Shown here: positions 1 to 64,000 of the stretch, in pieces
Numbering within the stretch: the stretch's first letter is position 1
Layout of the letters: every line of letters starts with the position of its first letter
DNA from: Sebaldella termitidis ATCC 33386
GTDB taxonomy: Bacteria > Fusobacteriota > Fusobacteriia > Fusobacteriales > Leptotrichiaceae
Length of the DNA stretch: 64,000 bases
NCBI RefSeq assembly: GCF_000024405.1
Contig: NC_013517.1
Location: 248,001 to 312,000 of the forward strand
Direction: 5' to 3'
Notes under the pieces: generated by a model
Told to the model about the DNA's origin: nothing
Seen by the model: the letters and a program-made list of their open reading frames with translations, nothing else
The model's database searches: none
Made by a program: the position numbers and the translations under genes

Positions 1-1647
1 GTTTATTACACCCTGATTTGTTACTTTGATAGGCACATTTTCTGAACCCGGAGCATATATTTGCATTCCTATTGATTTTTCACCTCTAAAATCTATAAGC
101 CCTGTAGGTTCATTTGTAAAAACATAGCTGTTTGATGAATTACTGTCAGCATCTTCATATGTGAGCATAAGTCCTATTTTATATCCGGTAAAGCCGGAAG
201 AATCTCTGGCTACGGTTATTGTCCCGCCGCCGGCAAAGGGCGGGAGATTAAGATTAAGGTTTGAACCGACAGGAAGAATAGTATTCAATGCTGCTGAACC
301 AGCTTCCTCCGCATCTGTTATCGTTTTTCTGTTTATTACCTCTCTTTTTCCCTGATTTTTACTGTAAGCAGCATCAGTCTGCACTTCAAAACCGATTACA
401 AGCGGTCCTACTAAATTCATAGTTCCGTTATTTATAAGACTTGCATTATATACATTATCAAGAGTAGCGATTCTTGAGCCACCTACTAAAAAGCTCTGGG
501 CATTCCATGATCTGCCGTTGTTTATTTCAGTAGTTTTTTGTGCAGCTGTAAGATTATTGACAGAATCAATGGTTAAGTTCGCAGTTAAAGTAGCTGAGCC
601 TCCGGGGTTGCTTGTGACACTTCCATAATCAAAATATACTTTCAGTAAAGTAGAGTTATATGATGCTGTGCTTCCCCATGAGTAACGAATAGCCGGATTT
701 CCGTTTGTTAACGCACCGCCGCCGAGATTTCCGATACTGCCTGCAGATATATTATAGTTGGTTCCGTTGCTTCCGAAAGAAATAGGATTGCCTCCAAAAG
801 GACCGCCGTCAATTCCTTTGCTGTTACAATTTGTTATCATAAAATTGCAAAAGGAACCCAGTTTTATATTAAAAACCGGAGGACTTGCTAAAACCGGAGG
901 GGTAATATTAAATGTAACCGGATTAAATTCATTCGCTGATACAGTTGGTACCTGGGGTGTTGATGGTTTCTTAACTTCCGGAATATCACTGACTTCAGGC
1001 GTCTGTATTTGAATTGTATTCGGCATTAATACAACAAATTTATTTAACTGCGGTGTGCCCACAGATATAACTGACGGAGAAGCCAGAACTTCTACATTAA
1101 CAGTTTCCGGCATTTTCGGAGTGAATAAATTGATAATTACAGGTTCAAAATTTCCAATGTTTATTTCTGGGAAGGCGATGCTTTGTAAAGGGCTAAGATT
1201 AATCGAAGCTGGTGTATTTTCATTGACAATTATTGAAGATTTGTAGACTACAGAAGCGTTTTTTAAAGATTTTTGTATACTAGAAATAATTTCCCGTTTT
1301 GCTTCGGGAATTTCTAGGGAGTACTCACTCAAATAGCTGACATGGAAATCTTTTTGAGTGGAATTTCCGCCTCTGTGAGTATTTTCATAAAAACCGGTAA
1401 AAAATACCTGCCATTCCAAATATTCGGGCTTTACAATATAGTCTGACTGTTTGTACAGATCTTTTAATTCTTTGTTTTTAGCTGTTAAAATTTTTTCAAT
1501 GATTTCATAATTTTTTTGATAAGTTAAATCTTCTGTCATAACATTATATAGTTTGTTATGATCAGAGATGGAATTTATGGTGCTCTGAGCTGATAATAAG
1601 GAACTGACAGCTATTAAAAATAAAAGCTTTTTCTTATTTTTCCACAT
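1..1647 (-). CDS. autotransporter / adhesin-like surface protein, N-terminal part (C-terminus beyond window edge)
   Basis: Open reading frame of 549 codons that runs off the left edge without a stop, so only the N-terminus is visible. The ATG follows a GGAGAG ribosome site. Residues 1-20 form a basic-plus-hydrophobic signal peptide (WKNKKKLLFLIAVSSLLSA). Next come a predicted helical stretch, then a region around residues 75-95 (VKPEYLEWQVFFTGFYEN) that resembles the tryptophan-rich segment of autotransporter-associated N-terminal domains in fusobacteria. A proline/valine-rich linker (about 145-250) and a glycine/asparagine/threonine-rich beta-helix-like passenger follow; the last visible stretch (GMQIYAPGSENVPIKVTNQG) is typical of such passengers. 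The terminal beta-barrel would lie outside the window. By inference it is a secreted surface adhesin; the ligand cannot be told. Confidence 0.72.
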   Translation of the reverse strand, partial: MWKNKKKLLFLIAVSSLLSAQSTINSISDHNKLYNVMTEDLTYQKNYEIIEKILTAKNKELKDLYKQSDYIVKPEYLEWQVFFTGFYENTHRGGNSTQKDFHVSYLSEYSLEIPEAKREIISSIQKSLKNASVVYKSSIIVNENTPASINLSPLQSIAFPEINIGNFEPVIINLFTPKMPETVNVEVLASPSVISVGTPQLNKFVVLMPNTIQIQTPEVSDIPEVKKPSTPQVPTVSANEFNPVTFNITPPVLASPPVFNIKLGSFCNFMITNCNSKGIDGGPFGGNPISFGSNGTNYNISAGSIGNLGGGALTNGNPAIRYSWGSTASYNSTLLKVYFDYGSVTSNPGGSATLTANLTIDSVNNLTAAQKTTEINNGRSWNAQSFLVGGSRIATLDNVYNASLINNGTMNLVGPLVIGFEVQTDAAYSKNQGKREVINRKTITDAEEAGSAALNTILPVGSNLNLNLPPFAGGGTITVARDSSGFTGYKIGLMLTYEDADSNSSNSYVFTNEPTGLIDFRGEKSIGMQIYAPGSENVPIKVTNQGVIN

Positions 1648-2325
1648 AATAATCTCTCCAATCAACATAAAATTTTACGTAATTAAATATTTTTTGTAAA
1701 AACTAAAAACAATGTAAAACATTTTTATTCTTTACTATAAATAAAAAATAAAAATGTGTTCGTTTAATTAAATGGTAAAAATTTAGAAAAAAAATAAAAT
1801 GTTGACTTGAAATAAAAAATATTTTTATTTAGTATATTTTTTATAAGTAATAATAGATTAAATAATATATGTGAAGATAAGTTATATTTTCTGATTAAAA
1901 TAAAACTCGGTTAAATTTTATCATATAAATAAAACAAAATCAACTGATTATATATTTAATTAAATATTGCTGTAAATTATAAAATTATATATAATGCAGA
2001 GAAAATATAGTAAAGACAATAAAAAATAATACATAAAATATCTGGATTTAAAATAACCAAAAAGTAAAAAAAGAAATGTAGATTAGTAATATAGACAGGT
2101 TAGTATGCTTTTGAATTTTTATTTTGATTAATAAAAATAGTGAGTTATTTATTTTTTTATAATTTTTTTGGATAAATAGAGTAAAGAATGAAATTTTATA
2201 ATGTTAATATATGAAGTTGATTAAGTAACTGAAAAATTAGAAATATAAAAAATAATATAGAAAAATCACATAAATAAATTTTACGATTATTTATTTATAG
2301 ATGAGGTGGAAAAAGATTCTGAGGT
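1648..2325. other. gene-free AT-rich intergenic region
   Basis: About 680 bases between the start of the autotransporter gene and the end of pgk. It is extremely AT-rich with many A and T runs and short stop-broken frames on both strands. I see no convincing small gene, RNA gene or repeat. It must contain the autotransporter promoter, but no hexamer pair stands out above the AT background. Confidence 0.6.
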
Positions 2326-2360
2326 ATAAAAAAACCATCTCATAATATGTGAGATGGTTA
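2326..2360 (-). terminator. intrinsic terminator of pgk
   Basis: Read on the minus strand, a perfect 10-bp stem AACCATCTCA/TGAGATGGTT with a 7-nt loop is followed directly by a run of T. It lies just beyond the pgk stop codon, so it ends the gap-pgk transcript. Confidence 0.9.
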
Positions 2361-2377
2361 AGATTCTTATTTTAAAT

Positions 2378-3577
2378 TTATTTATCAGAAATTGCTTCTA
2401 CACCCGGTAAAACTTTTCCTTCAAGATATTCAAGAGAAGCCCCTCCGCCTGTAGAAATATGTGTGAATTTATCTGCATATCCAAGCTGTATTGCAGCAGC
2501 AGCAGAATCTCCACCGCCTATTATTGTAGTAGCACCTTCAAGGTGTGCAATTGCTTCACATACACCAATTGTTCCTTTTGCGAAATTAGGCATTTCAAAT
2601 ACACCCATAGGACCGTTCCAAACAACAGTTTTTGCTCCGTTTAATTTTTCAGAAAAAAGCTTTATGGAATCAGCACCTATATCAAGTCCCATCCATCCGT
2701 CTTCTATAGCATCTACAGAAACAGTTTTGAACTCTGTATCATTTTTAAATTCTTTTGCAACAACTGTATCAATAGGAAGAACTAATTCTTTACCGTTTGC
2801 TTTTGCTTTCTCAAGCAGCTGCTTGGCAAGCTCGACTTTATCTTCTTCAAGCAGAGATGAACCGATGTTTTTTCCTTGAGCTTTAAGGAAAGTAAACATC
2901 ATTCCCCCGCCTATAAGGATTTTGTCTGCTTTTTCGATAAGATTTTCAATAACACCTATTTTATCAGAAACTTTAGCACCTCCTAAAATAGCAACCAAAG
3001 GTCTTGCAGGATTATTTACTACCCCGCCTATGAATTCTATTTCCTTTTCCATAAGGAATCCGGCAGCAGTCTCAAGGTGACTTGCTATTCCTACATTAGA
3101 AGCATGTGCTCTGTGAGCAGTTCCAAATGCGTCATTAACAAATACATCTCCTAAAGAAGCCCAGTATTTACCTAATTCAGGATCATTTTTAGACTCTTTT
3201 TTACCATCAATGTCTTCAAATCTTGTATTTTCAAACATCATGATTTCTCCGTCTTTTAGTTCAGAAACAGCTTTTTCCAATTCAGCTCCTCTTGTTTCAG
3301 GAATAAATTTTACAGGCTGTCCCAGTAATTCAGATAATCTTTCAGCAACAGGTTTTAAAGATTTAGAAGCTTTATCTGCTTCCTCTTTTACTTTCCCAAG
3401 ATGTGAAAAAGCGATAACTTTTCCTCCGTGCTCAAGTACATATTTAATAGTAGGCAGAGCTGCAACTATTCTGTTTTCATCAGTAATTTTTCCATCTTTC
3501 ATAGGTACATTAAAATCTACCCTCATTAGAACTTTTTTTCCTTTTACGTCTAAATCTTTAACAGTTTTTTTTGCCAT
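2378..3577 (-). CDS. pgk: phosphoglycerate kinase
   Basis: Glycolytic enzyme that transfers phosphate from 1,3-bisphosphoglycerate to ADP, making ATP in the cytoplasm. The 399-residue length is that of bacterial PGK. The N-terminal signature [10 protein letters not shown], the substrate-binding region around SHLGK, the HRAHAS motif and the C-terminal nucleotide site (GGGDSAAA, then [13 protein letters not shown]) are all visible. A longer frame starts 13 codons upstream, but the ATG of MAKKTVKDL has a GGGAGGAAA ribosome site at good spacing, so I chose it. It lies about 85 bases downstream of gap in the same direction and is probably co-transcribed past a hairpin between them. Confidence 0.97.
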
Positions 3578-3601
3578 TTTATATTTCCTCCCTGATTTTT
3601 T

Positions 3602-3635
3602 AAAAAAGCGGAACAAACAATAGAGAATGTCCCGC
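3602..3635 (-). terminator. intercistronic terminator/attenuator between gap and pgk
   Basis: On the minus strand, GCGGGACA pairs with TGTTCCGC (8 bp, one G-U) around a 12-nt loop, followed by TTTTTT. It sits between the gap stop and the pgk ribosome site, so it should lower pgk transcription relative to gap rather than end the operon; no other promoter for pgk was seen. Confidence 0.65.
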
Positions 3636-3661
3636 CTTTATATTTATGCCCTTTGTGAGAT

Positions 3662-4669
3662 TTACTTAGAAATTTCTACAAAGTACTTTAAAGTTCTTAT
3701 TAATTGTGCAGTATATGACATTTCGTTATCATACCAAGAAACTGTTTTAACAAGCTGTTTTCCGTCTACTGTAATGATTTTAGTTTGTGTAGCATCAAAT
3801 AATGAACCAAATCTGATTCCGATTACGTCAGAAGAAACGATTTCATCTTCAGTATATCCGAAAGATTCATTAGCTGCTGCTTTCATAGCTGCGTTAACTT
3901 CTTCCACAGTTGTATTTTTTCCTAAAACAGTAACTAATTCAGTAACTGATCCAGTAATAACAGGTACTCTTTGTGCTGCACCGTCTAATTTACCTTTTAA
4001 GTTAGGTAAAACAAGTCCGATAGCTTTAGCTGCTCCTGTAGTGTTAGGAACTATATTTGCCGCAGCTGCTCTTGCTCTTCTGAAGTCACCTTTTCTGTGT
4101 GGTGCATCAAGAGTGTTTTGATCTCCTGTGTAAGCATGGATAGTAGTCATTAATCCTTCTACGATTCCAAAGCTTTCATCTAATACTTTAGCCATAGGTG
4201 CTAAACAGTTTGTAGTACAAGAAGCTCCTGAAAGAACTGTTTCAGTTCCGTCTAAAGTAGAGTGGTTAACATTATAAACTATAGTTTTCATTTCCCCTGT
4301 AGCTGGTGCAGATATAACTACTTTTTTTGCACCTGCTTTTATGTGCTCTTCAGCTTTTTCTTTAGATGTAAAGAATCCAGTACACTCAAGAACTACGTCA
4401 ATTCCTAGATCTCCCCAAGGTAATTCAGCAGGGTTAGGGTTAGCGAATGTTTTGATCTCTTTTCCGTTAACAACAAAAGCCCCTTCCTTAACAGAGATTT
4501 CCCCGTTAAATCTTCCTTGTGCAGAATCATATTTAAATAGGTGCGCTAACATAGCTGCATCTGTTAAATCATTGATTGCTACTACTTCAAATTCAGGATT
4601 CTCCACCATTAATCTTAATGCTAGTCTTCCAATTCTCCCGAATCCATTAATTGCAACTTTAACTGCCAT
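3662..4669 (-). CDS. gapA: glyceraldehyde-3-phosphate dehydrogenase
   Basis: Phosphorylating GAPDH of glycolysis: glyceraldehyde-3-phosphate plus NAD+ and phosphate to 1,3-bisphosphoglycerate, the substrate of the downstream pgk product. At 335 residues it has the standard length. The Rossmann motif INGFGRIGR opens the protein, the catalytic SCTTNCLAP lies near residue 150, and the catalytic-domain signature [13 protein letters not shown] is near the C-terminus. Start ATG follows AGGAGG. First gene of a gap-pgk unit with a strong sigma70-type promoter just upstream, consistent with high expression in a fermenting organism. Confidence 0.97.
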
Positions 4670-4706
4670 TTTACTATACCTCCTAAATAATTTTATTTAC
4701 AAAATA

Positions 4707-4735
4707 AGTATATCACAAGCGTTATAACTTTTCAA
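4707..4735 (-). promoter_or_regulatory. sigma70-type promoter of gap-pgk
   Basis: On the minus strand TTGAAA, a 17-nt spacer and TATACT, ending about 38 bases before the gap ATG. Both hexamers match consensus at five of six positions. Confidence 0.8.
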
Positions 4736-4825
4736 TTCAAATTTTAAAGAGGAAATAAAAAAATATATGAAAATTGTTATCATAAATATTTTCTGCAAAT
4801 AAAAAATACAGAAATAAAAGAAAAA

Positions 4826-5992
4826 TTAAATGTTTAAATTTTCACCAAGCCTGAAAACCGGAAGCAGGACGGAGATAACAATAAGTCCGATAAAAAAGGC
4901 TATAAAAATAATTGAAACAGGCTCAAGAATTTTTAGAAACCTTTTGGTTTTTTCTTTTATACGCATAAAATAAATATCTGTAATATGAGAAAAAACGAAG
5001 CCTAGATTGCCGGTTTCTTCACCAATAAGTATATAATTTTTATATTCATTGTCAAAAAACTGCATATTTTCGATAATTGTGCTTATGCTATGACCCTGTT
5101 CCAGTTTTTTTACAAGTATTTTTAACTCTTTTTCGAGAAGACTGCCTGCGGTCTGTGCACTAAGTTCGATTGATCTTATGATTTCCACGCCGCTGTTCAG
5201 GAGAATACTCATACTTTGAGAAAAATATAAAATTCTGAATTCCTGATACAGTTTTTTTACAGCCGGAAATTTTATAAGCAGCTTTTCAAAATTTTCTTTA
5301 TTTTTTTTACAGTATGTAATGGAAAAAAAGAATAAACCAATTACTGATATTGAGATTATGATAAAATATTTTCCGTATAAATTGCTGAGCTTTATCATAA
5401 TTTTGGTTAAAAGCGGTATTTCTTTATTTAAATCATTATATATTCCTGAAAATTTCGGCACGACGAATTTGAATAAAATACTGATAATTATAATAGAAGT
5501 GCCTAATACCAAAGCAGGATACATACTAAGATTTATAATTTCTTTTTTTAGCTCCTGTTCAAATTCATATTTATTTTTTAGATTTTCGAGAGGGAGCAGT
5601 ATATTACCGCTCTCTTCAGCTATTTCCATTGTATTAAGAAAAATTTTATCATCTGTAATAAAAGCAAAGCCTTCTCTGAGAGTTTTACCTGCTTTTAGTG
5701 CTGATACAGCATTGCTTATATTATCTTTCAAAGCTCCTGAAAAATTTTCCGCAAGAATAGACAGGGCATCTGCAATTCTTATATCAGCTTTTACGAGAAA
5801 ATAAAGAGAAGTTATAAAGGTCGTGAATTCTCCGGTTTTTACCCTGCTTTTTAATGACAGGATTTTTTTATGATGAAGAAGTGTATACTTTTGTATCTTT
5901 ATATAATCATAGAATTCTTTCTCATTTTTGAATTCTAAAACAGAGCTTTTTTTATTAAAGCCCTTATCCATATATTTAAATTTTATTTTCAA
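4826..5992 (-). CDS. pilC: type IV pilus / type II secretion inner-membrane platform protein (PilC/GspF family)
   Basis: Polytopic protein on which pilins are assembled. Two GspF domains are visible (about residues 50-175 and 255-375), each beginning with a helical cytoplasmic part (FITSLYFLVKADIRIADAL; FSQSMSILLNSGVEIIRSIE) and the conserved EESGN / GEETGN motif, followed by hydrophobic segments (about 165-190, 210-230 and 355-380). The 388-residue length fits the family. The start is taken as TTG with a GGGGGG-type ribosome site; an ATG seven codons in lacks one. It is the last gene after ispF, 62 bases away, and is physically separated from the pilus cluster of the same strand. No PilB-type ATPase accompanies it. 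Confidence 0.88.
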   Translation of the reverse strand: MKIKFKYMDKGFNKKSSVLEFKNEKEFYDYIKIQKYTLLHHKKILSLKSRVKTGEFTTFITSLYFLVKADIRIADALSILAENFSGALKDNISNAVSALKAGKTLREGFAFITDDKIFLNTMEIAEESGNILLPLENLKNKYEFEQELKKEIINLSMYPALVLGTSIIIISILFKFVVPKFSGIYNDLNKEIPLLTKIMIKLSNLYGKYFIIISISVIGLFFFSITYCKKNKENFEKLLIKFPAVKKLYQEFRILYFSQSMSILLNSGVEIIRSIELSAQTAGSLLEKELKILVKKLEQGHSISTIIENMQFFDNEYKNYILIGEETGNLGFVFSHITDIYFMRIKEKTKRFLKILEPVSIIFIAFFIGLIVISVLLPVFRLGENLNI

Positions 5993-6054
5993 TTAATCCC
6001 CCCGCTGATGCTGCCATCATTTAACTAAAAAAATGAGAGCTGACATCGGATTTA

Positions 6055-6531
6055 TTATTTTTTAGAAAGTAAAACTACACAGTAAGATTTCATTCCCTCC
6101 ATGTTTCCGGTAAACCCTAGCTTTTCTTCGGTAGTAGCTTTTACACTTATACAATCAAGCGGAATATTCAGCTCTTTTGCAAAGTTTTTTCTTATTTCAT
6201 CTATATAATCTCTTAATTTAGGTTTTTGTGCTACTACAGTAGCATCTATGTTCACTATATTGTATCCTTTTTCAGAAACTACGCTTAAAATTTCCCGAAG
6301 TAAAAGAATACTGTCGGCATTTTTAAATTTCGGATCGTTATCAGGAAAAAATTTTCCGATATCTCCAAGAGCAAGAGCTCCTATAAGAGCATCCATAACT
6401 GCATGGGTAAGAACATCAGCATCTGAATGTCCGTCTAAGCCCAATTCAAAAGGGATTTTTACTCCCCCCAGAATAAGATCTCTATCCCCGGCAAATTTGT
6501 GTACATCGTAACCTTGACCTATTCTAAACAT
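6055..6531 (-). CDS. ispF: 2-C-methyl-D-erythritol 2,4-cyclodiphosphate synthase
   Basis: Fifth enzyme of the non-mevalonate isoprenoid pathway, cyclising CDP-methylerythritol 2-phosphate to MEcPP with release of CMP. The whole 158-residue length matches IspF. The N-terminal [11 protein letters not shown] supplies metal ligands Asp8 and His10, and [18 protein letters not shown] carries the third metal-binding His. [13 protein letters not shown] and the C-terminal [13 protein letters not shown] are the other family signatures. The ribosome site overlaps the stop codon of the preceding MFS gene (TAAGGAG), implying translational coupling. Confidence 0.96.
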
Positions 6532-6533
6532 TT

Positions 6534-7907
6534 TTACTCCTTATTTTCCTTGATATTTTTATCGTCTTCACTTGTATGATCTTCTTTTTTCATTCTGCTT
6601 ATGGCAATATAAGAAGGCAGAAAAGCTGTAATTCTTTTATTCATTGCAGATCTAAGCGGGAGAGTACCGCTGTATTTGAATTCCTTTTGGAATGAGTTAA
6701 TGCTTGTAAGCCTCAGAATAGAAAATAATCTTAGCAGAAATCCTATTATGAAAGCCAGTTTTATAGTATAAATTTTTTCACCCATCAGATAAATAAAGCC
6801 TTCATTAATAAAAGTTCCCAGAATACCTGCAAATAAACCGGCAAGCATAGCAGTGATCCCCACGACCGCAGAATAAATACTGACATATCCTTCTACAGGA
6901 TCTTTGGAGACCTCCATAAGCAGATTTAAAAAGCATAAGTTTATTGCAGTAAATCCTACAGCATCAAAGATACCTGAAAGAACAAGGGACACCTTAAAAT
7001 TATCATCTGTTAATGTGAAGTATAACAGGGCATTATAAGTGGCAAAAAATATACCAAGTCTTAAAATAGTACGATTCCCGTATTTATCTGAAAGTTTTCC
7101 GTAAATTATAAATAAAAACATAGAGATAACAGCAGTAAGAACACCTATGTTAGCGAGAAACCGCGGATCAGAACCTAATGTTTTTACTCTGAAATATTCA
7201 AAAAACGGTTTCAAAAACTCCAGTGAAAACAACCAGACAGATACAAATTTCAGGTAAGTGATAAAATCCTTGTTTTTAAAAATTTCTTTATAGCTGATTT
7301 TTTGCGCTGTAGGCTTAAAGTCAGGAATATGGTGTCTGTTCATAAGAAAAATGGTGCTTACAGCTGATATAGCTATTGACAGGGATAAAATAAAATATCC
7401 CGTTTTTTTATCAGGCATAGCAAGAAAGATACCATAAATCAGAGTGAAGAAAATAGAGGAGATAGAAATAAAGAAATTTCTCTTTCCAAAATATTTTCCT
7501 CTTTCTTTGTTGTTTATAATTTCTACCATTGCAGCAGTCCATGTATTGGTAACAAAAGGTGCAAACAGCGAATAAATAAGTATAATTGCTGTATAGATAT
7601 ATGGATTTCTCAGATCCAGAAATACTGCAACAGGAAGAAAAATCATTGATGTTCTTGAAATTATTATAGAAACCATCAGAGTTTTTTTTCTGGTCTTAAA
7701 GAGGGCATATAGTTTTTTGGTGAAAATTTGGAGTACCTGAGTAGCTGTCGGCAATATAGAAATAATTGCTATAAAAAACGGATTTGCATTAAAATATAAT
7801 GCAAGATTAAGCATAATAAATCCTTGAGTACTCAGATACATACCATTAAAAAATATACCTTCTAAAATGGAAAACTTTTTAGTTTCTCGAACAGCAGTCT
7901 CAGTCAA
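6534..7907 (-). CDS. major facilitator superfamily transporter
   Basis: Integral membrane protein of 457 residues with about 11-12 hydrophobic segments and short basic loops, including an MFS loop 2-3-like stretch ([15 protein letters not shown]) and a loop 8-9-like stretch ([17 protein letters not shown]), the classic D-x(3)-G-[NR]-[RK] signature. The charged tail ([12 protein letters not shown]) is cytoplasmic. Start is a TTG seven bases after AAGGAGG; no nearer ATG fits. Sandwiched between a ROK sugar kinase and ispF with 2- and 16-base gaps. The neighbour suggests sugar transport, but nothing in the sequence fixes the substrate. Confidence 0.85.
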
Positions 7908-7923
7908 GACAAAGCCTCCTTAA

Positions 7924-8805
7924 TTAACGATTTTCCAAAGCCAGACGTCCAAGTGCAAGGCTTCCCATTAATCCGGCGTTTTCTTTTAAACCAGGATATA
8001 CAATATAGTTATCAATATCTTCAAGTATTTCTTTTTTGTGTACATAACCGTTCAGAGTTTCTCTCACCATTTTTCTTATCAGTGGGAATAAATGACTCTG
8101 CTTCATGACTCCTCCGCCCATTATTATTTTTTGCGGCGAAAGAATAAGTATATAATTTACAAGAGCCTGTGAAAGATAATAAGCTTCCATTTCCCAGACC
8201 TCGTTACGCTCTTCAAGGTTATAAGCCTTATCTCCCCAACGTTCTTCTATTGCAGGTCCTGCTGCAAGTCCCTCGAGACAGTCTTTGTGAAACGGACATT
8301 TTCCTGTATACGGATCATTTTTATCTCTCTTTACAAAGATGTGACCCATCTCAGGATGTGTAAGTCCCTGAAGCATTTTTCCGTTAATAACGGCTCCGGC
8401 ACCTATTCCTGTACCTACAGTGATATATACAACACTGCTTAAGCCCTGACCGGCTCCCCATAGAGACTCTCCAAGGGCTGCACTATTTACATCTGTATCA
8501 AATTCCATAGGAACATCAAAGTGTTTTTTTAATTCCCCCACTATGTCATAATCACTCCAGTGCGGTTTTGGAGTCTTAGTAATATAGCCGTATGATTCGG
8601 AACCTTTAACCGGGTCGATAGGACCGAAACATCCAATACCCATAGCTTCAAATTCTTTGTCTTTAAAATAATCAATAACCATTTTCATTGTCTCTTCGGG
8701 TGTTTTGGTAGGAATACTTGTTTTATCCAGTATTTCACCATTTTCATTTCCAATTCCGCAGATGAATTTTGTACCTCCGGCTTCAATTGCTGCAATTTTT
8801 TTCAT
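7924..8805 (-). CDS. ROK-family sugar kinase, fructokinase-like
   Basis: ATP-dependent hexose kinase of the ROK fold. The N-terminal ATP-binding motif AIEAGGTKFICGIG, the catalytic-Asp region (FDTDVNSAALGE), the second phosphate loop VGTGIGAGAV and the zinc site (PEMGHI..., then C-PFHKD-C-LEG) are all present. The C-x-F-H-x2-C form of the zinc motif is the one seen in bacterial ROK fructokinases, so fructose or a fructoside is the best guess. A GTG three codons upstream abuts the GAGGAA ribosome site; the ATG nine bases from it is the better start, giving 293 residues. Operonic with the MFS transporter (16-base gap). Confidence 0.88.
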   Translation of the reverse strand: MKKIAAIEAGGTKFICGIGNENGEILDKTSIPTKTPEETMKMVIDYFKDKEFEAMGIGCFGPIDPVKGSESYGYITKTPKPHWSDYDIVGELKKHFDVPMEFDTDVNSAALGESLWGAGQGLSSVVYITVGTGIGAGAVINGKMLQGLTHPEMGHIFVKRDKNDPYTGKCPFHKDCLEGLAAGPAIEERWGDKAYNLEERNEVWEMEAYYLSQALVNYILILSPQKIIMGGGVMKQSHLFPLIRKMVRETLNGYVHKKEILEDIDNYIVYPGLKENAGLMGSLALGRLALENR

Positions 8806-8831
8806 AATTTTCACTTCCTCATAAAAAATTT

Positions 8832-10565
8832 TTATCCGGTAATAAAGCCGTTAAGCTGAGTGTTGTATAATTTGAAGTAGTGTCCGTTTTCATTCCGGAT
8901 GAGTTCACTATGGGTTCCAGATTCCACAATGCCGTCTTTGTCAAGTACGATTATCTGATCAGCCTGTTTTATAGTGGAAAGTCTGTGAGCCACGACTATA
9001 ACAGTTCTATTTTTTGTAAGTTTTTCAATATTTTCCTGAATGATGGCTTCAGTGATGTTGTCAAGAGCACTTGTGGCCTCATCCAAAATAAGAATCCTAG
9101 GGTTTTTCAGAAAGATTCTTGCAAGTGATATCCTTTGTTTCTGACCGCCTGACAGTTTAACACCGCGTTCTCCTACAAAGGTATCATATCCTTCCGGAAG
9201 TGACATTATGAATTCATGTATTCCTGCATGCTTTGCAGCAGTAATAACTTCTATATCGGAAGCTCCCAGTTTTCCATATTCTATATTATCTCTTATTGTT
9301 CCCCAGAAAATTACTACATCCTGCTGAACATATCCTATATTTTCACGGAGTGAGTGCAGGTCAGCCTGTCTTATATCAGTGTCATCGATATAAACATTCC
9401 CGGATTCTATTTCATAAAAACGGGGAATTATCTGTGCAATTGTAGTTTTTCCCACACCGCTCGGACCTACAAGAGCCACCATTTTACCGGCGGGAATATT
9501 AAGATTAAAGTGTTTCAGTATAGTTTCCGTACCTGCTTCATATTTGAAAGTAACATTTTCAAAGTTTATATTACCTTTTATATTTTTTAGCATAACAGCA
9601 TCAGGGGCATTTTTTATAGGCTCTGGTTCGTCTATAAGTTCCTGAAATCTGACAAAACTTACCCATCCTTCCTGAATTGTCTCAAATGATCTGATAATTA
9701 ACTTCATCGGAGCCATAAGCAGGTTAAAGTAAACAATATATGCCAAAAGATCTCCGTAATTGATAACCCCTTTTATTACTGCGGTTCCTGAAATAGTAAG
9801 TATAACTATATTCAAAAGTAACGAGAAAAAGTTATTTACTGCAGAAAACATTGCAAGTGCAAAATTAGTTCTTTTAGCCATTTTTTCCTGCAGCTTTGCC
9901 CCGCTTCTAAAGTCCTCCAATTCACGGCCTTCATTGGCAAAAGCTCTTGTGAGACGGACTGCTGATATGCTGCTTTCCAGCTTTGCATAAACAGAGCTTG
10001 TTTTTTCCCTTGCTTTTCTGAAAATATTCTCCATATGCTTTCTTGCCATGGCAGTTGCAATCAGCTGAACTGCAACAAAAGCAAATATAAGAAGAGTAAT
10101 AGGGATATTAATCTGCAATAAAAGTATAAAACCTACTATTGAAACAAGAAAAAATGTAAGAAAGTCTTCTAATCCGTGGTGAATCATCTCTGATATGGTA
10201 AAAAGATCATTAGTAACACGGGATAAAATAATTCCGACTTTGTTCTTGTCAAAATATTCAAATGGGAGAACCTGTAATTTTTTAAAGGCTCTTTCTCTCA
10301 TATCCTGATGCAGTCTTAAGCCCCAGATATGACCAAAGTAAGCCTGTGAAAAATTAAGCCCGGTATAGATAATTACCAGTCCTGTGAATATCAGACCGCC
10401 TTTTATAATTGCTTCTGAATTATTTTCAGGTATATAAACATTTAAAATCTGCCTTGAAAAAAAGGGAAGTATAAGATCAATAGCTGTGATTCCCATAACT
10501 ACCAATAAAACAAGGCTCATATTCTTTCTGTATTTGAGTATGTAGTCTAAAAATTTGCGAAACAT
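8832..10565 (-). CDS. ABC transporter, fused permease and ATPase (exporter type)
   Basis: Half-transporter of 577 residues: six-helix transmembrane domain (about residues 15-310) followed by a nucleotide-binding domain. Walker A GPSGVGKTT is near residue 370; the Q-loop (YVQQDVV), signature LSGGQKQR, Walker B ILILDEATSALD and the H-loop VVAHRLS follow in order. Such proteins work as homo- or heterodimers exporting lipids, peptides or drugs; MsbA-like lipid A flipping is possible given the heptose kinase upstream, but that is inference. A longer frame begins 21 codons upstream and would overlap rfaE1; the chosen ATG has AAGGAG six bases before it. Confidence 0.9.
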   Translation of the reverse strand: MFRKFLDYILKYRKNMSLVLLVVMGITAIDLILPFFSRQILNVYIPENNSEAIIKGGLIFTGLVIIYTGLNFSQAYFGHIWGLRLHQDMRERAFKKLQVLPFEYFDKNKVGIILSRVTNDLFTISEMIHHGLEDFLTFFLVSIVGFILLLQINIPITLLIFAFVAVQLIATAMARKHMENIFRKAREKTSSVYAKLESSISAVRLTRAFANEGRELEDFRSGAKLQEKMAKRTNFALAMFSAVNNFFSLLLNIVILTISGTAVIKGVINYGDLLAYIVYFNLLMAPMKLIIRSFETIQEGWVSFVRFQELIDEPEPIKNAPDAVMLKNIKGNINFENVTFKYEAGTETILKHFNLNIPAGKMVALVGPSGVGKTTIAQIIPRFYEIESGNVYIDDTDIRQADLHSLRENIGYVQQDVVIFWGTIRDNIEYGKLGASDIEVITAAKHAGIHEFIMSLPEGYDTFVGERGVKLSGGQKQRISLARIFLKNPRILILDEATSALDNITEAIIQENIEKLTKNRTVIVVAHRLSTIKQADQIIVLDKDGIVESGTHSELIRNENGHYFKLYNTQLNGFITG

Positions 10566-10605
10566 TGTTGACTCCTTTATAGATTTTTGCGATAACTGAC
10601 AGTGT

Positions 10606-11598
10606 TTAAGAGTTGTATAATTCATCATAGAATTCTGTGATCTGTTCTGGTGTTGCAGTAGCAGTTCCCATTTTACCTACAACAATTCCTGCAGCGGTAT
10701 TTGCAATTCTTGCAGCTTCAAACCATGTAGCACCGGCAACTTTTGCAAGAGTAAATACTGAAATGACAGTATCACCTGCTCCTGTTACATCATAGACTTC
10801 TTTGGCAACAGTAGAAATAGTTTCTGCTTCATCATTTCCAAATAATGTCATTCCTTCCTCACTTCTTGTAAGCAGAAGATTATTCAGATGAAGCTTTTCC
10901 TTTAATTTGAACATCTGGGCTGTAAGATCTTCTTCATCACTGAAACTTTCGACCTCAAGACATTCCATTGCTTCTTTTCTGTTAGGAGTAATAGAAGTAG
11001 CCCCGAGATAGTTCATATGATTTTTAGGCTTTGGGTCTACTGTTACAATTTTATTGTTTTCATTTGCCAGTTTGATGATTTCACTTGAGAGTCTTGCTGT
11101 AAGAACTCCCTTATCATAATCAGAAAGAATAAAAGCGTCAATATTGTCTATATTATTTTTTATTTTTTCCAGAATTTTATCTTCTACGTCAGCAGTAATA
11201 TTTGCTTTATTTTCCCAGTCAAGTCTCAGAAGCTGCTGGTTTTGTGCGATGACCCTTCTTTTTACGGCTGTAGGTCTTTTTTCGTCAATTATAATACCAT
11301 CTGTATGAATACTCTTTTCTTCCAGTACATTCAAAAATCTTTTTCCGTTATCATCATTGCCTATAACTCCGAAAGCAAATACTTTTGCATTAAGGCTGTT
11401 CAGGTTATTCAGAACATTTGCCGCTCCGCCCAGAACAAAAGTTTCTTTCTTTACATTAACTACAGGCACAGGAGCTTCGGGAGATATTCTGTCTACACTG
11501 CCAAAGATATAATCATCCAGCATAACATCTCCGACTACTGCGATTCTAGCGTTACTGAAGTTGTTTAATATTTCTTCAAGTCTTTTTTTACCTACCAT
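10606..11598 (-). CDS. rfaE1: D-glycero-beta-D-manno-heptose-7-phosphate kinase (HldE N-terminal-type, single domain)
   Basis: PfkB-family kinase that makes heptose 1,7-bisphosphate for ADP-heptose, the precursor of the LPS inner core. The opening VVGDVMLDDYIFG...VDRISPEAPVPV is diagnostic of RfaE/HldE kinases, GGAANVLNNL forms the sugar lid, and DVTGAGDTVISVF holds the anion hole and catalytic base. At 330 residues only the kinase domain is present; the adenylyltransferase domain of E. coli HldE is absent, so a separate RfaE2 must be encoded elsewhere. First gene of the run leading to the ABC exporter, with its own promoter upstream. Confidence 0.93.
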   Translation of the reverse strand: MVGKKRLEEILNNFSNARIAVVGDVMLDDYIFGSVDRISPEAPVPVVNVKKETFVLGGAANVLNNLNSLNAKVFAFGVIGNDDNGKRFLNVLEEKSIHTDGIIIDEKRPTAVKRRVIAQNQQLLRLDWENKANITADVEDKILEKIKNNIDNIDAFILSDYDKGVLTARLSSEIIKLANENNKIVTVDPKPKNHMNYLGATSITPNRKEAMECLEVESFSDEEDLTAQMFKLKEKLHLNNLLLTRSEEGMTLFGNDEAETISTVAKEVYDVTGAGDTVISVFTLAKVAGATWFEAARIANTAAGIVVGKMGTATATPEQITEFYDELYNS

Positions 11599-11646
11599 TA
11601 TTTTGTCTCCTATCCATAACTCAATTCAAAATTTAAAACTATGTCT

Positions 11647-11675
11647 ATTATACAATATAAATTAAGGATTTTAAA
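11647..11675 (-). promoter_or_regulatory. promoter of rfaE1 and downstream genes
   Basis: On the minus strand TTTAAA, a 17-nt spacer and a perfect TATAAT, about 48 bases before the rfaE1 ATG and after the stop of the SGNH gene. The -35 is weak (four of six). Confidence 0.6.
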
Positions 11676-11688
11676 GAGACATTCCATA

Positions 11689-12819
11689 TTATTTTTTATT
11701 AAAAATTTTCAGATCGATACATTCTGCCATAGCCTTTATTCCCTCATCATTAATATAAAAATATTCTTTTTTGTCAAAATCTTTTTTTAGTTTTTCCGGT
11801 TCTTCGGGATTGCATAAAAAACTGTCAAAGTCAGCAACAGAATCGAACTCTTCAGAGGTGCGGATCCAGAAATTGACAGCTGTACGGATACTCTCCATTT
11901 TGGCAGAATAATATTTACATCCATAAACAGGCGGAATTGTACATCCGATAATGCTGATCTGTCTCTCTTTTGCAATTGTGCTGCAAATTTTCAGGGCATT
12001 TATAATGTCATTTCCGTTTAAGGATGAGATTTCCTCGGTTTTGCATGAAGAAATAAGATCGTTGATTCCCGGAAATAACAGAAGAAATTTTATTCCGGTT
12101 TGATTAAGCACGTCTTTTTCAAATCTTGATAAACCAGAGGAGCCGTAAAGTCCTTTTAGCTGATCGGGACAGCTGTGGAGAAGCCTGTTTCCGTTAATTT
12201 CCTGACTTAAAACGGCAGTATTGTGAATATTATTTTCTTGGAAACGCTTAACAAGATGATGGTGCCAGCCGTTTGCAATACCAGAATCTCCGAATATAAC
12301 AAGGGAGGAATAACTGCCCTCATCGATTACCTCTATATTTGTGACAAACGGAATAAGATGGTTTCTGTATTCATTTTTATGCAGAATATCTGAATTCTTA
12401 TTTTTTAGTTCATCAAGAATATTTCCTTTTTCTGAAATATAATATGATAAAAATGAAAAATTGCCTGTACTTAGTTCTGTAAAATTTTCTATATAAAGAC
12501 CTACCCAGTAATTTTCATCTGCTGTAACAGAAAATTCCAGAGGGTCACTGTATATTTCTTCTTTTACAGGTATTATTACTTCATGACCGCCGTTAAAGAA
12601 GATATCAGAGTAAGCTGAATTTTCTTTGAAAATACAGGCCTCTTTTATTTTTAACGGAAGACTGCCGTAAAGATTGGAAAATTTTATTTTTATATTTCTT
12701 CCTTTTAGCGTAATATTTAATTTTATAAGAATTGTTTCATTTTTAAACTGTATATTTGTAAGGGTAAGATTAGTAGCAGATACGCTGAAAGCTCCTACCC
12801 ATTTAATTTTACTATTCAT
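11689..12819 (-). CDS. SGNH/GDSL-fold protein with altered catalytic Asp/His, terminal gene of pilus operon
   Basis: Residues 1-165 look like the beta-rich N-terminal part seen in two-domain GDSL esterases. From about 172 an SGNH hydrolase core follows: block I VIFGDSGIANG (Ser179), block II NGNRLL (Gly210, Asn211), block III PGINDL (Asn253). Block V in relatives reads G-D-H-L-H-P-N-D-A-G; here residues 351-360 are K-E-Y-F-Y-I-N-D-E-G, so the catalytic Asp is Glu and the catalytic His is Tyr355. No signal peptide is evident. The start follows TTAGGAGG, and the gene begins 22 bases after the secretin stop, so it is co-transcribed with the pilus genes. It may be a binding protein or an enzyme with a non-standard triad; its substrate is unknown. 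Confidence 0.78.
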   Translation of the reverse strand: MNSKIKWVGAFSVSATNLTLTNIQFKNETILIKLNITLKGRNIKIKFSNLYGSLPLKIKEACIFKENSAYSDIFFNGGHEVIIPVKEEIYSDPLEFSVTADENYWVGLYIENFTELSTGNFSFLSYYISEKGNILDELKNKNSDILHKNEYRNHLIPFVTNIEVIDEGSYSSLVIFGDSGIANGWHHHLVKRFQENNIHNTAVLSQEINGNRLLHSCPDQLKGLYGSSGLSRFEKDVLNQTGIKFLLLFPGINDLISSCKTEEISSLNGNDIINALKICSTIAKERQISIIGCTIPPVYGCKYYSAKMESIRTAVNFWIRTSEEFDSVADFDSFLCNPEEPEKLKKDFDKKEYFYINDEGIKAMAECIDLKIFNKK

Positions 12820-12841
12820 AAACCTCCTAATTACAGTATTT

Positions 12842-13948
12842 TTATTCTGTCTGTATTTCTCCTTCTATTTCAATATAAATATCTCGGATTTCTTTATTTT
12901 TTCTCTTATATCTGAATAAAGAACCCAGAATTGGTATTTTGCTTAATACAGGGACTCTTTTTTCAGAATCTTTCTGTACATTTTGTTTTAAACCGCCTAT
13001 AAAAACAGAAGTTCCGTTTTTGAAAGAAACTATTGAATTGATTTTATTTTTCTGTTTTGCACCCTGATCGGCATTAAAATTAGAGCTTAGCTTAAAATTA
13101 CTTATTTCGGAATCAATGTAAAGTATGATTTCCTGAGAATCGCCGAAACCTCTTATTTCAGGTTTTATCTTAAAAACAACACCGGCCTCTGCAAAAACAG
13201 GCTCTATATACTCTGTATCCTTAATAGTAGATTTTTTTTCGCCGACAATTACCTCCTCAGTGACTCTGAGTTCTCCCTCACTGCCTTCAAGAATGAGAAG
13301 GACAGGCATAGCTTCTATTTTTATATCTCCATTTTCTTTAAGAGCGTCTATATTGATACCTAAAAAATTTCCTCCTGTTTTCAATAAACCGGACAATGAA
13401 AGATTACCGTCTATAAACGAACTGAGGAAATCCGAAGCTTTATTATCATTGTTTTTTCCGGCAGAAAAATCAACGCCCAGTCTTTCAAAAAGATTGTCAC
13501 TTGTATCAATAATAGTAGCTTTTATTTGAATTTGCTTTTTAGGACGGTCAAATTTTTCTATAATATATTTTAGTTCATTGATCTCTTCCATAGTTCCTTT
13601 CAGAATAAGTTCTTTTCCAAGCCCGGTTATTTTAGAGGTGTTAATATCCTTGAGCTTCGGGATCAGCTCAGAGGTATCGATATTAACAAGTCTTATGCTT
13701 TCCCGGGTAACAGGCGGAGTTTTATTTTTCTCACTGTTATTTTGCAGAGAAGCAGGAGAAGAAATTTCACTTTTTATTTCTGCAGTATTTTGTACTTTTT
13801 CAGAAGCTTTTTTTATTTCTTCCTTAGGCTTAACAATAAAAATTCTCTTTGAAGCTTCATGATCTTCTTTATTTACGTAATTACTGATTTCTGTACTGTA
13901 TGCAGGCAGAAATATCAACAGAATAAGAAAAATATATTTTTTATTCAC
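12842..13948 (-). CDS. pilQ: secretin, outer-membrane pore of type IV pilus / type II secretion-like system
   Basis: A signal peptide (about 1-18, ILLIFLPAYS) opens a 368-residue protein, short for PilQ or GspD. A charged low-complexity stretch (about 25-80) leads to one N1-type periplasmic domain (about 85-140: LVNIDTSELIPKLKDIN...YIIEKFDRP). The secretin core has the hallmark end VPVLSKIPILGSLFRYKRKN, matching the VPxLxxIPxLGxLFR signature. Peptidoglycan-binding AMIN and N0 domains are missing, so the periplasmic part is minimal. It overlaps the PilO-like gene by four bases. By family knowledge it forms the multimeric outer-membrane channel for the pilus fibre. Confidence 0.9.
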   Translation of the reverse strand: MNKKYIFLILLIFLPAYSTEISNYVNKEDHEASKRIFIVKPKEEIKKASEKVQNTAEIKSEISSPASLQNNSEKNKTPPVTRESIRLVNIDTSELIPKLKDINTSKITGLGKELILKGTMEEINELKYIIEKFDRPKKQIQIKATIIDTSDNLFERLGVDFSAGKNNDNKASDFLSSFIDGNLSLSGLLKTGGNFLGINIDALKENGDIKIEAMPVLLILEGSEGELRVTEEVIVGEKKSTIKDTEYIEPVFAEAGVVFKIKPEIRGFGDSQEIILYIDSEISNFKLSSNFNADQGAKQKNKINSIVSFKNGTSVFIGGLKQNVQKDSEKRVPVLSKIPILGSLFRYKRKNKEIRDIYIEIEGEIQTE

Positions 13949-14490
13949 TTTTTCTCCTCCTTCATTAAATTTGAATTTTTTTCCAGATATCCCAGAGAAA
14001 TTTTAAAACTGTCTCTTGTAAGCTCTATATATGATTTAGTCATATCAATGTATACTTTGCTTTTATTGATAAAATATAGAAATTTTGTCATTCCGGCAAG
14101 ATCTCCTTCAAATGTAAAAAAAATATATTTTAGTGAATAGCTCTCTTTTTTCCAGATATACTCAGCCTTTCCTATTTCCCTTAAATCAAGTCCGCTTTCT
14201 TCGGAAAATAAATAGATGATTTTTTTAAACTCAGTTTCATTTTTCAGTGTACTGGAATTAAGATTTAGTGTTATATTATTAATTGTTTTCAGCTGTTCTT
14301 CCGACTCTGTTTTCTTTTGAGAATTTTCTTCATTAACATGTCTGAGTTTTTCTTTCAGTTCATTTTTTTCATTAAGCAGGATATTATAATTATTTTTTAG
14401 TTCTGTTCTTCTTTCATATTTTTGAAATAGAAATATTAATAAAACGACACTCAGGAAGAGCAGCGTGTATTTATTTCTGTTTAATTCCAT
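13945..14490 (-). CDS. PilO/GspM-like inner-membrane alignment protein
   Basis: Bitopic protein of 181 residues: short cytoplasmic start, one transmembrane helix (about 8-23, YTLLFLSVVLLIFLF), a coiled coil (about 28-75, rich in N, E, K and L) and a small alpha/beta periplasmic domain with a beta strand pattern (KYIFFTFEGDLAGMTKFLYFI) typical of PilO ferredoxin-like folds. Sequence similarity alone is weak; the call rests on topology and on its place between the PilM/N-like gene and the secretin, the usual order pilM-N-O-(P)-Q. No PilP lipoprotein gene is present. Confidence 0.7.
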   Translation of the reverse strand: MELNRNKYTLLFLSVVLLIFLFQKYERRTELKNNYNILLNEKNELKEKLRHVNEENSQKKTESEEQLKTINNITLNLNSSTLKNETEFKKIIYLFSEESGLDLREIGKAEYIWKKESYSLKYIFFTFEGDLAGMTKFLYFINKSKVYIDMTKSYIELTRDSFKISLGYLEKNSNLMKEEKK

Positions 14491-15632
14491 ATGATATCCC
14501 CGATTTTATACTGAAATGTAAGAAGCTTGCTGCGGCTTTTTATAAATATCAATTCGATATTCTGAGCATATCTCGCTAATTTTATTTCAAATTTTTCTAT
14601 ATTTTTAAATTTTAATGAATCACCTTCAATAGTCCAGAAATTATTCTCATAAATAATTTTTGAAAAACCTGTATCGGTATTTGATTCCTCAATAAGAAAT
14701 TTGAGAAATTTATAATGATTCTGATATTTCATATTTTGGATAATTTCTTTTAATTCATTTAGATCTTTGGAATAGTCCGGAATATTTTCATTCTTTGCTG
14801 CAAGAAAACTTTGCTGTATGGTTTCAACTTCATTTTTTATTTCATCATTTTTTTTCTCCAGTTCGTTTGTGGATAAAAATAAATTTAACAGGATGCATAT
14901 CAGAATGATCAGGAAATAAGGAAAAATATTTTTCATTTTTATATTTTTAAATATAGGAATACGGGTATTTAAAAAGTTTATATCGTTGGATAGTTCACAT
15001 CCTTTAAAAATAATTTCTATATTTTCAGGCTGATAGTCTAAAAAGATCATCGTCTCATCATCATTTACAAATTCGTAGGAATTTATGTTATCACTGTCAT
15101 TTATATTAAGATTAAGGCTTTTAAAGCCTTGAATGTTCCTGTTCCGTACAGAGAGAAAAGAACTGAGTTCATCCCCGAAGGTAAGGACAGAGACATCTTC
15201 ATTTTCATAGTATCTGTATATTCCAATAATATCCGCCTTACATTCTGTGATTATAAATCCGTATTTTTTTAACAAGGCAGCAAGATTGACAATAAAATCT
15301 CTTCTGATACAAAAAACTAGACTTTTTCTTAACGGATGATCAAGATAAAACTGTTTTGTAATAAAATTTTTGATACTATAATTTTCAATTTCATCTGATA
15401 AAAAAGATTTTAAAAGATTTTGCTCTTCCTTGCTATTGGAAGAAGGTGCTTCAAAAAAACTAATATAAAATCTTGAAAAATCAAGAATAAGTGAGACTTT
15501 TTCTTTTTTTATGCCATATTTGTTTTTTATGTCATTAATAACCTCAAGGATATTATCAAATGTATAAGCAGTGATTTCTTCATGGTATTTCAGAAAAAGT
15601 CTGTTTTCGCTTTTTAAATAAATTTCCAGCAT
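14481..15632 (-). CDS. PilM-PilN / GspL-like fused alignment-complex protein
   Basis: Residues 1-225 look like a divergent actin-like PilM/GspL cytoplasmic domain (KVSLILDFSRFYISFFEAP; VLTFGDELSSFLSVRN). A transmembrane helix at about 233-250 (IFPYFLIILICILLNLFL) is followed by a coiled coil and a small periplasmic domain resembling PilN (FSKIIYENNFWTIEGDS). In type IV pilus systems PilM and PilN are separate proteins, whereas type II secretion fuses the same elements as GspL, so this 383-residue protein has GspL-like architecture. Stop and start codons of its neighbours overlap, indicating tight coupling. Assignment is from layout and context more than motif identity. Confidence 0.68.
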   Translation of the reverse strand: MLEIYLKSENRLFLKYHEEITAYTFDNILEVINDIKNKYGIKKEKVSLILDFSRFYISFFEAPSSNSKEEQNLLKSFLSDEIENYSIKNFITKQFYLDHPLRKSLVFCIRRDFIVNLAALLKKYGFIITECKADIIGIYRYYENEDVSVLTFGDELSSFLSVRNRNIQGFKSLNLNINDSDNINSYEFVNDDETMIFLDYQPENIEIIFKGCELSNDINFLNTRIPIFKNIKMKNIFPYFLIILICILLNLFLSTNELEKKNDEIKNEVETIQQSFLAAKNENIPDYSKDLNELKEIIQNMKYQNHYKFLKFLIEESNTDTGFSKIIYENNFWTIEGDSLKFKNIEKFEIKLARYAQNIELIFIKSRSKLLTFQYKIGDIIWN

Positions 15633-16171
15633 TATTCCCCCTCAAAATAGAAACTAATGGTTTCTATATTTATTTCATCGTTATTTTTTCTAATAAATTT
15701 TATATTTTCTGCAGCAGAGATATTTTCATTTAGAATATTTTTTCCATATATTATTATTAAATCCGGATACAGCATATTTTCTTTTAATGGCAGATGATAA
15801 CTGTTGCCGTTTTGATCTTTTATATCTGTAATATTAAAACCGCCTGTGCTTTTTTCATTTTGCTTGAAGTATAAAAGTCTCTTTAGATTAGTTTTACCGG
15901 TGCTGTCTTCCGCAACTCCGGAATTATAATATTCATATTTATTATTCAGCGAGATTTTGTTTCCGGCAATCAAAATACCGCTTTTGTAAATAGAAGCCGA
16001 GAAAGCTTTTTCATTTTCTGTAAGCTTTATTTTTAAAGCATAAGAGTAAGCAGAATTAAGGGTCAAAATTTTATATCTGTTTTTGGTAAAAAAGATAAAT
16101 CCTGTAAGAAATACAGATAAAACAGATAAGATAATTAATACATACAGTAAGGAACTTCCTTTATTTTTCAT
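15632..16171 (-). CDS. minor pilin, PilX/GspK-like
   Basis: The N-terminus MKNKG|SSLLYVLIILSVLSV is a class III prepilin leader with a hydrophobic helix, but mature position 5 is Tyr instead of the usual Glu. Lack of Glu5 is typical of GspK/PilX-type tip pseudopilins. The remaining 150 residues are a soluble domain rich in beta strands with no recognisable motif. It overlaps the next minor pilin gene by four bases and starts one base from the PilM/N-like gene. Probably part of the initiating tip complex with the other two minor pilins. Confidence 0.72.
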   Translation of the reverse strand: MKNKGSSLLYVLIILSVLSVFLTGFIFFTKNRYKILTLNSAYSYALKIKLTENEKAFSASIYKSGILIAGNKISLNNKYEYYNSGVAEDSTGKTNLKRLLYFKQNEKSTGGFNITDIKDQNGNSYHLPLKENMLYPDLIIIYGKNILNENISAAENIKFIRKNNDEINIETISFYFEGE

Positions 16172-16650
16172 TTTAGATTTATCACCTGCTCTGTTGTATT
16201 TCCGTTTATCTCAAAAATTATCAGCAGGAGATCACTCTTAGTCCGAAATACTAATGAATCAAGCTTTGCAAGAGTATCATATTTTTTGAAGCTTTCCGGA
16301 GTTTGGGAACTGGAAATAAGCAGTTTCGGTTTATTGAATTTTATCAGGTAAAATTCTCCGTCGGCTTTATAAAGCAATGAATTGCCGGTATCGGAAACTC
16401 CATTTTCATTTATAATAAAAAAATTTGATTTTTTCCCTTTATATAAAAATTTTTCTTTATCTCTTTCTTTAATGTTTTTTTTTAATACATTAAAAAGGTA
16501 AAGTGTATTTTCACCGGCAGTTCTGACTTTAGTTTTGTAATTTTGAATAATGACTATTCTTTTCATAAAAGTAAACAGTAAAAGTAATATTATGGAAAAA
16601 ATAAATATATTGAGAATAAATTCCAGCAGCAGGCCTCCTTTATTTTTCAT
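16168..16650 (-). CDS. minor pilin, PilW/GspJ-like
   Basis: Class III prepilin: MKNKG|GLLLEFILNIFIFSI shows a Gly at the cleavage site and Glu at mature position 5, followed by a roughly 20-residue hydrophobic helix. The 160-residue size and long helix-then-beta layout (VRTAGENTLYLFNVLKKNIKE...) fit PilW/GspJ. Its start overlaps the end of the preceding minor pilin gene by 11 bases. The peptidase encoded three genes upstream in transcription order would process it. Confidence 0.75.
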   Translation of the reverse strand: MKNKGGLLLEFILNIFIFSIILLLLFTFMKRIVIIQNYKTKVRTAGENTLYLFNVLKKNIKERDKEKFLYKGKKSNFFIINENGVSDTGNSLLYKADGEFYLIKFNKPKLLISSSQTPESFKKYDTLAKLDSLVFRTKSDLLLIIFEINGNTTEQVINLK

Positions 16651-17071
16651 AATCCTCCAAATAGGGTATATAATATAATTCTTTAGTATCAGTGGTAATT
16701 TTAAAAATAAAAAGCTTTTGTAAATTTTTATTTAAGTAATAGTATTCTGTTTTTTGAATATCAATATTGATAAGAGTGTTCTCTTTTTCCTTTGTTTCAA
16801 AGCAGCTTAAGTGAAAGAAATTACAAAAATCCTTAAAGGAAGTAAAGCTTTTTTTGCCTGTCTTTGTTTCAAGATTTTGGTACCCTGTATTTTCCAGATA
16901 TTCCGGTATATTCTCCAAAAAAACAGACTCACGCTCCTTTTTTTCCAAAAGTATATTAGTCTTAAAAACCTTTATATACAAATGCGAAAAAGGAAGAAGG
17001 ACAGCTGTGATATATAAAAGTGCCAGAAGATTTTCAATAAGAAGGCTTCCTCTTTTGTTTTTGTATTTCAT
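16640..17071 (-). CDS. minor pilin, PilV/GspI-like
   Basis: Class III prepilin leader MKYKNKRG|SLLIENLLALLYITA with Glu at mature position 5 and a hydrophobic helix to about residue 30. The 143-residue protein has two cysteines (in NFFHLSCFE and none paired nearby), so a disulfide is unlikely. Order V-W-X in transcription matches gspI-J-K and pilV-W-X clusters. It overlaps the prepilin peptidase gene by four bases. Confidence 0.73.
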   Translation of the reverse strand: MKYKNKRGSLLIENLLALLYITAVLLPFSHLYIKVFKTNILLEKKERESVFLENIPEYLENTGYQNLETKTGKKSFTSFKDFCNFFHLSCFETKEKENTLINIDIQKTEYYYLNKNLQKLFIFKITTDTKELYYIPYLEDYEK

Positions 17072-17787
17072 AAGTACACTTCACTTATAAATACCGAAAA
17101 GCATATAAAAGGAGCAAAAGCCACATAGCATTTCAGAGTCCTTTTTCTAAAGAAAATGAGAAAAAATGAGAAAATCCCGGCACTGATATAAAGTATTTCA
17201 TAAAACCACAGCAGATTTTTTAATCCGGAATATGAAATAAAGCCGCCGGCAGCACATATTAATTTCACATCTCCGAATCCGATGATTTCTTTATTTATAA
17301 AATCAGAAGCAGAATAAAGTAAAAGTACGGGTAATCCGTAAGAAGCCGCACCAAGGAACCAGTTTTCCGGATTATTCCGTAAAACAGAGTAAAGAAACCC
17401 TGTGATCAGCAGTATAATGAAAAATCTGTCAGGAATAATATGTGTTTCAATATCAATAAATGAAGCTGCGAGTAAAATTGAGTAAACAAATGCCTTGTAA
17501 AAAAATATAATAGAGAAACCATGAGAAAAATATAATATCAGAAATAAAACAGGAGTGAGTATTTCCAGAATAAAATATGATCTTTTGATTTTTATCCCGC
17601 AGCGGTGACATTTTCCGTGCTGGAGCAGGAAAGAAAATACAGGTATGTTACGGTAAAAGGCAATTTTTACTGCGCAGCGGTCACATTTGGAGCCCGGGAA
17701 AATAATGCTTTCATTTCTTGGAATTCTGTAACAGATAACACCTGTAAAACTTCCGGTGATTAATCCCAGTATCAAGGCTGCAATCAT
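17068..17787 (-). CDS. pilD: prepilin peptidase / N-methyltransferase
   Basis: Membrane aspartyl protease that cleaves prepilin leaders and methylates the new N-terminus. The cytoplasmic methyltransferase-type zinc motif has two C-x2-C pairs (Cys35/38 and Cys60/63). The two catalytic aspartates are Asp112 (SFIDIETHIIPD) and Asp173 in the GFGDVK motif. About seven hydrophobic segments fill the 239 residues, as expected. The position directly after the main pilin and before the minor pilins shows dedication to this cluster. Confidence 0.95.
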   Translation of the reverse strand: MIAALILGLITGSFTGVICYRIPRNESIIFPGSKCDRCAVKIAFYRNIPVFSFLLQHGKCHRCGIKIKRSYFILEILTPVLFLILYFSHGFSIIFFYKAFVYSILLAASFIDIETHIIPDRFFIILLITGFLYSVLRNNPENWFLGAASYGLPVLLLYSASDFINKEIIGFGDVKLICAAGGFISYSGLKNLLWFYEILYISAGIFSFFLIFFRKRTLKCYVAFAPFICFSVFISEVYL

Positions 17788-18158
17788 TTTGCCACCAGGG
17801 TTTCATCCTTAAAAGATCTGCTGTCACTGTCTATTTTAGCGGATATTTCCCCGTCATCCAGAAAAAATTTTCCCTTGATATTTCCAAGTTCAAAACTGGT
17901 ATCTGTTTTCAGATTAATATTAAGTTTTTCAATATCTCCGTGTTCCTGAAAGACTTTCTGGATATCATCCGGAATACTGCCGTTATTTTCAATACTCCAT
18001 GAAAGCGAAGAATTATTCAGATCGGAGATAGCACCTAAGATTTTACTTTTATTGGCTTTGTCCAGGTATTTATTTACTTGAGGAATGGCAATAGTGGCAA
18101 TTATAGAGATAATAGCCAGAACAAGAATGACTTCGACAAGTGTGAATCCTTTTTTCAT
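17784..18158 (-). CDS. major pilin / pseudopilin (type IV pilin-like)
   Basis: MKKG|FTLVEVILVLAIISIIATIAIP is a textbook class III prepilin leader with Phe at mature position 1 and Glu at position 5. The mature protein is only about 120 residues, with a helix and a small C-terminal beta domain (FELGNIKGKFFLDDGEISAKI), closer in size to GspG or ComGC pseudopilins than to long PilA pilins. No cysteines occur. The ATG follows AAAGGGGGAAA. First gene of the cluster and overlapping pilD by four bases; expected to be the most abundant subunit. Confidence 0.9.
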   Translation of the reverse strand: MKKGFTLVEVILVLAIISIIATIAIPQVNKYLDKANKSKILGAISDLNNSSLSWSIENNGSIPDDIQKVFQEHGDIEKLNINLKTDTSFELGNIKGKFFLDDGEISAKIDSDSRSFKDETLVAK

Positions 18159-18190
18159 AAAAATTTCCCCCTTTAAAATTTTATATGCTT

Positions 18191-18219
18191 AATGTACAAT
18201 TTTTTTAATTTTAAGTCAA
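18191..18219 (-). promoter_or_regulatory. promoter of the pilus operon
   Basis: On the minus strand TTGACT, 17-nt spacer, TACATT, about 33 bases before the pilin ATG. The -35 is strong (five of six) and the -10 is poorer (four of six). Confidence 0.65.
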
Positions 18220-18371
18220 TTGTTATATTTTAAATAATTTAATTTTTTTGTGTAAAAATAAGTATGAAATTAGAAATAAAAGGGTGTGTTTTAAATGAAA
18301 GAAAGTGTTTAGAAAGATAAACAACTCTCAAAACAGCAGATTCAACCTTGAAATACAGTAAAACAAAATAT

Positions 18372-18389
18372 GAATGACTAGTCATTTTT
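18372..18389. promoter_or_regulatory. palindromic operator-like site between divergent pilin and atpE genes
   Basis: TGAATGACTAGTCATTTT contains a perfect 14-bp palindrome (AATGACTAGTCATT). It agrees at 16 of 18 positions with TGAATGA-TA-TCATTCA, the known box of the TetR-family fatty-acid regulator FadR of Bacillus. It lies about 150 bases upstream of the pilin promoter and about 235 before atpE. No TetR gene is in the window. The rest of the roughly 400-base gap shows no gene. Confidence 0.4.
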
Positions 18390-18606
18390 TGATTGAAATG
18401 ATTATTCTAATGTGTTAAAATGAACTAATTAAATAACATCAATCTAACTTTTTTATAATTATCAGTCTTTTTCAATAACACTTCATGCAGGTTTTCATAA
18501 AATAATTCTGCTTACAAAATATACACTATAAATATTGGTAAGAATACTGCAAAATTCAAGATTACTGTATGAAAATTATTCATAGGTTTTGCAGATTAAG
18601 GAATAA

Positions 18607-18861
<255 letters not shown>

Positions 18862-18925
18862 GATATCTAAACTGATATGTATATATTTTTTATAAAGGCT
18901 CATTACTAAGTAACGGCGGTTTTAT

Positions 18926-18979
18926 AAAAAAACAGGGGAAACATTGGTCAAAAGACTTTTTGTTTCTCCTGTTTTTTAT
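18926..18979. terminator. bidirectional terminator between atpE and nadE
   Basis: An A-run, CAGGGGAAACA and its near-perfect partner TGTTTCTCCTG, then a T-run, form a hairpin that is usable in both directions. It lies between convergent atpE and nadE. Confidence 0.85.
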
Positions 18980-18996
18980 TTAGAACTTTGTATAAT

Positions 18997-19782
18997 TTAT
19001 TTGGCTTTATCATGAATATAAGCAATTTTAGGCATTCTTCTCTTAAATTCCGAATTTTTTATTTTTTCAAGAATAGAGTCTACTACTTCGGATTTGAAGC
19101 CTAAAGTTATTACTTCATTTCTGTCTTTTTTTCTGTCGATCAATTCAAAGAGAATATCATCTGCATCGTGATATGAGAATCCAAGCTCTCCTTCGTCCGT
19201 CTGTCCTTCCCAGAGATCAGCACTTGGTTTTTTTTCTATAACTTCTTTAGGCACACCAAGATATTCAGAAAGACTCCAAACCTGTGTTTTATAAAGGTCT
19301 GCAATTGGCAGCAGTGCACAGGCAGCGTCACCGTACTGTGTAGAGTATCCAAGATACATCTCGGTCTTATTTCCCGTTCCCATAACAAGAGAACGGTCTC
19401 TTGCAGATAAATCATAAAGGATACACATTCTTTCCCGTGCCATTCTGTTACCTTTTCTAAGAGGACTTGCATCAGGGAAGAAGCTGAAATATGAGTCTAC
19501 CATATTTGTAATTTCTACTTTTTCCCAGCTGATTTTGGCAGCTTCGGCTACTTTTAGCGCATCTTCCTCACTCTTAGGGCTGGAAGTCCTGTAAGGCATT
19601 ATTACTCCGTGTACATTTTTTTTCCCAAAGGCTTCTTTTGCAAGAAAAGCAACCAGACTGGAATCTATCCCCCCCGACAGACCGAGAATAACTTTCTCAA
19701 ATCCCGAATTTCTTACTTCTCTTCTCATGAATTCTATAATTCTTCTGCTTACATATTCATGGTCAATAGCGAGTTTATTCAT
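18997..19782 (-). CDS. nadE: ammonia-dependent NAD+ synthetase
   Basis: Last step of NAD synthesis: nicotinate adenine dinucleotide plus ammonia and ATP to NAD+. The ATP-pyrophosphatase P-loop GLSGGIDSSLVA is near residue 33; VMGTGNKTEMYLGY and the SADLWEGQTDEGELG loop are strong NadE signatures. At 261 residues there is no glutaminase domain, so free ammonia is the donor. Single gene with its own promoter, divergent from ktrB. Confidence 0.96.
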   Translation of the reverse strand: MNKLAIDHEYVSRRIIEFMRREVRNSGFEKVILGLSGGIDSSLVAFLAKEAFGKKNVHGVIMPYRTSSPKSEEDALKVAEAAKISWEKVEITNMVDSYFSFFPDASPLRKGNRMARERMCILYDLSARDRSLVMGTGNKTEMYLGYSTQYGDAACALLPIADLYKTQVWSLSEYLGVPKEVIEKKPSADLWEGQTDEGELGFSYHDADDILFELIDRKKDRNEVITLGFKSEVVDSILEKIKNSEFKRRMPKIAYIHDKAK

Positions 19783-19835
19783 AGTTTTCTCCTTTATAAA
19801 ATTGAGTTTTTAGTTTATTTTAGTAATCTATGTAC

Positions 19836-19864
19836 ATTATAAATATTATAGAGAGTAGTGTCAA
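19836..19864 (-). promoter_or_regulatory. consensus promoter of nadE
   Basis: On the minus strand a perfect TTGACA, 17-nt spacer and perfect TATAAT, about 55 bases before the nadE ATG. Confidence 0.88.
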
Positions 19865-20034
19865 TTTTTTTATGGAGATATAAATAAAATCCTTTAATGA
19901 TTCGTGAAATATATGAATTAGCAGGTCAAATATAAAATAAAAAAATCATTATTTAATTATATATTCCATCCTGAATTACTTATAAATAAAGAAAAAACTG
20001 ATGAAATGAGCATACAGATAATGATTTTAAAAAA

Positions 20035-20063
20035 TTGAAAAATATATCGGAATATTGTATAAT
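20035..20063 (+). promoter_or_regulatory. promoter of ktrB operon
   Basis: TTGAAA, 17-nt spacer, perfect TATAAT, about 40 bases before the ktrB ATG. Confidence 0.85.
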
Positions 20064-20102
20064 TGATAAGAAAAAAGTTTATACTCGCAATGGAGGGAAC
20101 AA

Positions 20103-21458
20103 ATGTCGAGAAAAAAGAGTATATCCCCTTATTGGATATTACTTGACTCATTTTTGATAATAATATTTATAGGAACAGTTCTTCTTACACTGCCGATATC
20201 CAGTGCTACAGGAGAGAGAGTGCCGGTAATAGACAGTCTGTTCACTACAACATCGGCTGTAGCGGTAACAGGGCTAGTGGTAAATGATGTGAGTACAACT
20301 TTTAGCCTGTTTGGAAAAACAGTAATTATAATACTGATCCAGCTCGGCGGTCTTGGAATAATGACTTTTTCATCAATAATAGTACTGCTTATATCAAAAA
20401 AAATAAGCTACCGTACGAAAAAGATAGTTCAGGAAGACCTTAATTACAACACTCTGTTTGATATACAGAAATATATAAAAAATGTAGTAAAGACAGTTTT
20501 ATTTATAGAATTTTTGGGTGCATTCTGTCTGTTTTTTACTTTTATAAAGAAATACAGTTTCTGGAAAGCGGTTTATTATTCTGTATTCCACTCGGTTTCG
20601 GCCTTTTGTAATGCAGGATTTTCATTGTTTTCCGATAATCTGGGTGGATACAGATCAAATATATCGGTAAATATAGTCATATGCTCTTTGATTGTTCTCG
20701 GAGGTATAGGATTTGCCGCTTTGAACAATATACATCTTTATATAAAGAAAAAAATAAAACGGGACAAAAATAAAATAAGGCTTAATCTTACTACAAAAAT
20801 GGCAGTATTAATGTCTGCTATTTTAATAGCAGCTGGAATTCTGGTGACATTTGTGATAGAAGCAAACAATCCAGCTACATTACAGAATTTTTCAATGCAT
20901 GATAAAATACTGGCCTCTTTGTTCCAGAGTGTTACCACAAGAACTGCAGGATTCCAGACGATGGATCTGGCTAATATGAGAATAGCTACTTTGATTTCAT
21001 ATATTTTTTTCATGTATATAGGAGCTTCGCCGGGATCTACAGGCGGCGGTATAAAAACTACAACAATAGGCGTAATAATACTGGGGGTTTACAGTACACT
21101 GACAAACAGGGAAGATATAGAAATAAAGAAAAAGAAAATAGCATGGGATGTATTTAACAAAGCAACATCCATAGTTTTTATCTCTTTGACATATATAATC
21201 TGCATAGTTTTTTTTCTGAGTCTTTTGGAGAAAAACAAAGGCTTTCTGGAACTGGTATTTGAAACAGTGTCAGCTTTTGGAACAGTGGGATTATCACTGA
21301 ACATAACACCTGATCTGGGAAGTATATCGAAGCTGCTTATAGCACTGACTATGTTTATAGGAAGAGTAGGGCCGCTTACAGTGGCAATGGCTTTATCAGC
21401 ACACAGCAAGAGAAGAGGAGCATATAAATATCCCGTGGAGGATGTACAGGTAGGATAA
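20103..21458 (+). CDS. ktrB: potassium (cation) uptake channel subunit, KtrB/TrkH family
   Basis: Four-fold M1-P-M2 membrane protein that moves K+ (often Na+-coupled in KtrAB). The four pore-loop filters are visible: TTSAVAVTGL, HSVSAFCNAGF, TTRTAGFQTM and SAFGTVGLSL, each with the conserved Gly. The length of 451 residues is typical of KtrB rather than the longer TrkH. The invariant GASPGSTGGGIKTTT between repeats 3 and 4 is present. ATG follows GGAGGG. The regulatory subunit gene follows after 15 bases. Confidence 0.93.
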   Translation: MSRKKSISPYWILLDSFLIIIFIGTVLLTLPISSATGERVPVIDSLFTTTSAVAVTGLVVNDVSTTFSLFGKTVIIILIQLGGLGIMTFSSIIVLLISKKISYRTKKIVQEDLNYNTLFDIQKYIKNVVKTVLFIEFLGAFCLFFTFIKKYSFWKAVYYSVFHSVSAFCNAGFSLFSDNLGGYRSNISVNIVICSLIVLGGIGFAALNNIHLYIKKKIKRDKNKIRLNLTTKMAVLMSAILIAAGILVTFVIEANNPATLQNFSMHDKILASLFQSVTTRTAGFQTMDLANMRIATLISYIFFMYIGASPGSTGGGIKTTTIGVIILGVYSTLTNREDIEIKKKKIAWDVFNKATSIVFISLTYIICIVFFLSLLEKNKGFLELVFETVSAFGTVGLSLNITPDLGSISKLLIALTMFIGRVGPLTVAMALSAHSKRRGAYKYPVEDVQVG

Positions 21459-21473
21459 ATTTTGGAGGTATAA

Positions 21474-22133
21474 ATGGCTAATTATTTAGTAGTGGGGTTA
21501 GGAAGGTTTGGAAGAAGCGTAGCCAGAACACTTTATGAAAATAATCAGGATGTTCTTGCAATAGATGATGATGAGGAAACAGTTCAGCAGGCTATTGATT
21601 CTGATTTGGTAAGTGAAGCAATTGTACTGGATGCAAGTGATGAAACAGCAATAAAAAATGTAATTAAAGATAATTTTGATGTGGCTTTTGTATGCATAGG
21701 ATCAAATATGCAGGCGAGTATTATGGTTACTCTTCTTTTGAAGGAAGCAGGAATACCCAAAATCATAGCTAAAGCACAGAGCAGGGCACAAGGAAAAGTA
21801 CTTGAAAAAATCGGTGCCGACGAAGTAATATACCCCGAGGAATTTATGGGGAAACGGACTGCAAACAAGATTTTGAGACCTACAATAGTGGAGCATTTTA
21901 AGCTTTCCAATAAATATGCAGTGGTGGAGGTTCTTGCACCAAAAAGTTTCAGTGATAAAACTCTGATACAGCTTGATGTGAGAAAAAAGTACGGGATAAA
22001 TATAATAGGGATAAAGGATAAAAATAACGAAGTAAATATTTCACCGGCTCCTGATACCATGATAAAAGAAGGGGATACACTTATAGTAGTGGCAGACAAT
22101 AAAAAATTAAATGAATTAAATAGAATGAAGTAG
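21474..22133 (+). CDS. ktrA: potassium uptake regulatory subunit, KtrA/TrkA
   Basis: Cytoplasmic gating ring subunit of 219 residues. RCK_N Rossmann domain (about 1-120) with [12 protein letters not shown] for nucleotide binding and the acidic IDDDEE at the end of strand 2; RCK_C domain (about 135-215) at the C-terminus. By family knowledge ATP or ADP binding opens or closes KtrB. The gene lies between ktrB and mnmG with short gaps, so K+ uptake and tRNA modification genes share a transcript. Confidence 0.93.
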
Positions 22134-22146
22134 TTTGGAGGAACAG

Positions 22147-24033
22147 ATGAGAGATTATGATGTTATTGTAGTGGGAGCAGGTCATGCAGGGTGTGAAGCG
22201 GCACTGGCAAGTGCAAGACTGGGAATGAAAACTGCAATATTTACAATAACACTTGATAATATAGGAATGATGTCGTGTAATCCGTCGCTCGGAGGACCCG
22301 CAAAAAGTCATCTTGTAAAAGAGATAGATGCTTTAGGCGGTGAAATGGCATGCAATATGGATAAAAGCTTTATACAGATGCGTATATTGAATACTAAAAA
22401 AGGGCCTGCGGTAAGATCACTGAGAGCTCAGGCTGACAGAAAAGTATACAGCAGAGAAATGAAGAAAACTGTGGAAAATCAGGAAAATCTTGATATAATA
22501 CAGGATATAGTGACGGAATTAAAAACGGAAAACGGAAAGGTTACCGGAATAAGTACAAAAACAGGACTTGAATTTACTGCAAAGGTAGTAATTCTGGCGA
22601 CTGGGACTTTTTTGAAGGGGCTTATGCATATAGGGGACAGAAAAATAAAAGGCGGACGTATGGGCGAGCTTTCAAGTGAAGAACTATCTGATTCTCTTGC
22701 AAAAGAAGGATTGAAAATCGGACGTTTTAAAACCGGGACACCTCCAAGAGTAGACATAAGGACGATAAATCTGGATATTCTGGAAGAGCAGCCGGGAGAA
22801 ACAGAAAAATTATTAAAATTTTCTGCAAGGACAAAGGATGAGGATATAAAGGGCAGAAAGCAGCTTTCATGCTATCTTACGAGAACAACGCCGAATATAC
22901 ACAGCATAATTTTGTCGAATCTGGATAAAGCTCCTATGTATAACGGTTCTATAGATAGTACAGGTCCGAGATACTGTCCTTCAATAGAAGATAAAGTAGT
23001 AAAATTCAGTGAGAAAGACAGCCATCATTTATTTTTGGAGCCGGAAGGCTTTGATACTTCAGAAGTATATATAAGCGGTCTTTCTACAAGCTTTCCTGCA
23101 GAAATACAGCAGAAAATAGTAAATAATGTAATCGGACTTGAAAATGCACATATAATGAGATACGGTTATGCAGTGGAGTATGATTATGTGGACCCCAGCG
23201 GATTAAAATATACTCTGGAATCAAGAGCTGTTGAAAATCTGTATCTGGCGGGACAGATAAACGGAACAAGCGGCTATGAAGAGGCAGCAGCTCAGGGGCT
23301 TGTTGCAGGAGTAAATGCCGTGCAGAAGCTGAAAAATAAAGAGCCTCTTATATTGGACAGAGCAGATTCTTACATAGGAACTATGATAGATGATTTAATT
23401 AATAAAGAAATAATGGAGCCGTACAGAATGTTTACGGCAAGATCAGAATACAGACTAATTTTGAGGGAAGATAACGCTGATCTGAGACTGGCAGAGACCG
23501 GTTATAAAATAGGGCTTGTGAGTGAAGAGGAGTATAAAAAAACTGTACATAAAAGAGAATCTGTAAAAAAGATTATAGAAATACTGGAGAATACCAAACT
23601 GGGAACAAGCAACGGAAGACTTGTGGAGATACTTGATAAATACGGAGATTCTTTAAAAAGCGGAACTACCCTTAAAGAAACTCTGAGACGTCCGAAGGTA
23701 ACTTATGATGACATAAAATATATAGCAGGAATAATGAACGATGTACCTGATCTGTCTTATGACGAGGATATTGAATATCAGACTGAGGTTCAGGTAAAAT
23801 ATGAAGGTTATATACAAAAGTCATATCAGATAATAGAAAGACAAAAGAGACTCGAGGAAAAAATGATTCCGGAAAATTTTGATTATAACAGAATGCTGGG
23901 AATAACAAGGGAAGCAAAGCAGAGGCTTGGCGAAAAAAGACCGCATAATATAGGACAGGCATCAAGAATAGTCGGGGTTACACCTGCGGATGTTTCTGTC
24001 TTACTAATGTATTTAGAAGGAGTGTTAAGCTGA
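22147..24033 (+). CDS. mnmG: tRNA uridine-5-carboxymethylaminomethyl modification enzyme MnmG (GidA)
   Basis: FAD-dependent enzyme that with MnmE modifies the wobble uridine of several tRNAs. FAD motif [19 protein letters not shown] near the N-terminus, the second signature [28 protein letters not shown], and the C-terminal helical MnmE-binding region are all present across 628 residues. The frame opens four codons earlier with a TTG lying inside the GGAGG ribosome site; the ATG of MRDYDVIV is the real start. MnmE is not in the window. Followed at once by rsmG, the common gidA-gidB arrangement near replication origins. Confidence 0.96.
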
Positions 24034-24034
24034 T

Positions 24035-24730
24035 ATGAAGGATTATTTTGAACAGCTTCTGAAAAAATCAAATATAAAGCTGGATAATTCTAAAGTAGAA
24101 ATATTGCTTAAATATCTCCGGCTGCTTACAGAAAAAAATAAAGTAATGAATCTTACAGCAATAAGGGATGAAAAAGAGATACTGGAAAAGCATTTCATAG
24201 ATTCACTGCTTTTATCAGAATTATTTTTACATACAGATAAGAAAATTATAGATATAGGTACAGGTGCCGGGTTTCCGGGACTTGTACTGGCTGTTGCATT
24301 TCCGGAAAAAGATTTTCTGCTTGTGGATTCAGTGAGAAAAAAAATATCTTTTATAGATGAAGCTGCAGAAAATTTGGGACTGACAAATGTAAAAACAAGC
24401 TATGAAAGAGCTGAGGATCTTGTGACAAAAAGCCGGAGTTCTTTCGATCTGGGCTTATGCCGCGGAGTAGCAAATCTCAGAATAATACTTGAGTATATGA
24501 TACCGCTTTTAAAAGTAAACGGAAGATTTTTACCTCAAAAATTAAATGAAAACGAATTATCAGAGTCTGAAAATGCATTAAAAACACTGAATTCCAAAAT
24601 TTTAAAAATTCACAAATTCAGACTTCCTGAATCAAATGATGAAAGAATAATAATAGAAATTCAAAAATTAAAAGAAATAAGCAGCCGATATCCGAGAAAA
24701 ACAGGCATACCTGCTAAAAAACCATTATAG
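24035..24730 (+). CDS. rsmG: 16S rRNA (guanine-527-N7)-methyltransferase RsmG (GidB)
   Basis: SAM-dependent methyltransferase acting on the 530 loop of 16S rRNA. The SAM motif IIDIGTGAGFPGL (about residue 68), the second motif FLLVDSVRKKISF and the conserved LCRGVANL are visible; the length of 231 residues is normal. The ATG follows the mnmG stop by one base, with a GGAGTG ribosome site inside the end of mnmG. The tail (RYPRKTGIPAKKPL) is the usual RsmG C-terminus. Confidence 0.95.
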   Translation: MKDYFEQLLKKSNIKLDNSKVEILLKYLRLLTEKNKVMNLTAIRDEKEILEKHFIDSLLLSELFLHTDKKIIDIGTGAGFPGLVLAVAFPEKDFLLVDSVRKKISFIDEAAENLGLTNVKTSYERAEDLVTKSRSSFDLGLCRGVANLRIILEYMIPLLKVNGRFLPQKLNENELSESENALKTLNSKILKIHKFRLPESNDERIIIEIQKLKEISSRYPRKTGIPAKKPL

Positions 24731-24739
24731 GGAGAAAAT

Positions 24740-25549
24740 ATGAAGCTCTTAAATCTGGATTCCGGAAAAATAATTTTAAATTCAAAGCAGCCCAGAAAAA
24801 AGTTTGATGATGAAAAACTTGAGGAACTTTCAAAATCTATAAAGGAATATGGAATAATACAGCCTATTATTGTCAGAAAAATAGTATCGCTGAATAAGTA
24901 TGAGATAATAGCAGGAGAAAGAAGATTTCGTGCTTCACAGATGGCAGGACTCAGTAAGATACCTGTAATAGAAATAGCAAGTGACAATATAAAAAGTTTT
25001 GAAATAGCTGTTTTGGAAAATGTGCAGAGAGAAAATCTGAATTCCATAGAGGAAGCAGAGGCTTATAATAATTTGATTGAAGTGTATAATTACACTCAGG
25101 AAGAACTCGCGGAAAAATTAGGGAAAACAAGATCAGCGATATCAAATAAGCTTCGTCTTCTGCATCTTCCGGAAAAAGTGAAGCAGATGGTAAGAGAAAA
25201 CAAGCTTTCTTACGGACAGGCCAGAACACTTCTGGCTTTTAAGGATAATACACAGATAGAAGAACTTTCCGATGAAATTGTAAAAAAACAATATTCGGTG
25301 CGGGAATTAGAATTAATGGCAAAGAAAAGCCAGAAAAAAGATAAAACACCTAAAAATAAAAAATCAGAGTCTGTTTTTGAAGGAAGCTCTGACGAAATAG
25401 AGTATTTGAAAAGTAAATTAATAGAATTTTTTGAATCAAAAGTGGAAATTAAACTGTTAAATGAAGATCAAGGGAAACTGGAAATAGAGTTTTACGGTTA
25501 TGAAGATCTCGAAAGAATTCTGAATATTTTAAAGCTTGATCTGGAGTAA
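24740..25549 (+). CDS. parB: chromosome partitioning protein ParB (Spo0J family)
   Basis: CTPase clamp that loads at parS sites. ParB/Srx N-terminal domain (about 1-100) with AGERRFRAS and ENVQRENL, the CTP-binding and arginine-rich motifs; central helix-turn-helix (about 110-165: TQEELAEKLGKTRSAISNKL); charged linker (about 195-215); C-terminal dimerisation region to 269. It follows mnmG-rsmG, the usual spot, but parA/soj, which normally sits between rsmG and parB, is absent. No parS-like 16-mer was noticed in the window. A ParA elsewhere or a ParA-free system are both possible. Confidence 0.93.
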   Translation: MKLLNLDSGKIILNSKQPRKKFDDEKLEELSKSIKEYGIIQPIIVRKIVSLNKYEIIAGERRFRASQMAGLSKIPVIEIASDNIKSFEIAVLENVQRENLNSIEEAEAYNNLIEVYNYTQEELAEKLGKTRSAISNKLRLLHLPEKVKQMVRENKLSYGQARTLLAFKDNTQIEELSDEIVKKQYSVRELELMAKKSQKKDKTPKNKKSESVFEGSSDEIEYLKSKLIEFFESKVEIKLLNEDQGKLEIEFYGYEDLERILNILKLDLE

Positions 25550-25560
25550 CATTCCATTCA

Positions 25561-25631
25561 TAGTTAGCCAAATGCCGCTGTCTGTTTACTGTGTATTGCG
25601 GGGTAATGTGATATAACGCTTTGTTTAACTA
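25561..25631 (+). other. possible structured RNA or leader element upstream of tamB
   Basis: In the gap between parB and tamB, TAGTTA and TAACTA pair as an outer stem, extended by CAAA/TTTG, and an inner CCGC/GCGG hairpin lies inside. The stretch is less AT-rich than other gaps here. There is no T-run, so it is not a normal terminator. No known riboswitch consensus was recognised. Confidence 0.3.
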
Positions 25632-25705
25632 AGAGTAACCAGAATATTGTATCAGGATAAAACTACAGAAAAATAAAATCAAAAAAACGGAGGGAGAAAA
25701 TAATC

Positions 25706-28700
25706 ATGAAATATCTTAAGAAAACAATAGTAGTATTTATTCTCCTTTTAATGGTTATAACAGGAGTAGTCACATATATTAACAGTAAATTGTTCAGCAA
25801 AGATATTCAGGGTATTATAAAAAGTCTTAATCTTGATATAAAAGTAGGAGATGCAAAGTTTGTAGGCTATGGTAAAATAAAAGTCACTGGACTGGTTCTT
25901 TATGACAAAGAGAAAAGGCCTGCAATCGAAGCAGACGAAGGTTACATATACATTAATCCGCTTAGTATATCCAGAGTCAGAAAAATAGATGTATATTCCC
26001 CAAATGTAATTCTGGAAAAGCAGGATGGAATGAAATTTAACATTGTGGAGATGTTTTCAGGGGAATCTGATAAGATAGACAGAACCTCAAGGATAGGCAG
26101 GATTAATTTTTATAATGCAAAACTGGACTACAGGGATACTTCATATAAGAAACTTATCCAGAAAAATCTTGATAATGTAAACGGATATGTAAATTTTAGC
26201 AAAGCTAAAGGTATATCCCTTGAAGCTGCAGGAAATAATGATGATGAGAAAATAGGAGTGGTACTGAAAATATTTCCTTCCCAAAAGAAATCACCGGAAG
26301 CATTTTTGCAGAGAAAGGCAATCCGTGAGAATAAAATATATTTTGAGCTGAATTTTGATAAATTCAGAATATTTCCCGAGGCAGTACAGTATGTTCCGTT
26401 TGAAGGACTGGAAGTTTATGACGGAAAAATTTCGGGAAAGCTGAAAATGGAACTTAACAAAAAGTTTTCAGGAAATCTGAATATCGAAAATGGTACATTA
26501 AAATATGTAGATTATGATGAAATTTTGAAAAATGTAAATGCTAATGTAGTGTTAAAAGACAATAATGTAGATATAGCAACAGGAGCAGAGCTTAACGGAG
26601 GAAAGCTCGATCTGGGTATAAAGTTTCTGGAAAAGACAAAAACAGTTAAGCTGGCAATAAAATCAGATAACATGGATTATTCGGATATTAGAAAATATAA
26701 ACTTGTTAAGGAACAGAATATAGAAGCTTTTGGAAGGATAACAGGGACTTTTAATGCAAATCTGGATTTAGACAAAAAGATATATGAATTTGACGGCTTT
26801 TTATCTTCTCCGAATCTGCAGTACAGCGGTTATAATTTTCGGAATCTGAAAACTAATCTGGTTTATGATAAAAACAGTATTTTGACTCTGAGCAATATAA
26901 GCTTCGGCTTTAATGAAACTATATCCGATATTCATATAGCAGCAGATGCAAGAGCTTTGTTTTCATATAATACAAAGCTGAAAGCAGGAAGCGGTACGTA
27001 CGAACTGGATAATAAAGGGTCTGATTTCAGTATAAAGAAAATAAACGGAAATTTTGAAATAGATAAAAATAATGTGGTAAGAAGTGACTTTTTCTCTGAA
27101 GAAGCAGATGGGAATTTTGCTTTTGACACAAAAAATAAATTACTGGAAATAAGTACAGGAGGAAAACAGTATTTTGACCTGAAATATGGGGAGAATAAAT
27201 TTACATTAAAGCCAGTAATACGAAATCTGAAAATCAGTCTGGATAAATTTCTTCTGGTTTCGGGAGCTGCTGATATAGACATAGCAAAAAACGAATATTT
27301 TGATACAGCAAGAGTGTCGGCAATAGTAAGAAACGGAAATTTTGATGTAAATGCTGCGGCAGCTATAAGCGGACAGAATGTAAGAGCGACAGGGACTACT
27401 GACAATAAATTTAATCACAGATACAAAGTAAGCGGTTCAAATGTAAGAATAAAGCCGCTTCTTGACAGATTCGGCATAAAAGTTGCCGGAATGGAACAAT
27501 CGGATCTGGTAACTGATTTTAATGCTAATATATACGGCAGCGGCGCAAACTTAAAGGGAGACTTTAATATTGCCAGTCAAAGAGGAAAATACTTTGTGGA
27601 ATATGAGAAATTAAATGTAAGCGGAAATATAGAAGACCTTCTAAAAGGAAGACTTCAGGCAAAGGTAAATGCAGGGGAAATATGGCTGAATTATCAGCGT
27701 TTTAAGAACCTCAGCGGAGATGTGAAATATGAAAATAATGTAATTACACTGACAGATTTTAAAAATGAAGATTTAAATGCCAATGTATCATTTAATATAA
27801 AGGATCAGTATGTTAATCTTAATGCACAGATAAATAATTATGTGCTTTATAATGTAAGCAAGCCTGAGTTTAACCTGAAGCTCTTGAAACTTGACGTAAA
27901 TCTCAGCGGAAATGTAAACTCACTTAATGGTTCTATGTTTATAAGTCCGTCAATGGTAACGATAGATAACAGATACAGCGGAGAGCTGAAAGGTAATGTA
28001 GATGTAAGAAACAGTGTCTTGATTCTGGATCAGCTTGCTTGGAGAAAAAATACGCTGAAAGGAACATACGATCTAAATACACAGACAGCTGATGTTTATG
28101 TACATATAGATGAGGAGAAGCTTGAAGAATTATACGGCATGGATAATATTATTGTTTCCCTGAACAGTGATCTGAGACTTCAGGGAAGACTTGATGACTT
28201 CACCATAACGGGTGATATTAATATAGGACATATGCAGTATGGGGATATAAAGCTTCCGGCAGTGGAATCTGTCATAGCTTATAAAAACGGCGACATAAAA
28301 AGTATTCTTAAAAAGGGAAGTCTTGAGGTATCGAAGTTTATACTCAGAGGTGAAGAAGGAGAGGAAATACTTCATACAAGTACGAAAATAGATGATCTGT
28401 CAACATCACAGCTGGATTTTGTACTTAATGATAAAGAATTGGATCTGACTTCAATAAAAGGATTCAAGGAAAAAGGCTATACCGGAATTATAAATTATTC
28501 ACTTATATTGAGAGGAAATATAGACGACTTCTTTGTGGATATAAAAGCTGAGAGTGATAATTTCAGCGTATCAGGATTTAGTTTTAATAATCTGTCAATA
28601 GATGCACAGATCAATAATAAGGGTCTGAATATAGGACAGTTATATCTGGAATATGAAAATAACCCGCTTCTGGTAAATGGTTATGTAACATTCACACCGA

Positions 28701-30217
28701 TAGATTATAATATAAATGTTCTTGCCGAAAACTTTAATCTTGATTTCCTAAAAGCAGGAAACGGAATGAAGGATGCAGGCGGAATAGCGAATCTGGATGT
28801 AACATTTACACCTGAAAATACATCAGGGATTATTGATCTTCAAAATTTTGTATTTAAAGATCAAAAGGGGAATGTGGATATATCTGAATTAAATGCCAAT
28901 ATAGATATTAATAACAGAAAATTGGTAGTTAATAATTTTAGCGGAAACTATAACGGCGGAACTGTTAATATATCAGGTAACCTGGATGTGCCGGGACTTG
29001 CTGCTGATTTTGCGGATAGTAAAAAGCTGGATCTGGGAGACTTTGATCTAAGAATAACACTGGATAAAACAAATATTAAGTATGGTAAGACATTCGACGG
29101 CGTACTGTCAGCAGATCTGTCATTTACCGAGAAAGAGCTTTTGGGATCTGTAATTGTGGATAAAGGTAAGATTGCTGATATATCTCAGTTTATAGGTGAT
29201 AAAAAAGAAGAAGAGGAAACTTCCGGAAAGAAAAAAGAAAAGTCTATAATTGACGGATTGCAGAGTGAAATAGTAGATATCATAATGGGGCAGTATTCTG
29301 CCAACATAAGAATAAATATAATGAAAGGAATTGATCTGGAAATACCTAGTGTAAGTCTTGTAAGAAATATAAGAGGTGTTCTGAAGGGTGAAGGTGTAAT
29401 AATGCTTAACTCCGGAAATATCTCAGCATCTGGAGATTTCTACGTAACAAAAGGTAAATTTACTTTAAGCGACAGAAATTTCGTTCTGGATCAGGCAGAG
29501 TTTTATTACGGCAGCGGCGGTTTCTCAGGATCAGAAATAGGAAATCCTTTTGTAGTAGTACTTGCTACCACAAATATAAACAATGATCAGGTAAGTGTAA
29601 GTATTAGCGGAAACTTAAGTGATCCTCAAATAAAGTTTAATTCAAGTTTAGGATTGAGTCAAGAACAAATATTAGCATTATTGATTTTTGATGCCAGAAC
29701 TGCTGAAAATAGTGAATTTGAATCAAGAGATCAAAATCAGCAGTTAGGAAATCTTGCAGATCCTATATTAAATCAATTGATTTTTGGTTCCGTAATTGGT
29801 ACAATAGAAGAAACTTTTGGATTATCTGCAGTATCTCTGAGAACAAATGTACAAACTCAGAGTACGGATAAAAATGCAAATGGTCAGGACTTTGGAGCAA
29901 CAATAGCACCATCTGTATATATCCAGGATAATCTGTATAAAGACAGATTATACTGGAATGTTGAATTAGGTTATGGAGAAGAAAGCACGGCAAGTGCTGG
30001 ATTAGATTATAATTTCTGGATTACTTATAAGGTAAGCGAAAAATTTGGAGTAAATTTAGGATTACAAAATTTAAGAGGAAATGACAGCCTTGTAGATAAG
30101 ACAGACTATTATCTGGGTGTGGAATTTTCCACAAGGTTTTATACTTTTGGAGATTTTTTAAAGAGTCTCAGAAAACCTAAACTGGAAGTTATTCCTGAAC
30201 AGGATAAACTAAAATGA
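25706..30217 (+). CDS. tamB: TamB-like translocation and assembly module / AsmA-like inter-membrane protein
   Basis: Long 1503-residue protein anchored by an N-terminal transmembrane helix (about 7-25, IVVFILLLMVITGVVTYI). The body is an almost unbroken series of amphipathic beta strands (repeated patterns such as LNVSGNIEDLLKGRLQAKVNAG), matching the beta-taco groove that spans the periplasm. The C-terminal TamB/DUF490 domain (about 1200-1500) has NIRGVLKGEGVIMLNSGNIS and SVSISGNLSDPQIKFNSSL followed by LSQEQILALLIF, its family hallmark. It probably carries phospholipid to, or helps fold proteins in, the outer membrane. bamA starts 14 bases later, so the two are one transcriptional unit. No TamA gene is present; BamA would be the partner here. 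Confidence 0.9.
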   Translation: MKYLKKTIVVFILLLMVITGVVTYINSKLFSKDIQGIIKSLNLDIKVGDAKFVGYGKIKVTGLVLYDKEKRPAIEADEGYIYINPLSISRVRKIDVYSPNVILEKQDGMKFNIVEMFSGESDKIDRTSRIGRINFYNAKLDYRDTSYKKLIQKNLDNVNGYVNFSKAKGISLEAAGNNDDEKIGVVLKIFPSQKKSPEAFLQRKAIRENKIYFELNFDKFRIFPEAVQYVPFEGLEVYDGKISGKLKMELNKKFSGNLNIENGTLKYVDYDEILKNVNANVVLKDNNVDIATGAELNGGKLDLGIKFLEKTKTVKLAIKSDNMDYSDIRKYKLVKEQNIEAFGRITGTFNANLDLDKKIYEFDGFLSSPNLQYSGYNFRNLKTNLVYDKNSILTLSNISFGFNETISDIHIAADARALFSYNTKLKAGSGTYELDNKGSDFSIKKINGNFEIDKNNVVRSDFFSEEADGNFAFDTKNKLLEISTGGKQYFDLKYGENKFTLKPVIRNLKISLDKFLLVSGAADIDIAKNEYFDTARVSAIVRNGNFDVNAAAAISGQNVRATGTTDNKFNHRYKVSGSNVRIKPLLDRFGIKVAGMEQSDLVTDFNANIYGSGANLKGDFNIASQRGKYFVEYEKLNVSGNIEDLLKGRLQAKVNAGEIWLNYQRFKNLSGDVKYENNVITLTDFKNEDLNANVSFNIKDQYVNLNAQINNYVLYNVSKPEFNLKLLKLDVNLSGNVNSLNGSMFISPSMVTIDNRYSGELKGNVDVRNSVLILDQLAWRKNTLKGTYDLNTQTADVYVHIDEEKLEELYGMDNIIVSLNSDLRLQGRLDDFTITGDINIGHMQYGDIKLPAVESVIAYKNGDIKSILKKGSLEVSKFILRGEEGEEILHTSTKIDDLSTSQLDFVLNDKELDLTSIKGFKEKGYTGIINYSLILRGNIDDFFVDIKAESDNFSVSGFSFNNLSIDAQINNKGLNIGQLYLEYENNPLLVNGYVTFTPIDYNINVLAENFNLDFLKAGNGMKDAGGIANLDVTFTPENTSGIIDLQNFVFKDQKGNVDISELNANIDINNRKLVVNNFSGNYNGGTVNISGNLDVPGLAADFADSKKLDLGDFDLRITLDKTNIKYGKTFDGVLSADLSFTEKELLGSVIVDKGKIADISQFIGDKKEEEETSGKKKEKSIIDGLQSEIVDIIMGQYSANIRINIMKGIDLEIPSVSLVRNIRGVLKGEGVIMLNSGNISASGDFYVTKGKFTLSDRNFVLDQAEFYYGSGGFSGSEIGNPFVVVLATTNINNDQVSVSISGNLSDPQIKFNSSLGLSQEQILALLIFDARTAENSEFESRDQNQQLGNLADPILNQLIFGSVIGTIEETFGLSAVSLRTNVQTQSTDKNANGQDFGATIAPSVYIQDNLYKDRLYWNVELGYGEESTASAGLDYNFWITYKVSEKFGVNLGLQNLRGNDSLVDKTDYYLGVEFSTRFYTFGDFLKSLRKPKLEVIPEQDKLK

Positions 30218-30231
30218 ATTTGGAGGTAATT

Positions 30232-32283
30232 ATGAAAGGAAAGTTATCATCAATTATAATTGTGATGGTTATACTTATTTTGGCAACATTTAATATTCAA
30301 GCCGCAGAAAATAACGAACTGAGGGTTAGAAATATTCTCATCTCTAACTTAAGGGAACTGCCAAGAGAATTAGTAATGAGCAAATTAAAAATAAGAGAAG
30401 GAGAAACATACAGTACAAAGAAAATAAGTGATACTTATCTGGCTCTTAGGGAATTACCCTACATCAATGATGCTAACTTTTACACACAGGTAGAAGGCGA
30501 CAATATAGATATCAGAATAGAAGTAGATGAAATGCCTAATGCGCTGGAAATAGCGAAAAGGGAAGAATCAAGAGAAGAGCTTAGTAAAAAAACTGAATTT
30601 ATAATATCAAATGTAAGTATAACAGGATTACAGTCTCTGAAAGAAGCTGATTTCATAAAAGACATTCCTCTTAAAACAGGAGAGTTTTTTGTGCCGCAGG
30701 ATGCCATAGACGGAGCTTCAAAATTATTTAATTCAGGATACTTCAGTAGTGTAGAGCCTAAGGTAGTTAGAGGAGCAGATAATACTATCAGCATAGAATA
30801 CGTTGTTGAGGAAAATCCTAGAGTAAATAATATTACAATAGAGGGAAATACAATATTTACTGAAGCAGAATTATTAAGTGCCCTTGAGGTAAAAAAGGGA
30901 GATATTCTAAATATAGAGAAAATGGATCCTTCTAAAAACGGTGTAATCAAAAAGTATCAGGACAGCGGTTATACTCTGGCAAGAATTGATGATATGAAGC
31001 TTGATGACAGCGGAAATGTAAGAATAATCCTTTCTGAAGGTACAATTGAAGCAATAGAATACAGAAAGATAGGTAAGAAAAGAGAAGGTGAAAGAAGAAC
31101 ACCAAAAAGTACAGATTTAAGAACTCAGGATTATATCCTTGAAAGAGAAACAAGAATGAAAGTAGGGGAAATTTTTCAGAGGGATAAAATGGAACAGACA
31201 ATAAGAAATATATACAGAACAGGACTTTTTACATCAATACAGCCTAACTTTAAACCAAGTGCTACAGATCCTAACGGAAGAATAATAGAGATGGAGGCTG
31301 AAGAAAGACCGGCAGCATCTATTAACGGTAATATATCATACGGAACTTCAGTAGGATTCTTAGGAGGTATTAACTATACAGATTCCAATTTCCTCGGAAG
31401 AGCACAGGAATTCAAAGCAGCTATTGAAATTTCAGATGAAGGTGACCAAACATATGAAATAAGTATTTTTGATCCTTGGATAAGAGGAACGGAAAGACTT
31501 CAGGCAGGAGCAAGTATTTATTACAGACAGACAGAAGATGACGATGCTAACGGAACAGATTTATATAAAGTAAAAAGATACGGTACAAGATGGACACTTG
31601 GACAGGGACTTAACGACGACATATACGTAAGAGGGGCAATCAGATACGAAGATGTTAAGGAATATTACAGAAGTGGTGCTAAAAGAGATGACTATGACTT
31701 AGTAGCTTTTACTCCGACAATTACATATGACACAAGAAATAACAGATTTAGTCCTCAAAAAGGTTTATACTTAAGTTTAAGTGATGAAATAGGTAAAATA
31801 GTATCAGATCACAGAAGCTATAATCAGTTTGAAATTGATTTGAGAGCATATCACAGAACATTCTTTAAAGATAAGAATACAATGGCATATAGAGCAGTTT
31901 GGGGAACAACAGGATCAGAAACACCGGAAGCACTAAGGTTCAAGATGGGTGGAGCAGACTCTATAAGAGGATATGATTATGGTGACTTTGAAGGATATAA
32001 CGAATTTTACTTTAACGTGGAAAACAGAACACAGGTAACTAACAGTATACAGGTAGTAGCTTTCTTCGATATAGGTAATGCTTGGCAGACTAATGATAAA
32101 AAACCTGACAGAGACGGAGCAGATAAATTTAAAGATCTGAAATCCGGAGCAGGAATAGGAGTAAGAATATTAACACCTGTAGGACCGCTAAAATTTGACT
32201 ATGCATGGCCGCTTGATATAGCACCTGGAGATTCCAAAAAAGATAATGGTAAATTCTACTTTAACTTTGGGCCAAGCTGGTAA
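30232..32283 (+). CDS. bamA: outer-membrane protein assembly factor BamA (Omp85)
   Basis: Inserts beta-barrel proteins into the outer membrane. Signal peptide (about 1-24) ends at FNIQA. Four POTRA-like repeats can be outlined (about 28-105, 120-195, 196-270 and 271-355), one fewer than in E. coli. A 16-strand barrel follows from about residue 360 with SIRGYDYGDFEG, the conserved RG[FY] loop-6 motif, near residue 577. The last strand ends ...FYFNFGPSW, a terminal aromatic beta-signal. An ATG six codons upstream overlaps the tamB stop, but the ATG after GGAGG is the proper start. lpxD follows, without the skp gene that often lies between. Confidence 0.95.
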   Translation: MKGKLSSIIIVMVILILATFNIQAAENNELRVRNILISNLRELPRELVMSKLKIREGETYSTKKISDTYLALRELPYINDANFYTQVEGDNIDIRIEVDEMPNALEIAKREESREELSKKTEFIISNVSITGLQSLKEADFIKDIPLKTGEFFVPQDAIDGASKLFNSGYFSSVEPKVVRGADNTISIEYVVEENPRVNNITIEGNTIFTEAELLSALEVKKGDILNIEKMDPSKNGVIKKYQDSGYTLARIDDMKLDDSGNVRIILSEGTIEAIEYRKIGKKREGERRTPKSTDLRTQDYILERETRMKVGEIFQRDKMEQTIRNIYRTGLFTSIQPNFKPSATDPNGRIIEMEAEERPAASINGNISYGTSVGFLGGINYTDSNFLGRAQEFKAAIEISDEGDQTYEISIFDPWIRGTERLQAGASIYYRQTEDDDANGTDLYKVKRYGTRWTLGQGLNDDIYVRGAIRYEDVKEYYRSGAKRDDYDLVAFTPTITYDTRNNRFSPQKGLYLSLSDEIGKIVSDHRSYNQFEIDLRAYHRTFFKDKNTMAYRAVWGTTGSETPEALRFKMGGADSIRGYDYGDFEGYNEFYFNVENRTQVTNSIQVVAFFDIGNAWQTNDKKPDRDGADKFKDLKSGAGIGVRILTPVGPLKFDYAWPLDIAPGDSKKDNGKFYFNFGPSW

Positions 32284-32297
32284 AAACTGGAGGAGAA

Positions 32298-33308
32298 ATG
32301 TATCATATAAATGAGATTTCAAAATTAATAAATGGAAAGATCATAGGGGAGGATAACTTAGAATTTTCTAAGTTATCTCCTTTTTTTGAAGCAGATCCTG
32401 AGGATCTCACATTTGCAGCTGATGAAAGCATGCTGAAAAATATAGCCGGGACAAAGGCAAAAGCAGTTATAGTTCCTGTTATGGAGGAGTATCCTGACGG
32501 AAAAGCTTATATTGTTTTGGAACAAAATCCAAGAAATGTTCTTCCTATACTTCTTAATTTTTTTAAACCAAAAATGCAAAAACCTGAAAAACAAATAGAG
32601 GACAGCGCTAAAATAAGTGAAAATGTCCTGATAGGGATAAATTCATATATAGGGCATAATGTGGAAATAGGAGAAAATACTGTTATTCATCCCAATGTAA
32701 CTATTATGGAAGGTGTAAAAATAGGGAAGAACTCTATAATATATTCCAATGCAGTAATAAGAGAGTTTTGTGTATTGGGAGAAAATGTAATATTACAGCC
32801 GGGAGCAGTGATTGGTGCAGACGGTTTTGGTTTTATAAAAGATAAAAACGGCGATAATGTAAAAATAGAACAGATAGGAAATGTTATTCTTGAGGATAAT
32901 GTAGAAATAGGCGCTAATTCATGTGTAGACAGAGGAGCCATAGGATCTACAGTTGTAAAAAGAGGTACAAAAATAGATAACCTTGTTCATATTGCCCATA
33001 ATGATATAATAGGAGAAAATTGTTTTATAATAGCACAGACAGGAATTTCCGGAAGTGTAGAGGTAGGGAATAATACTGTTCTTGCCGGACAGGTAGGAGT
33101 AGCAGGGCATTTGAAAATAGGAAATAATGTAGTGGTAGCAGCGAAATCCGGAATTACCAATGATATACCGGATAACTCGAAAATGTCAGGTTACCCTTTA
33201 AGACCGCATATGGAAGACCTTAGAGTAAAAATGTCTATGGGTAAAGTTCCGGAATTGATTAAAAGGGTAAAAAAACTGGAAAAATTATTAAAAAATGAAG
33301 AAAAATGA
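32298..33308 (+). CDS. lpxD: UDP-3-O-(3-hydroxyacyl)glucosamine N-acyltransferase
   Basis: Third step of lipid A synthesis, adding the N-linked acyl chain. The uridine-binding N-terminal domain (about 1-95) leads to a left-handed beta-helix of hexapeptide repeats (about 100-300: IGINSYIGHNVEIGENTVIH and so on). The catalytic His234 sits in VHIAHNDIIG, and a C-terminal coiled helix (RVKKLEKLLKNEE) trimerises. Length 336 fits the family. It proves that this diderm makes lipid A, in keeping with rfaE1. Its first codons also form a terminator-like hairpin (separate entry). Confidence 0.95.
   Translation: MYHINEISKLINGKIIGEDNLEFSKLSPFFEADPEDLTFAADESMLKNIAGTKAKAVIVPVMEEYPDGKAYIVLEQNPRNVLPILLNFFKPKMQKPEKQIEDSAKISENVLIGINSYIGHNVEIGENTVIHPNVTIMEGVKIGKNSIIYSNAVIREFCVLGENVILQPGAVIGADGFGFIKDKNGDNVKIEQIGNVILEDNVEIGANSCVDRGAIGSTVVKRGTKIDNLVHIAHNDIIGENCFIIAQTGISGSVEVGNNTVLAGQVGVAGHLKIGNNVVVAAKSGITNDIPDNSKMSGYPLRPHMEDLRVKMSMGKVPELIKRVKKLEKLLKNEEK
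32348..32387 (+). terminator. terminator-like hairpin inside the start of lpxD
   Basis: A 14-bp stem (GGAG plus ATAACTTAGA pairing with TCTAAGTTAT plus CTCC, one bulged G) with a 4-nt loop, followed immediately by seven T. It has every mark of an intrinsic terminator but lies within codons 17-30 of lpxD. It could end part of the tamB-bamA transcripts unless ribosomes translating lpxD melt it. Confidence 0.65.
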
Positions 33309-33387
33309 TGATTTATGACTGTTTAATATTTTTGTAAAGAGAACAGCGGCAAAGTGAACGGAGCACTACACTGGATGTAAGTTTATC

Positions 33388-33416
33388 TTGACTATGAATA
33401 ATAAATAATGTAAAAT
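33388..33416 (+). promoter_or_regulatory. promoter of lipoprotein gene
   Basis: TTGACT, 17-nt spacer, TAAAAT (both five of six), about 33 bases before the lipoprotein ATG. Confidence 0.75.
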
Positions 33417-33448
33417 TAAATCACCATAAATAAGAGGGAGTTGTATAA

Positions 33449-34087
33449 ATGAAAAAGATTTTTTTTCTGATCATAATATGCCTGTTCATGGTGAGTTGTG
33501 GAAAACAGGCAGATAATACCGTGGAGAAATTTATAGACAACATTAAAAATAAAAAAATTGATGCAGCTATGAAATATGTCAAAAATGAAGATGTTGCTAA
33601 AAACATGGAAATAATGGAGATATCTTATAAAAATAAAACACAGGAAGCTATTTTTGAAGCACTCTTTAAAAATATGAATTATAAAGTACTTCAGACAAAA
33701 AAAGAATCAGACGAGCTGACTATAGTGAAAGTAGAAATAGAAAATGTAGATATAAAAGGTGTTTTTATGAGACTGTTTGAAGAGACAATACAGGATATGT
33801 CAGCAGGCGGCGAAGGATCAAAAGCAGATGATCACAGTTCACTGGAGAAGAAACTCATAGAAATTCTGAATGATAAAAATGTACCTAAAATAAAAGCTGT
33901 GACTGAATTTGCAGTTTATAATACAAAAGAAGGCAATAAAATAGAGCTGACTCCGGATAATGTGAATATTATGTTCGGGCAGATTTCATCACTCGGAGGT
34001 TTTGCAAAATCAGATGAAACTACTGAAGAAAAAAAGACGGAGCCTGAGGATATTCAGCCAAAACCACAACCAATGCAGAAAAAATAA
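33449..34087 (+). CDS. predicted lipoprotein of unknown function
   Basis: A type II signal peptide with lipobox LFMVSC (Cys17) anchors this 212-residue protein. The N-terminal half (about 20-110: DNTVEKFIDNIKNKKIDAAMKYV...TIVKVEIENVDIKGVF) has the shape of small NTF2/DUF4878-like lipoproteins: a helix pair followed by beta strands. The C-terminal tail (about 185-212) is rich in Pro, Glu, Lys and Gln and probably disordered. Single gene bounded by its own promoter and a strong terminator. The family guess is weak; no catalytic motif is visible. Confidence 0.75.
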   Translation: MKKIFFLIIICLFMVSCGKQADNTVEKFIDNIKNKKIDAAMKYVKNEDVAKNMEIMEISYKNKTQEAIFEALFKNMNYKVLQTKKESDELTIVKVEIENVDIKGVFMRLFEETIQDMSAGGEGSKADDHSSLEKKLIEILNDKNVPKIKAVTEFAVYNTKEGNKIELTPDNVNIMFGQISSLGGFAKSDETTEEKKTEPEDIQPKPQPMQKK

Positions 34088-34107
34088 GGCACATAAGTGC
34101 CTTTTTT
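34086..34107 (+). terminator. intrinsic terminator of the lipoprotein gene
   Basis: GGCAC-ATAA-GTGCC followed by TTTTTT, starting at the stop codon of the lipoprotein gene. Confidence 0.92.
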
Positions 34108-34161
34108 ACTGCACGGAATTTTGTTAATTAAGTAACTTATTGGAGAGATAAGGAGATAAAT

Positions 34162-35403
34162 ATGTATGATAATGTGACGGAAGCTAAAAGATGTATAGCT
34201 TGTAAAATACCTTTCTGTGAGAAAGGATGTCCTGTAAGCACACCTATAAAAGAGATAATACAGATGTATCTGGGGAATAAAATACTTGAAGCAGGAGATA
34301 TTTTATTTAAAAATAATCCTCTTTCAATAGTATGTTCTATAGTATGTCCTCATGAAAAGCAATGTGAGGGAAGCTGTATTCTGAACAGAAAATCCAAAGG
34401 AGTAGAGTTTGGAAAAATAGAAAATGAGATTTCAAACTGCTATATTGATAATGTGGATTTTGCTATACATAAATTAAATGACAGAAAGTCAAGAGTAGCA
34501 ATTATAGGGGGCGGACCCGCGGGAATTGCTATTGCATTTATACTTGCCTTTAAAGGTTATGATATCACAATCTATGAATCACACTCACAGATAGGGGGAG
34601 TCCTTAGATACGGTATTCCTGAATTCAGGCTTCCGAAAGTTACGATTGATAAGCTGGAGAAAAAATTAATGGAGATAGGTGTAAAAATAAGACCAAATAT
34701 ATTGATTGGTCCTACATTAACACTGGATGATATTTTTAATGATGGCTACGGAGCTATTTTTATAGGAACGGGAACGTGGAATCCGAGAAAACTGAAAATA
34801 AAAGGAGAAGCTCTCGGAAATGTTCATTATGCCATAGATTATCTAAAATCGCCTGAATATTACAAGCTGGGAGAAAAAATAGTAATAATCGGGGCTGGAA
34901 ACGTAGCAATAGATGCAGCCAGAACGATGATAAGAAACGGAGCTAAAGAAGTTCTGCTTCTGAACAGAGAAGGAGAGGCGGGAATAACCGCTAACAGAAA
35001 AGAATTTAATGATGCAGTGGCTGAAGGTGTGCAGGTAATGAATTTTAAGACTGTACTTGAAATAAAAGATGACGGTGTAGTAATTGCAAATACAGAATTA
35101 ACTGAAAAAGACGGTATTACAGATTATAGTGTAGATTATGACAGCGAACGTTTTTATAAATGTGATTCTGTAGTAGTAGCAATAAGTCAGGGACCGAGAT
35201 CGAATATAGTTTCTACTAATAAAGAGCTGGAAATAAATGAAAAAGGTCTTATAGTGACTAATATAGACGGAAGTACTACTAAAAAAGGTGTTTTTTCCGG
35301 CGGAGATGTGGTTACCGGAGCGAAAACTGTGGTAGAGGCAGTAAAAATGTCGAAGATAATAGCGGAAAAAATGGATGAATACATGAGGAACGAATATAAA
35401 TGA
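34162..35403 (+). CDS. NAD(P)H oxidoreductase, glutamate synthase beta subunit-like
   Basis: Flavoprotein of 413 residues. The N-terminal adrenodoxin-type Fe-S region has Cys clusters CIACKIPFCEKGC and CSIVCPHEKQCEGSC. A FAD motif (VAIIGGGPAGIAIAFIL, about residue 113) and an NAD(P) motif (IVIIGAGNVAIDAARTM, about 240) follow, with the terminal FSGGDVVTGAKTVVEAV flavin signature. This is the small subunit of GltBD and of related enzymes such as NfnB/SudA and dihydropyrimidine dehydrogenase. No large partner is adjacent, so it is a stand-alone member, and which electron acceptor it serves is unknown. Confidence 0.88.
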   Translation: MYDNVTEAKRCIACKIPFCEKGCPVSTPIKEIIQMYLGNKILEAGDILFKNNPLSIVCSIVCPHEKQCEGSCILNRKSKGVEFGKIENEISNCYIDNVDFAIHKLNDRKSRVAIIGGGPAGIAIAFILAFKGYDITIYESHSQIGGVLRYGIPEFRLPKVTIDKLEKKLMEIGVKIRPNILIGPTLTLDDIFNDGYGAIFIGTGTWNPRKLKIKGEALGNVHYAIDYLKSPEYYKLGEKIVIIGAGNVAIDAARTMIRNGAKEVLLLNREGEAGITANRKEFNDAVAEGVQVMNFKTVLEIKDDGVVIANTELTEKDGITDYSVDYDSERFYKCDSVVVAISQGPRSNIVSTNKELEINEKGLIVTNIDGSTTKKGVFSGGDVVTGAKTVVEAVKMSKIIAEKMDEYMRNEYK

Positions 35404-35422
35404 ACAGGAAAGGACAGACAAA

Positions 35423-36316
35423 ATGGGAAAATTAATTAAAGGTGTCAGCAAAAATGCCAGATTTTTTATATGTGATACAAAAGATATGGTTCAGGAAGCA
35501 ATGGATATACATTCATGCAGTCCTACAGGAATATCAATACTGGGAAGAGTTCTTACAGCAGCCGGAATGATGGGATCAGATTTGAAAAGTGAAAATGATT
35601 CAATGACAATAAGAATAAATGGTGACGGTCCGGCAGGGACAATCATAGCTACTGCTAATATGAAAGGTGAAGTAAAGGGATATCTGAGTAATCCTCAGGT
35701 GGAAACTGACGATCATGATTCCGCGCATATACACATAGGAAAAGCAGTAGGAAACGGGACAATGTACGTAATAAAAGATATGGGACTGAGAGATCCGTTT
35801 TCAGGACTTGTCCAGCTCCAGACCGGAGAAATAGGTGATGATCTTGCATATTATTTTTACACTTCGGAACAAATACCTTCTGTGGTAGCATTAGGAGTAA
35901 AAATAAATAAAGATTATAAAGTATCTTGTGCAGGAGGATTTATTATACAGCTTCTTCCCGGGGCAGAAAATGAATTTATAGACAGGCTCGAAGAAAAGCT
36001 AAAAGCTATAAGACCTGTAACAGAGCTTTTTGAGGGCGGCTTTGACATATACAGAATAGCACGGCTTCTTTATGAGGATATGGGAAGCGATGAAGAAGGA
36101 AAGCTGGTAGAGGATTATGAAATACTTGCAGAATCAGAAATTACATATAAGTGTGACTGCTCCAGAGAAAGATATCTGAGAGGACTCATAACACTCGGAA
36201 GAAAAGAAATAGACAGTATTCTAGAGGAAGACGGCGGAAAGATGGAGGTAGAATGCCATTTCTGCATGAAAAAATATGAATTTACAAAAGAAGATTTTGA
36301 GGATATAGAGTTTTAG
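35423..36316 (+). CDS. hslO: redox-regulated chaperone Hsp33
   Basis: Holdase activated by oxidative unfolding. The four zinc-binding, redox-sensing cysteines are present as Cys244-x-Cys246 (KCDCSRER) and Cys278-x2-Cys281 (CHFC). The N-terminal domain carries the conserved GRVLTAAGMMGSDLK and GDGPAGTIIATANMKGEVKG segments. Length of 297 residues is standard. It follows the oxidoreductase by 19 bases and is likely co-transcribed; both may relate to redox stress in an anaerobe, which is inference. Confidence 0.95.
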   Translation: MGKLIKGVSKNARFFICDTKDMVQEAMDIHSCSPTGISILGRVLTAAGMMGSDLKSENDSMTIRINGDGPAGTIIATANMKGEVKGYLSNPQVETDDHDSAHIHIGKAVGNGTMYVIKDMGLRDPFSGLVQLQTGEIGDDLAYYFYTSEQIPSVVALGVKINKDYKVSCAGGFIIQLLPGAENEFIDRLEEKLKAIRPVTELFEGGFDIYRIARLLYEDMGSDEEGKLVEDYEILAESEITYKCDCSRERYLRGLITLGRKEIDSILEEDGGKMEVECHFCMKKYEFTKEDFEDIEF

Positions 36317-36392
36317 CATAATATTCTGTTTTGAGAAAAATCACAGCAGGATAAATATTTTTAAATTAACAGACTTAAAAGCTTTTAAAATA

Positions 36393-36401
36393 TGATATAA
36401 T
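36393..36401 (+). promoter_or_regulatory. extended -10 promoter of STAS gene
   Basis: TGATATAAT, an extended -10 with a perfect TATAAT, 18 bases before the STAS gene's ATG; no good -35 lies at the expected spacing. Confidence 0.45.
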
Positions 36402-36419
36402 AAAATTCAGGAGGTAAAA

Positions 36420-36905
36420 ATGGAAGACAGATTTTTATATAGTGAGGCAGATGATACTATTTTTATAAAAATAGAAGGAAATGCCACTATGAAGAACAGT
36501 AAGACACTTTCAGATCTTTTAGCCAAAATATTCAAAGGCGAGAAAAAGAATCTGGTTTTTGAGATGTCTGCTTGTAACTACCTGGATAGTACATTTTTGG
36601 GACTGATAGCCAAATGTGCCCTTGAAATAAAAAAAACATGGAATTCTACATTATACATAATGAATGCCTCAAATATGGTACTAAGCGGTTTGAAGCAGAC
36701 AGGAATAGATAAGTTCGTAGAAAAAATAGAGGACAGTTCGCTTCAGTTAAAAACATCAGAGCTGGAAAACCAGGATTTTAGTGATAGAAAAGAAAAAACG
36801 CTGCATATTTTGGAAATGCATAAGACTTTAATGGAATTAAATGAAAAAAATAAAGAGACATTTCAAAATGTGGTAAACATGATAGAAAAAGATTTGAATA
36901 AATAA
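36420..36905 (+). CDS. STAS-domain protein (anti-sigma factor antagonist-like)
   Basis: STAS domain at about 5-105 with the hallmark loop MSACNYLDSTFLG, where Ser57 aligns with the phosphorylated serine of SpoIIAA/RsbV-type antagonists. A C-terminal helical extension (about 120-161: LHILEMHKTLMELNEKNKE) probably forms a coiled coil. No anti-sigma kinase or sigma factor gene is nearby, and its partner is unknown. It has its own promoter and probably its own terminator, so it appears monocistronic. Confidence 0.82.
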   Translation: MEDRFLYSEADDTIFIKIEGNATMKNSKTLSDLLAKIFKGEKKNLVFEMSACNYLDSTFLGLIAKCALEIKKTWNSTLYIMNASNMVLSGLKQTGIDKFVEKIEDSSLQLKTSELENQDFSDRKEKTLHILEMHKTLMELNEKNKETFQNVVNMIEKDLNK

Positions 36906-36991
36906 AAAAATCAAAGCTTGGACAAAATCATGAACCGGTATCATATCTTATGATTTGAGATATAATACTGATATATTAATAAAAGGAATTT

Positions 36992-37025
36992 ACTGATAAA
37001 GAATAGGACTCTTTTTCAGTTTTTC
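36992..37025 (+). terminator. probable terminator of STAS gene
   Basis: ACTGA/TCAGT and AAAGA/TCTTT arms form a hairpin with one bulged base, followed by TTTTCTTG. The rest of the roughly 300-base gap before ddl holds no recognisable gene. Confidence 0.5.
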
Positions 37026-37203
37026 TTGTTTTGGAATATAGTGAAAAAGATAATTTGCCGGATTTGGACAGTATAATAACAGATTACAGACTGAAAAAGA
37101 CAGGCTGTGAAATAATAAATATATTGGTTTGATGGTTTTGTATAACAAAGAATACAAAAATATTATCTGATTATAAAATTTATATAAAGGAGATTAGTCG
37201 GAA

Positions 37204-38121
37204 ATGTCAAAACTTAAAATAGGTGTTGTAAGAGGAGGAATCTCTTCCGAGAGAGAAGTATCGCTTAAATCCGGTGAAGGAATAATAAGAGAACTGAATA
37301 AAGATAAATATGATGTAAAAGATATAGTATTAAATGATAAAAATGATATTTTTACTTCTTTGGACGGAGTGGATTTTGTATTTTTGGGATTACACGGAAA
37401 ATTTGGAGAAGACGGTAAAATTCAGGCAATATTGGAAACAATGGATATACCTTATACAGGCTGCGGTGTTCTGGCTAGTTCTTTGTGTATGGATAAGGAT
37501 ATTACAAAACATATAATGAGAAGCTATGGAGTAAGAACTGCCAAATGGATTTCTGTGAGGGAGGGTGAGGAATGTGACTATTCCGAGGCAGCTGCCTATC
37601 TCGGGGAAGATATAATAGCCAAGCCGAATTCAGGCGGTTCCAGTGTAGGAGTTCATTTTATAAAAAACGAACAGGAATTTTATGAGGCGTTAAAAGATAT
37701 ATTTACTATAGATAAAGAAGTAATGATAGAAGAAGTTTTGAGAGGTGTAGAGATATCAGTTCCTATTATTGACGGAAAAGTTTACCCTACGCTGTGTATC
37801 GAACCAAAAGCAGGTACTTTCTTTGATTATGCATCAAAATATGAAGTTGGCGGAGCTGACGAGTATGTGGTAGAATTTGAAAAAGAGCTTCAGGATGAGA
37901 TAAATGAGCTCACAAAAACAGCTTACCATGCTGTAAAATGTGAAGGTTATGCAAGAATAGATTTTATGCTTAAAGATAACAAGCCTTATCTTATGGAAAT
38001 AAATACACTTCCGGGCATGACAATGACAAGTCTTGTTCCAAAAAGTCTGAAGCATCTCGGAGTTAGTTATTCAGAACTCCTGGATAAGCTTATTGAAGTA
38101 TCTTTAAAGATAAAAAGATAA
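37204..38121 (+). CDS. ddl: D-alanine--D-alanine ligase
   Basis: ATP-grasp enzyme making the D-Ala-D-Ala end of peptidoglycan stems. N-terminal GVVRGGISSEREVSLKSG and HGKFGEDGKIQ are PROSITE-type signatures; the central IIAKPNSGGSSVGV loop grasps ATP; GYARIDFMLKDNKPYLMEINTLPGMT carries the metal ligands. The 305-residue length fits the short DdlB type. Ribosome site AAGGAG is 11 bases from the ATG. luxS follows after 23 bases. Confidence 0.96.
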   Translation: MSKLKIGVVRGGISSEREVSLKSGEGIIRELNKDKYDVKDIVLNDKNDIFTSLDGVDFVFLGLHGKFGEDGKIQAILETMDIPYTGCGVLASSLCMDKDITKHIMRSYGVRTAKWISVREGEECDYSEAAAYLGEDIIAKPNSGGSSVGVHFIKNEQEFYEALKDIFTIDKEVMIEEVLRGVEISVPIIDGKVYPTLCIEPKAGTFFDYASKYEVGGADEYVVEFEKELQDEINELTKTAYHAVKCEGYARIDFMLKDNKPYLMEINTLPGMTMTSLVPKSLKHLGVSYSELLDKLIEVSLKIKR

Positions 38122-38144
38122 ATATTGTTTAGAGAGGTGATAAT

Positions 38145-38627
38145 ATGGAATTAAATAAAATACCGAGTTTTACAGTAGATCATATTAAACTGGAGCCGGG
38201 AATTTACATTTCAAGAATAGATGAAGTAGGCGGTGACTATGTTACTACTTTTGATATAAGACTGAAAAAACCAAATGCAGAGCCTGTTATTAATATAGCA
38301 GAGCTGCATACAATAGAGCATTTAGGAGCTACTTTTCTGAGAAATGACGAGGAATGGAAAGATAAAGTGGTTTATTTCGGACCTATGGGCTGCAGAACAG
38401 GGTGCTATCTGCTGTTAAAAGGAAGACTTGAACCAAAGGATATACTTGATCTGATAAAAAGACTGTGGAAATTTATCAGCACATTTGAGGGAGAGATTCC
38501 GGGAGCTGCTGCAAAAGACTGCGGGAATTATCTCGATCAGAATCTTCCAATGGCAAGATATGAAGCGAAAAAATATCTGGAAAAAATGGAAAAATTCACG
38601 GAAAGCAATTTAGCATATCCTGAATAA
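38145..38627 (+). CDS. luxS: S-ribosylhomocysteine lyase LuxS
   Basis: Recycles S-ribosylhomocysteine to homocysteine and DPD, the precursor of autoinducer AI-2. Metal ligands His55 and His59 lie in ELHTIEHLGA and Cys126 in AAKDCGNYL; the catalytic Cys83 is in GPMGCRTG. All 160 residues match the family. Pfs/MtnN, the usual preceding enzyme, is not in the window. Co-directional with ddl; AI-2 signalling in this organism is possible but LuxS may act only in methyl recycling. Confidence 0.97.
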   Translation: MELNKIPSFTVDHIKLEPGIYISRIDEVGGDYVTTFDIRLKKPNAEPVINIAELHTIEHLGATFLRNDEEWKDKVVYFGPMGCRTGCYLLLKGRLEPKDILDLIKRLWKFISTFEGEIPGAAAKDCGNYLDQNLPMARYEAKKYLEKMEKFTESNLAYPE

Positions 38628-38720
38628 AAACATAATATAAAGATAGTGAAAGTGAAGAAGACAGAGATTTGAAAATTATGTCTTCGGAAGTTTCACTTTC
38701 CTTAAAATAGGAGAAAAAAT

Positions 38721-39476
38721 ATGAAATTAGCAGACACACATGCACATATATATGATGAGAAGTTTAGGGATGATTTCGATGAAATAATGGACAGAATTAA
38801 CAATGAGCTGGATTTCGTGGTGAGTATCGGTTATGACATGGAATCATCAGAAAAAAGTATAGCTTTATCGGAAAAGTATGAAAAAATATACAGTGTAATA
38901 GGATTTCATCCCACTGAAATAAAAAAATACAGTGAAGAAGCGGAAAAAAAGCTTGAAGAGCTGGCGAAAAATTCTAAGGTGACAGCAATAGGAGAAATAG
39001 GACTTGATTATTACTGGATGGAAGATCCGAAAGAAAAGCAGATGGAAATATTCAGACTGCAGATGGAGCTCGCAAGAAGGGTGAAGCTTCCTGTAGTTAT
39101 ACATACGAGAGATGCAATTGAAGATACTGTAAAAATACTCGAAGAATATAAAGATCTCGGAGGGATAATGCATTGTTATCCGGGTTCTTATGAAACTGCC
39201 AAGAAACTAATGGACAGATATTATTTTGGAATAGGGGGAGTAGTTACTTTCAAGAATAATAAGGTAACAAAAGAAACTGTAAAAAAACTTCCTCTGGAAA
39301 GAATAGTGATAGAAACAGACTGTCCGTATCTGACTCCTGAACCGTTCAGAGGAAAAAGAAATGAACCGGTATATGTAAAATATGTGGCTGAAAAAATTGC
39401 AGAAATAAAAGAAATATCTTTGGAACAGGTTATAGAAGTCACTACAAACAATGCAAAAAAGATTTATTCAATATGA
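38721..39476 (+). CDS. tatD: TatD-family metal-dependent deoxyribonuclease
   Basis: TIM-barrel hydrolase of 251 residues with metal ligands in the usual places: His7 and His9 (DTHAHIYD), Glu92 (GEIGLDYY), His128 (VIHTRDA), His151 (MHCYPG) and Asp200 (IETDCPYLTPEPFRGKRNEP). TatD proteins are 3'-5' DNA exonucleases and may also deacylate D-aminoacyl products. It stands alone between luxS and a gene with its own promoter. A stem with a bulge lies between luxS and tatD but lacks a T-run. Confidence 0.94.
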   Translation: MKLADTHAHIYDEKFRDDFDEIMDRINNELDFVVSIGYDMESSEKSIALSEKYEKIYSVIGFHPTEIKKYSEEAEKKLEELAKNSKVTAIGEIGLDYYWMEDPKEKQMEIFRLQMELARRVKLPVVIHTRDAIEDTVKILEEYKDLGGIMHCYPGSYETAKKLMDRYYFGIGGVVTFKNNKVTKETVKKLPLERIVIETDCPYLTPEPFRGKRNEPVYVKYVAEKIAEIKEISLEQVIEVTTNNAKKIYSI

Positions 39477-39491
39477 TTTTCTGAGAAAAAT

Positions 39492-39520
39492 TTGACAAAA
39501 AAACCTTAAAATGTTAACAT
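39492..39520 (+). promoter_or_regulatory. promoter of small membrane protein gene
   Basis: Perfect TTGACA, 17-nt spacer, TAACAT (four of six), about 36 bases before the ATG. Confidence 0.75.
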
Positions 39521-39556
39521 GTAACGGTGTTAATTATTAAAAAAAAGGAGAGATTT

Positions 39557-39883
39557 ATGGAAAAAAACACGAAACTAATGTACATTTTAGCGATTTTCAT
39601 TGGCTTAATTTCATCTTTGATTTTCTTTATAAATGCAAAATCAGATGAAGAGAAAGAGGCTGCAAAATTAAGTTTAAATTTTGAAATATCTTTTACAATA
39701 GTAGCATTTATTGCTAGTTTTGTTATAGGATTTATTTTAGGAATGGTTGGTTTAGGTTTAGTTGCGCCATTAGTATCATTAGCAATTTGGCTATATCATG
39801 CATTTATTGATTTCAAAGCAATGAAAGCAGTTGAAGAAGGAAAAACACCAGGATTTCCTATCAATTTTAATTTAGTTAAATAA
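39557..39883 (+). CDS. small Tic20/DUF4870-like membrane protein
   Basis: 108 residues with three hydrophobic segments (about 7-24, 46-66 and 66-85) and a polar tail (MKAVEEGKTPGFPINFNLVK). The layout, with a central AAKLSLNFEISFTIVAF resembling the H-x-x-x-A-L-N-F strand-helix of DUF4870, points to that family; function is unknown. The frame opens ten codons earlier, but the ATG after AAGGAGAG is the start. Bounded by its own promoter and terminator, so monocistronic. Confidence 0.7.
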   Translation: MEKNTKLMYILAIFIGLISSLIFFINAKSDEEKEAAKLSLNFEISFTIVAFIASFVIGFILGMVGLGLVAPLVSLAIWLYHAFIDFKAMKAVEEGKTPGFPINFNLVK

Positions 39884-39927
39884 CAAAAATTGTATATTTT
39901 TGAAAAATATATTAACAATTAAAATCT

Positions 39928-39960
39928 GGATTAAAATTTTTTATTTTAATCCATTTTTTT
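39928..39960 (+). terminator. intrinsic terminator of DUF4870-like gene
   Basis: GGATTAAAAT and ATTTTAATCC pair as a perfect 10-bp stem, followed by ATTTTTTT. Confidence 0.88.
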
Positions 39961-39977
39961 ATGAAATAAAATTAGTA

Positions 39978-40006
39978 TTGAAAAAAGTTATGACAAGAGG
40001 TAAAAT
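39978..40006 (+). promoter_or_regulatory. promoter of acpS
   Basis: TTGAAA, 17-nt spacer, TAAAAT, about 48 bases before the acpS ATG. Confidence 0.72.
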
Positions 40007-40054
40007 AGTATGAAGAATGGAATTCTAAATTTTTTTGGCATATAAGGAGAAGTC

Positions 40055-40450
40055 ATGGAAATAATAGGAATAGGAACAGACATAATAGAAATAGAGAGAA
40101 TAAAAGATGCTATAAATAATGTAAAAACATTCAAAGGAAGAGTTTTTACCAAAAATGAAATAGAGCATGTGGAAAAGCGTAAAAATCCATATCCCAGCTA
40201 TGCAGGCAGATTCGCAGCAAAGGAAGCTGTATCTAAGGCTGTAGGAACAGGTTTCAGAGGATTCAATCTGGTAGATATAGAAATATATAATGACGAGCTT
40301 GGCAAGCCTTATCTGAAATTTTATAATGATCTGGAGAAAATAATGGAAGGAGTGAAGTTTCAGATCAGCATATCACATAGTAAGGAGTATGCTGTTTCCA
40401 CAGTTATTTTGTATAAAGAAGATGAAAATAAACAGAGGGATATCATATAA
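40055..40450 (+). CDS. acpS: holo-[acyl-carrier-protein] synthase
   Basis: Transfers 4'-phosphopantetheine from CoA to acyl carrier protein. Magnesium ligands Asp9 (GIGTDIIEIERI) and Glu57 (RFAAKEAVSKA) are present, as is the C-terminal ISISHSKEYA. Length of 131 residues is normal for the trimeric AcpS type. Single gene with its own promoter and terminator. Confidence 0.95.
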   Translation: MEIIGIGTDIIEIERIKDAINNVKTFKGRVFTKNEIEHVEKRKNPYPSYAGRFAAKEAVSKAVGTGFRGFNLVDIEIYNDELGKPYLKFYNDLEKIMEGVKFQISISHSKEYAVSTVILYKEDENKQRDII

Positions 40451-40664
40451 AAAATTTATTTTTGAAAAATAAATAAAATTGAAAAATTACTTTGTGAATC
40501 AAATAAAAAAATAGATATCTGGTGTGTCTAAAGTGTTTTCTCATTAACAGATAAGTCAGAAACGAAAAATTTATTTAATAAACCTTTATTGATTTTTATT
40601 TTATATAAAAAAATATATCTTTTTTGCTTTAGAAAAGGATTTTTTAAAATATTGCCAACATCAG
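40451..40664. other. gene-free gap after acpS
   Basis: AT-rich stretch between the acpS stop and the next terminator with no frame of note and no clear repeat. Together with the suf upstream region it makes about 480 bases without a gene. Confidence 0.55.
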
Positions 40665-40707
40665 AAAAAATCATGGAAAACTAAAATATAAGTTCATGAT
40701 TTTTTTT
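40665..40707. terminator. terminator upstream of suf operon
   Basis: AAAAAATCATG pairs perfectly with CATGATTTTTT (11 bp) around a 19-nt loop; the A and T arms make it usable in both directions. It probably ends acpS transcription. Confidence 0.7.
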
Positions 40708-40824
40708 GTTTATATAAGAATAGTATGTTTTGATATAAAATATATATAAATAAAAACTTATAAAAAAATAAATTGTAATTATTACATTTTTATATTCTAA
40801 ATACTCAATATATGCTCGGTATCG

Positions 40825-40850
40825 AATATTTTGAATCAAAATATTTTGAA
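40825..40850. promoter_or_regulatory. operator-like repeats upstream of suf promoter
   Basis: AATATTTTGAA occurs twice, 15 bases apart, and the second copy overlaps a perfect 14-bp palindrome TCAAAATATTTTGA. The block ends 20 bases before the suf -35. A regulator of Fe-S supply (Rrf2/IscR/SufR type or Fur) would be expected here, but none is encoded in the window and the motif is not one I can assign. Confidence 0.45.
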
Positions 40851-40869
40851 ACCAAAATAATTTTGATGA

Positions 40870-40898
40870 TTGACTACTTTGGTATTATATAGTAGAAT
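40870..40898 (+). promoter_or_regulatory. promoter of sufCBDSU
   Basis: TTGACT, 17-nt spacer, TAGAAT (both five of six), 32 bases before the sufC ATG. Confidence 0.8.
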
Positions 40899-40929
40899 AG
40901 TTGTATATATATTATTTATGGAGGTCGTA

Positions 40930-41676
40930 ATGAGTTTATTGGAGCTTAAGGAACTAAAAGCTAAAGTTGAAGATAAAGAAATTTTAAAGGGATTGAACCT
41001 TAATATAAATAAAGGGGAAGTACATGTTATTATGGGGCCGAACGGAGCCGGAAAATCAACTCTGGCAAGTGTTTTGGTCGGGCATCCTAAATATGAAATT
41101 TCAGGCGGGGATATAATATTTGACGGTGAGGAAATAAATGATCTTGCTGTGGATGAAAGAGCACAAAAAGGTATGTTTTTATCTTTCCAGTATCCTGAGG
41201 AAATACCGGGACTTACTGTGGAAGATTTTTTGAGAGCTGCAAAAGAAGCAGTATCAGGAGAAAAACAATATTTTATGCAGTTTCATCAGGAATTAGTAGA
41301 AAAAATGGAAAGACTTCATATAGACCCTACATATGCAGACAGACATCTGAATGTAGGCTTTTCAGGGGGAGAAAAAAAGAAAAATGAAATACTTCAGATG
41401 GCAGTTCTGGAACCGAAGCTGGCAATTCTGGATGAAACAGATTCTGGACTTGACAGAGATGCTACAAAGATAGTTTTCGAGGGTGTACAAAAATTGAAAA
41501 ATGATAATAATGCACTTCTTATAATAACTCATTATAATAAAGTCCTTGATTATCTGAAACCAGATTTTGTCCATATACTGATGGACGGAAGAATAGTAAA
41601 AAGCGGCGGGATAGAGCTGGTGGAATATATTGAGAAAAACGGGTATCAAAAAATGAAGGAAGAACTAGGACTTTAA
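40930..41676 (+). CDS. sufC: Fe-S cluster assembly ATPase SufC
   Basis: ABC-type ATPase that works with SufB and SufD in cluster assembly. Walker A GPNGAGKST (near residue 38), the SufC-specific Q-loop FLSFQYPEEIPGLTVEDFLR, signature FSGGEKKKNEILQM and Walker B LAILDETDSGLD, all as in SufC. 248 residues, normal length. A longer frame starts 20 codons upstream inside the promoter; the ATG after GGAGG is the true start. First gene of sufCBDSU. Confidence 0.97.
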   Translation: MSLLELKELKAKVEDKEILKGLNLNINKGEVHVIMGPNGAGKSTLASVLVGHPKYEISGGDIIFDGEEINDLAVDERAQKGMFLSFQYPEEIPGLTVEDFLRAAKEAVSGEKQYFMQFHQELVEKMERLHIDPTYADRHLNVGFSGGEKKKNEILQMAVLEPKLAILDETDSGLDRDATKIVFEGVQKLKNDNNALLIITHYNKVLDYLKPDFVHILMDGRIVKSGGIELVEYIEKNGYQKMKEELGL

Positions 41677-41692
41677 AAAAGAGGTGAATAAC

Positions 41693-43105
41693 TTGGAAGA
41701 CAGAAAGAAAACTTATATTGCCGATATTGAAAGAGGCGTTTATGATATAAAAGATGAAATGAAGCATGAATTTACCACTAAAAAAGGTTTGACAGAGGAA
41801 ATAATAAGAACAATTTCCAAAGAAAAAAACGAACCTGAATGGATGCTTGAGCATAGATTAAAGTCGCTTGAGGTGTATAATTCCAAACCTATGCCTAAAT
41901 GGGGTGCTGATCTGTCCGATTTAGACGTAGATGATATTATTCATTATCTGCGTCCTGACAGTAAAATAATGAGTGATTCATGGGATGATGTACCTGATTA
42001 TATAAAGAATACTTTTGACAGGCTGGGAATACCTGAGGCTGAAAAGCTGTCACTTGCAGGAGTGGGAGCACAGTATGATTCTGAAGTGGTGTATCACAGT
42101 ATTCATGAAGAGCTGGTAAAACAGGGAGTTATCTATACTGATATAGAGACAGCACTTAGAGAGCATGAAGATATAGTAAAAGAATATTTTATGAAACTGA
42201 TAACTATGAATGATCATAAATTTGCTGCGCTGCACGGGGCTGTTTGGTCAGGGGGATCATTTGTATATGTTCCGAAAGGAGTAAAGGTAGATAAACCTTT
42301 GCAGTCATATTTCAGACTAAATGCCGCTGAAGCGGGACAATTTGAGCATACGCTGATAATAGTGGAGGAAGGCGCGGATTTACACTTTATAGAAGGATGT
42401 TCAGCGCCAAAATACCAGAAAAATGCACTTCACGCAGGAGCAGTGGAATTATTTATAAAAAAAGGCGGAAGACTAAGATACTCGACTATAGAAAACTGGT
42501 CAAGAAATATGTACAATCTGAATACCAAAAGAGCAACAGTAGATGCAGACGGAGTAATAGAATGGGTATCAGGATCATTCGGGTCAAGAGTATCAATGCT
42601 TTATCCTATGAGTATTCTTAAGGGAGAGCGTGCAAGATGTGAATTTACAGGAATTACTTTTGCTTCTACAGGGCAGTATCTGGATACAGGATCAAAGGTA
42701 ATACACGCAGCACCATACACAACTTCCAATGTACACTCAAAGTCAATTTCCAAAAACGGAGGTACGGCTCTGTACAGAGGACTTCTGAGAGTGGCGCCTA
42801 ATGCACACGGATGTAAGTCTACAGTAGAGTGTGAGTCATTGATGCTTGATAATGAATCAAGATCAGATACTATACCTATTATAGAAATACATAATGACAA
42901 TATAGATATCGGGCATGAGGCCAAGATAGGAAGAATAAGCGAGGAAGCTATATTTTATTTAATGTCGAGAGGTATCAGCAAGGATGAGGCAAAAGCCATG
43001 ATAGTAAGAGGGTTCGTGGAGCCGATTTCCAAGGAACTGCCGCTTGAATATGCAGTAGAGTTAAATAAATTAATAGAGCTGGAGCTGGAAGGTACTATAG
43101 GATAG
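41693..43105 (+). CDS. sufB: Fe-S cluster assembly scaffold SufB
   Basis: 470-residue beta-helix scaffold on which SufBC2D builds clusters. Conserved stretches include GAVWSGGSFVYVPKGVKVDKPLQ, the core GKTAV-like beta helix, and the C-terminal LMSRGISKDEAKAMIVRGFVEPI. Cys and Glu residues of the FEHTLIIVEEGADLHFIEGCSAP segment are the expected donors. Start is a TTG six bases after GAGGTG; a GTG three codons earlier overlaps that ribosome site. Seventeen bases separate it from sufC. Confidence 0.96.
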   Translation: MEDRKKTYIADIERGVYDIKDEMKHEFTTKKGLTEEIIRTISKEKNEPEWMLEHRLKSLEVYNSKPMPKWGADLSDLDVDDIIHYLRPDSKIMSDSWDDVPDYIKNTFDRLGIPEAEKLSLAGVGAQYDSEVVYHSIHEELVKQGVIYTDIETALREHEDIVKEYFMKLITMNDHKFAALHGAVWSGGSFVYVPKGVKVDKPLQSYFRLNAAEAGQFEHTLIIVEEGADLHFIEGCSAPKYQKNALHAGAVELFIKKGGRLRYSTIENWSRNMYNLNTKRATVDADGVIEWVSGSFGSRVSMLYPMSILKGERARCEFTGITFASTGQYLDTGSKVIHAAPYTTSNVHSKSISKNGGTALYRGLLRVAPNAHGCKSTVECESLMLDNESRSDTIPIIEIHNDNIDIGHEAKIGRISEEAIFYLMSRGISKDEAKAMIVRGFVEPISKELPLEYAVELNKLIELELEGTIG

Positions 43106-43117
43106 GAGGGCACTTAG

Positions 43118-44245
43118 ATGTTTAACGAAGATAATATAAAAGAACTTGATAATTATCAGTTCAGGATAGATAATTTTAGAAAATATTCAGCTTTGTCAGC
43201 GCCGAAATGGAAAAGAATCGCTCATAATGTGGAGGTTCCGGAAGATTATAAAAAATTCGGCGGGGTTTCTGTAAGAAATACAGAACAGGACGGATTAACA
43301 GTAAAAGACATAAACGAAGCGTTTCAGGATATAGAAAAATATAATAATGACAATGAATACGGACTAAATGAGTTTTTTAACTCACAGATGTTCTCATTTT
43401 ATAACAGCGGAAAATTTATTCATATAAATGAAAGAAAAAAGCTGGAAGATACAGTATGTATAAATTATAATTTTAATAAGGAAAATAATCTGCTTATTGA
43501 TTATAACGTAATTGTAGCAGAGGACTTTTCAGAAGGAACAGTTATTATAAATTATAATTCGGAAGATGATACAGAAGCATATCATAACGGAATGATCAAA
43601 ATAATAGCAAAACCGAATTCAAAGCTTAAGATTATTAAAATACAGAATCTGAATCTGAACAGCTATAACTTTGAGGGAAGTAAAGCCGAAATTTTCGGAA
43701 ATGCCGATGCAGCAATTTACAGTATGGAAATGGGAGCAAAGGTAAATGCAGTAAGCAATAAAAGTTATCTTGAGGAAAACGGTGCCAAAATAGAAATATG
43801 GCCGGGATATCTTGCTGATAAAGACAGAAAAGTAGATCTTGAATATTCTGTAATATTCCGAGGCAGAGATACTTCAGGGATAATAGAGGGAAGAGGAGCT
43901 GTAAAGGATACTGCGAGAAAGGTCTTCAGAGGAAATCTTTATTTCAAAAAGGGAGCAGCCCACTCGGTAGGAAGAGAAGGAGAATTTGCAATTCTTCTTG
44001 ACAAGGGAGTAAGATCTGATTCTATTCCCGGATTATTCTGTGATGAGGATGATGTAATAGGCGAGCATTCTGCCAGTATAGGAAAAGTAGATGAAGCTAA
44101 GCTGTTCTATCTGATGAGCAGAGGTCTTTCGGAAAATAATGCCAAGAAGCTTATAATAGAGTCTTCTTTCAAACCTATACTAAACAGCATAGACGATACG
44201 GATATGAAAAATAAACTGCTGGAAGAACTGGAAAAAAGAATATAA
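43118..44245 (+). CDS. sufD: Fe-S cluster assembly protein SufD
   Basis: SufB paralogue of 375 residues that pairs with SufB and SufC. The N-terminal half is divergent; the C-terminal part (RKVFRGNLYFKKGAAHSVGREGE; DEDDVIGEHSASIGKVDEAKLFYLMSRGLSENNAKKLIIES) is the UPF0051/SufBD core. The last motif has the His of the SufD family (GEHSAS) thought to help bind iron. Follows sufB by 12 bases. Confidence 0.94.
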   Translation: MFNEDNIKELDNYQFRIDNFRKYSALSAPKWKRIAHNVEVPEDYKKFGGVSVRNTEQDGLTVKDINEAFQDIEKYNNDNEYGLNEFFNSQMFSFYNSGKFIHINERKKLEDTVCINYNFNKENNLLIDYNVIVAEDFSEGTVIINYNSEDDTEAYHNGMIKIIAKPNSKLKIIKIQNLNLNSYNFEGSKAEIFGNADAAIYSMEMGAKVNAVSNKSYLEENGAKIEIWPGYLADKDRKVDLEYSVIFRGRDTSGIIEGRGAVKDTARKVFRGNLYFKKGAAHSVGREGEFAILLDKGVRSDSIPGLFCDEDDVIGEHSASIGKVDEAKLFYLMSRGLSENNAKKLIIESSFKPILNSIDDTDMKNKLLEELEKRI

Positions 44246-44255
44246 GGAGCTCAAT

Positions 44256-45455
44256 ATGGAAATAAAAAAAGAATTTCCAATTTTTGATGATGAAAATCTG
44301 CATTATCTTGACACTGCTGCAACTTCGCAAAAACCTCAGGTTGTACTGGACAGCATAGAGAGATACTATAAAAACTATAACGGAAATCCCGGAAGGGGTT
44401 CTTACAAGCTTGTTATGGATTCCACAAGAATTTTTGAGGATTCCAGAAAAACAGTGCAGAGATTTTTAAATGCAAAAGAAAAAGAGGAAATAATATTTAC
44501 CAAAAGTACAACTGAATCTATAAATCTGCTGGCTTATTCATTTGGTCTGGAATTTATCAATGAAGGTGATGAAATAATACTCGGTATTACAAATCATCAT
44601 GCCAATATAGTGCCGTGGCAGATGGTAGCGAAAAAGAAAAAGGCAAAAATAAAGTATATTTATCTGCATGAAAACGGTCAGTTTGACTTGGATGACTTTA
44701 AGTATAAGATAAGCAGAAGAACTAAGCTGGTAGCTTTTTCAGCAGTTTCCAATGTGACAGGAGTAGTTCATCCAATAGATGAGGTAGTGGAAATTGCACA
44801 TAATAACGGCGCATATGTATTGGTAGATGCTGCACAGGCATTACTGCACTTTCCAATAGATGTACTAAAGAGCAATATTGATTTTCTTGCTTTTTCCGGT
44901 CATAAATTATTTGCACCGATGGGAATAGGAATTTTATACGGAAAAAGACAGCTTCTTGAAAAAATGCCGCCTTTTTTATTCGGCGGGGATATGATAGAAT
45001 TTGTAACTGAGCAGAATTCCACTTTTGCACCGATACCTAATAAATTTGAGGGCGGTACACAAAATGTAGAAGGAGCTTACGGGCTTTCAGAAGCAATAAA
45101 CTATCTTAACGGAATAGGCTACGATCAGATAAATAAAATAGAACATGACTTGGAAATGAAGGCTCTTTTCGAACTTCGCAATCTCGGGTTTGTCACGACA
45201 TATCATACAGAAAACGTGGAAAGAGTAGGAGTTATTGCATTTAATGTAAACGGAGTCCATTCACATGATGTAGCTTTTATACTGGATTATTACGGTGTTG
45301 GTGTAAGATCCGGGCATCATTGTGCACAGCCGCTGATGAATTATCTGGAAATACCTTCTTGCTGCAGGGCAAGCTTTGGTGTGTATAATGATGCAGGAGA
45401 CGTAGAAAAGCTCATAGAAGGACTTAGAAAAGTAAAGGAAGTGTTCAAGCTATGA
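44256..45455 (+). CDS. sufS: group II cysteine desulfurase SufS
   Basis: PLP enzyme of 399 residues that draws sulfur from cysteine. The Schiff-base lysine is in FSGHKLFAPMGIG; the cofactor His is in TNHHANIVPW; the active-site segment RSGHHCAQPLMNYL...SCCRASFGVYN carries the persulfide-forming cysteine. The C-terminal layout matches SufS rather than IscS. Its last bases overlap the start of sufU. Confidence 0.96.
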   Translation: MEIKKEFPIFDDENLHYLDTAATSQKPQVVLDSIERYYKNYNGNPGRGSYKLVMDSTRIFEDSRKTVQRFLNAKEKEEIIFTKSTTESINLLAYSFGLEFINEGDEIILGITNHHANIVPWQMVAKKKKAKIKYIYLHENGQFDLDDFKYKISRRTKLVAFSAVSNVTGVVHPIDEVVEIAHNNGAYVLVDAAQALLHFPIDVLKSNIDFLAFSGHKLFAPMGIGILYGKRQLLEKMPPFLFGGDMIEFVTEQNSTFAPIPNKFEGGTQNVEGAYGLSEAINYLNGIGYDQINKIEHDLEMKALFELRNLGFVTTYHTENVERVGVIAFNVNGVHSHDVAFILDYYGVGVRSGHHCAQPLMNYLEIPSCCRASFGVYNDAGDVEKLIEGLRKVKEVFKL

Positions 45456-45898
45456 ATTTAGAAAAATTATATCAGCAGACTATTTTGGAATACAGCAGCA
45501 GAAAAGATCTGAAAAGAGAAATAGAAAGTCCTACTTATATAGAAAGAGGACATAATCCCAATTGCGGTGATGATCTTACATTGGAAATAAAACTAAATTC
45601 AGATAATATAATCGAAGATGCTGCTTTTTTAGGAAATGGATGTGCTATTTCGTCAGCTTCTACAGCAATGCTTATTGACCTTATAAAGGGAAAAAGCATA
45701 GAGGAAGCAAAAGAAAAAACAGATATTTTCTTTAAAATGATGGGACAAAAAGAAAAACTGAACAGCGATGAAATGAAAAAACTGGGTGATGCAGTACTTA
45801 TGGAATATGTGGCAAATATGCCTGCAAGAATAAAGTGTGCTACGCTCAGCTGGCATTCGCTTAAAGTGATTATTGATAAAAATGAAGAAAGTAAGTAG
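45452..45898 (+). CDS. sufU: zinc-type sulfur transferase SufU
   Basis: Accepts sulfur from SufS. The three conserved cysteines are Cys38 (NPNCGDDL), Cys64 (GNGCAISSAS) and Cys129 (RIKCATLSWHSL), with Asp40 as the fourth zinc ligand. 148 residues, with the roughly 20-residue insertion that separates SufU from IscU. The sufS-sufU overlap of four bases shows coupling. The suf set here is the CBDSU order of Gram-positives, with no SufE or SufA. Confidence 0.95.
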   Translation: MNLEKLYQQTILEYSSRKDLKREIESPTYIERGHNPNCGDDLTLEIKLNSDNIIEDAAFLGNGCAISSASTAMLIDLIKGKSIEEAKEKTDIFFKMMGQKEKLNSDEMKKLGDAVLMEYVANMPARIKCATLSWHSLKVIIDKNEESK

Positions 45899-45921
45899 GA
45901 TTTTATCCTGCTTATTTTTTA
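45893..45921 (+). terminator. terminator of suf operon
   Basis: AAGTAGGAT and ATCCTGCTT pair (9 bp, one G-U) around a 3-nt loop, followed by ATTTTTTAT; the sufU stop codon is part of the stem. Confidence 0.85.
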
Positions 45922-46030
45922 TATAATCTGATATTTATTGACATAAAGGATTTAGTTTATCAGTAAAAGCAATTTTTATTATGAAGATAAAAACTATGTT
46001 ATAATATAAAAAAATCCGGGAGGGATATTT

Positions 46031-46543
46031 ATGTCATGTTTAGGAGTTCTTTTCAGCATAGACGGCAGTGAAGCTGAAAAGCTGAAAAAGATGGAGAGAG
46101 GGAATATAGTAGAGTATATTCAGGAAGAAATAGAAGAAGTTTATTTTAATGAAAAGCAGGAGCAGACAGCAGAGCTGGATAAAGCATGGGATGCGATACA
46201 CAGGGCCTTTTGCGAAAGTGAATTGTTATTTCAGCATGGAGAGCAGCCATTTAGTTTTGTAATTCTGGACGGAGAGATACTATATGGAGATATGGAGGAC
46301 GAAGATGACTATATAGTGTCATATAAAAATGCAGAACAGGTAAAATCCGTATCAGAGGCTTTAAAGAATCTTTCGGAAAGCGAATTCAGAGAAAAATATT
46401 TTAAAATTGATGAGGCGAAGTATGAATATCCTCTTAGTGAAGAAGATTTTGAGTATTCCTGGGGATGGCTGTCTAATACTTTTGAATTTTGGCACAATGC
46501 AGCTAAAAATAATTTATCGGTGATTTTTACTGTTGATCAATAA
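46031..46543 (+). CDS. DUF1877 family protein
   Basis: 170-residue acidic soluble protein beginning MSCLGVLFSID. The layout of a conserved aliphatic start, LDKAWDAIHRAF near residue 53 and LSEEDFEYSWGWLSNTFEFWHNAAK near the C-terminus is typical of DUF1877 (YfbM-like) proteins. Function of the family is not established; some members sit near toxin or immunity genes, but nothing nearby here suggests that. Single gene between suf and gdhA. Confidence 0.82.
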   Translation: MSCLGVLFSIDGSEAEKLKKMERGNIVEYIQEEIEEVYFNEKQEQTAELDKAWDAIHRAFCESELLFQHGEQPFSFVILDGEILYGDMEDEDDYIVSYKNAEQVKSVSEALKNLSESEFREKYFKIDEAKYEYPLSEEDFEYSWGWLSNTFEFWHNAAKNNLSVIFTVDQ

Positions 46544-46653
46544 AAAATACTGATAATATGTCTGTATTTTCACGTTTCTTTTTCATTAGATAAACTTTTT
46601 TTCATAAAATAAAAAAAAGTTCAGAAAATTTTATTTTTAAAGAAAATAACTAA

Positions 46654-48108
<1,455 letters not shown>

Positions 48109-48135
48109 TTTTTAAAATATATAAAAACCTTGATA

Positions 48136-48183
48136 AGGGACTATATTAAAAAGTAAGATTTTTGATATGGTTCCTATTTTTTT
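48136..48183 (+). terminator. intrinsic terminator of gdhA
   Basis: A 17-bp stem (AGGGACTATATTAAAAA with TTTTTGATATGGTTCCT, three G-U pairs) and a 6-nt loop, followed by a T-run. Confidence 0.85.
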
Positions 48184-48245
48184 GTATTTAGAAAAATACT
48201 GAAAAAAATTGAAATTTTTTGAAGATTTTCAAAATTTTTATAAGA

Positions 48246-48406
48246 AAAATTACATATCAGATTATTTTTGGCTTGGATGGTAATTTTTACGAGTAAAAGA
48301 ATATGATGCAACTGGAAAAACGGATTATTCAGGTAATGAAAGCCCAAAAAATATGAGAATAAAACTATATAAACAAACAGCAGAAATAAATAATAAAAAA
48401 TTTTAA
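48246..48406 (+). pseudogene. possible frameshifted coding remnant
   Basis: In about 600 bases without an intact gene, one frame reads ...ITYQIIFGLDGNFYE then stop, and a neighbouring frame continues VKEYDATGKTDYSGN...IKLYKQTAEINNKKF then stop. The two halves look protein-like and join if one frameshift is assumed. No start or ribosome site is seen. The remaining gap sequence is AT-rich with no other signal. Weakly supported; the original family is not recognised. Confidence 0.25.
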
Positions 48407-48735
48407 AAATAGTATGATTTTTTATGATATATACATAAATATTATCCTTAAAATAGCCTGCAATAAAAATATAATATATGAAAAAATCAATCCAAAAACA
48501 ACTCCAATCTTTCGATTTTTAAATTGAAAAAAACAATTATTTTTATATGCCGTATTTAAAGGCTTGTAATAAGATTTGTGAAAATGTAAAAAAAAAATTC
48601 ATCAAACAATATGCTGAAAATAAAGGTTTTCATTTAATGTGTATGAAGCAAAAAAGTTTTATTTCAATAAATATCATATTTTTTCATTTTATAATATGAA
48701 AATAAATGAAAATATTTTAAAAAAAATAAAAAATA

Positions 48736-48763
48736 TTGACAAAAAATAAAAATGAGATATAAC
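48736..48763 (+). promoter_or_regulatory. promoter of sugar operon
   Basis: Perfect TTGACA, 16-nt spacer, TATAAC (five of six), 40 bases before the isomerase ATG. Confidence 0.75.
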
Positions 48764-48779
48764 GTTAGTAATAGTTAGT
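48764..48779. promoter_or_regulatory. direct-repeat operator candidate at sugar operon start site
   Basis: GTTAGT-AATA-GTTAGT: two identical hexamers with centres ten bases apart, one helical turn, directly after the -10 and so over the likely transcription start. The DeoR-type regulator at the end of the operon is the obvious candidate ligand. Confidence 0.5.
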
Positions 48780-48802
48780 CATTATTGAGAGGAGATATTA
48801 AT

Positions 48803-49729
48803 ATGAAATTTGCAGCAAGAATTAACAGTTTTAAAAGTAAAGGAAAAACTACACTGGACATTATAAGAGAAATTTCAAAAATAGAAAAGGTAACACATGT
48901 AGATTTAAATTATCCTGAACATTTTGAAAATACAGATTTTGAAGAATTAAAAAATCTTTTGGAGGAGAAAAAAATAAAGGTAAACGGTCTGGCTTTGAGA
49001 TTCAGAGATGAATATAAAAACGGAGAGCTGGGAAATACAGATAAAAAAATAGCAGAACAGGCAAAACAATTATGCCTGGAAGCTATAGACACAGCTGAAA
49101 AATTGGGGGCTGATCTGGTTACGATCTGGCTGGGATACGATGGATTTGACTATTCATTTCAGATTCCGTATGAAAAGACATGGAGCCAGCTGGTAAAAGC
49201 ATTCAAGGAAATAGCCTCTTATAACAAAAAAATAAAAATAAGCATAGAATATAAGCCGTTTCAGCCGAGAGCATTTTCAATGATTTCAAGTATAGGAACA
49301 ACATTACTGATGGTTAGTGAAACAGAAGAAGAAAATATTGGTGTGACGCTGGATTACTGTCATATGCTGATGAAGGGCGAAAATCCGGCATACGGACTGT
49401 CACTGGCAGCTGAAAGAAAAAAACTGTACGGCGTACATATGAATGACGGCCACGGACTGAATGATGACGGCTTAATAACAGGAAGCGTGACTTTTATAAA
49501 AACTTTAGAATTTATATATTATCTGAAAAAATATTCTTATGACGGAGTTATATATTTTGACACATTTCCTATAAGAGAAAATGGTATAGATGAAGTGAGA
49601 AAAAATATAGAAATATATGAAAAATTGGAAAGTTTAGTAGAAAAAATAGGTATAGAGAAAATTGGAAATATAGTAAGCGGAAATGATGCGGTGAAGGCAC
49701 AGAATATTCTGTTAGAATGTCTGGGATAA
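48803..49729 (+). CDS. sugar phosphate isomerase/epimerase-like TIM-barrel protein
   Basis: 308-residue xylose isomerase-like TIM barrel (AP endonuclease 2 superfamily). Metal-ligand style segments occur in order: ISIEYKPFQPRA (Glu), VTLDYCHMLMKGENPAYGL (Asp and His), YGVHMNDGHGLNDDG (His and Asp) and VIYFDTFPIREN (Asp). Such proteins epimerise or isomerise ketoses or sugar phosphates; the substrate is unclear. The ATG after GGAGATATT is chosen over an upstream ATG six codons earlier. First gene of a transport and catabolism operon for an unidentified sugar. Confidence 0.85.
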   Translation: MKFAARINSFKSKGKTTLDIIREISKIEKVTHVDLNYPEHFENTDFEELKNLLEEKKIKVNGLALRFRDEYKNGELGNTDKKIAEQAKQLCLEAIDTAEKLGADLVTIWLGYDGFDYSFQIPYEKTWSQLVKAFKEIASYNKKIKISIEYKPFQPRAFSMISSIGTTLLMVSETEEENIGVTLDYCHMLMKGENPAYGLSLAAERKKLYGVHMNDGHGLNDDGLITGSVTFIKTLEFIYYLKKYSYDGVIYFDTFPIRENGIDEVRKNIEIYEKLESLVEKIGIEKIGNIVSGNDAVKAQNILLECLG

Positions 49730-49791
49730 AGCAGTCGGGAAGATATTATTTTAAAAATTATATATTAAATTTAGTAATCTAGGAGGCTATA

Positions 49792-50886
49792 ATGAAAAAA
49801 TTAGTAAAATTATTAACATTGGTTTTTGTAACATCGGTATTGTTTACGGCATGTTCAGACAAAAATAAAGAAACTGGGGAAGGGAATAAGGAAAATAAGC
49901 CGCAGCAGACAGAAGCATTTAATCCTGACAGTGACCCGAACGGTGTAGAGTTCAGCGAAATAAGAGAGAAACTCGGAGCAATGCCTAAAGTAGAGGGAGA
50001 AATTAAATTAGGATCTGTTGCCAAGGCATTTGAAAATGAGTACTGGAGAACTCTAAAAGAGGGTGAAGAGCTTGGAACACAGAAATTTAAAGAAAACGGC
50101 TATAATATTACTCTTGATATGAAGTCTGCACAGGGAGAAGGAGACGAACAGGGACAGCTTTCCATAGTAGAGGACATGATTAATAAAAAATATACAGCAT
50201 TACTGTTATCACCTATATCTGACGGTAATCTGGTACCCGGTGTGGAAAAAGCCAAGAAAAATAATATACCGGTAATCAATGTAAATGACGGAATCATAAA
50301 AAATGCAGATATATTTGTGGGGCCAAAGGCCATAATGAACGGAGAACTGGCAGCTGAATGGATTTCTAAAAAAATAGGTGGAGAAGGAGAAGTCGCAATA
50401 GTCATAGGGATGCCTAAAGCCTTTGCAGCAAGACAGAGAACTCTTGGATTCGAGAATTGGATGAAATCAAATGCCGCTGGTGTAAAAATAGTGGAAAAGC
50501 AGAATGCAGACTGGGACAGAGCCAAAGCTAAAGATCTGGCAGAAATATGGATAAAAAAATATCCGAATTTGAAAGCTATCTTCTGTAACAATGATGTAAT
50601 GGCTTTAGGTGTTCAGGAAGCTGTAAATGCTTCTAAAAGAGATATACTGGTAGTAGGGGTAGACGGTATTAAAGAAGCTTATGAATCTATAAGAAAAGGA
50701 GAAATGGATGCTACCGTAGACTCATTCCCGTTATATAAAGGGCAGATAGCAGTAGAAATGGCTCTGAGATCATTAGGGGGACAGCAGCTTCCAAGAGTAA
50801 TATGGACACCGCAGGCATTAATAGACAGTACAAATGTAAATGAACCATCAGAAAAAATAATTAACTGGAAAGAACCGGTTTTTTAA
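49792..50886 (+). CDS. ABC sugar transporter, substrate-binding lipoprotein
   Basis: Signal peptide II with lipobox LFTAC (Cys at about 22) and a flexible Lys/Glu/Pro linker, then a type I periplasmic-binding fold of the RbsB/LacI type: KLGSVAKAFENEYWRTLKEG, the hinge-region ALLLSPISDGNLVPGVEKAKKNNIPVINVND, AIFCNNDVMALGVQEA and VVGVDGIKEAYESI. 364 residues. It feeds the ATPase and permease encoded just downstream. The pocket residues do not let me name the sugar; pentose or ketose fits the operon enzymes. Confidence 0.9.
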   Translation: MKKLVKLLTLVFVTSVLFTACSDKNKETGEGNKENKPQQTEAFNPDSDPNGVEFSEIREKLGAMPKVEGEIKLGSVAKAFENEYWRTLKEGEELGTQKFKENGYNITLDMKSAQGEGDEQGQLSIVEDMINKKYTALLLSPISDGNLVPGVEKAKKNNIPVINVNDGIIKNADIFVGPKAIMNGELAAEWISKKIGGEGEVAIVIGMPKAFAARQRTLGFENWMKSNAAGVKIVEKQNADWDRAKAKDLAEIWIKKYPNLKAIFCNNDVMALGVQEAVNASKRDILVVGVDGIKEAYESIRKGEMDATVDSFPLYKGQIAVEMALRSLGGQQLPRVIWTPQALIDSTNVNEPSEKIINWKEPVF

Positions 50887-50917
50887 AAAACAGTAAATTA
50901 TAATGGCAGGTGTAAGA

Positions 50918-52414
50918 ATGAATGATTCAATAATAAAATTTGATAATGTGGGTAAGCAGTTTCCGGGAGTAAAAGCATTGGATAATATAAATTTTAATGT
51001 GAAAAAAGGAGAGGTTCATGCATTATTAGGGGAGAACGGAGCCGGAAAATCTACCTTACTGAACATACTTCACGGTGTTTATAATATATATGACGGAGAT
51101 GTCTGGATAAAGGGAGAAAAAATCAATTTTAAGAGTGCACATGATGCGATAAAATACGGAATTGCAAAAGTACATCAGGAGGTTAGTCTGGTTAACGAGC
51201 TTACTGTAGGTCAGAATATAGTCTTAGGATATGAGCCTAAAAAAGGAATATTTGTAGATCATAAAAAACTTCATGAAGAAGCAAATAAAATACTAAAAAG
51301 ACTTAACTGCAGGTTTAAAAGCGAGGATTCGATAAACGGGCTGAGTGCCGGAGAAATGCAGATGATTGCCATAGCGAAAGCCCTGTATCATAAAGCGGAA
51401 ATAATATCTTTTGATGAACCGTCTTCGTCTTTATCTAACAATGAAGTAGAGATATTGCTAAATATAATATTTGAACTGAAAAAACAGGGAATAACGATTT
51501 TATATATAAGTCACAGAATAGATGAAATTTTTAAGGTATCGGACAGAGTAACAGTTCTAAGAGACGGAAAATATGTAAATACTTTTGAAACAGAAAAAAT
51601 TGATCAGAAAACCCTTATAAAAAATATGGTTGGAAGAGATGTAGCAGCATTTGCGGTGAGAAATAAAAAAAGGTGTGCGACAGATGAAGTCGTACTGGAG
51701 GTCAGAAATTTAAATAAAAACGGGGTTTTTGAAAATATCAGTTTTGATCTTCATAAAGGAGAAATATTAGGCTTTTTCGGACTTGTAGGTTCCAGAAGAA
51801 CAGATGTAATGCGGACTATTTTCGGGGCTGATAAAAAAAGTAAGGGAACAATTCTCATAAAGGGAAGAGAAATAACAATGAAAACACCTAAGCAGGCAGT
51901 AGAAAATCATATTGCCCTTATACCGGAAGACAGAAAAAAGCAGGGATTTGTAAAAGAATTAAGCAATGCAGAAAATATAGGTCTCAGCTGTCTGAAAAAA
52001 TTTACAAAATACGGGTTTATTGACCATAAGAAAAAAATAAAAAACAGTGAACATTTTATAGAAGAAATGAATCTGAATCCAAAGGATCCTGAATATAAAA
52101 CTTTTAATTTAAGCGGAGGAAATCAGCAAAAGGTAGTGATTTCAAAATGGCTGTCTACCGAAGCAGAGATATTCATTTTAGATGAACCTACTAAGGGGGT
52201 CGATGTAGGAGCAAAGGCAGAAATATACAGGATTTTGGAAGAATTAGTATCACAAGGAAAGTCAATTCTTATGGTTTCATCTGAATTACCGGAAATTATA
52301 GGAATGAGCGACAGAGTAATAATAATGAATGAGGGAAAAAAACAAAAAGAGCTGAGTTATACAGAGTTTACGGAGGAACGCATTCTGAATTATGCAATAG
52401 GAGGGAATAAATGA
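50918..52414 (+). CDS. ABC sugar transporter ATP-binding protein (RbsA/MglA type)
   Basis: Two tandem ABC domains in 498 residues. Domain 1 has Walker A GENGAGKSTLLN, LSAGEMQMIAIAKAL and IISFDEPSSSLS. Domain 2 has a degenerate Walker A (FFGLVGSRRTDVMR), LSGGNQQKVVISKWL and IFILDEPTKGVDVGAK, as in RbsA and MglA. The frame opens five codons earlier, but the ATG preceded by AGGTG is better. It overlaps the permease gene by four bases. Confidence 0.92.
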   Translation: MNDSIIKFDNVGKQFPGVKALDNINFNVKKGEVHALLGENGAGKSTLLNILHGVYNIYDGDVWIKGEKINFKSAHDAIKYGIAKVHQEVSLVNELTVGQNIVLGYEPKKGIFVDHKKLHEEANKILKRLNCRFKSEDSINGLSAGEMQMIAIAKALYHKAEIISFDEPSSSLSNNEVEILLNIIFELKKQGITILYISHRIDEIFKVSDRVTVLRDGKYVNTFETEKIDQKTLIKNMVGRDVAAFAVRNKKRCATDEVVLEVRNLNKNGVFENISFDLHKGEILGFFGLVGSRRTDVMRTIFGADKKSKGTILIKGREITMKTPKQAVENHIALIPEDRKKQGFVKELSNAENIGLSCLKKFTKYGFIDHKKKIKNSEHFIEEMNLNPKDPEYKTFNLSGGNQQKVVISKWLSTEAEIFILDEPTKGVDVGAKAEIYRILEELVSQGKSILMVSSELPEIIGMSDRVIIMNEGKKQKELSYTEFTEERILNYAIGGNK

Positions 52415-53382
52415 AAAGTATAAAATTAGGAAGAGAATCGGGAATAGTAGTCGCACTGGTAATGATGATAATAGTATTCTCACTTATAGATCCTATATAT
52501 CTGAGTTCTAGCAATATTGTGGATATAGTGAAACAAAGTACGATAAACGGGCTGCTCGGCATAGGAATTACACTGGCAATAATAACAGGAGGAATAGATC
52601 TTTCAATAGGGTCTACGTTTGCAATAGTTATAGTCAGTGTGGGAAAATTACTGGTATCGGGAGTCAATCCGTTTTTAGCTTTTGCTATTGGAATAATACT
52701 GGGCTTTTCTTTGGGAATTGTAAACGGGATTTTAGTGGCAAAGGTGAAGCTACAGCCGTTTATAGCAACTTTGGGAACTATGAGTATATACAGGGGTGTC
52801 GCTTATATAATAACAGGAGGATGGCCCGTACTGGATATACCGGAAAATTTCAGAAAAGCACTGGATGGTGATATATTTGGAGTTATCCCGTCTTCTGTGG
52901 TATTATTATTTGTAGTAGGCATTATAATATGGATTATCTTAAAATATACAAGATTCGGAAATTATATTTATGCACTGGGAAGTAATGAAGAAGCTACAAA
53001 GCTGTCAGGTGTAAATGTAGATTTTAATAAAATGATGGCATATGCTATCTGCGGAGTAGGAGCAGCTCTTGCCGGGATGGTTTTACTGGCAAGATTAGGA
53101 ACAGGAGAGCCTACAGCCGGACAGGGTTATGAATTAAATGCAATAGCGGCAGCAGCAGTGGGTGGAACAAGCCTTATGGGAGGTAAGGGTACAATGCTGG
53201 GAACAATACTGGGTACGATATTACTGTCAGCTTTGAGAGTAGGGTTGATAGTAGTAGGGGTAGATTCATTCTGGCAGTATATAGCTACCGGAATTATAAT
53301 AGTAATCGCAGCTTGTTTTGAAATAATACAAAATAAAATTTCATCTATAAAGGTTTCAAGATCAAAGTTAAGCAAGGCTTAG
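52411..53382 (+). CDS. ABC sugar transporter permease (RbsC type)
   Basis: 323 residues with about nine hydrophobic segments and the RbsC/AraH signature GINLSxG-like region TLAIITGGIDLSIGSTFAIV near residue 60, plus GSNEEATKLSGVNVD (cytoplasmic coupling loop) and the later GQGYELNAIAAAAVGGTSLMGGKGT. Forms the homodimeric membrane channel for the upstream ATPase. Start overlaps the ATPase stop. Confidence 0.92.
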   Translation: MKSIKLGRESGIVVALVMMIIVFSLIDPIYLSSSNIVDIVKQSTINGLLGIGITLAIITGGIDLSIGSTFAIVIVSVGKLLVSGVNPFLAFAIGIILGFSLGIVNGILVAKVKLQPFIATLGTMSIYRGVAYIITGGWPVLDIPENFRKALDGDIFGVIPSSVVLLFVVGIIIWIILKYTRFGNYIYALGSNEEATKLSGVNVDFNKMMAYAICGVGAALAGMVLLARLGTGEPTAGQGYELNAIAAAAVGGTSLMGGKGTMLGTILGTILLSALRVGLIVVGVDSFWQYIATGIIIVIAACFEIIQNKISSIKVSRSKLSKA

Positions 53383-53429
53383 AGCCAAACATATAATCCG
53401 TGTTATAAACATAAATTGGGAGTGATAAG

Positions 53430-54344
53430 ATGAAGGAAAAGAAAGCAGTTATTATTGGAAGCTTAAATTATGATATTATTTTGAAACAAAAAAGACTGCC
53501 TAAAATAGGCGAGACATTTGTAGCTGACAGTATAACAATGTGCGGGGGCGGAAAAGGAGCCAATCAGGCAGTACAGCTTTCTAAATTAGGCGGAAAAGCT
53601 TTTATGGCAGGGTGTGTCGGAAATGACAAATTTGGTGAGGAATTACTTTCGAATTTGCAAAAGCATAATGTAAATACCGATAATGTAAAGTTATCAGAGA
53701 AAAATAATACAGGCATGGGTATAGTGAATGTATTCGATGACGGTAAGCTTATTGCAACAATAACCAGAGGAGCAAATTACGATATTACAAATTCAGATAT
53801 AGATAAAATAAAAAATGAGATAATAAGTGCTCAAATAATAATACTTCAGATGGAAATACCGATTGAAGTGATAGAATATGTCATAAATCTTGCGAGCAAG
53901 CATGATGTCTATATTATATTAAATGCAGCACCGGCATGTGAGATCAAAGAAGAGGTGCTGTCTAAGGTAAACTGTCTTGTAGTGAATGAAACGGAAGCTT
54001 CTTTTTATCTGAATAAAGAAATTAATGACGTCAAATCGTCCATAGAAAACTGTGAAGAATTATACGGAAAAATAAAAGATCTTCTTATAATAACTCTGGG
54101 AGAAAACGGAAGCCTGCTGTATGACGGAAAAGAAAAACTGCATATAAAGGCAAGAAAAGCGGAAGTAACAGAAACAACAGGTGCAGGCGACTCATTTATA
54201 GGAGCCTTTGCATATAAGCTCTTAAATGATTCTTCCTATAAAGAAGCAGCTGAGTTTGCATCACTTGTAAGTTCTATAACCGTGACAAAAATAGGAGCAC
54301 AGGATTCTATGCCTACATATGAGGAAGTAAAGAAATTTTTATAA
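53430..54344 (+). CDS. rbsK: PfkB-family sugar kinase, ribokinase-like
   Basis: 304-residue carbohydrate kinase. The N-terminal IIGSLNYDIILKQKRLPKIGET, CGGGKGANQAVQLSKLGGKA (sugar binding), the ATP region LIITLGENGSLLYD and the catalytic TTGAGDSFIGAFAY closely follow ribokinase. Ribose is a fair guess, but deoxyribose or another pentose is possible since the operon also has an isomerase/epimerase. Follows the permease by 47 bases. Confidence 0.87.
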   Translation: MKEKKAVIIGSLNYDIILKQKRLPKIGETFVADSITMCGGGKGANQAVQLSKLGGKAFMAGCVGNDKFGEELLSNLQKHNVNTDNVKLSEKNNTGMGIVNVFDDGKLIATITRGANYDITNSDIDKIKNEIISAQIIILQMEIPIEVIEYVINLASKHDVYIILNAAPACEIKEEVLSKVNCLVVNETEASFYLNKEINDVKSSIENCEELYGKIKDLLIITLGENGSLLYDGKEKLHIKARKAEVTETTGAGDSFIGAFAYKLLNDSSYKEAAEFASLVSSITVTKIGAQDSMPTYEEVKKFL

Positions 54345-54401
54345 AAATAATTTGATAATAAAAAATAATATGATATCATTAGGAAAAAAGGAGAAAAATA
54401 A

Positions 54402-55139
54402 TTGATACCTTACCTAAGAAAAAAAAGAATACTAGATGAACTGGAAAAAAAAGAAATTGTGTATTTAGAGCATTTTGTAGATATTCTGTATGAAGTCTCA
54501 GAGTCAACAATAAGAAGAGATCTGAAAATATTATCAGATGAAGGGAAGATTATTTTGCTTCACGGAGGAGCAATAAAGTTAAAGAAAAATTCTAAAGAGG
54601 TTCCTGTAGTATCAAAAAAACTTATGAATGTGAAGTTTAAGGAAAGAATAGCCAAATATGCTTCATCTCTTGTACAAAACGGAGAAACCATATATCTGGA
54701 TTCAGGAACAACTACAGAGTTGATGATAAAATATCTGAAAAATAAAGATATCACTATTGTTACGACAAATACACAAATACTAAATCAATTAGAAGATACT
54801 AAATTTGAATGTATTCTCATAGGAGGAGAAATAATAAAGAATTTAGGATCTACAGTGGGAGTTCTGACCGACAGAATGCTTTCGGAATTTCATTTCAGCC
54901 GTGCTTTTTTGGGTGCAAACGGATATAGTGAGGTAAACGGAGTCAGCACGTACGATTTGAGAGAAGCAAATAAAAAAAGAATAGTGAAAAGAAATTCTGA
55001 TAATACATACGTACTTTTAGATTCCAGTAAAATAGGAAAAAATGCCGTGTGTAAAGTATTTGAATTAGAAGAGATAGAGCTGATAACAGACAAAATGAAT
55101 GATATTTTGAGAAAATACAAAAATTATATTATTGTTTAA
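54402..55139 (+). CDS. DeoR-family transcriptional regulator
   Basis: N-terminal winged helix (about 5-60) with RILDELEKKEIVYLEHFV and the DeoR hallmark SESTIRRDLKILSDEGKIILLHGGA; the C-terminal DeoRC sugar-phosphate sensor domain (about 75-235) has IYLDSGTTTELMIKYL and FLGANGYSEVNGVST. 245 residues. Start is a TTG after AAAAGGAG. Last gene of the sugar operon and probably its local repressor, acting at the GTTAGT repeats upstream of the operon. A phosphorylated intermediate of the pathway is the likely inducer. Confidence 0.9.
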   Translation: MIPYLRKKRILDELEKKEIVYLEHFVDILYEVSESTIRRDLKILSDEGKIILLHGGAIKLKKNSKEVPVVSKKLMNVKFKERIAKYASSLVQNGETIYLDSGTTTELMIKYLKNKDITIVTTNTQILNQLEDTKFECILIGGEIIKNLGSTVGVLTDRMLSEFHFSRAFLGANGYSEVNGVSTYDLREANKKRIVKRNSDNTYVLLDSSKIGKNAVCKVFELEEIELITDKMNDILRKYKNYIIV

Positions 55140-55208
55140 AGAAAAAGTAGGATAAATAGAATTTTTCAGATACTTAATACTTTTACTAATTAAATAATAT
55201 CTGTAATA

Positions 55209-55236
55209 ATGAGGAGCGTAAGCTCCTTATTTATTT
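55209..55236 (+). terminator. terminator of the sugar operon
   Basis: AGGAGC-GTAA-GCTCCT (6-bp stem) followed by TATTTATTT, 70 bases after the regulator stop. Confidence 0.65.
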
Positions 55237-55306
55237 AAGAATGAATATTGTGTAAAGCAGGAAAATTTGTTAAAATAAATTAGCATATGGTGAAAGGAGA
55301 AAACAT

Positions 55307-55393
55307 ATGAAAAAAGTGATAGTATTGTCAATTATTATGCTTTTAGTTACAAGCTGCGGTTCATTAACAGTAATGGGCGGGGTAGGAGTATAA
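55307..55393 (+). CDS. very small lipoprotein (28 residues)
   Basis: ATG preceded by AAAGGAG at good spacing, then MKKVIVLSIIMLLVTSCGSLTV..., a complete signal peptide II with lipobox LVTSC at residues 13-17, leaving a mature lipopeptide of only 12 residues (CGSLTVMGGVGV). It is bounded by terminators on both sides, so it is transcribed alone. Entericidin-like or phage-lysis-like lipopeptides have this size, but I see no toxin or antitoxin partner. Function unknown; could be a colicin-lysis-type or envelope lipopeptide. Confidence 0.65.
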   Translation: MKKVIVLSIIMLLVTSCGSLTVMGGVGV

Positions 55394-55427
55394 AAATACG
55401 GAGTGAAAAAAGAAAAGAATTATTTTT

Positions 55428-55457
55428 AGAGATCAGTTCAGGCTGATCTCTTATTTT
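55428..55457 (+). terminator. terminator of small lipoprotein gene
   Basis: AGAGATCAG-TTCAGG-CTGATCTCT, a perfect 9-bp stem, followed by TATTTTA. Confidence 0.8.
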
Positions 55458-55834
55458 ACGATATGTATTTTTATATACAAATTTACTTTGAAATTAATTA
55501 GATTAATTAAATAAAAAACTAATAAAAAAGAAAGACCGGACTAATCAGGGAGGAGTATTATTACATTATCAGTAAAATAAACTTATGAAGTATTTCATCA
55601 AGGATTGGAAATACAGAATATATCTTTTGGAACGGAGGGATAAATTTATTAAAGTCTTATCAAATATACCGGCTATGTTTAATTATTATCTTTTATATAA
55701 TTCTAAAAGAAAAGGATGAATAAAGTGGAAAGTATCAGGTTAGAGCAGATAATACTTTTTTATATCTGTTATATTGATAGGCTTGCGGGTATCAGAATAA
55801 AAATGTAAGGATTAACAAACCAGAAGGAAATTGA
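55458..55834. other. accessory intergenic region
   Basis: About 375 bases with no gene I can support. A 44-codon open frame exists (see rejected items) but lacks a ribosome site. The promoter of the small secreted-protein operon should be here but is not obvious. Confidence 0.5.
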
Positions 55835-56044
55835 ATGAAAAAAACAGTAATAGGAGCGTTAATGGTAATAAGTATCTTAACGCTGGGAGCGGAGAAAGGT
55901 AAAACAACAGAGCCTGCAGTTCCTGATTTTGAAGCACAAATGGAAAAAGCAGATAAAATAGAAAGTTATAAAGCTAAAAAAGACAGTGCATGGCATAAGA
56001 ATGAATATAAAAAAGTGCTAAAATATCTGAAAAAAAAGAAATGA
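55835..56044 (+). CDS. small secreted lysine-rich protein
   Basis: 69 residues: a clear signal peptide (KKTVIGALMVISILTLGA, cleavage about 18/19) and a mature charged helical part (FEAQMEKADKIESYKAKKD) with a very basic end (KKVLKYLKKKK). No family recognised. Start ATG follows AGAAGGAA. It is the first of three consecutive small secreted-protein genes separated by 10 and 3 bases. Such small exported proteins often precede autotransporter genes in fusobacteria (inference from family knowledge). Confidence 0.7.
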   Translation: MKKTVIGALMVISILTLGAEKGKTTEPAVPDFEAQMEKADKIESYKAKKDSAWHKNEYKKVLKYLKKKK

Positions 56045-56054
56045 GGTAAATTTT

Positions 56055-56345
56055 ATGAAAAAAGCACTAATGATTTGTGCGGCAGGAACAATGATTTTTG
56101 TGTCATACAGTGCTGAAAATACAGCTCCGGAAGTAAGTAAAGCAGTAGAAGACAGAATTACAAAGGATTATGATCAGGACGGAGTGTATTCGTCATATGA
56201 AAAAGCATTAAGACGTGCACAGGGATCAATATATGTAACATTGCCCGAAAAAAGAGGTGAATGGTATTCTACTCTGGATAAGATAAAAGAGGAAGAAAAA
56301 GAATTGATGCCTGATGAAGAAGCAAGAATGAGAAGAAAGAGGTAA
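56055..56345 (+). CDS. small secreted protein, EF-hand-like loop
   Basis: 96 residues with a signal peptide (ALMICAAGTMIFVSYSA, cleavage about 19/20) and a mature acidic then basic helical region (KEEEKELMPDEEARMRRKR). The segment DYDQDGVYSSYE resembles a calcium-binding Dx[DN]xDG loop, D-x-D-x-D-G spacing with Glu at position 12, but only one copy is present. No known family. Middle gene of the small-protein set; start follows GAGGTAA. Confidence 0.65.
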   Translation: MKKALMICAAGTMIFVSYSAENTAPEVSKAVEDRITKDYDQDGVYSSYEKALRRAQGSIYVTLPEKRGEWYSTLDKIKEEEKELMPDEEARMRRKR

Positions 56346-56348
56346 ATG

Positions 56349-56618
56349 ATGAAAAGATTGGGAATAATGTCTGTATTATGCGTAGCGGCAGGAATTTGGG
56401 CAAGTGCAGCTTCTACGTATGAGTATAAAAGAGAGCTGAGAGAAGGTGCGAGAGGAAAATGGATAAATCTCAGACAGCATTTAAACAGCGGAACAAGATT
56501 GGAAAAGGAACTGATAAAGGTAGACCGCCAGATAGATAAAAAAGCGGCTGAGATAAAAGAAATAGAAGATTTATTATTTAAAATAGAGCAATATAAGGCG
56601 GAAAACAATATAAGATAA
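56349..56618 (+). CDS. small secreted coiled-coil protein
   Basis: 89 residues: signal peptide to about residue 20 (MKRLGIMSVLCVAAGIWASA) then a helical, coiled-coil-prone body (LEKELIKVDRQIDKKAAEIKE; FKIEQYKAENN). The size and all-helical layout recall FadA-like adhesins, though no signature is shared. The second of two adjacent ATGs fits the GAGG ribosome site better. The stop codon is followed in the same frame by a beta-barrel C-terminal scrap (next entry). Confidence 0.65.
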   Translation: MKRLGIMSVLCVAAGIWASAASTYEYKRELREGARGKWINLRQHLNSGTRLEKELIKVDRQIDKKAAEIKEIEDLLFKIEQYKAENNIR

Positions 56619-56801
56619 AAGCAGAGTTTAGGATTTGGAGTAGAGTATAAAAACTTTTTAGTGGATTTGACATACGATATAACACAATCAAAGGCTGAAG
56701 AAAAAATATATAATTATGATGATAATGAAGGATTTAATCATGATTATGATTTTGATATACAGAAACTAACTTTATCTTTTGGATATCAGTTTAATTTTTA
56801 A
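56619..56801 (+). pseudogene. truncated outer-membrane beta-barrel C-terminus
   Basis: 60 codons open directly after the stop of the small coiled-coil gene and in the same frame. The peptide reads LGFGVEYKNFLVDLTYDI...IQKLTLSFGYQFNF then stop: alternating hydrophobic residues, a tyrosine-rich strand pattern and a final Phe, exactly the terminal strands and beta-signal of an autotransporter or porin barrel. There is no start codon or ribosome site of its own. Most likely the scar of a deletion that removed the rest of a large outer-membrane protein gene. Confidence 0.6.
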
Positions 56802-56831
56802 GATATCAGATAATGATTAATTAATGGATTC

Positions 56832-56861
56832 AGACAGTATTCAAAAGAATACTGTCTTTTT
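56832..56861 (+). terminator. intrinsic terminator after barrel remnant
   Basis: AGACAGTATTC-AAAA-GAATACTGTCT, a perfect 11-bp stem, followed by TTTT. It would have ended the original outer-membrane protein gene. Confidence 0.92.
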
Positions 56862-56883
56862 AAATTACAAAAAGATTAGGTAC

Positions 56884-56944
56884 TTATTGTCAAAATAGTA
56901 AAAAATAATTGACAATAATAAATATATTGTTGTATAATAACAAT
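56884..56944. promoter_or_regulatory. inverted repeats overlapping the cdiB promoter
   Basis: TTATTGTCAA and TTGACAATAA form perfect 10-bp arms 15 bases apart, the right arm covering the -35. A second inverted repeat, ATTGTT...AACAAT, brackets the -10. Two nested palindromes over one promoter suggest control by a dimeric regulator. No regulator gene lies beside it. Confidence 0.5.
56909..56938 (+). promoter_or_regulatory. consensus promoter of the cdiB-cdiA operon
   Basis: Perfect TTGACA and perfect TATAAT with an 18-nt spacer. It is followed by about 150 bases of untranslated leader before the cdiB ATG, unusually long for this window. Confidence 0.85.
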
Positions 56945-57085
56945 TAACTAAGGAAAATCAAAGAATATAAATTAATTTTAAAATAGCAAATAGAAGAAAT
57001 ATTAATAGTAACATATTAGGGTAACACTAATAACAATTACTAAGTATCTCGTTTATTTGTTATTTTTTTTTTAAAGGAGAAAAAA

Positions 57086-58861
57086 ATGAAGAAGAAAATA
57101 ATAGCAGTTTTTTTATTGGGAAGCATTGTATTTTCAGCAGGAGTGGGAGATATAATAGAAAGAAACAATGCTGCAATAGAAAATGAAAGAAGACAGCAGG
57201 AGCTGGAGAGAAGGCAAAAGGAACTGGAAAGAGAGAACTTCGGGAAAGAACCTCAGATAATAGACGGTACTGGTGAGGTCGATACAAGTGTAAGATTCTT
57301 TATCAGAAAGATAGAAGTACAGGACGAATATAATCTTCTGAGCAAAGCTGAGATAAAAGCCGTAATAAAGAAATATCTGAACAGAAAGCTAAGCTCCAAG
57401 GATATAAATAAGCTTATGACAGAACTTAATAATAAATATATAGAAAAGGGATATATAACAACAAGAGTAAGGCTTGACGAAACACAAAACCTAAGTGAGG
57501 GAACGATAAGACTGATAACTCTGCCCGGAACAGTGGAAGGAGCAAGCCTGAATGAAAATACCTTTTCTGACAGGATGAAGGTATTTATGTCAGTTCCAAA
57601 GAATAAGAAGAGAATATTAAGATTACAGGATACAGAACAGGCAACAGATCAGTTTAACAGGGTATCAAGTAATAATGTAGAGATAAAAATAGCACCGGGA
57701 CAGGAAGCAGGAGGTTCTATACTACAGATAGAAAACCAGCAGACCAGGACATTTAATGCAAATATCTCATATAATAACTATGGAGATGAATCAACAGGAA
57801 GAGACAGAGGAAAGATAGATATTACGAAGGATAATCTTTTTGGAATAAATGACAGTTTTTATGCTTCATATCAGAGAGGGAGGAATAAAAGACCCTTGAG
57901 AAATGATTATACAGGCTCATCCTCAATACCGCCGGGAACGATAATCAAGGATAAGGATGATCTTCTTCCTGCAGATACAGAAGCGGAACCGGAAAAGTTC
58001 AATGAAGACTGGTCATTGAATTATTCATTTCCATTCAGATACTGGACATTCAGTACAGGCTACAGTCATTCGTACTATATAAGCAGCAGTGAAGGATATA
58101 ACGGACTGTATGATACAAGCGGGAGATCAACCCAGTTTAATCTGAATGCAGACAGAGTGGTATACAGAAATAAAATGAGTAAGATAAGTATAAACGGAGG
58201 ACTAAAGCTAAAGACAAATCAGAATTACTTTGAAGATGTCCAGCTTGTGGACAGGAGACTGACAATAGGAAGTCTTGGAATAAATTACAGCAGAGGTTTC
58301 TTTGGAGGAATACTGGGATTTGATGTTTCATATGACAGAGGACTTCCATGGTTCAGATCAGCGGATGATCATGAGAAGGAGATATATGATCCAAAGGGAA
58401 GATTTGACAAGTATGGACTTAATATAAACTGGTATAAGCCGATGACAATAGGAAAGCAAAGATTTACCTATAGACTGGTAGGAGTGGGACAGTATACACA
58501 GGATGTACTTTATGGAAGTGAAAAGATAAGTATGGGAGATGAGTACACAATAAGAGGATATAAAGGAGATTCCATATCGGGAGATAAAGGATATTATGTA
58601 AAAAATGAGCTGTCATATAACTTAAATATATCAAAAATAGGAAGTATATCGCCGTATATAGGTTATGACTTTGGAGAGAGCTGGAATAATGAGGTACATG
58701 ATATATACAGATATGGATACATGAGAGGATTTGCAGTAGGAGTAAAGTATTACGGGGAAATATTTAATTTTGATATAGCATATACGAAGCCTGATAAGGC
58801 ATCGGGTTATGTAAGTAAACCTGAGGATGAGGTATATGTGACATTTGGAATAAAATTTTAA
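57086..58861 (+). CDS. cdiB: two-partner secretion outer-membrane transporter, CdiB/FhaC (TpsB) family
   Basis: 591-residue Omp85-type transporter that exports its TpsA partner across the outer membrane. Signal peptide about 1-18 (LLGSIVFSAGV), then a charged helix (about 27-52, ENERRQQELERRQKELEREN) equivalent to the plug helix, one or two POTRA domains (about 70-215: FFIRKIEVQDEYNLLSKAEI; GYITTRVRLDETQNLSEG), and a 16-strand barrel from about 220 with EYTIRGYKGDSISGDKG, the [IV]RG[YF] loop-6 motif, near residue 487. It ends ...VYVTFGIKF with terminal Phe. Start ATG follows AAAGGAG. The exoprotein gene is two genes downstream. Confidence 0.93.
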   Translation: MKKKIIAVFLLGSIVFSAGVGDIIERNNAAIENERRQQELERRQKELERENFGKEPQIIDGTGEVDTSVRFFIRKIEVQDEYNLLSKAEIKAVIKKYLNRKLSSKDINKLMTELNNKYIEKGYITTRVRLDETQNLSEGTIRLITLPGTVEGASLNENTFSDRMKVFMSVPKNKKRILRLQDTEQATDQFNRVSSNNVEIKIAPGQEAGGSILQIENQQTRTFNANISYNNYGDESTGRDRGKIDITKDNLFGINDSFYASYQRGRNKRPLRNDYTGSSSIPPGTIIKDKDDLLPADTEAEPEKFNEDWSLNYSFPFRYWTFSTGYSHSYYISSSEGYNGLYDTSGRSTQFNLNADRVVYRNKMSKISINGGLKLKTNQNYFEDVQLVDRRLTIGSLGINYSRGFFGGILGFDVSYDRGLPWFRSADDHEKEIYDPKGRFDKYGLNINWYKPMTIGKQRFTYRLVGVGQYTQDVLYGSEKISMGDEYTIRGYKGDSISGDKGYYVKNELSYNLNISKIGSISPYIGYDFGESWNNEVHDIYRYGYMRGFAVGVKYYGEIFNFDIAYTKPDKASGYVSKPEDEVYVTFGIKF

Positions 58862-58882
58862 TAAAAAAAAGGGAGTTAAAAC

Positions 58883-59320
58883 ATGAAAAAACATATTTTT
58901 TTGGTAATGTTAATTTTAGTATTATCATTTCAGTTAAACGCAAAAAAGATAACAAATAAAGTTTTGGTTTATTCAACAGCAGAAAATCTTACTAAAGAGG
59001 AAGTAGCAGTATTGGGAATATCTAAGGATGTTACTTTAATTGAAATTAATAAATCCAAATTTAAAGTAAATGGAGACAGGGTATATATTGCACCAGGAAG
59101 GCATACTTTTCAGGTGAAAAAACCTTTAAGTATAACATATGATGGTGAGTTATCAGCTACTTTGGAAGCTGGGAAATACTATGTTCTGGATACCTGGACA
59201 GAACCAGCAGGTGGAAGATATTACAGAGTAATATATAAAGTATTTGAAGTATCAGAAGGTGATTTTGAGAACTATAACAGAAAAGTATTAAACAAGTTGA
59301 TTAAAGAGAGTAAAAACTAA
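58883..59320 (+). CDS. small secreted protein between cdiB and cdiA
   Basis: 145 residues with a signal peptide (about 1-20, FLVMLILVLSFQLNA) and a mature, mostly beta protein. GDRVYIAPGRHTFQVKKPLS...LSATLEAGKYYVLDTW has the spacing of small Ig-like or PEGA-like domains. No family is recognised. Spacing of 21 and 27 bases to cdiB and cdiA shows that it belongs to the operon. Could be a periplasmic or surface accessory of the exoprotein; immunity to the toxin is less likely because immunity genes normally follow cdiA. Confidence 0.72.
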   Translation: MKKHIFLVMLILVLSFQLNAKKITNKVLVYSTAENLTKEEVAVLGISKDVTLIEINKSKFKVNGDRVYIAPGRHTFQVKKPLSITYDGELSATLEAGKYYVLDTWTEPAGGRYYRVIYKVFEVSEGDFENYNRKVLNKLIKESKN

Positions 59321-59347
59321 AAAATTTAATAAAAAGGTGAGGAGATT

Positions 59348-62300
59348 ATGAAGAGAGGAAAAAGGTATAACATTGTAAAAAGAAATATAGCAGTAGGGTT
59401 ACTGCTTGGAATGTTGAACAGCATGTTGTTTGCAGATATAAAGGTAGATAAAAATGTACCACAGAAAACAAGTGTAGACAGAGCACAAAATGGTGCGAAC
59501 ATTGTAAACATAAACACCCCCAATGGTAGAGGTATCTCAGTTAATGATTTTAGTGAGTTTAGAACAAAAGACCCTACAGTATTTAATAACTTTGGTCAGG
59601 GAGTGGGAAGAAGTTATCTTGCAGGAATGATGGCAGCTAACCCAAATCTGACAAAGGAGCAGGCAGCAAGATTAATATTGAACAGGGTAGGCGGAAATAA
59701 CAGAGTAGAAATAGAAAACTGGCTTGAAGTGATGTCAGAAAATAAAACTGATATAATTTTTTCGTCACAGAATGGTTTCTATTTAAATAATACGGGCTTC
59801 ATAAATTTTGATAAAGCAATATTTACAACATCAAGAGTAGATTTAGACGGAAACGGAGATCTTCTTCCTTTCAATATTCGAGGAGGAAAGATAGAAATAG
59901 GTCGTGAAGGAATAAATGCAGAAGGAGTAAGATATTTAGCACTGTTATCAAGACAGATGTATATAGACGGTCAGATATATGCAAAGGATGCAGATATAAA
60001 CCTGATAGCAGGAGACTTTGACTATAATCCTCATACAAGAGATTATACAAAACAAGGAGTAAATAACAATGAGCTTTTGATATCTTCATCAGCATTCGGT
60101 TCAATCTATGGAAATCAGATAAAGATAGTAGGAGTAAATGGAAATATTGGAGTTGCAGGCGACGTCATTTCAGAACGTGTGTTGAAAATCAATGCAGATG
60201 GTACAATAGTAACTAATAAAACACAGGCTAAAGAAGCCATAGAAATAAAGGCAAAAGAATTTGTTCAGGAAGGTTCGATATATACAGAAGGGAAATTAAC
60301 AATAGAAGCAAATAAAACTACATTAAAAGGTTCAGGAACACAAGCATCTGAAATAGAAATAAGCGGTAATCTGGATAATAATAGTAATCTTTATTCAACA
60401 GGTAATGTAACTGTAGGAAAAGATGTAAAGAATAAAGGACAGATAATATCAGAAAATGATTTAGATATAAAAGGGAGTCTTGATTCAGATAATTTAGTAT
60501 ATGGAAAAAATGAAATAAGAGTTGGGAAAAGTCTGGTTAATAGATCTGATATACAAAGTGAAGGGAATATAACTGTTTCAGAAGATACAATAAATACAGG
60601 AAGAATACTTTCTGATAAAGAACTTAATATAAAAGGGAATACAGTTAATCAGGGAACTTTATACGGAAAAGACAATGTAAAAATAGAAAAAAATCTCAAT
60701 AATACAGGAAGTGTTCAGACTACAGGAGAATTAAGAGCTAAAGATACAGCGAATACAGGAAAACTTACAGTAGAAGGAAATATAAGCACAGATAATTTAG
60801 ATAATAACGGAGAAATAATAACAAATAAAAAACTTGTCACAAAAAACCTTGAAAATAAAAGTACAGGAAAGATAACAACAGGAGAAGGAATAGATACAGC
60901 AGGAAATGCAGCAAACCACGGACAAATAAATACAAACGGCAGTTTTATAATATTTTCAAACCTTGAAAACTATAATGTAATTAATGTAGGAGGATTAGTA
61001 AGTACAAAAGATTTAACAAATACAGGTACATTAAAGGTATCAGATAAAATAGTATCAAAAGGGTTTAGTTTTACAAATACAGGAGAAATAGTAACAGTAA
61101 ATTTAGATGTAGACAGTACAAATATCATGAATACAAATAAGATAACAGTCGTAGAGACATCTAAACTAAAAGGAAGCAGTAATGTAAATAATCAGGGGAT
61201 AATAGCTTCAAAGAATATAGAAATAACAACACCGGTATTAATAAACAGCGGTCAGATATTAGCAGAAGAAGTGATAACAGCTAATAATACGAGTTTAACT
61301 AATACAGGAAAGCTGGCATCAAATGGCAGTATAAACTTAAATAATACATCAATAGTAAATAGAAGTTCAATAGAATCAACAATAGTAAATTTACAAAATG
61401 TATTTTCTTATGATAATAATACTGGGATAATAAGAGGAAATAATATAACATTAACATCTTCAGGGAATTTACTTCTTGAAGGAAAAATACAGGGAATAAA
61501 TAACTTATTAATATCTGGAGTGGACATAACAAATAACGGAAATACAATAAGTTCAGGGTTATTAAGATTATCAGGAAGAGATATAACGAATAACTTAACA
61601 ATATCAGCAAGTAATGTGGAATTACTGGCAACAGGAAATATATTAAATAATTCCATGATAGAGGGAGAAAGAGGAAAATTATCAGGAAATAATATAACAA
61701 ACAAGGATTTGATAGTATTTCTTGATAAGCTTGATATAGAAGGAACAAAGTTTGTAAATAAAGATGCATCAGTATACAGTGATAATGAATTGAATATATC
61801 CACAGGTGATGTAGATAATACAGGCGGGGAGATAGTAGGGCAGAGTACCCTTAATATAACAGGCTTTAATTTACTGGATAATACAAAGGGGATAATAGAC
61901 AGCAGAGGAAATATACTGTTAAGCGGGAATAAGCTTTTAAACAGCGGAGAAGTATCAGGACAATACAGACTTTACTGGGAAACATGGGACGGTCGTATAA
62001 TATATGATGATGTATGGAGAAACTTAGATGATACTTATACACTGACAGGAAACAGTAGTTTGATAACTAGACTGAATGAATGGATATTTTCAGAAGGCAG
62101 ATCAAATATGCAGGGTTGGGGAATAAATCCTAAAGATGAACTTGATGACATAAATAATGATTTAGACTATAAGCTTTATTACGGGAATCTGACAAGCAGC
62201 CAGCTTAATCCTACAAAAAATTATATGACACAGGTACTAACAGGATATATAGATACAAGCAGACTTGTAACAGAGGGCGGAAGAATATTGTCAGGAGGAA

Positions 62301-64000
62301 ATCTGACACTTGATGTAATAGAACTGGAAAATGTGAATTCAAAAATAAGTTCAGGAGGTACATTAAGAATAACAGATAAGGTTCAGACAATAAAAAATGA
62401 AACAACAGCTTCCACAATAAAAGTTTATGACGGTGAAGAACAGGTAAAAACATGGGAATTACACTGGACAGCAGGAAATGGAGATACAAGAACAGGAGCA
62501 GCACTGGGAGTAAGAAGAGATTTAAAAACAGCAGGAAGAGATGTAAATATAGCGGACAGTGTATCAGTAATAGAAGGAAATAATGTGATAATAGAGGGGA
62601 GCCCTGTAATAAGTAACGGATATGTTATTCAATCAGGAGCAGTAGTAGACCCAAGTACAATAACATCAAAAGATGTAGATGTAGATCTATATTACGATCC
62701 TGTAACAGTACATGTGGACAGAACAGCAGTAATAGATATAATAACAACAGGGACAATACCATTTAATCCAGGAGTATTTAACAGTTCTGTAAGTAAGTTA
62801 TTTTCGGAGAATAAAGATCCTTCATCAAAGTACTTAATGGAAACAAGATCACAATATATAGATTTATCAAGATTTTATGGAAGTGATTATTTCTTAAGCA
62901 GAATAGGATATAATGAATCAAATGACTGGAATAATGCAAGAAGATTAGGGGATGCATATTATGAAACTAAATATATGAATAATCTTCTTTTGGAAACACT
63001 GGGAACAAGATTTATAAATGGAAAAGCAGATACAGAATTAATGAAAGAAATGCTTGATAATGCAGTGGCAACAAGCGGGGATTTGCAGTTAACAATAGGA
63101 ATAGCTTTAACAGGAGATCAGATAGCAGCATTGAAGAGTGATATAATCTGGTATGTGGAACAGGAAGTAAACGGGGAAAAGGTATTAGTACCACAGGTAT
63201 ATTTAAGTCAGGCAACATTGGAGAATATAAAGAGTCCTACAACAACAATATCAGCACAGGAAACACTTGCAATAAACAGCAGCAGTCTTGTAAATCAGGG
63301 CAGACTTGAAGGAAATACAGTATATGTAAATACAGATAATCTGATAAATAAGAGTGTGGGAGCATTAACAGCAGAGATAACAGGAACAAATATACAGATA
63401 GATGCAAAAAATGATATACTGAATATAGGAGCTGTGATAGCAGCTAAGGAAAATGTTGTATTAACAGCAGGGGGAACAATAAGCAATATAACAACTGGGG
63501 TACAGGTAATAGAACATGATAGATTAAGAGGGGAAGAAAGAAGTTATACAGCAGATAATATACAGAATGTAGGAGTGATAAGCTCAGGAGATACAACATA
63601 TATCAGTGGAGAAAACTATGTATCGAGGGGAGCGGTAACACAGTCAGAGGGAACAACATATATAGAAGCAGAGAAAGATATTTCAATAAATACAATAAAT
63701 CTGAGAGAATCAGAAAGAGAAGGCATAAAGAACGGTTATCAATATACAGAAGTAAATCAGAAATTAGGTTCGGAAGTAACAGGTCTTGATAATGTGATAA
63801 TGAATGCCGGGAATGATATAAGTATAAAGGGAAGTACGGTAGTATCAGATGGAACAGTACAGTTAACAGCAGAAAATAATATAAATATATCAAATGATAA
63901 GAATACAATGTATCATGAGGAAAAGGAAGAGAAGAAAGGAACATTTTCAAGTTATTACAGATATGAGACGGATTACAGTGAAAGTGCAGTGGGAAGTACA
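59348..64000 (+). CDS. cdiA: CdiA/FhaB-like two-partner secretion exoprotein (filamentous haemagglutinin family), N-terminal part
   Basis: 1551 codons open to the window edge without a stop. A short signal peptide (about 1-28) lacks the extended ESPR form. A TPS domain (about 35-290) follows: NGANIVNINTPNGRGISVNDFSEF and QNGFYLNNTGFINFDKAIFTT match the family's N-x-N-P and GFINT-type blocks loosely. Residues about 330-860 are degenerate 20-residue beta-helix repeats of the form GN-x-N-N-x-G-x-I. A less repetitive region (about 870-1145) precedes a conserved CdiA/FhaB module (about 1148-1290: SKLFSENKDPSSKYLMETRS...YGSDYFLSRIGY...VLVPQVYLSQ). FHA-2-like repeats then begin. The toxin tip and immunity gene are beyond the edge. 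By family knowledge it delivers a toxin to neighbouring cells or acts as an adhesin. Confidence 0.9.
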   Translation, partial: MKRGKRYNIVKRNIAVGLLLGMLNSMLFADIKVDKNVPQKTSVDRAQNGANIVNINTPNGRGISVNDFSEFRTKDPTVFNNFGQGVGRSYLAGMMAANPNLTKEQAARLILNRVGGNNRVEIENWLEVMSENKTDIIFSSQNGFYLNNTGFINFDKAIFTTSRVDLDGNGDLLPFNIRGGKIEIGREGINAEGVRYLALLSRQMYIDGQIYAKDADINLIAGDFDYNPHTRDYTKQGVNNNELLISSSAFGSIYGNQIKIVGVNGNIGVAGDVISERVLKINADGTIVTNKTQAKEAIEIKAKEFVQEGSIYTEGKLTIEANKTTLKGSGTQASEIEISGNLDNNSNLYSTGNVTVGKDVKNKGQIISENDLDIKGSLDSDNLVYGKNEIRVGKSLVNRSDIQSEGNITVSEDTINTGRILSDKELNIKGNTVNQGTLYGKDNVKIEKNLNNTGSVQTTGELRAKDTANTGKLTVEGNISTDNLDNNGEIITNKKLVTKNLENKSTGKITTGEGIDTAGNAANHGQINTNGSFIIFSNLENYNVINVGGLVSTKDLTNTGTLKVSDKIVSKGFSFTNTGEIVTVNLDVDSTNIMNTNKITVVETSKLKGSSNVNNQGIIASKNIEITTPVLINSGQILAEEVITANNTSLTNTGKLASNGSINLNNTSIVNRSSIESTIVNLQNVFSYDNNTGIIRGNNITLTSSGNLLLEGKIQGINNLLISGVDITNNGNTISSGLLRLSGRDITNNLTISASNVELLATGNILNNSMIEGERGKLSGNNITNKDLIVFLDKLDIEGTKFVNKDASVYSDNELNISTGDVDNTGGEIVGQSTLNITGFNLLDNTKGIIDSRGNILLSGNKLLNSGEVSGQYRLYWETWDGRIIYDDVWRNLDDTYTLTGNSSLITRLNEWIFSEGRSNMQGWGINPKDELDDINNDLDYKLYYGNLTSSQLNPTKNYMTQVLTGYIDTSRLVTEGGRILSGGNLTLDVIELENVNSKISSGGTLRITDKVQTIKNETTASTIKVYDGEEQVKTWELHWTAGNGDTRTGAALGVRRDLKTAGRDVNIADSVSVIEGNNVIIEGSPVISNGYVIQSGAVVDPSTITSKDVDVDLYYDPVTVHVDRTAVIDIITTGTIPFNPGVFNSSVSKLFSENKDPSSKYLMETRSQYIDLSRFYGSDYFLSRIGYNESNDWNNARRLGDAYYETKYMNNLLLETLGTRFINGKADTELMKEMLDNAVATSGDLQLTIGIALTGDQIAALKSDIIWYVEQEVNGEKVLVPQVYLSQATLENIKSPTTTISAQETLAINSSSLVNQGRLEGNTVYVNTDNLINKSVGALTAEITGTNIQIDAKNDILNIGAVIAAKENVVLTAGGTISNITTGVQVIEHDRLRGEERSYTADNIQNVGVISSGDTTYISGENYVSRGAVTQSEGTTYIEAEKDISINTINLRESEREGIKNGYQYTEVNQKLGSEVTGLDNVIMNAGNDISIKGSTVVSDGTVQLTAENNINISNDKNTMYHEEKEEKKGTFSSYYRYETDYSESAVGST

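What the first reader, a model, noticed from the sequence alone, without database searches (positions are those of the whole stretch)
12842..18158. Type IV pilus / type II secretion-like cluster with no assembly ATPase
Eight genes encode pilin, peptidase, three minor pilins, a fused GspL-like PilM/PilN, PilO-like and a minimal secretin, but no PilB/GspE, PilT or PilP. Mixed features (short ComGC/GspG-like pilin, GspL-like fusion, minor pilin lacking Glu5, secretin without AMIN/N0) place it between pili and secretion systems. Fusobacteria-type machines of this sort are poorly characterised.
Basis: partly seen in the sequence, partly recalled or inferred. Interest (0 to 1): 0.6.

Follow-up and report, generated by a model that had tools for sequence, protein, structure and literature searches.

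The report
Scattered DNA-uptake pilus with swapped motor
This gene cluster is most of a slimmed-down type IV pilus machine, probably used to pull in DNA; the parts that seemed to be missing, including its motor, sit elsewhere on the same chromosome.

Summary
The eight genes exist where reported. The "no ATPase" reading fails for the whole genome. The platform protein PilC lies in the same window (4826-5992) and one assembly ATPase lies 0.43 Mb away. The genome holds one secretin, one PilC, one PilB and one ComEC, and no PilT. Secretin and PilC trees and shared gene order mark a reduced type IVa pilus, not a type II secretion system. The fused PilM/PilN protein does have GspL architecture. A minor-pilin family links the pilus to DNA uptake: its gene is beside comEC in 29 of 33 Leptotrichiaceae genomes and within 700 bases of pilB in 38 of 61 Fusobacteriaceae genomes. 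According to a review, pilQ and comEC deletions abolish natural transformation in Fusobacterium nucleatum. The Leptotrichiaceae ATPase descends from a stand-alone PilB, not from the operon's PilB: a probable motor swap. In this genome dprA is split by an apparent ~79.5-kb prophage. Known kind of machine, unusual variant.

The parts
17784..18158 (-). pilA: major pilin, 124 aa, class III leader GFTLVE, no Cys
   Evidence: N_methyl 30.1 bits over cut-off; best NCBIfam hits PpdD, ComGC, GspG, all below their cut-offs; dN/dS 0.03
17068..17787 (-). pilD: prepilin peptidase with N-terminal methylase-type domain, 239 aa
   Evidence: A24_N_bact 98.6 bits, Peptidase_A24 51 bits
16640..17071 (-). pI: minor pilin-like, 143 aa, Glu5 present
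   Evidence: leader and position; homologues at the same place in Leptotrichiaceae
16168..16650 (-). pJ: minor pilin-like, 160 aa, Glu5 present
   Evidence: leader and position; weak TadF match below cut-off
15632..16171 (-). pK: minor pilin-like, 179 aa, Tyr instead of Glu5 (GspK/PilX position)
   Evidence: sequence and position
14481..15632 (-). pilMN: truncated actin-like PilM/GspL domain + TM + coiled coil + ferredoxin-like domain, 383 aa
   Evidence: AlphaFold2 model; matches to cyto-EpsL, PilM, and periplasmic EpsL/PulL; homologous to Fusobacterium PilMN, hhalign 96.6%
13945..14490 (-). pilO-like, 181 aa
   Evidence: position between pilMN and secretin, conserved across Leptotrichiaceae; no Pfam match
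12842..13948 (-). secretin (PilQ), 368 aa, N-terminal region lost relative to Fusobacterium
   Evidence: Secretin 101.9 bits; alignment A1; tree
   Evidence: T2SSF 131 bits, two stretches; tree

Best explanation
It is the core of the genome's only type IV filament machine: a reduced type IVa pilus whose likeliest job is DNA uptake. PilD matures PilA, pI, pJ, pK and a fifth pilin encoded beside comEC. The single distant PilB-type ATPase, acting on PilC and docked by the GspL-like PilMN/PilO pair, would build a pilus through the short secretin. With no PilT, retraction would be by reversal of the same motor or spontaneous (inferred, by analogy with Com pili). DNA would pass to a membrane-anchored ComEA-like protein and ComEC. 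In Leptotrichiaceae the operon's own PilB was lost and replaced by a stand-alone PilB paralogue from a sua5-linked locus. Shown here by computation: parts list, single copies, purifying selection, T4aP affinity of secretin and PilC, PilB origin, pilin-comEC linkage. Inferred: assembly, DNA-uptake function, retraction mode. In this strain dprA is split by an apparent prophage, so uptake may not end in recombination.
For: One secretin, one PilC, one PilB, one ComEC in the genome. Gene order conserved across Leptotrichiaceae and shared with Fusobacterium up to rfaE/ispF. Canonical PilM/PilN at the same slot in G042. Secretin in the T4P clade 100/100, apart from GspD, HofQ and T2SS-like fusobacterial loci. 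PilC with Fusobacterium operon PilC, 91/88. PilB with stand-alone PilB 98/97; grouping with Fusobacterium operon PilB rejected p=0.001, with all T4P-operon PilB p=0.006; x144-pilB adjacency in 29 of 33 Leptotrichiaceae genomes, and within 500 bases in 5 and 2.5 kb in 1 of the 6 genomes outside the family that I compared. One pilin family (A5) is beside comEC in 29 of 33 Leptotrichiaceae and within 700 bases of pilB in 38 of 61 Fusobacteriaceae. ComEA-like protein. pilQ and comEC needed for transformation in F. nucleatum (review passages).
Against: No experiment in this organism. dprA is interrupted here, and the four genomes of tool genus g11 lack a dprA match over cut-off, as do G065 and G090. 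The comEC-linked pilin lacks the FimT GRxR motif and its fold could not be modelled. G065 has the cluster but no PilB; it also lacks the neighbour gene x144, so a gap is possible. G083 and G084 keep PilB and PilC without a secretin. PDB profile ranking puts GspD above PilQ for this secretin, though a canonical fusobacterial PilQ also ranks GspD first. PilC support is moderate and some branches are long. The AU groups were named after the tree was seen.
Confidence: 0.7

Rival explanations
1. A type II secretion system-like machine that exports folded proteins with a short pseudopilus.
For: GspL-like PilMN fold in both halves; short pilin; no PilT; secretin profile scores GspD chains above PilQ chains.
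Against: Secretin groups 100/100 with T4P-operon secretins and away from E. coli GspD and T2SS-like loci of G063. Canonical PilQ of G042 also scores GspD first. No GspC in the block. A pilin of the set is in the comEC operon.
Confidence: 0.1
2. A surface pilus for adhesion or another task, with DNA uptake secondary or absent.
For: The pilus genes persist where comEC is disrupted or truncated: 11 of 12 genomes of tool genus g13 have stops within the comEC match (the 12th, G015, has no comEC match), but 11 of 12 keep a secretin.
Against: Pilin-comEC gene linkage; no PilT; reported loss of transformation in F. nucleatum pilQ and comEC deletions.
Confidence: 0.15
3. A decaying relic that no longer assembles.
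For: Operon broken up; PilT and operon PilB lost, PilP not seen; dprA interrupted.
Against: dN/dS 0.03-0.26 for all eight genes and pilC against G090; full-length ORFs; conserved order in the family.
Confidence: 0.05

Closest known systems
Type IV pilus of Fusobacterium linked to natural competence (Sanders et al. 2023, Anaerobe; seen only as cited in passages of PMC12940168 and PMC11486156)
   Same: Orthologous slot and parts: pilB, pilC, pilA, pilD, three minor pilins, PilMN, PilO, secretin, then rfaE and ispF
   Different: Here pilB and pilC are outside the block, pilB is a different paralogue, PilT is absent, the secretin lacks its N-terminal region, and the fifth pilin sits with comEC. 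I did not identify F. nucleatum itself among my loci; the named Fusobacterium is F. gastrosuis (L101)
Canonical T4aP operon (G042, locus L092: pilB-C-...-A-D-V-W-X-M-N-O-P-Q-rfaE-ispF)
   Same: Same slot, same order; secretin in the same clade
   Different: Separate PilM (57 bits) and PilN (24.7 bits), a PilP-position gene, 594-aa secretin
Type II secretion system (E. coli gspC-O, locus L103)
   Same: GspL-like architecture of PilMN
   Different: Secretin and PilC do not group with it; no GspC in the block
Acinetobacter baylyi two-motor pilus, PilB and TfpB (PMC8213720, abstract read)
   Same: A second, phylogenetically distinct extension motor exists beside PilB
   Different: There both motors are used; here the second type appears to have replaced the first
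Monoderm Com pilus (ComG; recalled)
   Same: One short ATPase, no PilT, short pilin
   Different: This one has a secretin and PilMN/PilO

Membership tests
Type IVa pilus | Assembly ATPase PilB in the genome | tested here: met
   One T2SSE match at 392 bits, motifs intact
Type IVa pilus | Platform PilC | tested here: met
   window 4826-5992, T2SSF 131 bits
Type IVa pilus | Secretin of the T4aP clade | tested here: met
   100/100 with T4P-operon secretins
Type IVa pilus | PilM, PilN, PilO alignment complex | tested here: met
   PilMN fused, fold match; PilO by position only (negative)
Type IVa pilus | PilP | tested here: inconclusive
   No ORF between pilO and secretin; genome not searched with a PilP profile
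Type IVa pilus | Retraction ATPase PilT (usual, not universal) | tested here: not met
   TIGR01420 over cut-off in 39 of 98 genomes, in none of 33 Leptotrichiaceae; own genome's only match is PilB
Type II secretion system | GspL/GspM assembly pair | tested here: inconclusive
   PilMN is GspL-like in fold, but PilM scores equally well; PilO and GspM not separated
Type II secretion system | GspD-clade secretin | tested here: not met
Type II secretion system | GspC | tested here: inconclusive
   None in the block; genome not searched with a GspC profile
Natural transformation machinery | ComEC | tested here: met
   One, 454 aa, 155.8 bits
Natural transformation machinery | ComEA-like membrane-anchored HhH protein | tested here: met
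   181 aa, HHH_3 30.2 bits over cut-off; no match over the TIGR00426 cut-off in this genome
Natural transformation machinery | Intact DprA | tested here: not met
   Split into two ORFs 79.5 kb apart
Natural transformation machinery | DNA uptake observed | not testable with these tools
   needs a bench assay

The most novel reading that the evidence does not exclude
In Leptotrichiaceae a stand-alone PilB paralogue replaced the pilus operon's own assembly motor, PilT was lost, and one borrowed ATPase now drives a DNA-uptake pilus, while one pilin family travels between the pil operon and the comEC operon and acts as the DNA-contacting tip subunit.
Probability: 0.45. Interest if true: 0.65.

Novelty: new variant of a known kind. 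Interest (0 to 1): 0.48.

Why it matters
A recent review says Fusobacterium lacks PilM, PilO and PilP (and elsewhere in the text PilN) and that its pilus may be non-functional (passages of PMC12940168). These data indicate that in the Fusobacterium loci seen here the PilM/PilN and PilO positions are filled by a fused, diverged GspL-like protein and a PilO-like protein that ordinary profiles miss. They also offer a natural case of motor exchange in a type IV pilus, and a family-wide gene linkage that points to a candidate DNA-contacting pilin to test.

Tried and rejected
Dead duplicate of another pilus or T2SS: rejected, single copies and purifying selection. Plasmid copies of PilMN: no match in plasmids. 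Profile search of PilMN against PDB sequences: nothing. hhalign of PilMN against single PilM and PilN sequences: weak, 30% and 6%. comEC-linked pilin against E. coli GspH, GspJ and GspG: only the N-terminal part aligned, and against PDB sequences likewise; no FimT/GspH assignment is claimed. The AlphaFold model of its Fusobacterium homologue has mean pLDDT 42 and was not searched. TIGR00426 for ComEA also picks up ~720-790-aa frames in many genomes, so PF12836 was used. Promoter and terminator scan: near chance. Literature searches for Leptotrichia pili, a fusobacterial motor ATPase and Sebaldella pili listed no report of the swap; they cover open-licence PMC papers only and I read titles and abstract starts of those lists. 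A prophage-competence paper (PMC12637031) did not describe insertion into dprA in the passages shown.

Counts and exclusions: the class searches covered 98 genomes. Trees left out duplicate or near-identical loci and, for PilC and secretin, ORFs under 250 aa. In one search one duplicate PilB and one PilT fragment were dropped.

Full report
What is there. The window lies at C1:248001-312000 of a 4,486,650-base genome. The eight reported genes run on the minus strand from 18158 to 12842 with short overlaps. Pfam gives a secretin, a two-domain prepilin peptidase and an N_methyl pilin over cut-off. PilMN, PilO, pI, pJ and pK have no curated match over cut-off. pK has Tyr at the position of Glu5; the other pilins keep Glu.

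PilC/GspF is at window 4826-5992, on the same strand, beyond a GDSL gene, rfaE, an ABC transporter, a ROK kinase, an MFS gene and ispF. The assembly ATPase is at C1:692576-693634, 381 aa, between a sua5-x144 pair and a HAD gene, with Walker A, Walker B, His box and two CxxC motifs. Its Pfam list shows no MshEN domain, whereas the sua5-linked PilB of G041 has one. PilT is absent: the only TIGR01420 match in this genome is PilB itself, and none of 33 Leptotrichiaceae genomes has a match over cut-off, against 39 of 98 genomes in the class.

One machine only. The genome has one secretin, one PilC (two stretches of one protein), one T2SSE ATPase over cut-off and one ComEC. With the N_methyl profile, only pilA and a gene touching comEC match at E below 0.02.

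Descent. In Leptotrichiaceae loci L050-L053 and in the Sebaldella-type loci L061-L063 the order is pilA-pilD-pI-pJ-pK-pilMN-pilO-secretin-rfaE-...-pilC, as far as each stretch reaches. In Fusobacterium loci such as L101 and L102 the order is pilin-small gene-pilB-pilC-pilA-pilD-three pilins-pilMN-pilO-secretin-rfaE-ispF. In G042 the slot before rfaE and ispF holds pilB-pilC-(ABC genes)-pilA-pilD-pilins-pilM-pilN-pilO-pilP-pilQ, with PilM_2 at 57 bits and PilN at 24.7 bits, both over cut-off; its pilO and pilP are named by position. The secretin tree of 31 rows puts the own secretin in a 23-row T4P clade (100/100), away from E. coli GspD and HofQ and from T2SS-like loci of G063. PilC of Leptotrichiaceae joins the Fusobacterium PilCs at 91/88. 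The alignment A1 shows that the short secretin is a loss or gain difference at the N terminus: L059 and L060 of Fusobacterium carry a region that all eleven Leptotrichiaceae rows lack; canonical PilQ of G042 is long too (594 aa), so loss is likelier.

The GspL-like protein. The AlphaFold2 model of PilMN is modest (mean pLDDT 62.9), but both halves match: residues 1-220 to cyto-EpsL and PilM (Z about 11), residues 298-380 to periplasmic EpsL, PulL and XcpY (Z 10-11, rmsd 1.5-2.4). PilM and GspL score equally, so the fold does not choose between them. Sequence profiles confirm homology to the Fusobacterium fusion (96.6%, E 6.5e-10). GspL is known to correspond to PilM plus PilN (established knowledge), so architecture alone does not make this a T2SS.

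Motor swap. In the ATPase tree of 37 rows, Leptotrichiaceae PilB (three rows) groups at 98/97 with PilBs of G041, G063 and G064 that are not in pil operons, while Fusobacterium operon PilBs group with canonical T4P-operon PilBs at 96/98. Forcing Leptotrichiaceae PilB with the Fusobacterium operon PilBs costs 32 log units (p 0.001); with all T4P-operon PilBs, 18.7 (p 0.006); these groups were named after the tree was seen. Gene order agrees: a 144-aa gene, x144, lies within 500 bases of pilB in 29 of 33 Leptotrichiaceae genomes. Of six genomes outside the family that I compared, five (G040, G041, G045, G047, G064) have it within 500 bases and G063 within 2.5 kb. The four exceptions are G065 (neither gene found), G083, G084 and the fragmentary G090. 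A two-motor ancestor has a precedent in A. baylyi (abstract of PMC8213720).

Link to DNA uptake. A pilin gene abuts comEC in this genome. Its family, A5, has a conserved T..GN motif. Its best match lies beside comEC in 29 of 33 Leptotrichiaceae genomes, and in G063 and G045 outside the family; it lies within 700 bases of the PilB match in 38 of 61 Fusobacteriaceae genomes, and within 3 kb in 40. The four Leptotrichiaceae without a strong match include G083 and G084, which also lack a secretin, and G067 and G088, in which no ComEC was found. A membrane-anchored HhH protein of ComEA type is present. A review reports that pilQ and comEC deletions abolish natural transformation in F. nucleatum ATCC 23726 (passages of PMC12940168); another states that F. 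nucleatum is competent through its type IV pili (passages of PMC11486156). The original paper was not available.

Caveat in this strain. dprA is in two pieces 79.5 kb apart. The first ORF holds the motif ...YEKGG near its end and is followed by a serine-recombinase integrase on the other strand; the second ORF holds GGALITAE near its start. Integrase, RecT-like, RecE-like and anti-repressor matches and an endolysin match within the insert mark it as a likely prophage; six of twelve proteins sampled with PHROGs had a match. A same-genus genome, G089, has dprA whole. So DNA may be taken up without productive recombination unless the element leaves.

Verdict. A reduced type IVa pilus, complete enough to work but scattered, most likely for DNA uptake; a new variant of a known kind. 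The steps of assembly, retraction without PilT and DNA contact are inferred.

Noticed in passing
G000 C1:1,340,303-1,341,007 and 1,420,550-1,420,948 (L126, L127), outside the window: dprA is split by a ~79.5-kb insert with a serine integrase at its left end and phage-type recombination, anti-repressor and endolysin genes: a likely prophage in a competence gene, comparable with comYC prophages of pneumococcus.
   Followed up: partly
genomes of tool genus g13 (G004-G015): comEC matches contain stop codons in 11 of 12 g13 genomes (no match in G015), while 11 of 12 keep a secretin: DNA-channel decay with the pilus kept.
   Followed up: no
window 17068-17787; L050-L053, L055-L057: PilD keeps the N-terminal domain (239-242 aa) in the Sebaldella-type loci; in the other Leptotrichiaceae and Fusobacterium loci seen it is a 136-166-aa short form.
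   Followed up: no
L092:3838-5622, L060:6212-7903: Two fusobacterial secretins show a carboxypeptidase-regulatory-like stretch ahead of Secretin_N, just below Pfam's cut-off.
   Followed up: no
L106, L108, L112: A further stand-alone PilB with no PilC beside it, next to a ~145-aa gene, a ~175-aa gene and a ~720-aa gene, in G042, G063 and G045.
   Followed up: no
window 11689-12819: A GDSL-esterase-like gene sits between the secretin and rfaE in the Sebaldella-type loci but not in the Leptotrichia-type loci L050-L053.
   Followed up: no
G083, G084, G065: G083 and G084 keep PilB and PilC but have no secretin match; G065 keeps the cluster but has neither PilB nor x144.
   Followed up: no
L085:4048-7597 (G026): In a Fusobacteriaceae genome PilT and a comEA-like gene lie two genes apart.
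   Followed up: no

What the first reader, a model, noticed from the sequence alone, without database searches (positions are those of the whole stretch)
32348..32387. Intrinsic-terminator hairpin embedded in the first codons of lpxD
A 14-bp GC-capped stem with a 4-nt loop and seven following T lies within codons 17-30 of lpxD, just after bamA. Its quality equals the true terminators in this window. It would stop transcription of lipid A gene lpxD unless ribosomes start quickly, so it could couple LPS synthesis to translation state or set the ratio of BamA to LpxD. A dual-use sequence of this kind is not a normal feature of the tamB-bamA-lpxD order.
Basis: partly seen in the sequence, partly recalled or inferred. 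Interest (0 to 1): 0.62.

Follow-up and report, generated by a model that had tools for sequence, protein, structure and literature searches.

The report
Transcription brake inside lpxD gene start
The first codons of the lipid A gene lpxD also spell a transcription-stop hairpin, and Fusobacteria keep that hairpin across 17 genera by paired, often silent, codon changes, so this gene very probably carries a built-in, selected brake on its own expression.

Summary
Window 32345-32387, codons 16-30 of lpxD, encodes a stem of 14 core pairs (one bulged G), a 4-nt loop and seven T. It is neither chance nor peculiar to this genome. Among 84 Fusobacteriota lpxD genes, 64 genomes in 17 of 24 genera fold at exactly this place far better than synonymous recodings of the same protein; nowhere else in lpxD does so. 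The arms covary: in 56 hairpin genomes with Lys and Pro codons there, silent third bases are AAG with CCC (44) or AAA with CCT (12), never mixed. Arms fit their own genus, not others (permutation p=5e-5). Among 683 sampled genes of two genomes, only lpxD has so strong an early-ORF terminator. 80 lpxD genes of other phyla show no such signal. In Fusobacteriaceae a second covarying hairpin buries the lpxD Shine-Dalgarno; the window's genus lacks it. Best reading: a conserved ORF-embedded intrinsic terminator limiting read-through from tamB-bamA(-skp) into lpxD. Termination is inferred, not measured; public F. nucleatum Term-seq (GSE249955) could settle it. Coupling to translation is possible but unproven. 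The claim that this is abnormal for the gene order is wrong: in this phylum it is the rule.

The parts
32345..32362 (+). 5' arm of terminator hairpin (A GGGG AG, bulged G32352, AUAACUUAGA), codons 16-22 of lpxD
   Evidence: synonymous null; covariation
32363..32366 (+). 4-nt loop (AUUU)
32367..32383 (+). 3' arm (UCUAAGUUAU CUCC, last 3 weak pairs run into the U-tract)
32381..32387 (+). U-tract (T7), spelled by the Pro-Phe-Phe codons CCT TTT TTT
32298..33308 (+). lpxD, UDP-3-O-acyl-glucosamine N-acyltransferase; host gene of the hairpin
   Evidence: TIGR01853
32289..32295 (+). Shine-Dalgarno GGAGGAG of lpxD; not buried in a hairpin in this genus (it is in Fusobacteriaceae)
30214..32283 (+). bamA (Omp85/POTRA), upstream gene, 14-nt gap to lpxD
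25706..30217 (+). tamB, first gene of the apparent operon

Best explanation
The start of lpxD doubles as an intrinsic terminator (an attenuator inside the reading frame). RNA polymerase coming from tamB-bamA (tamB-bamA-skp in Fusobacteriaceae) must pass the hairpin and U-tract at lpxD codons 16-30. I infer that a fraction stops there, giving a bamA(-skp) mRNA with a proper 3' end and lowering lpxD relative to the outer-membrane assembly genes, while the rest reads through. Because any promoter for a full-length lpxD must lie upstream of its start codon, no full-length lpxD transcript can avoid the site. In Fusobacteriaceae a second hairpin pairs the lpxD Shine-Dalgarno and spacer with codons 8-11, immediately after the skp stop codon, so lpxD is held down at translation too, and untranslated RNA leaves the terminator free to form. 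Shown: the structure, its position, its selection at RNA level, its restriction to Fusobacteriota. Inferred: that it terminates in vivo, the read-through fraction, and the purpose (ratio of lipid A acyltransferase to Bam machinery). Speculative: that ribosome loading, or an sRNA of the FoxI/FoxJ type, tunes it.
For: 84-genome synonymous null: 63 of 64 genomes of the 17 hairpin genera have p<=0.05, genus mean z -1.9 to -5.2. Sliding window along lpxD, one genome per hairpin genus: mean z -3.9 and 17/17 below -2 at this site only, roughly 0 elsewhere. Covariation: 107 double-change cells against 44.5 +/- 5.1 shuffled (0/500), score 0.352 against at most 0.147 when slid. Silent third bases AAG-CCC 44, AAA-CCT 12, mixed 0; CCC is 0 of 241 Pro codons elsewhere in lpxD of g15 and g17 but 23 of 24 here; 4 of 4 independent switches go together. 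Arms fit own genus: -20.4 against permuted -13.4 +/- 0.8, p 5e-5. The stem always ends at the T-run. Only such gene among 683 sampled in two genomes. 80 non-Fusobacteriota lpxD: mean z -0.08, none with FF. Second hairpin: 54/54 Fusobacteriaceae terminator genomes, own-genus fit p 5e-5. A terminator in the first 100 bp of an ORF works in E. coli (PMC4824070).
Against: No 3'-end or RNA-seq data could be read here. The U-tract comes from Phe-Phe codons that hairpin-less g3 genomes also keep, so FF has a protein role as well. Genus g16 ends the run with TTC (5 T). The hairpin is lost in g3, g11, g23, g25 and three deep branches, so it is not essential. The genus grouping was made after seeing the result (controls). 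The only F. nucleatum Term-seq paper read does not mention lpxD in its main text.
Confidence: 0.77

Rival explanations
1. Selected RNA hairpin that is not a terminator: it pauses ribosomes or RNA polymerase, protects mRNA, or is a processing site; the T-run is only the codons for a needed Phe-Phe.
For: Selection at RNA level does not say which function is selected. FF is kept in hairpin-less g3.
Against: In all 17 genera the stem ends exactly at the T-run. The A-tract/GC stem/U-tract make-up is that of a terminator. A plain pausing or stability hairpin could lie anywhere in the ORF, yet no other position is folded. Genera g23 and g25, which changed FF to FE, also lack the hairpin, one clade only.
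Confidence: 0.13
2. Translation-gated switch: the read-through fraction is set by how soon a ribosome loads on lpxD. In Fusobacteriaceae ribosomes ending at the skp stop codon would open the Shine-Dalgarno hairpin, so lpxD is made only when the Bam/Skp genes are translated. This is a special form of the best explanation.
For: Shine-Dalgarno hairpin in 54/54 Fusobacteriaceae terminator genomes with own-genus fit, placed 18-40 nt after the upstream stop codon. Absent in Fusobacteriaceae genera that lost the terminator (g23, g25).
Against: The window's own genus has no such hairpin. A switching antiterminator (codons 8-11 with the 5' arm) is not supported by the genus permutation (p 0.08). In E. 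coli translation changed a terminator at this distance by only about 10%.
Confidence: 0.35
3. The terminated RNA (bamA or skp 3' end plus about 90 nt of lpxD) is itself a product, such as a 3'-derived small RNA.
For: ORF-internal small RNAs exist in E. coli (PMC7815308); Fusobacteria use small RNAs in the sigma-E response that includes bamA and skp (PMC11005410).
Against: What is conserved is pairing, not loop or seed sequence; no Rfam match.
Confidence: 0.07
4. Chance or by-product of the amino-acid sequence and AT-rich codon use.
For: Gly-Asp/Glu ... Ser/Ala-Pro-Phe-Phe gives some complementarity by itself (null mean about -7 kcal/mol).
Against: Observed -14 to -32 in most genomes against that null, peak at one place only, paired silent changes, rare codons.
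Confidence: 0.01

Closest known systems
E. coli frdD terminator / ampC attenuator (from general knowledge; not read here)
   Same: A terminator between two genes of one transcription unit acts as attenuator of the downstream gene, and ribosome loading near it is thought to reduce termination.
   Different: There it lies in the leader before ampC; here it lies inside the coding sequence and must also spell protein; here it is kept across much of a phylum.
ORF-embedded terminators tested in E. coli (tR2 constructs, PMC4824070)
   Same: An intrinsic terminator within the first 100 bp of an operon ORF that functions although the ORF is translated.
   Different: Artificial construct; here a natural, selected, conserved site.
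Intra-operonic terminators of F. nucleatum counteracted by the sigma-E small RNA FoxJ (PMC11005410)
   Same: Terminator between operon genes of Fusobacteria that makes expression within an operon unequal; sigma-E regulon includes bamA and skp.
   Different: Those lie in intergenic regions; lpxD is not mentioned in that paper's main text; FoxJ pairing was not tested here.
Translational coupling by Shine-Dalgarno hairpins
   Same: In Fusobacteriaceae the start region of lpxD is buried by pairing with its own early codons right after the upstream stop codon.
   Different: Here stacked directly in front of a terminator in the same ORF; absent in the window's genus.

Membership tests
Intrinsic (Rho-independent) terminator | Stable stem-loop with G-C pairs at its base | tested here: met
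Intrinsic (Rho-independent) terminator | U-tract immediately after the stem | tested here: met
   T7 in the window; T5-T8 in all hairpin genomes
Intrinsic (Rho-independent) terminator | Transcripts end at the U-tract | not testable with these tools
   No 3'-end data could be read; GSE249955 named as the test
Classical attenuator (leader with terminator and antiterminator) | Terminator lies between promoter and start codon | tested here: not met
   Site is codons 16-30 of lpxD
Classical attenuator (leader with terminator and antiterminator) | Mutually exclusive antiterminator hairpin | tested here: inconclusive
   Codons 8-11 with 5' arm: synonymous z about -2 in many Fusobacteriaceae, but genus permutation p 0.08; none in the window's genus
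Shine-Dalgarno-sequestering hairpin (translational coupling) | Conserved covarying pairing that buries the Shine-Dalgarno | tested here: met
   For Fusobacteriaceae only; not met in the window's genus (z +1.1)
Known Rfam RNA family | Match to a curated covariance model | tested here: not met
   No match up to E=1 in 32100-32700
FoxJ-activated intra-operonic terminators | Guanine stretch in the terminator paired by the FoxJ C-stretch | not tested
   The 5' arm holds GGGG; FoxJ was not searched for in these genomes

The most novel reading that the evidence does not exclude
A phylum-level two-hairpin riboregulator written into an essential lipid A gene: a Shine-Dalgarno hairpin and an in-frame terminator together make lpxD expression depend on translation of the preceding Bam/Skp genes, so LPS synthesis is tied to outer-membrane protein assembly (or to sigma-E small RNAs) in Fusobacteriota.
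Probability: 0.3. Interest if true: 0.85.

Novelty: new variant of a known kind. Interest (0 to 1): 0.72.

Why it matters
Strong intrinsic terminators are expected to be purged from coding sequence, especially near starts where ribosomes protect least. Here one has been kept across two families of a phylum at the cost of using the rarest codons (CCC, CTC) and matched silent changes. If it terminates as predicted, Fusobacteria set the ratio of lipid A acyltransferase to Bam machinery by a sequence inside the gene, whereas E. coli keeps lpxD in one operon with bamA and skp. It makes a testable case for transcription attenuation inside an essential ORF in bacteria linked to human disease, and shows that scans restricted to 5' leaders miss such elements.

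Tried and rejected
Mobile or repeated palindrome: the 12-mer arm occurs exactly only in these two arms of the genome. Antiterminator between codons 8-11 and the 5' arm: suggestive against the synonymous null but not against genus permutation (p 0.08), so not claimed. Shine-Dalgarno with 3' arm: small effect (0.8 kcal/mol, p 0.005), no call made. Replacement terminator in the bamA-lpxD gap of hairpin-less g3: none found. RNAalifold on all 50 sequences gives only the 4 basal pairs because the upper stem shifts register among genera; the fixed-structure count and permutation do not need one register. A first Lys/Gly codon assignment by pattern was wrong for some rows and was redone. Named Fusobacteriota were left out of genome contigs, so those 80 loci served as an outgroup. 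The sigma-E regulon paper (10.1073/pnas.2201460119) is not held.

Full report
What was claimed. A terminator-like hairpin lies in codons 17-30 of lpxD, just after bamA. I read the sequence and the ORFs. lpxD is 32298-33308 (+), bamA ends at 32283, and the gap is 14 nt. The hairpin is real: 10 bp (32353-32362 with 32367-32376), 4-nt loop, one bulged G, then 4 bp (3 G-C) and 3 weak pairs, then T7 at 32381-32387. MFE is -19.9 kcal/mol with z -3.6. The consensus scan ranks it among the terminator-like sites of the region. It faces lpxD transcription: on the other strand the stem has no T-run after it. Protein families: LpxD by TIGR01853, Omp85/POTRA for BamA, TamB, and OmpH/Skp for the extra gene in Fusobacteriaceae.

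The genome. The window lies at 248001-312000 of a 4,418,842-base chromosome in a 4,486,650-base assembly.

Is it conserved? lpxD was found in 85 of 98 Fusobacteriota genomes and its start was extracted from 84. For each genome I compared the fold of the 17 codons ending at Pro-Phe-Phe with 400 synonymous recodings drawn from that gene's and genus's own codon use. In 17 of 24 genera (64 genomes) the natural sequence folds far better: genus mean z from -1.9 to -5.2, with 63 of 64 genomes at p<=0.05. Examples are the window (-18.8 against -6.7), G042 (-23.9 against -7.3) and the GC-rich G044 (-31.8 against -17.4). The rest show nothing: 13 genomes of g3 (mean z -0.05), g11, g23, g25 and the deep branches f2, f3 and f6. 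A sliding window along lpxD in one genome of each hairpin genus gives one peak, z -3.9 with 17/17 below -2, and values near zero elsewhere. The grouping of genera is after the fact; the flat remainder of the gene is the control.

Paired changes. On 50 distinct sequences (A1) a fixed structure of 19 pairs has 107 cells with both sides changed against 44.5 +/- 5.1 in shuffles, and a covariation score of 0.352 against at most 0.147 when the partners are slid. The clearest pair joins two silent third positions: the codon before the conserved Gly (Lys AAA/AAG) and the Pro codon. Among hairpin genomes with Lys and Pro there, AAG goes with CCC 44 times and AAA with CCT 12 times, with no mixture; hairpin-less genomes show no such link. 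On the LpxD tree, built without these columns, all 4 independent switches go together; four is too few for a sign test to be significant on its own. CCC is used 0 times in 241 Pro codons elsewhere in lpxD of genera g15 and g17, yet in 23 of 24 of these genomes at this site. An alignment-free test agrees: the 5' arm of a genus pairs with its own 3' arm at -20.4 kcal/mol, against -13.4 +/- 0.8 when genera are permuted (p 5e-5). G070 replaced Pro by Ser and still has a 9-bp lower stem.

How unusual is it? In 369 sampled genes of this genome and 314 of G042, lpxD is the only gene with an early-ORF terminator of -14 kcal/mol or better in each, and mid-gene controls give none. By the same measure it exceeds nearly all gene 3' ends (8/369 and 5/314 reach -16). 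In 80 lpxD genes of other phyla the matching place has mean z -0.08, and none carries Phe-Phe there. No Rfam family matches.

A second hairpin next door. In Fusobacteriaceae the order is bamA-skp-lpxD with 12-41 nt between skp and lpxD, while the window's genus has bamA-lpxD with 13-14 nt. In Fusobacteriaceae the lpxD Shine-Dalgarno plus spacer pairs with codons 8-11, which use CTC/CTT for Leu where TTA is the usual codon; CTC is 1 of 242 Leu codons elsewhere in g15. The pairing exceeds the synonymous null in every Fusobacteriaceae terminator genus (mean z -1.8 to -5.9) and appears in the MFE of 54/54 of these genomes. It fits its own genus better than others (-14.0 against -11.3 +/- 0.5, p 5e-5). 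It is absent in the two Fusobacteriaceae genera without the terminator (g23, g25) and in the window's genus. Folds of representatives show two clean hairpins, one closing the start region and one being the terminator.

How it most likely works. Shown: a selected, stranded, terminator-shaped RNA structure in the reading frame. Inferred: part of the polymerases that have made tamB-bamA(-skp) stop here, so lpxD is expressed at a lower level than the Bam genes. A promoter for full-length lpxD has to lie upstream of the start codon, so every full-length lpxD transcript crosses the site. Literature support: in E. coli an intrinsic terminator 30 bp inside an operon ORF kept most of its efficiency, with translation changing it by about 10% (PMC4824070). 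This argues for a working terminator and, at the same time, against a strong effect of translation. Fusobacteria are known to have intra-operonic terminators that make operon expression unequal and that an sRNA can overcome; bamA and skp are named in the sigma-E regulon of F. nucleatum (PMC11005410). That paper's main text does not mention lpxD, and its Term-seq tables could not be read here. In Fusobacteriaceae the Shine-Dalgarno hairpin sits just after the skp stop codon, so ribosomes finishing skp could open it; this gating is a hypothesis. A classical antiterminator between codons 8-11 and the 5' arm is not supported by permutation (p 0.08).

Evolution. The hairpin is in both main families, so it is probably old in the order, with losses in g3 and its neighbour g11 and in g23/g25; parsimony needs 4 changes but the root is not fixed. 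g3 has a longer bamA-lpxD gap (88-202 nt) with no terminator in it. g23/g25 have FE in place of FF.

Verdict. Observation confirmed; interpretation partly supported. It works like an attenuator but fails the classical definition, since it lies inside the ORF and no switch is shown. I call it a new variant of a known kind. No report of it was found in the open-access library, which does not hold most subscription papers.

Noticed in passing
L034 and other Fusobacteriaceae loci, from about -25 to codon 12 of lpxD: Shine-Dalgarno-burying hairpin with own-genus covariation, up to 14-19 bp (e.g. G075, G070), made with rare Leu codons CTC/CTT; absent in the window's genus.
   Followed up: yes
G005, G014, G019, G022, G024-G032 (genus g3) and G013: lpxD terminator lost although Phe-Phe is kept; the bamA-lpxD gap is longer (88-202 nt) and has no terminator of its own.
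   Followed up: partly
L022 and L032 (G009, G021): A foreign-looking ORF of about 177 codons (acetyltransferase-like by eye) sits between bamA and lpxD, yet the in-frame hairpin is kept.
   Followed up: no
G006, G007, G008, G010, G015, G016, G017, G020, G023, G060: No lpxD match at E<=1e-60; several small genomes of the window's family (genera g4, g5, g6, g8) seem to have lost lpxD, which suggests loss of LPS.
   Followed up: no
34086-34103: Perfect 7-bp stem with A/T tracts on both sides, terminator-like on both strands, after the gene at 33449-34087 (no Pfam match) that follows lpxD.
   Followed up: no
L114 (- strand ORF 138-4575) and L106 (- strand ORF 7046-7388): The only two other early-ORF terminator-like hairpins of -10 kcal/mol or better in the Sebaldella sample (-12.7 and -10.8); the second ORF may not be a gene.
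   Followed up: no
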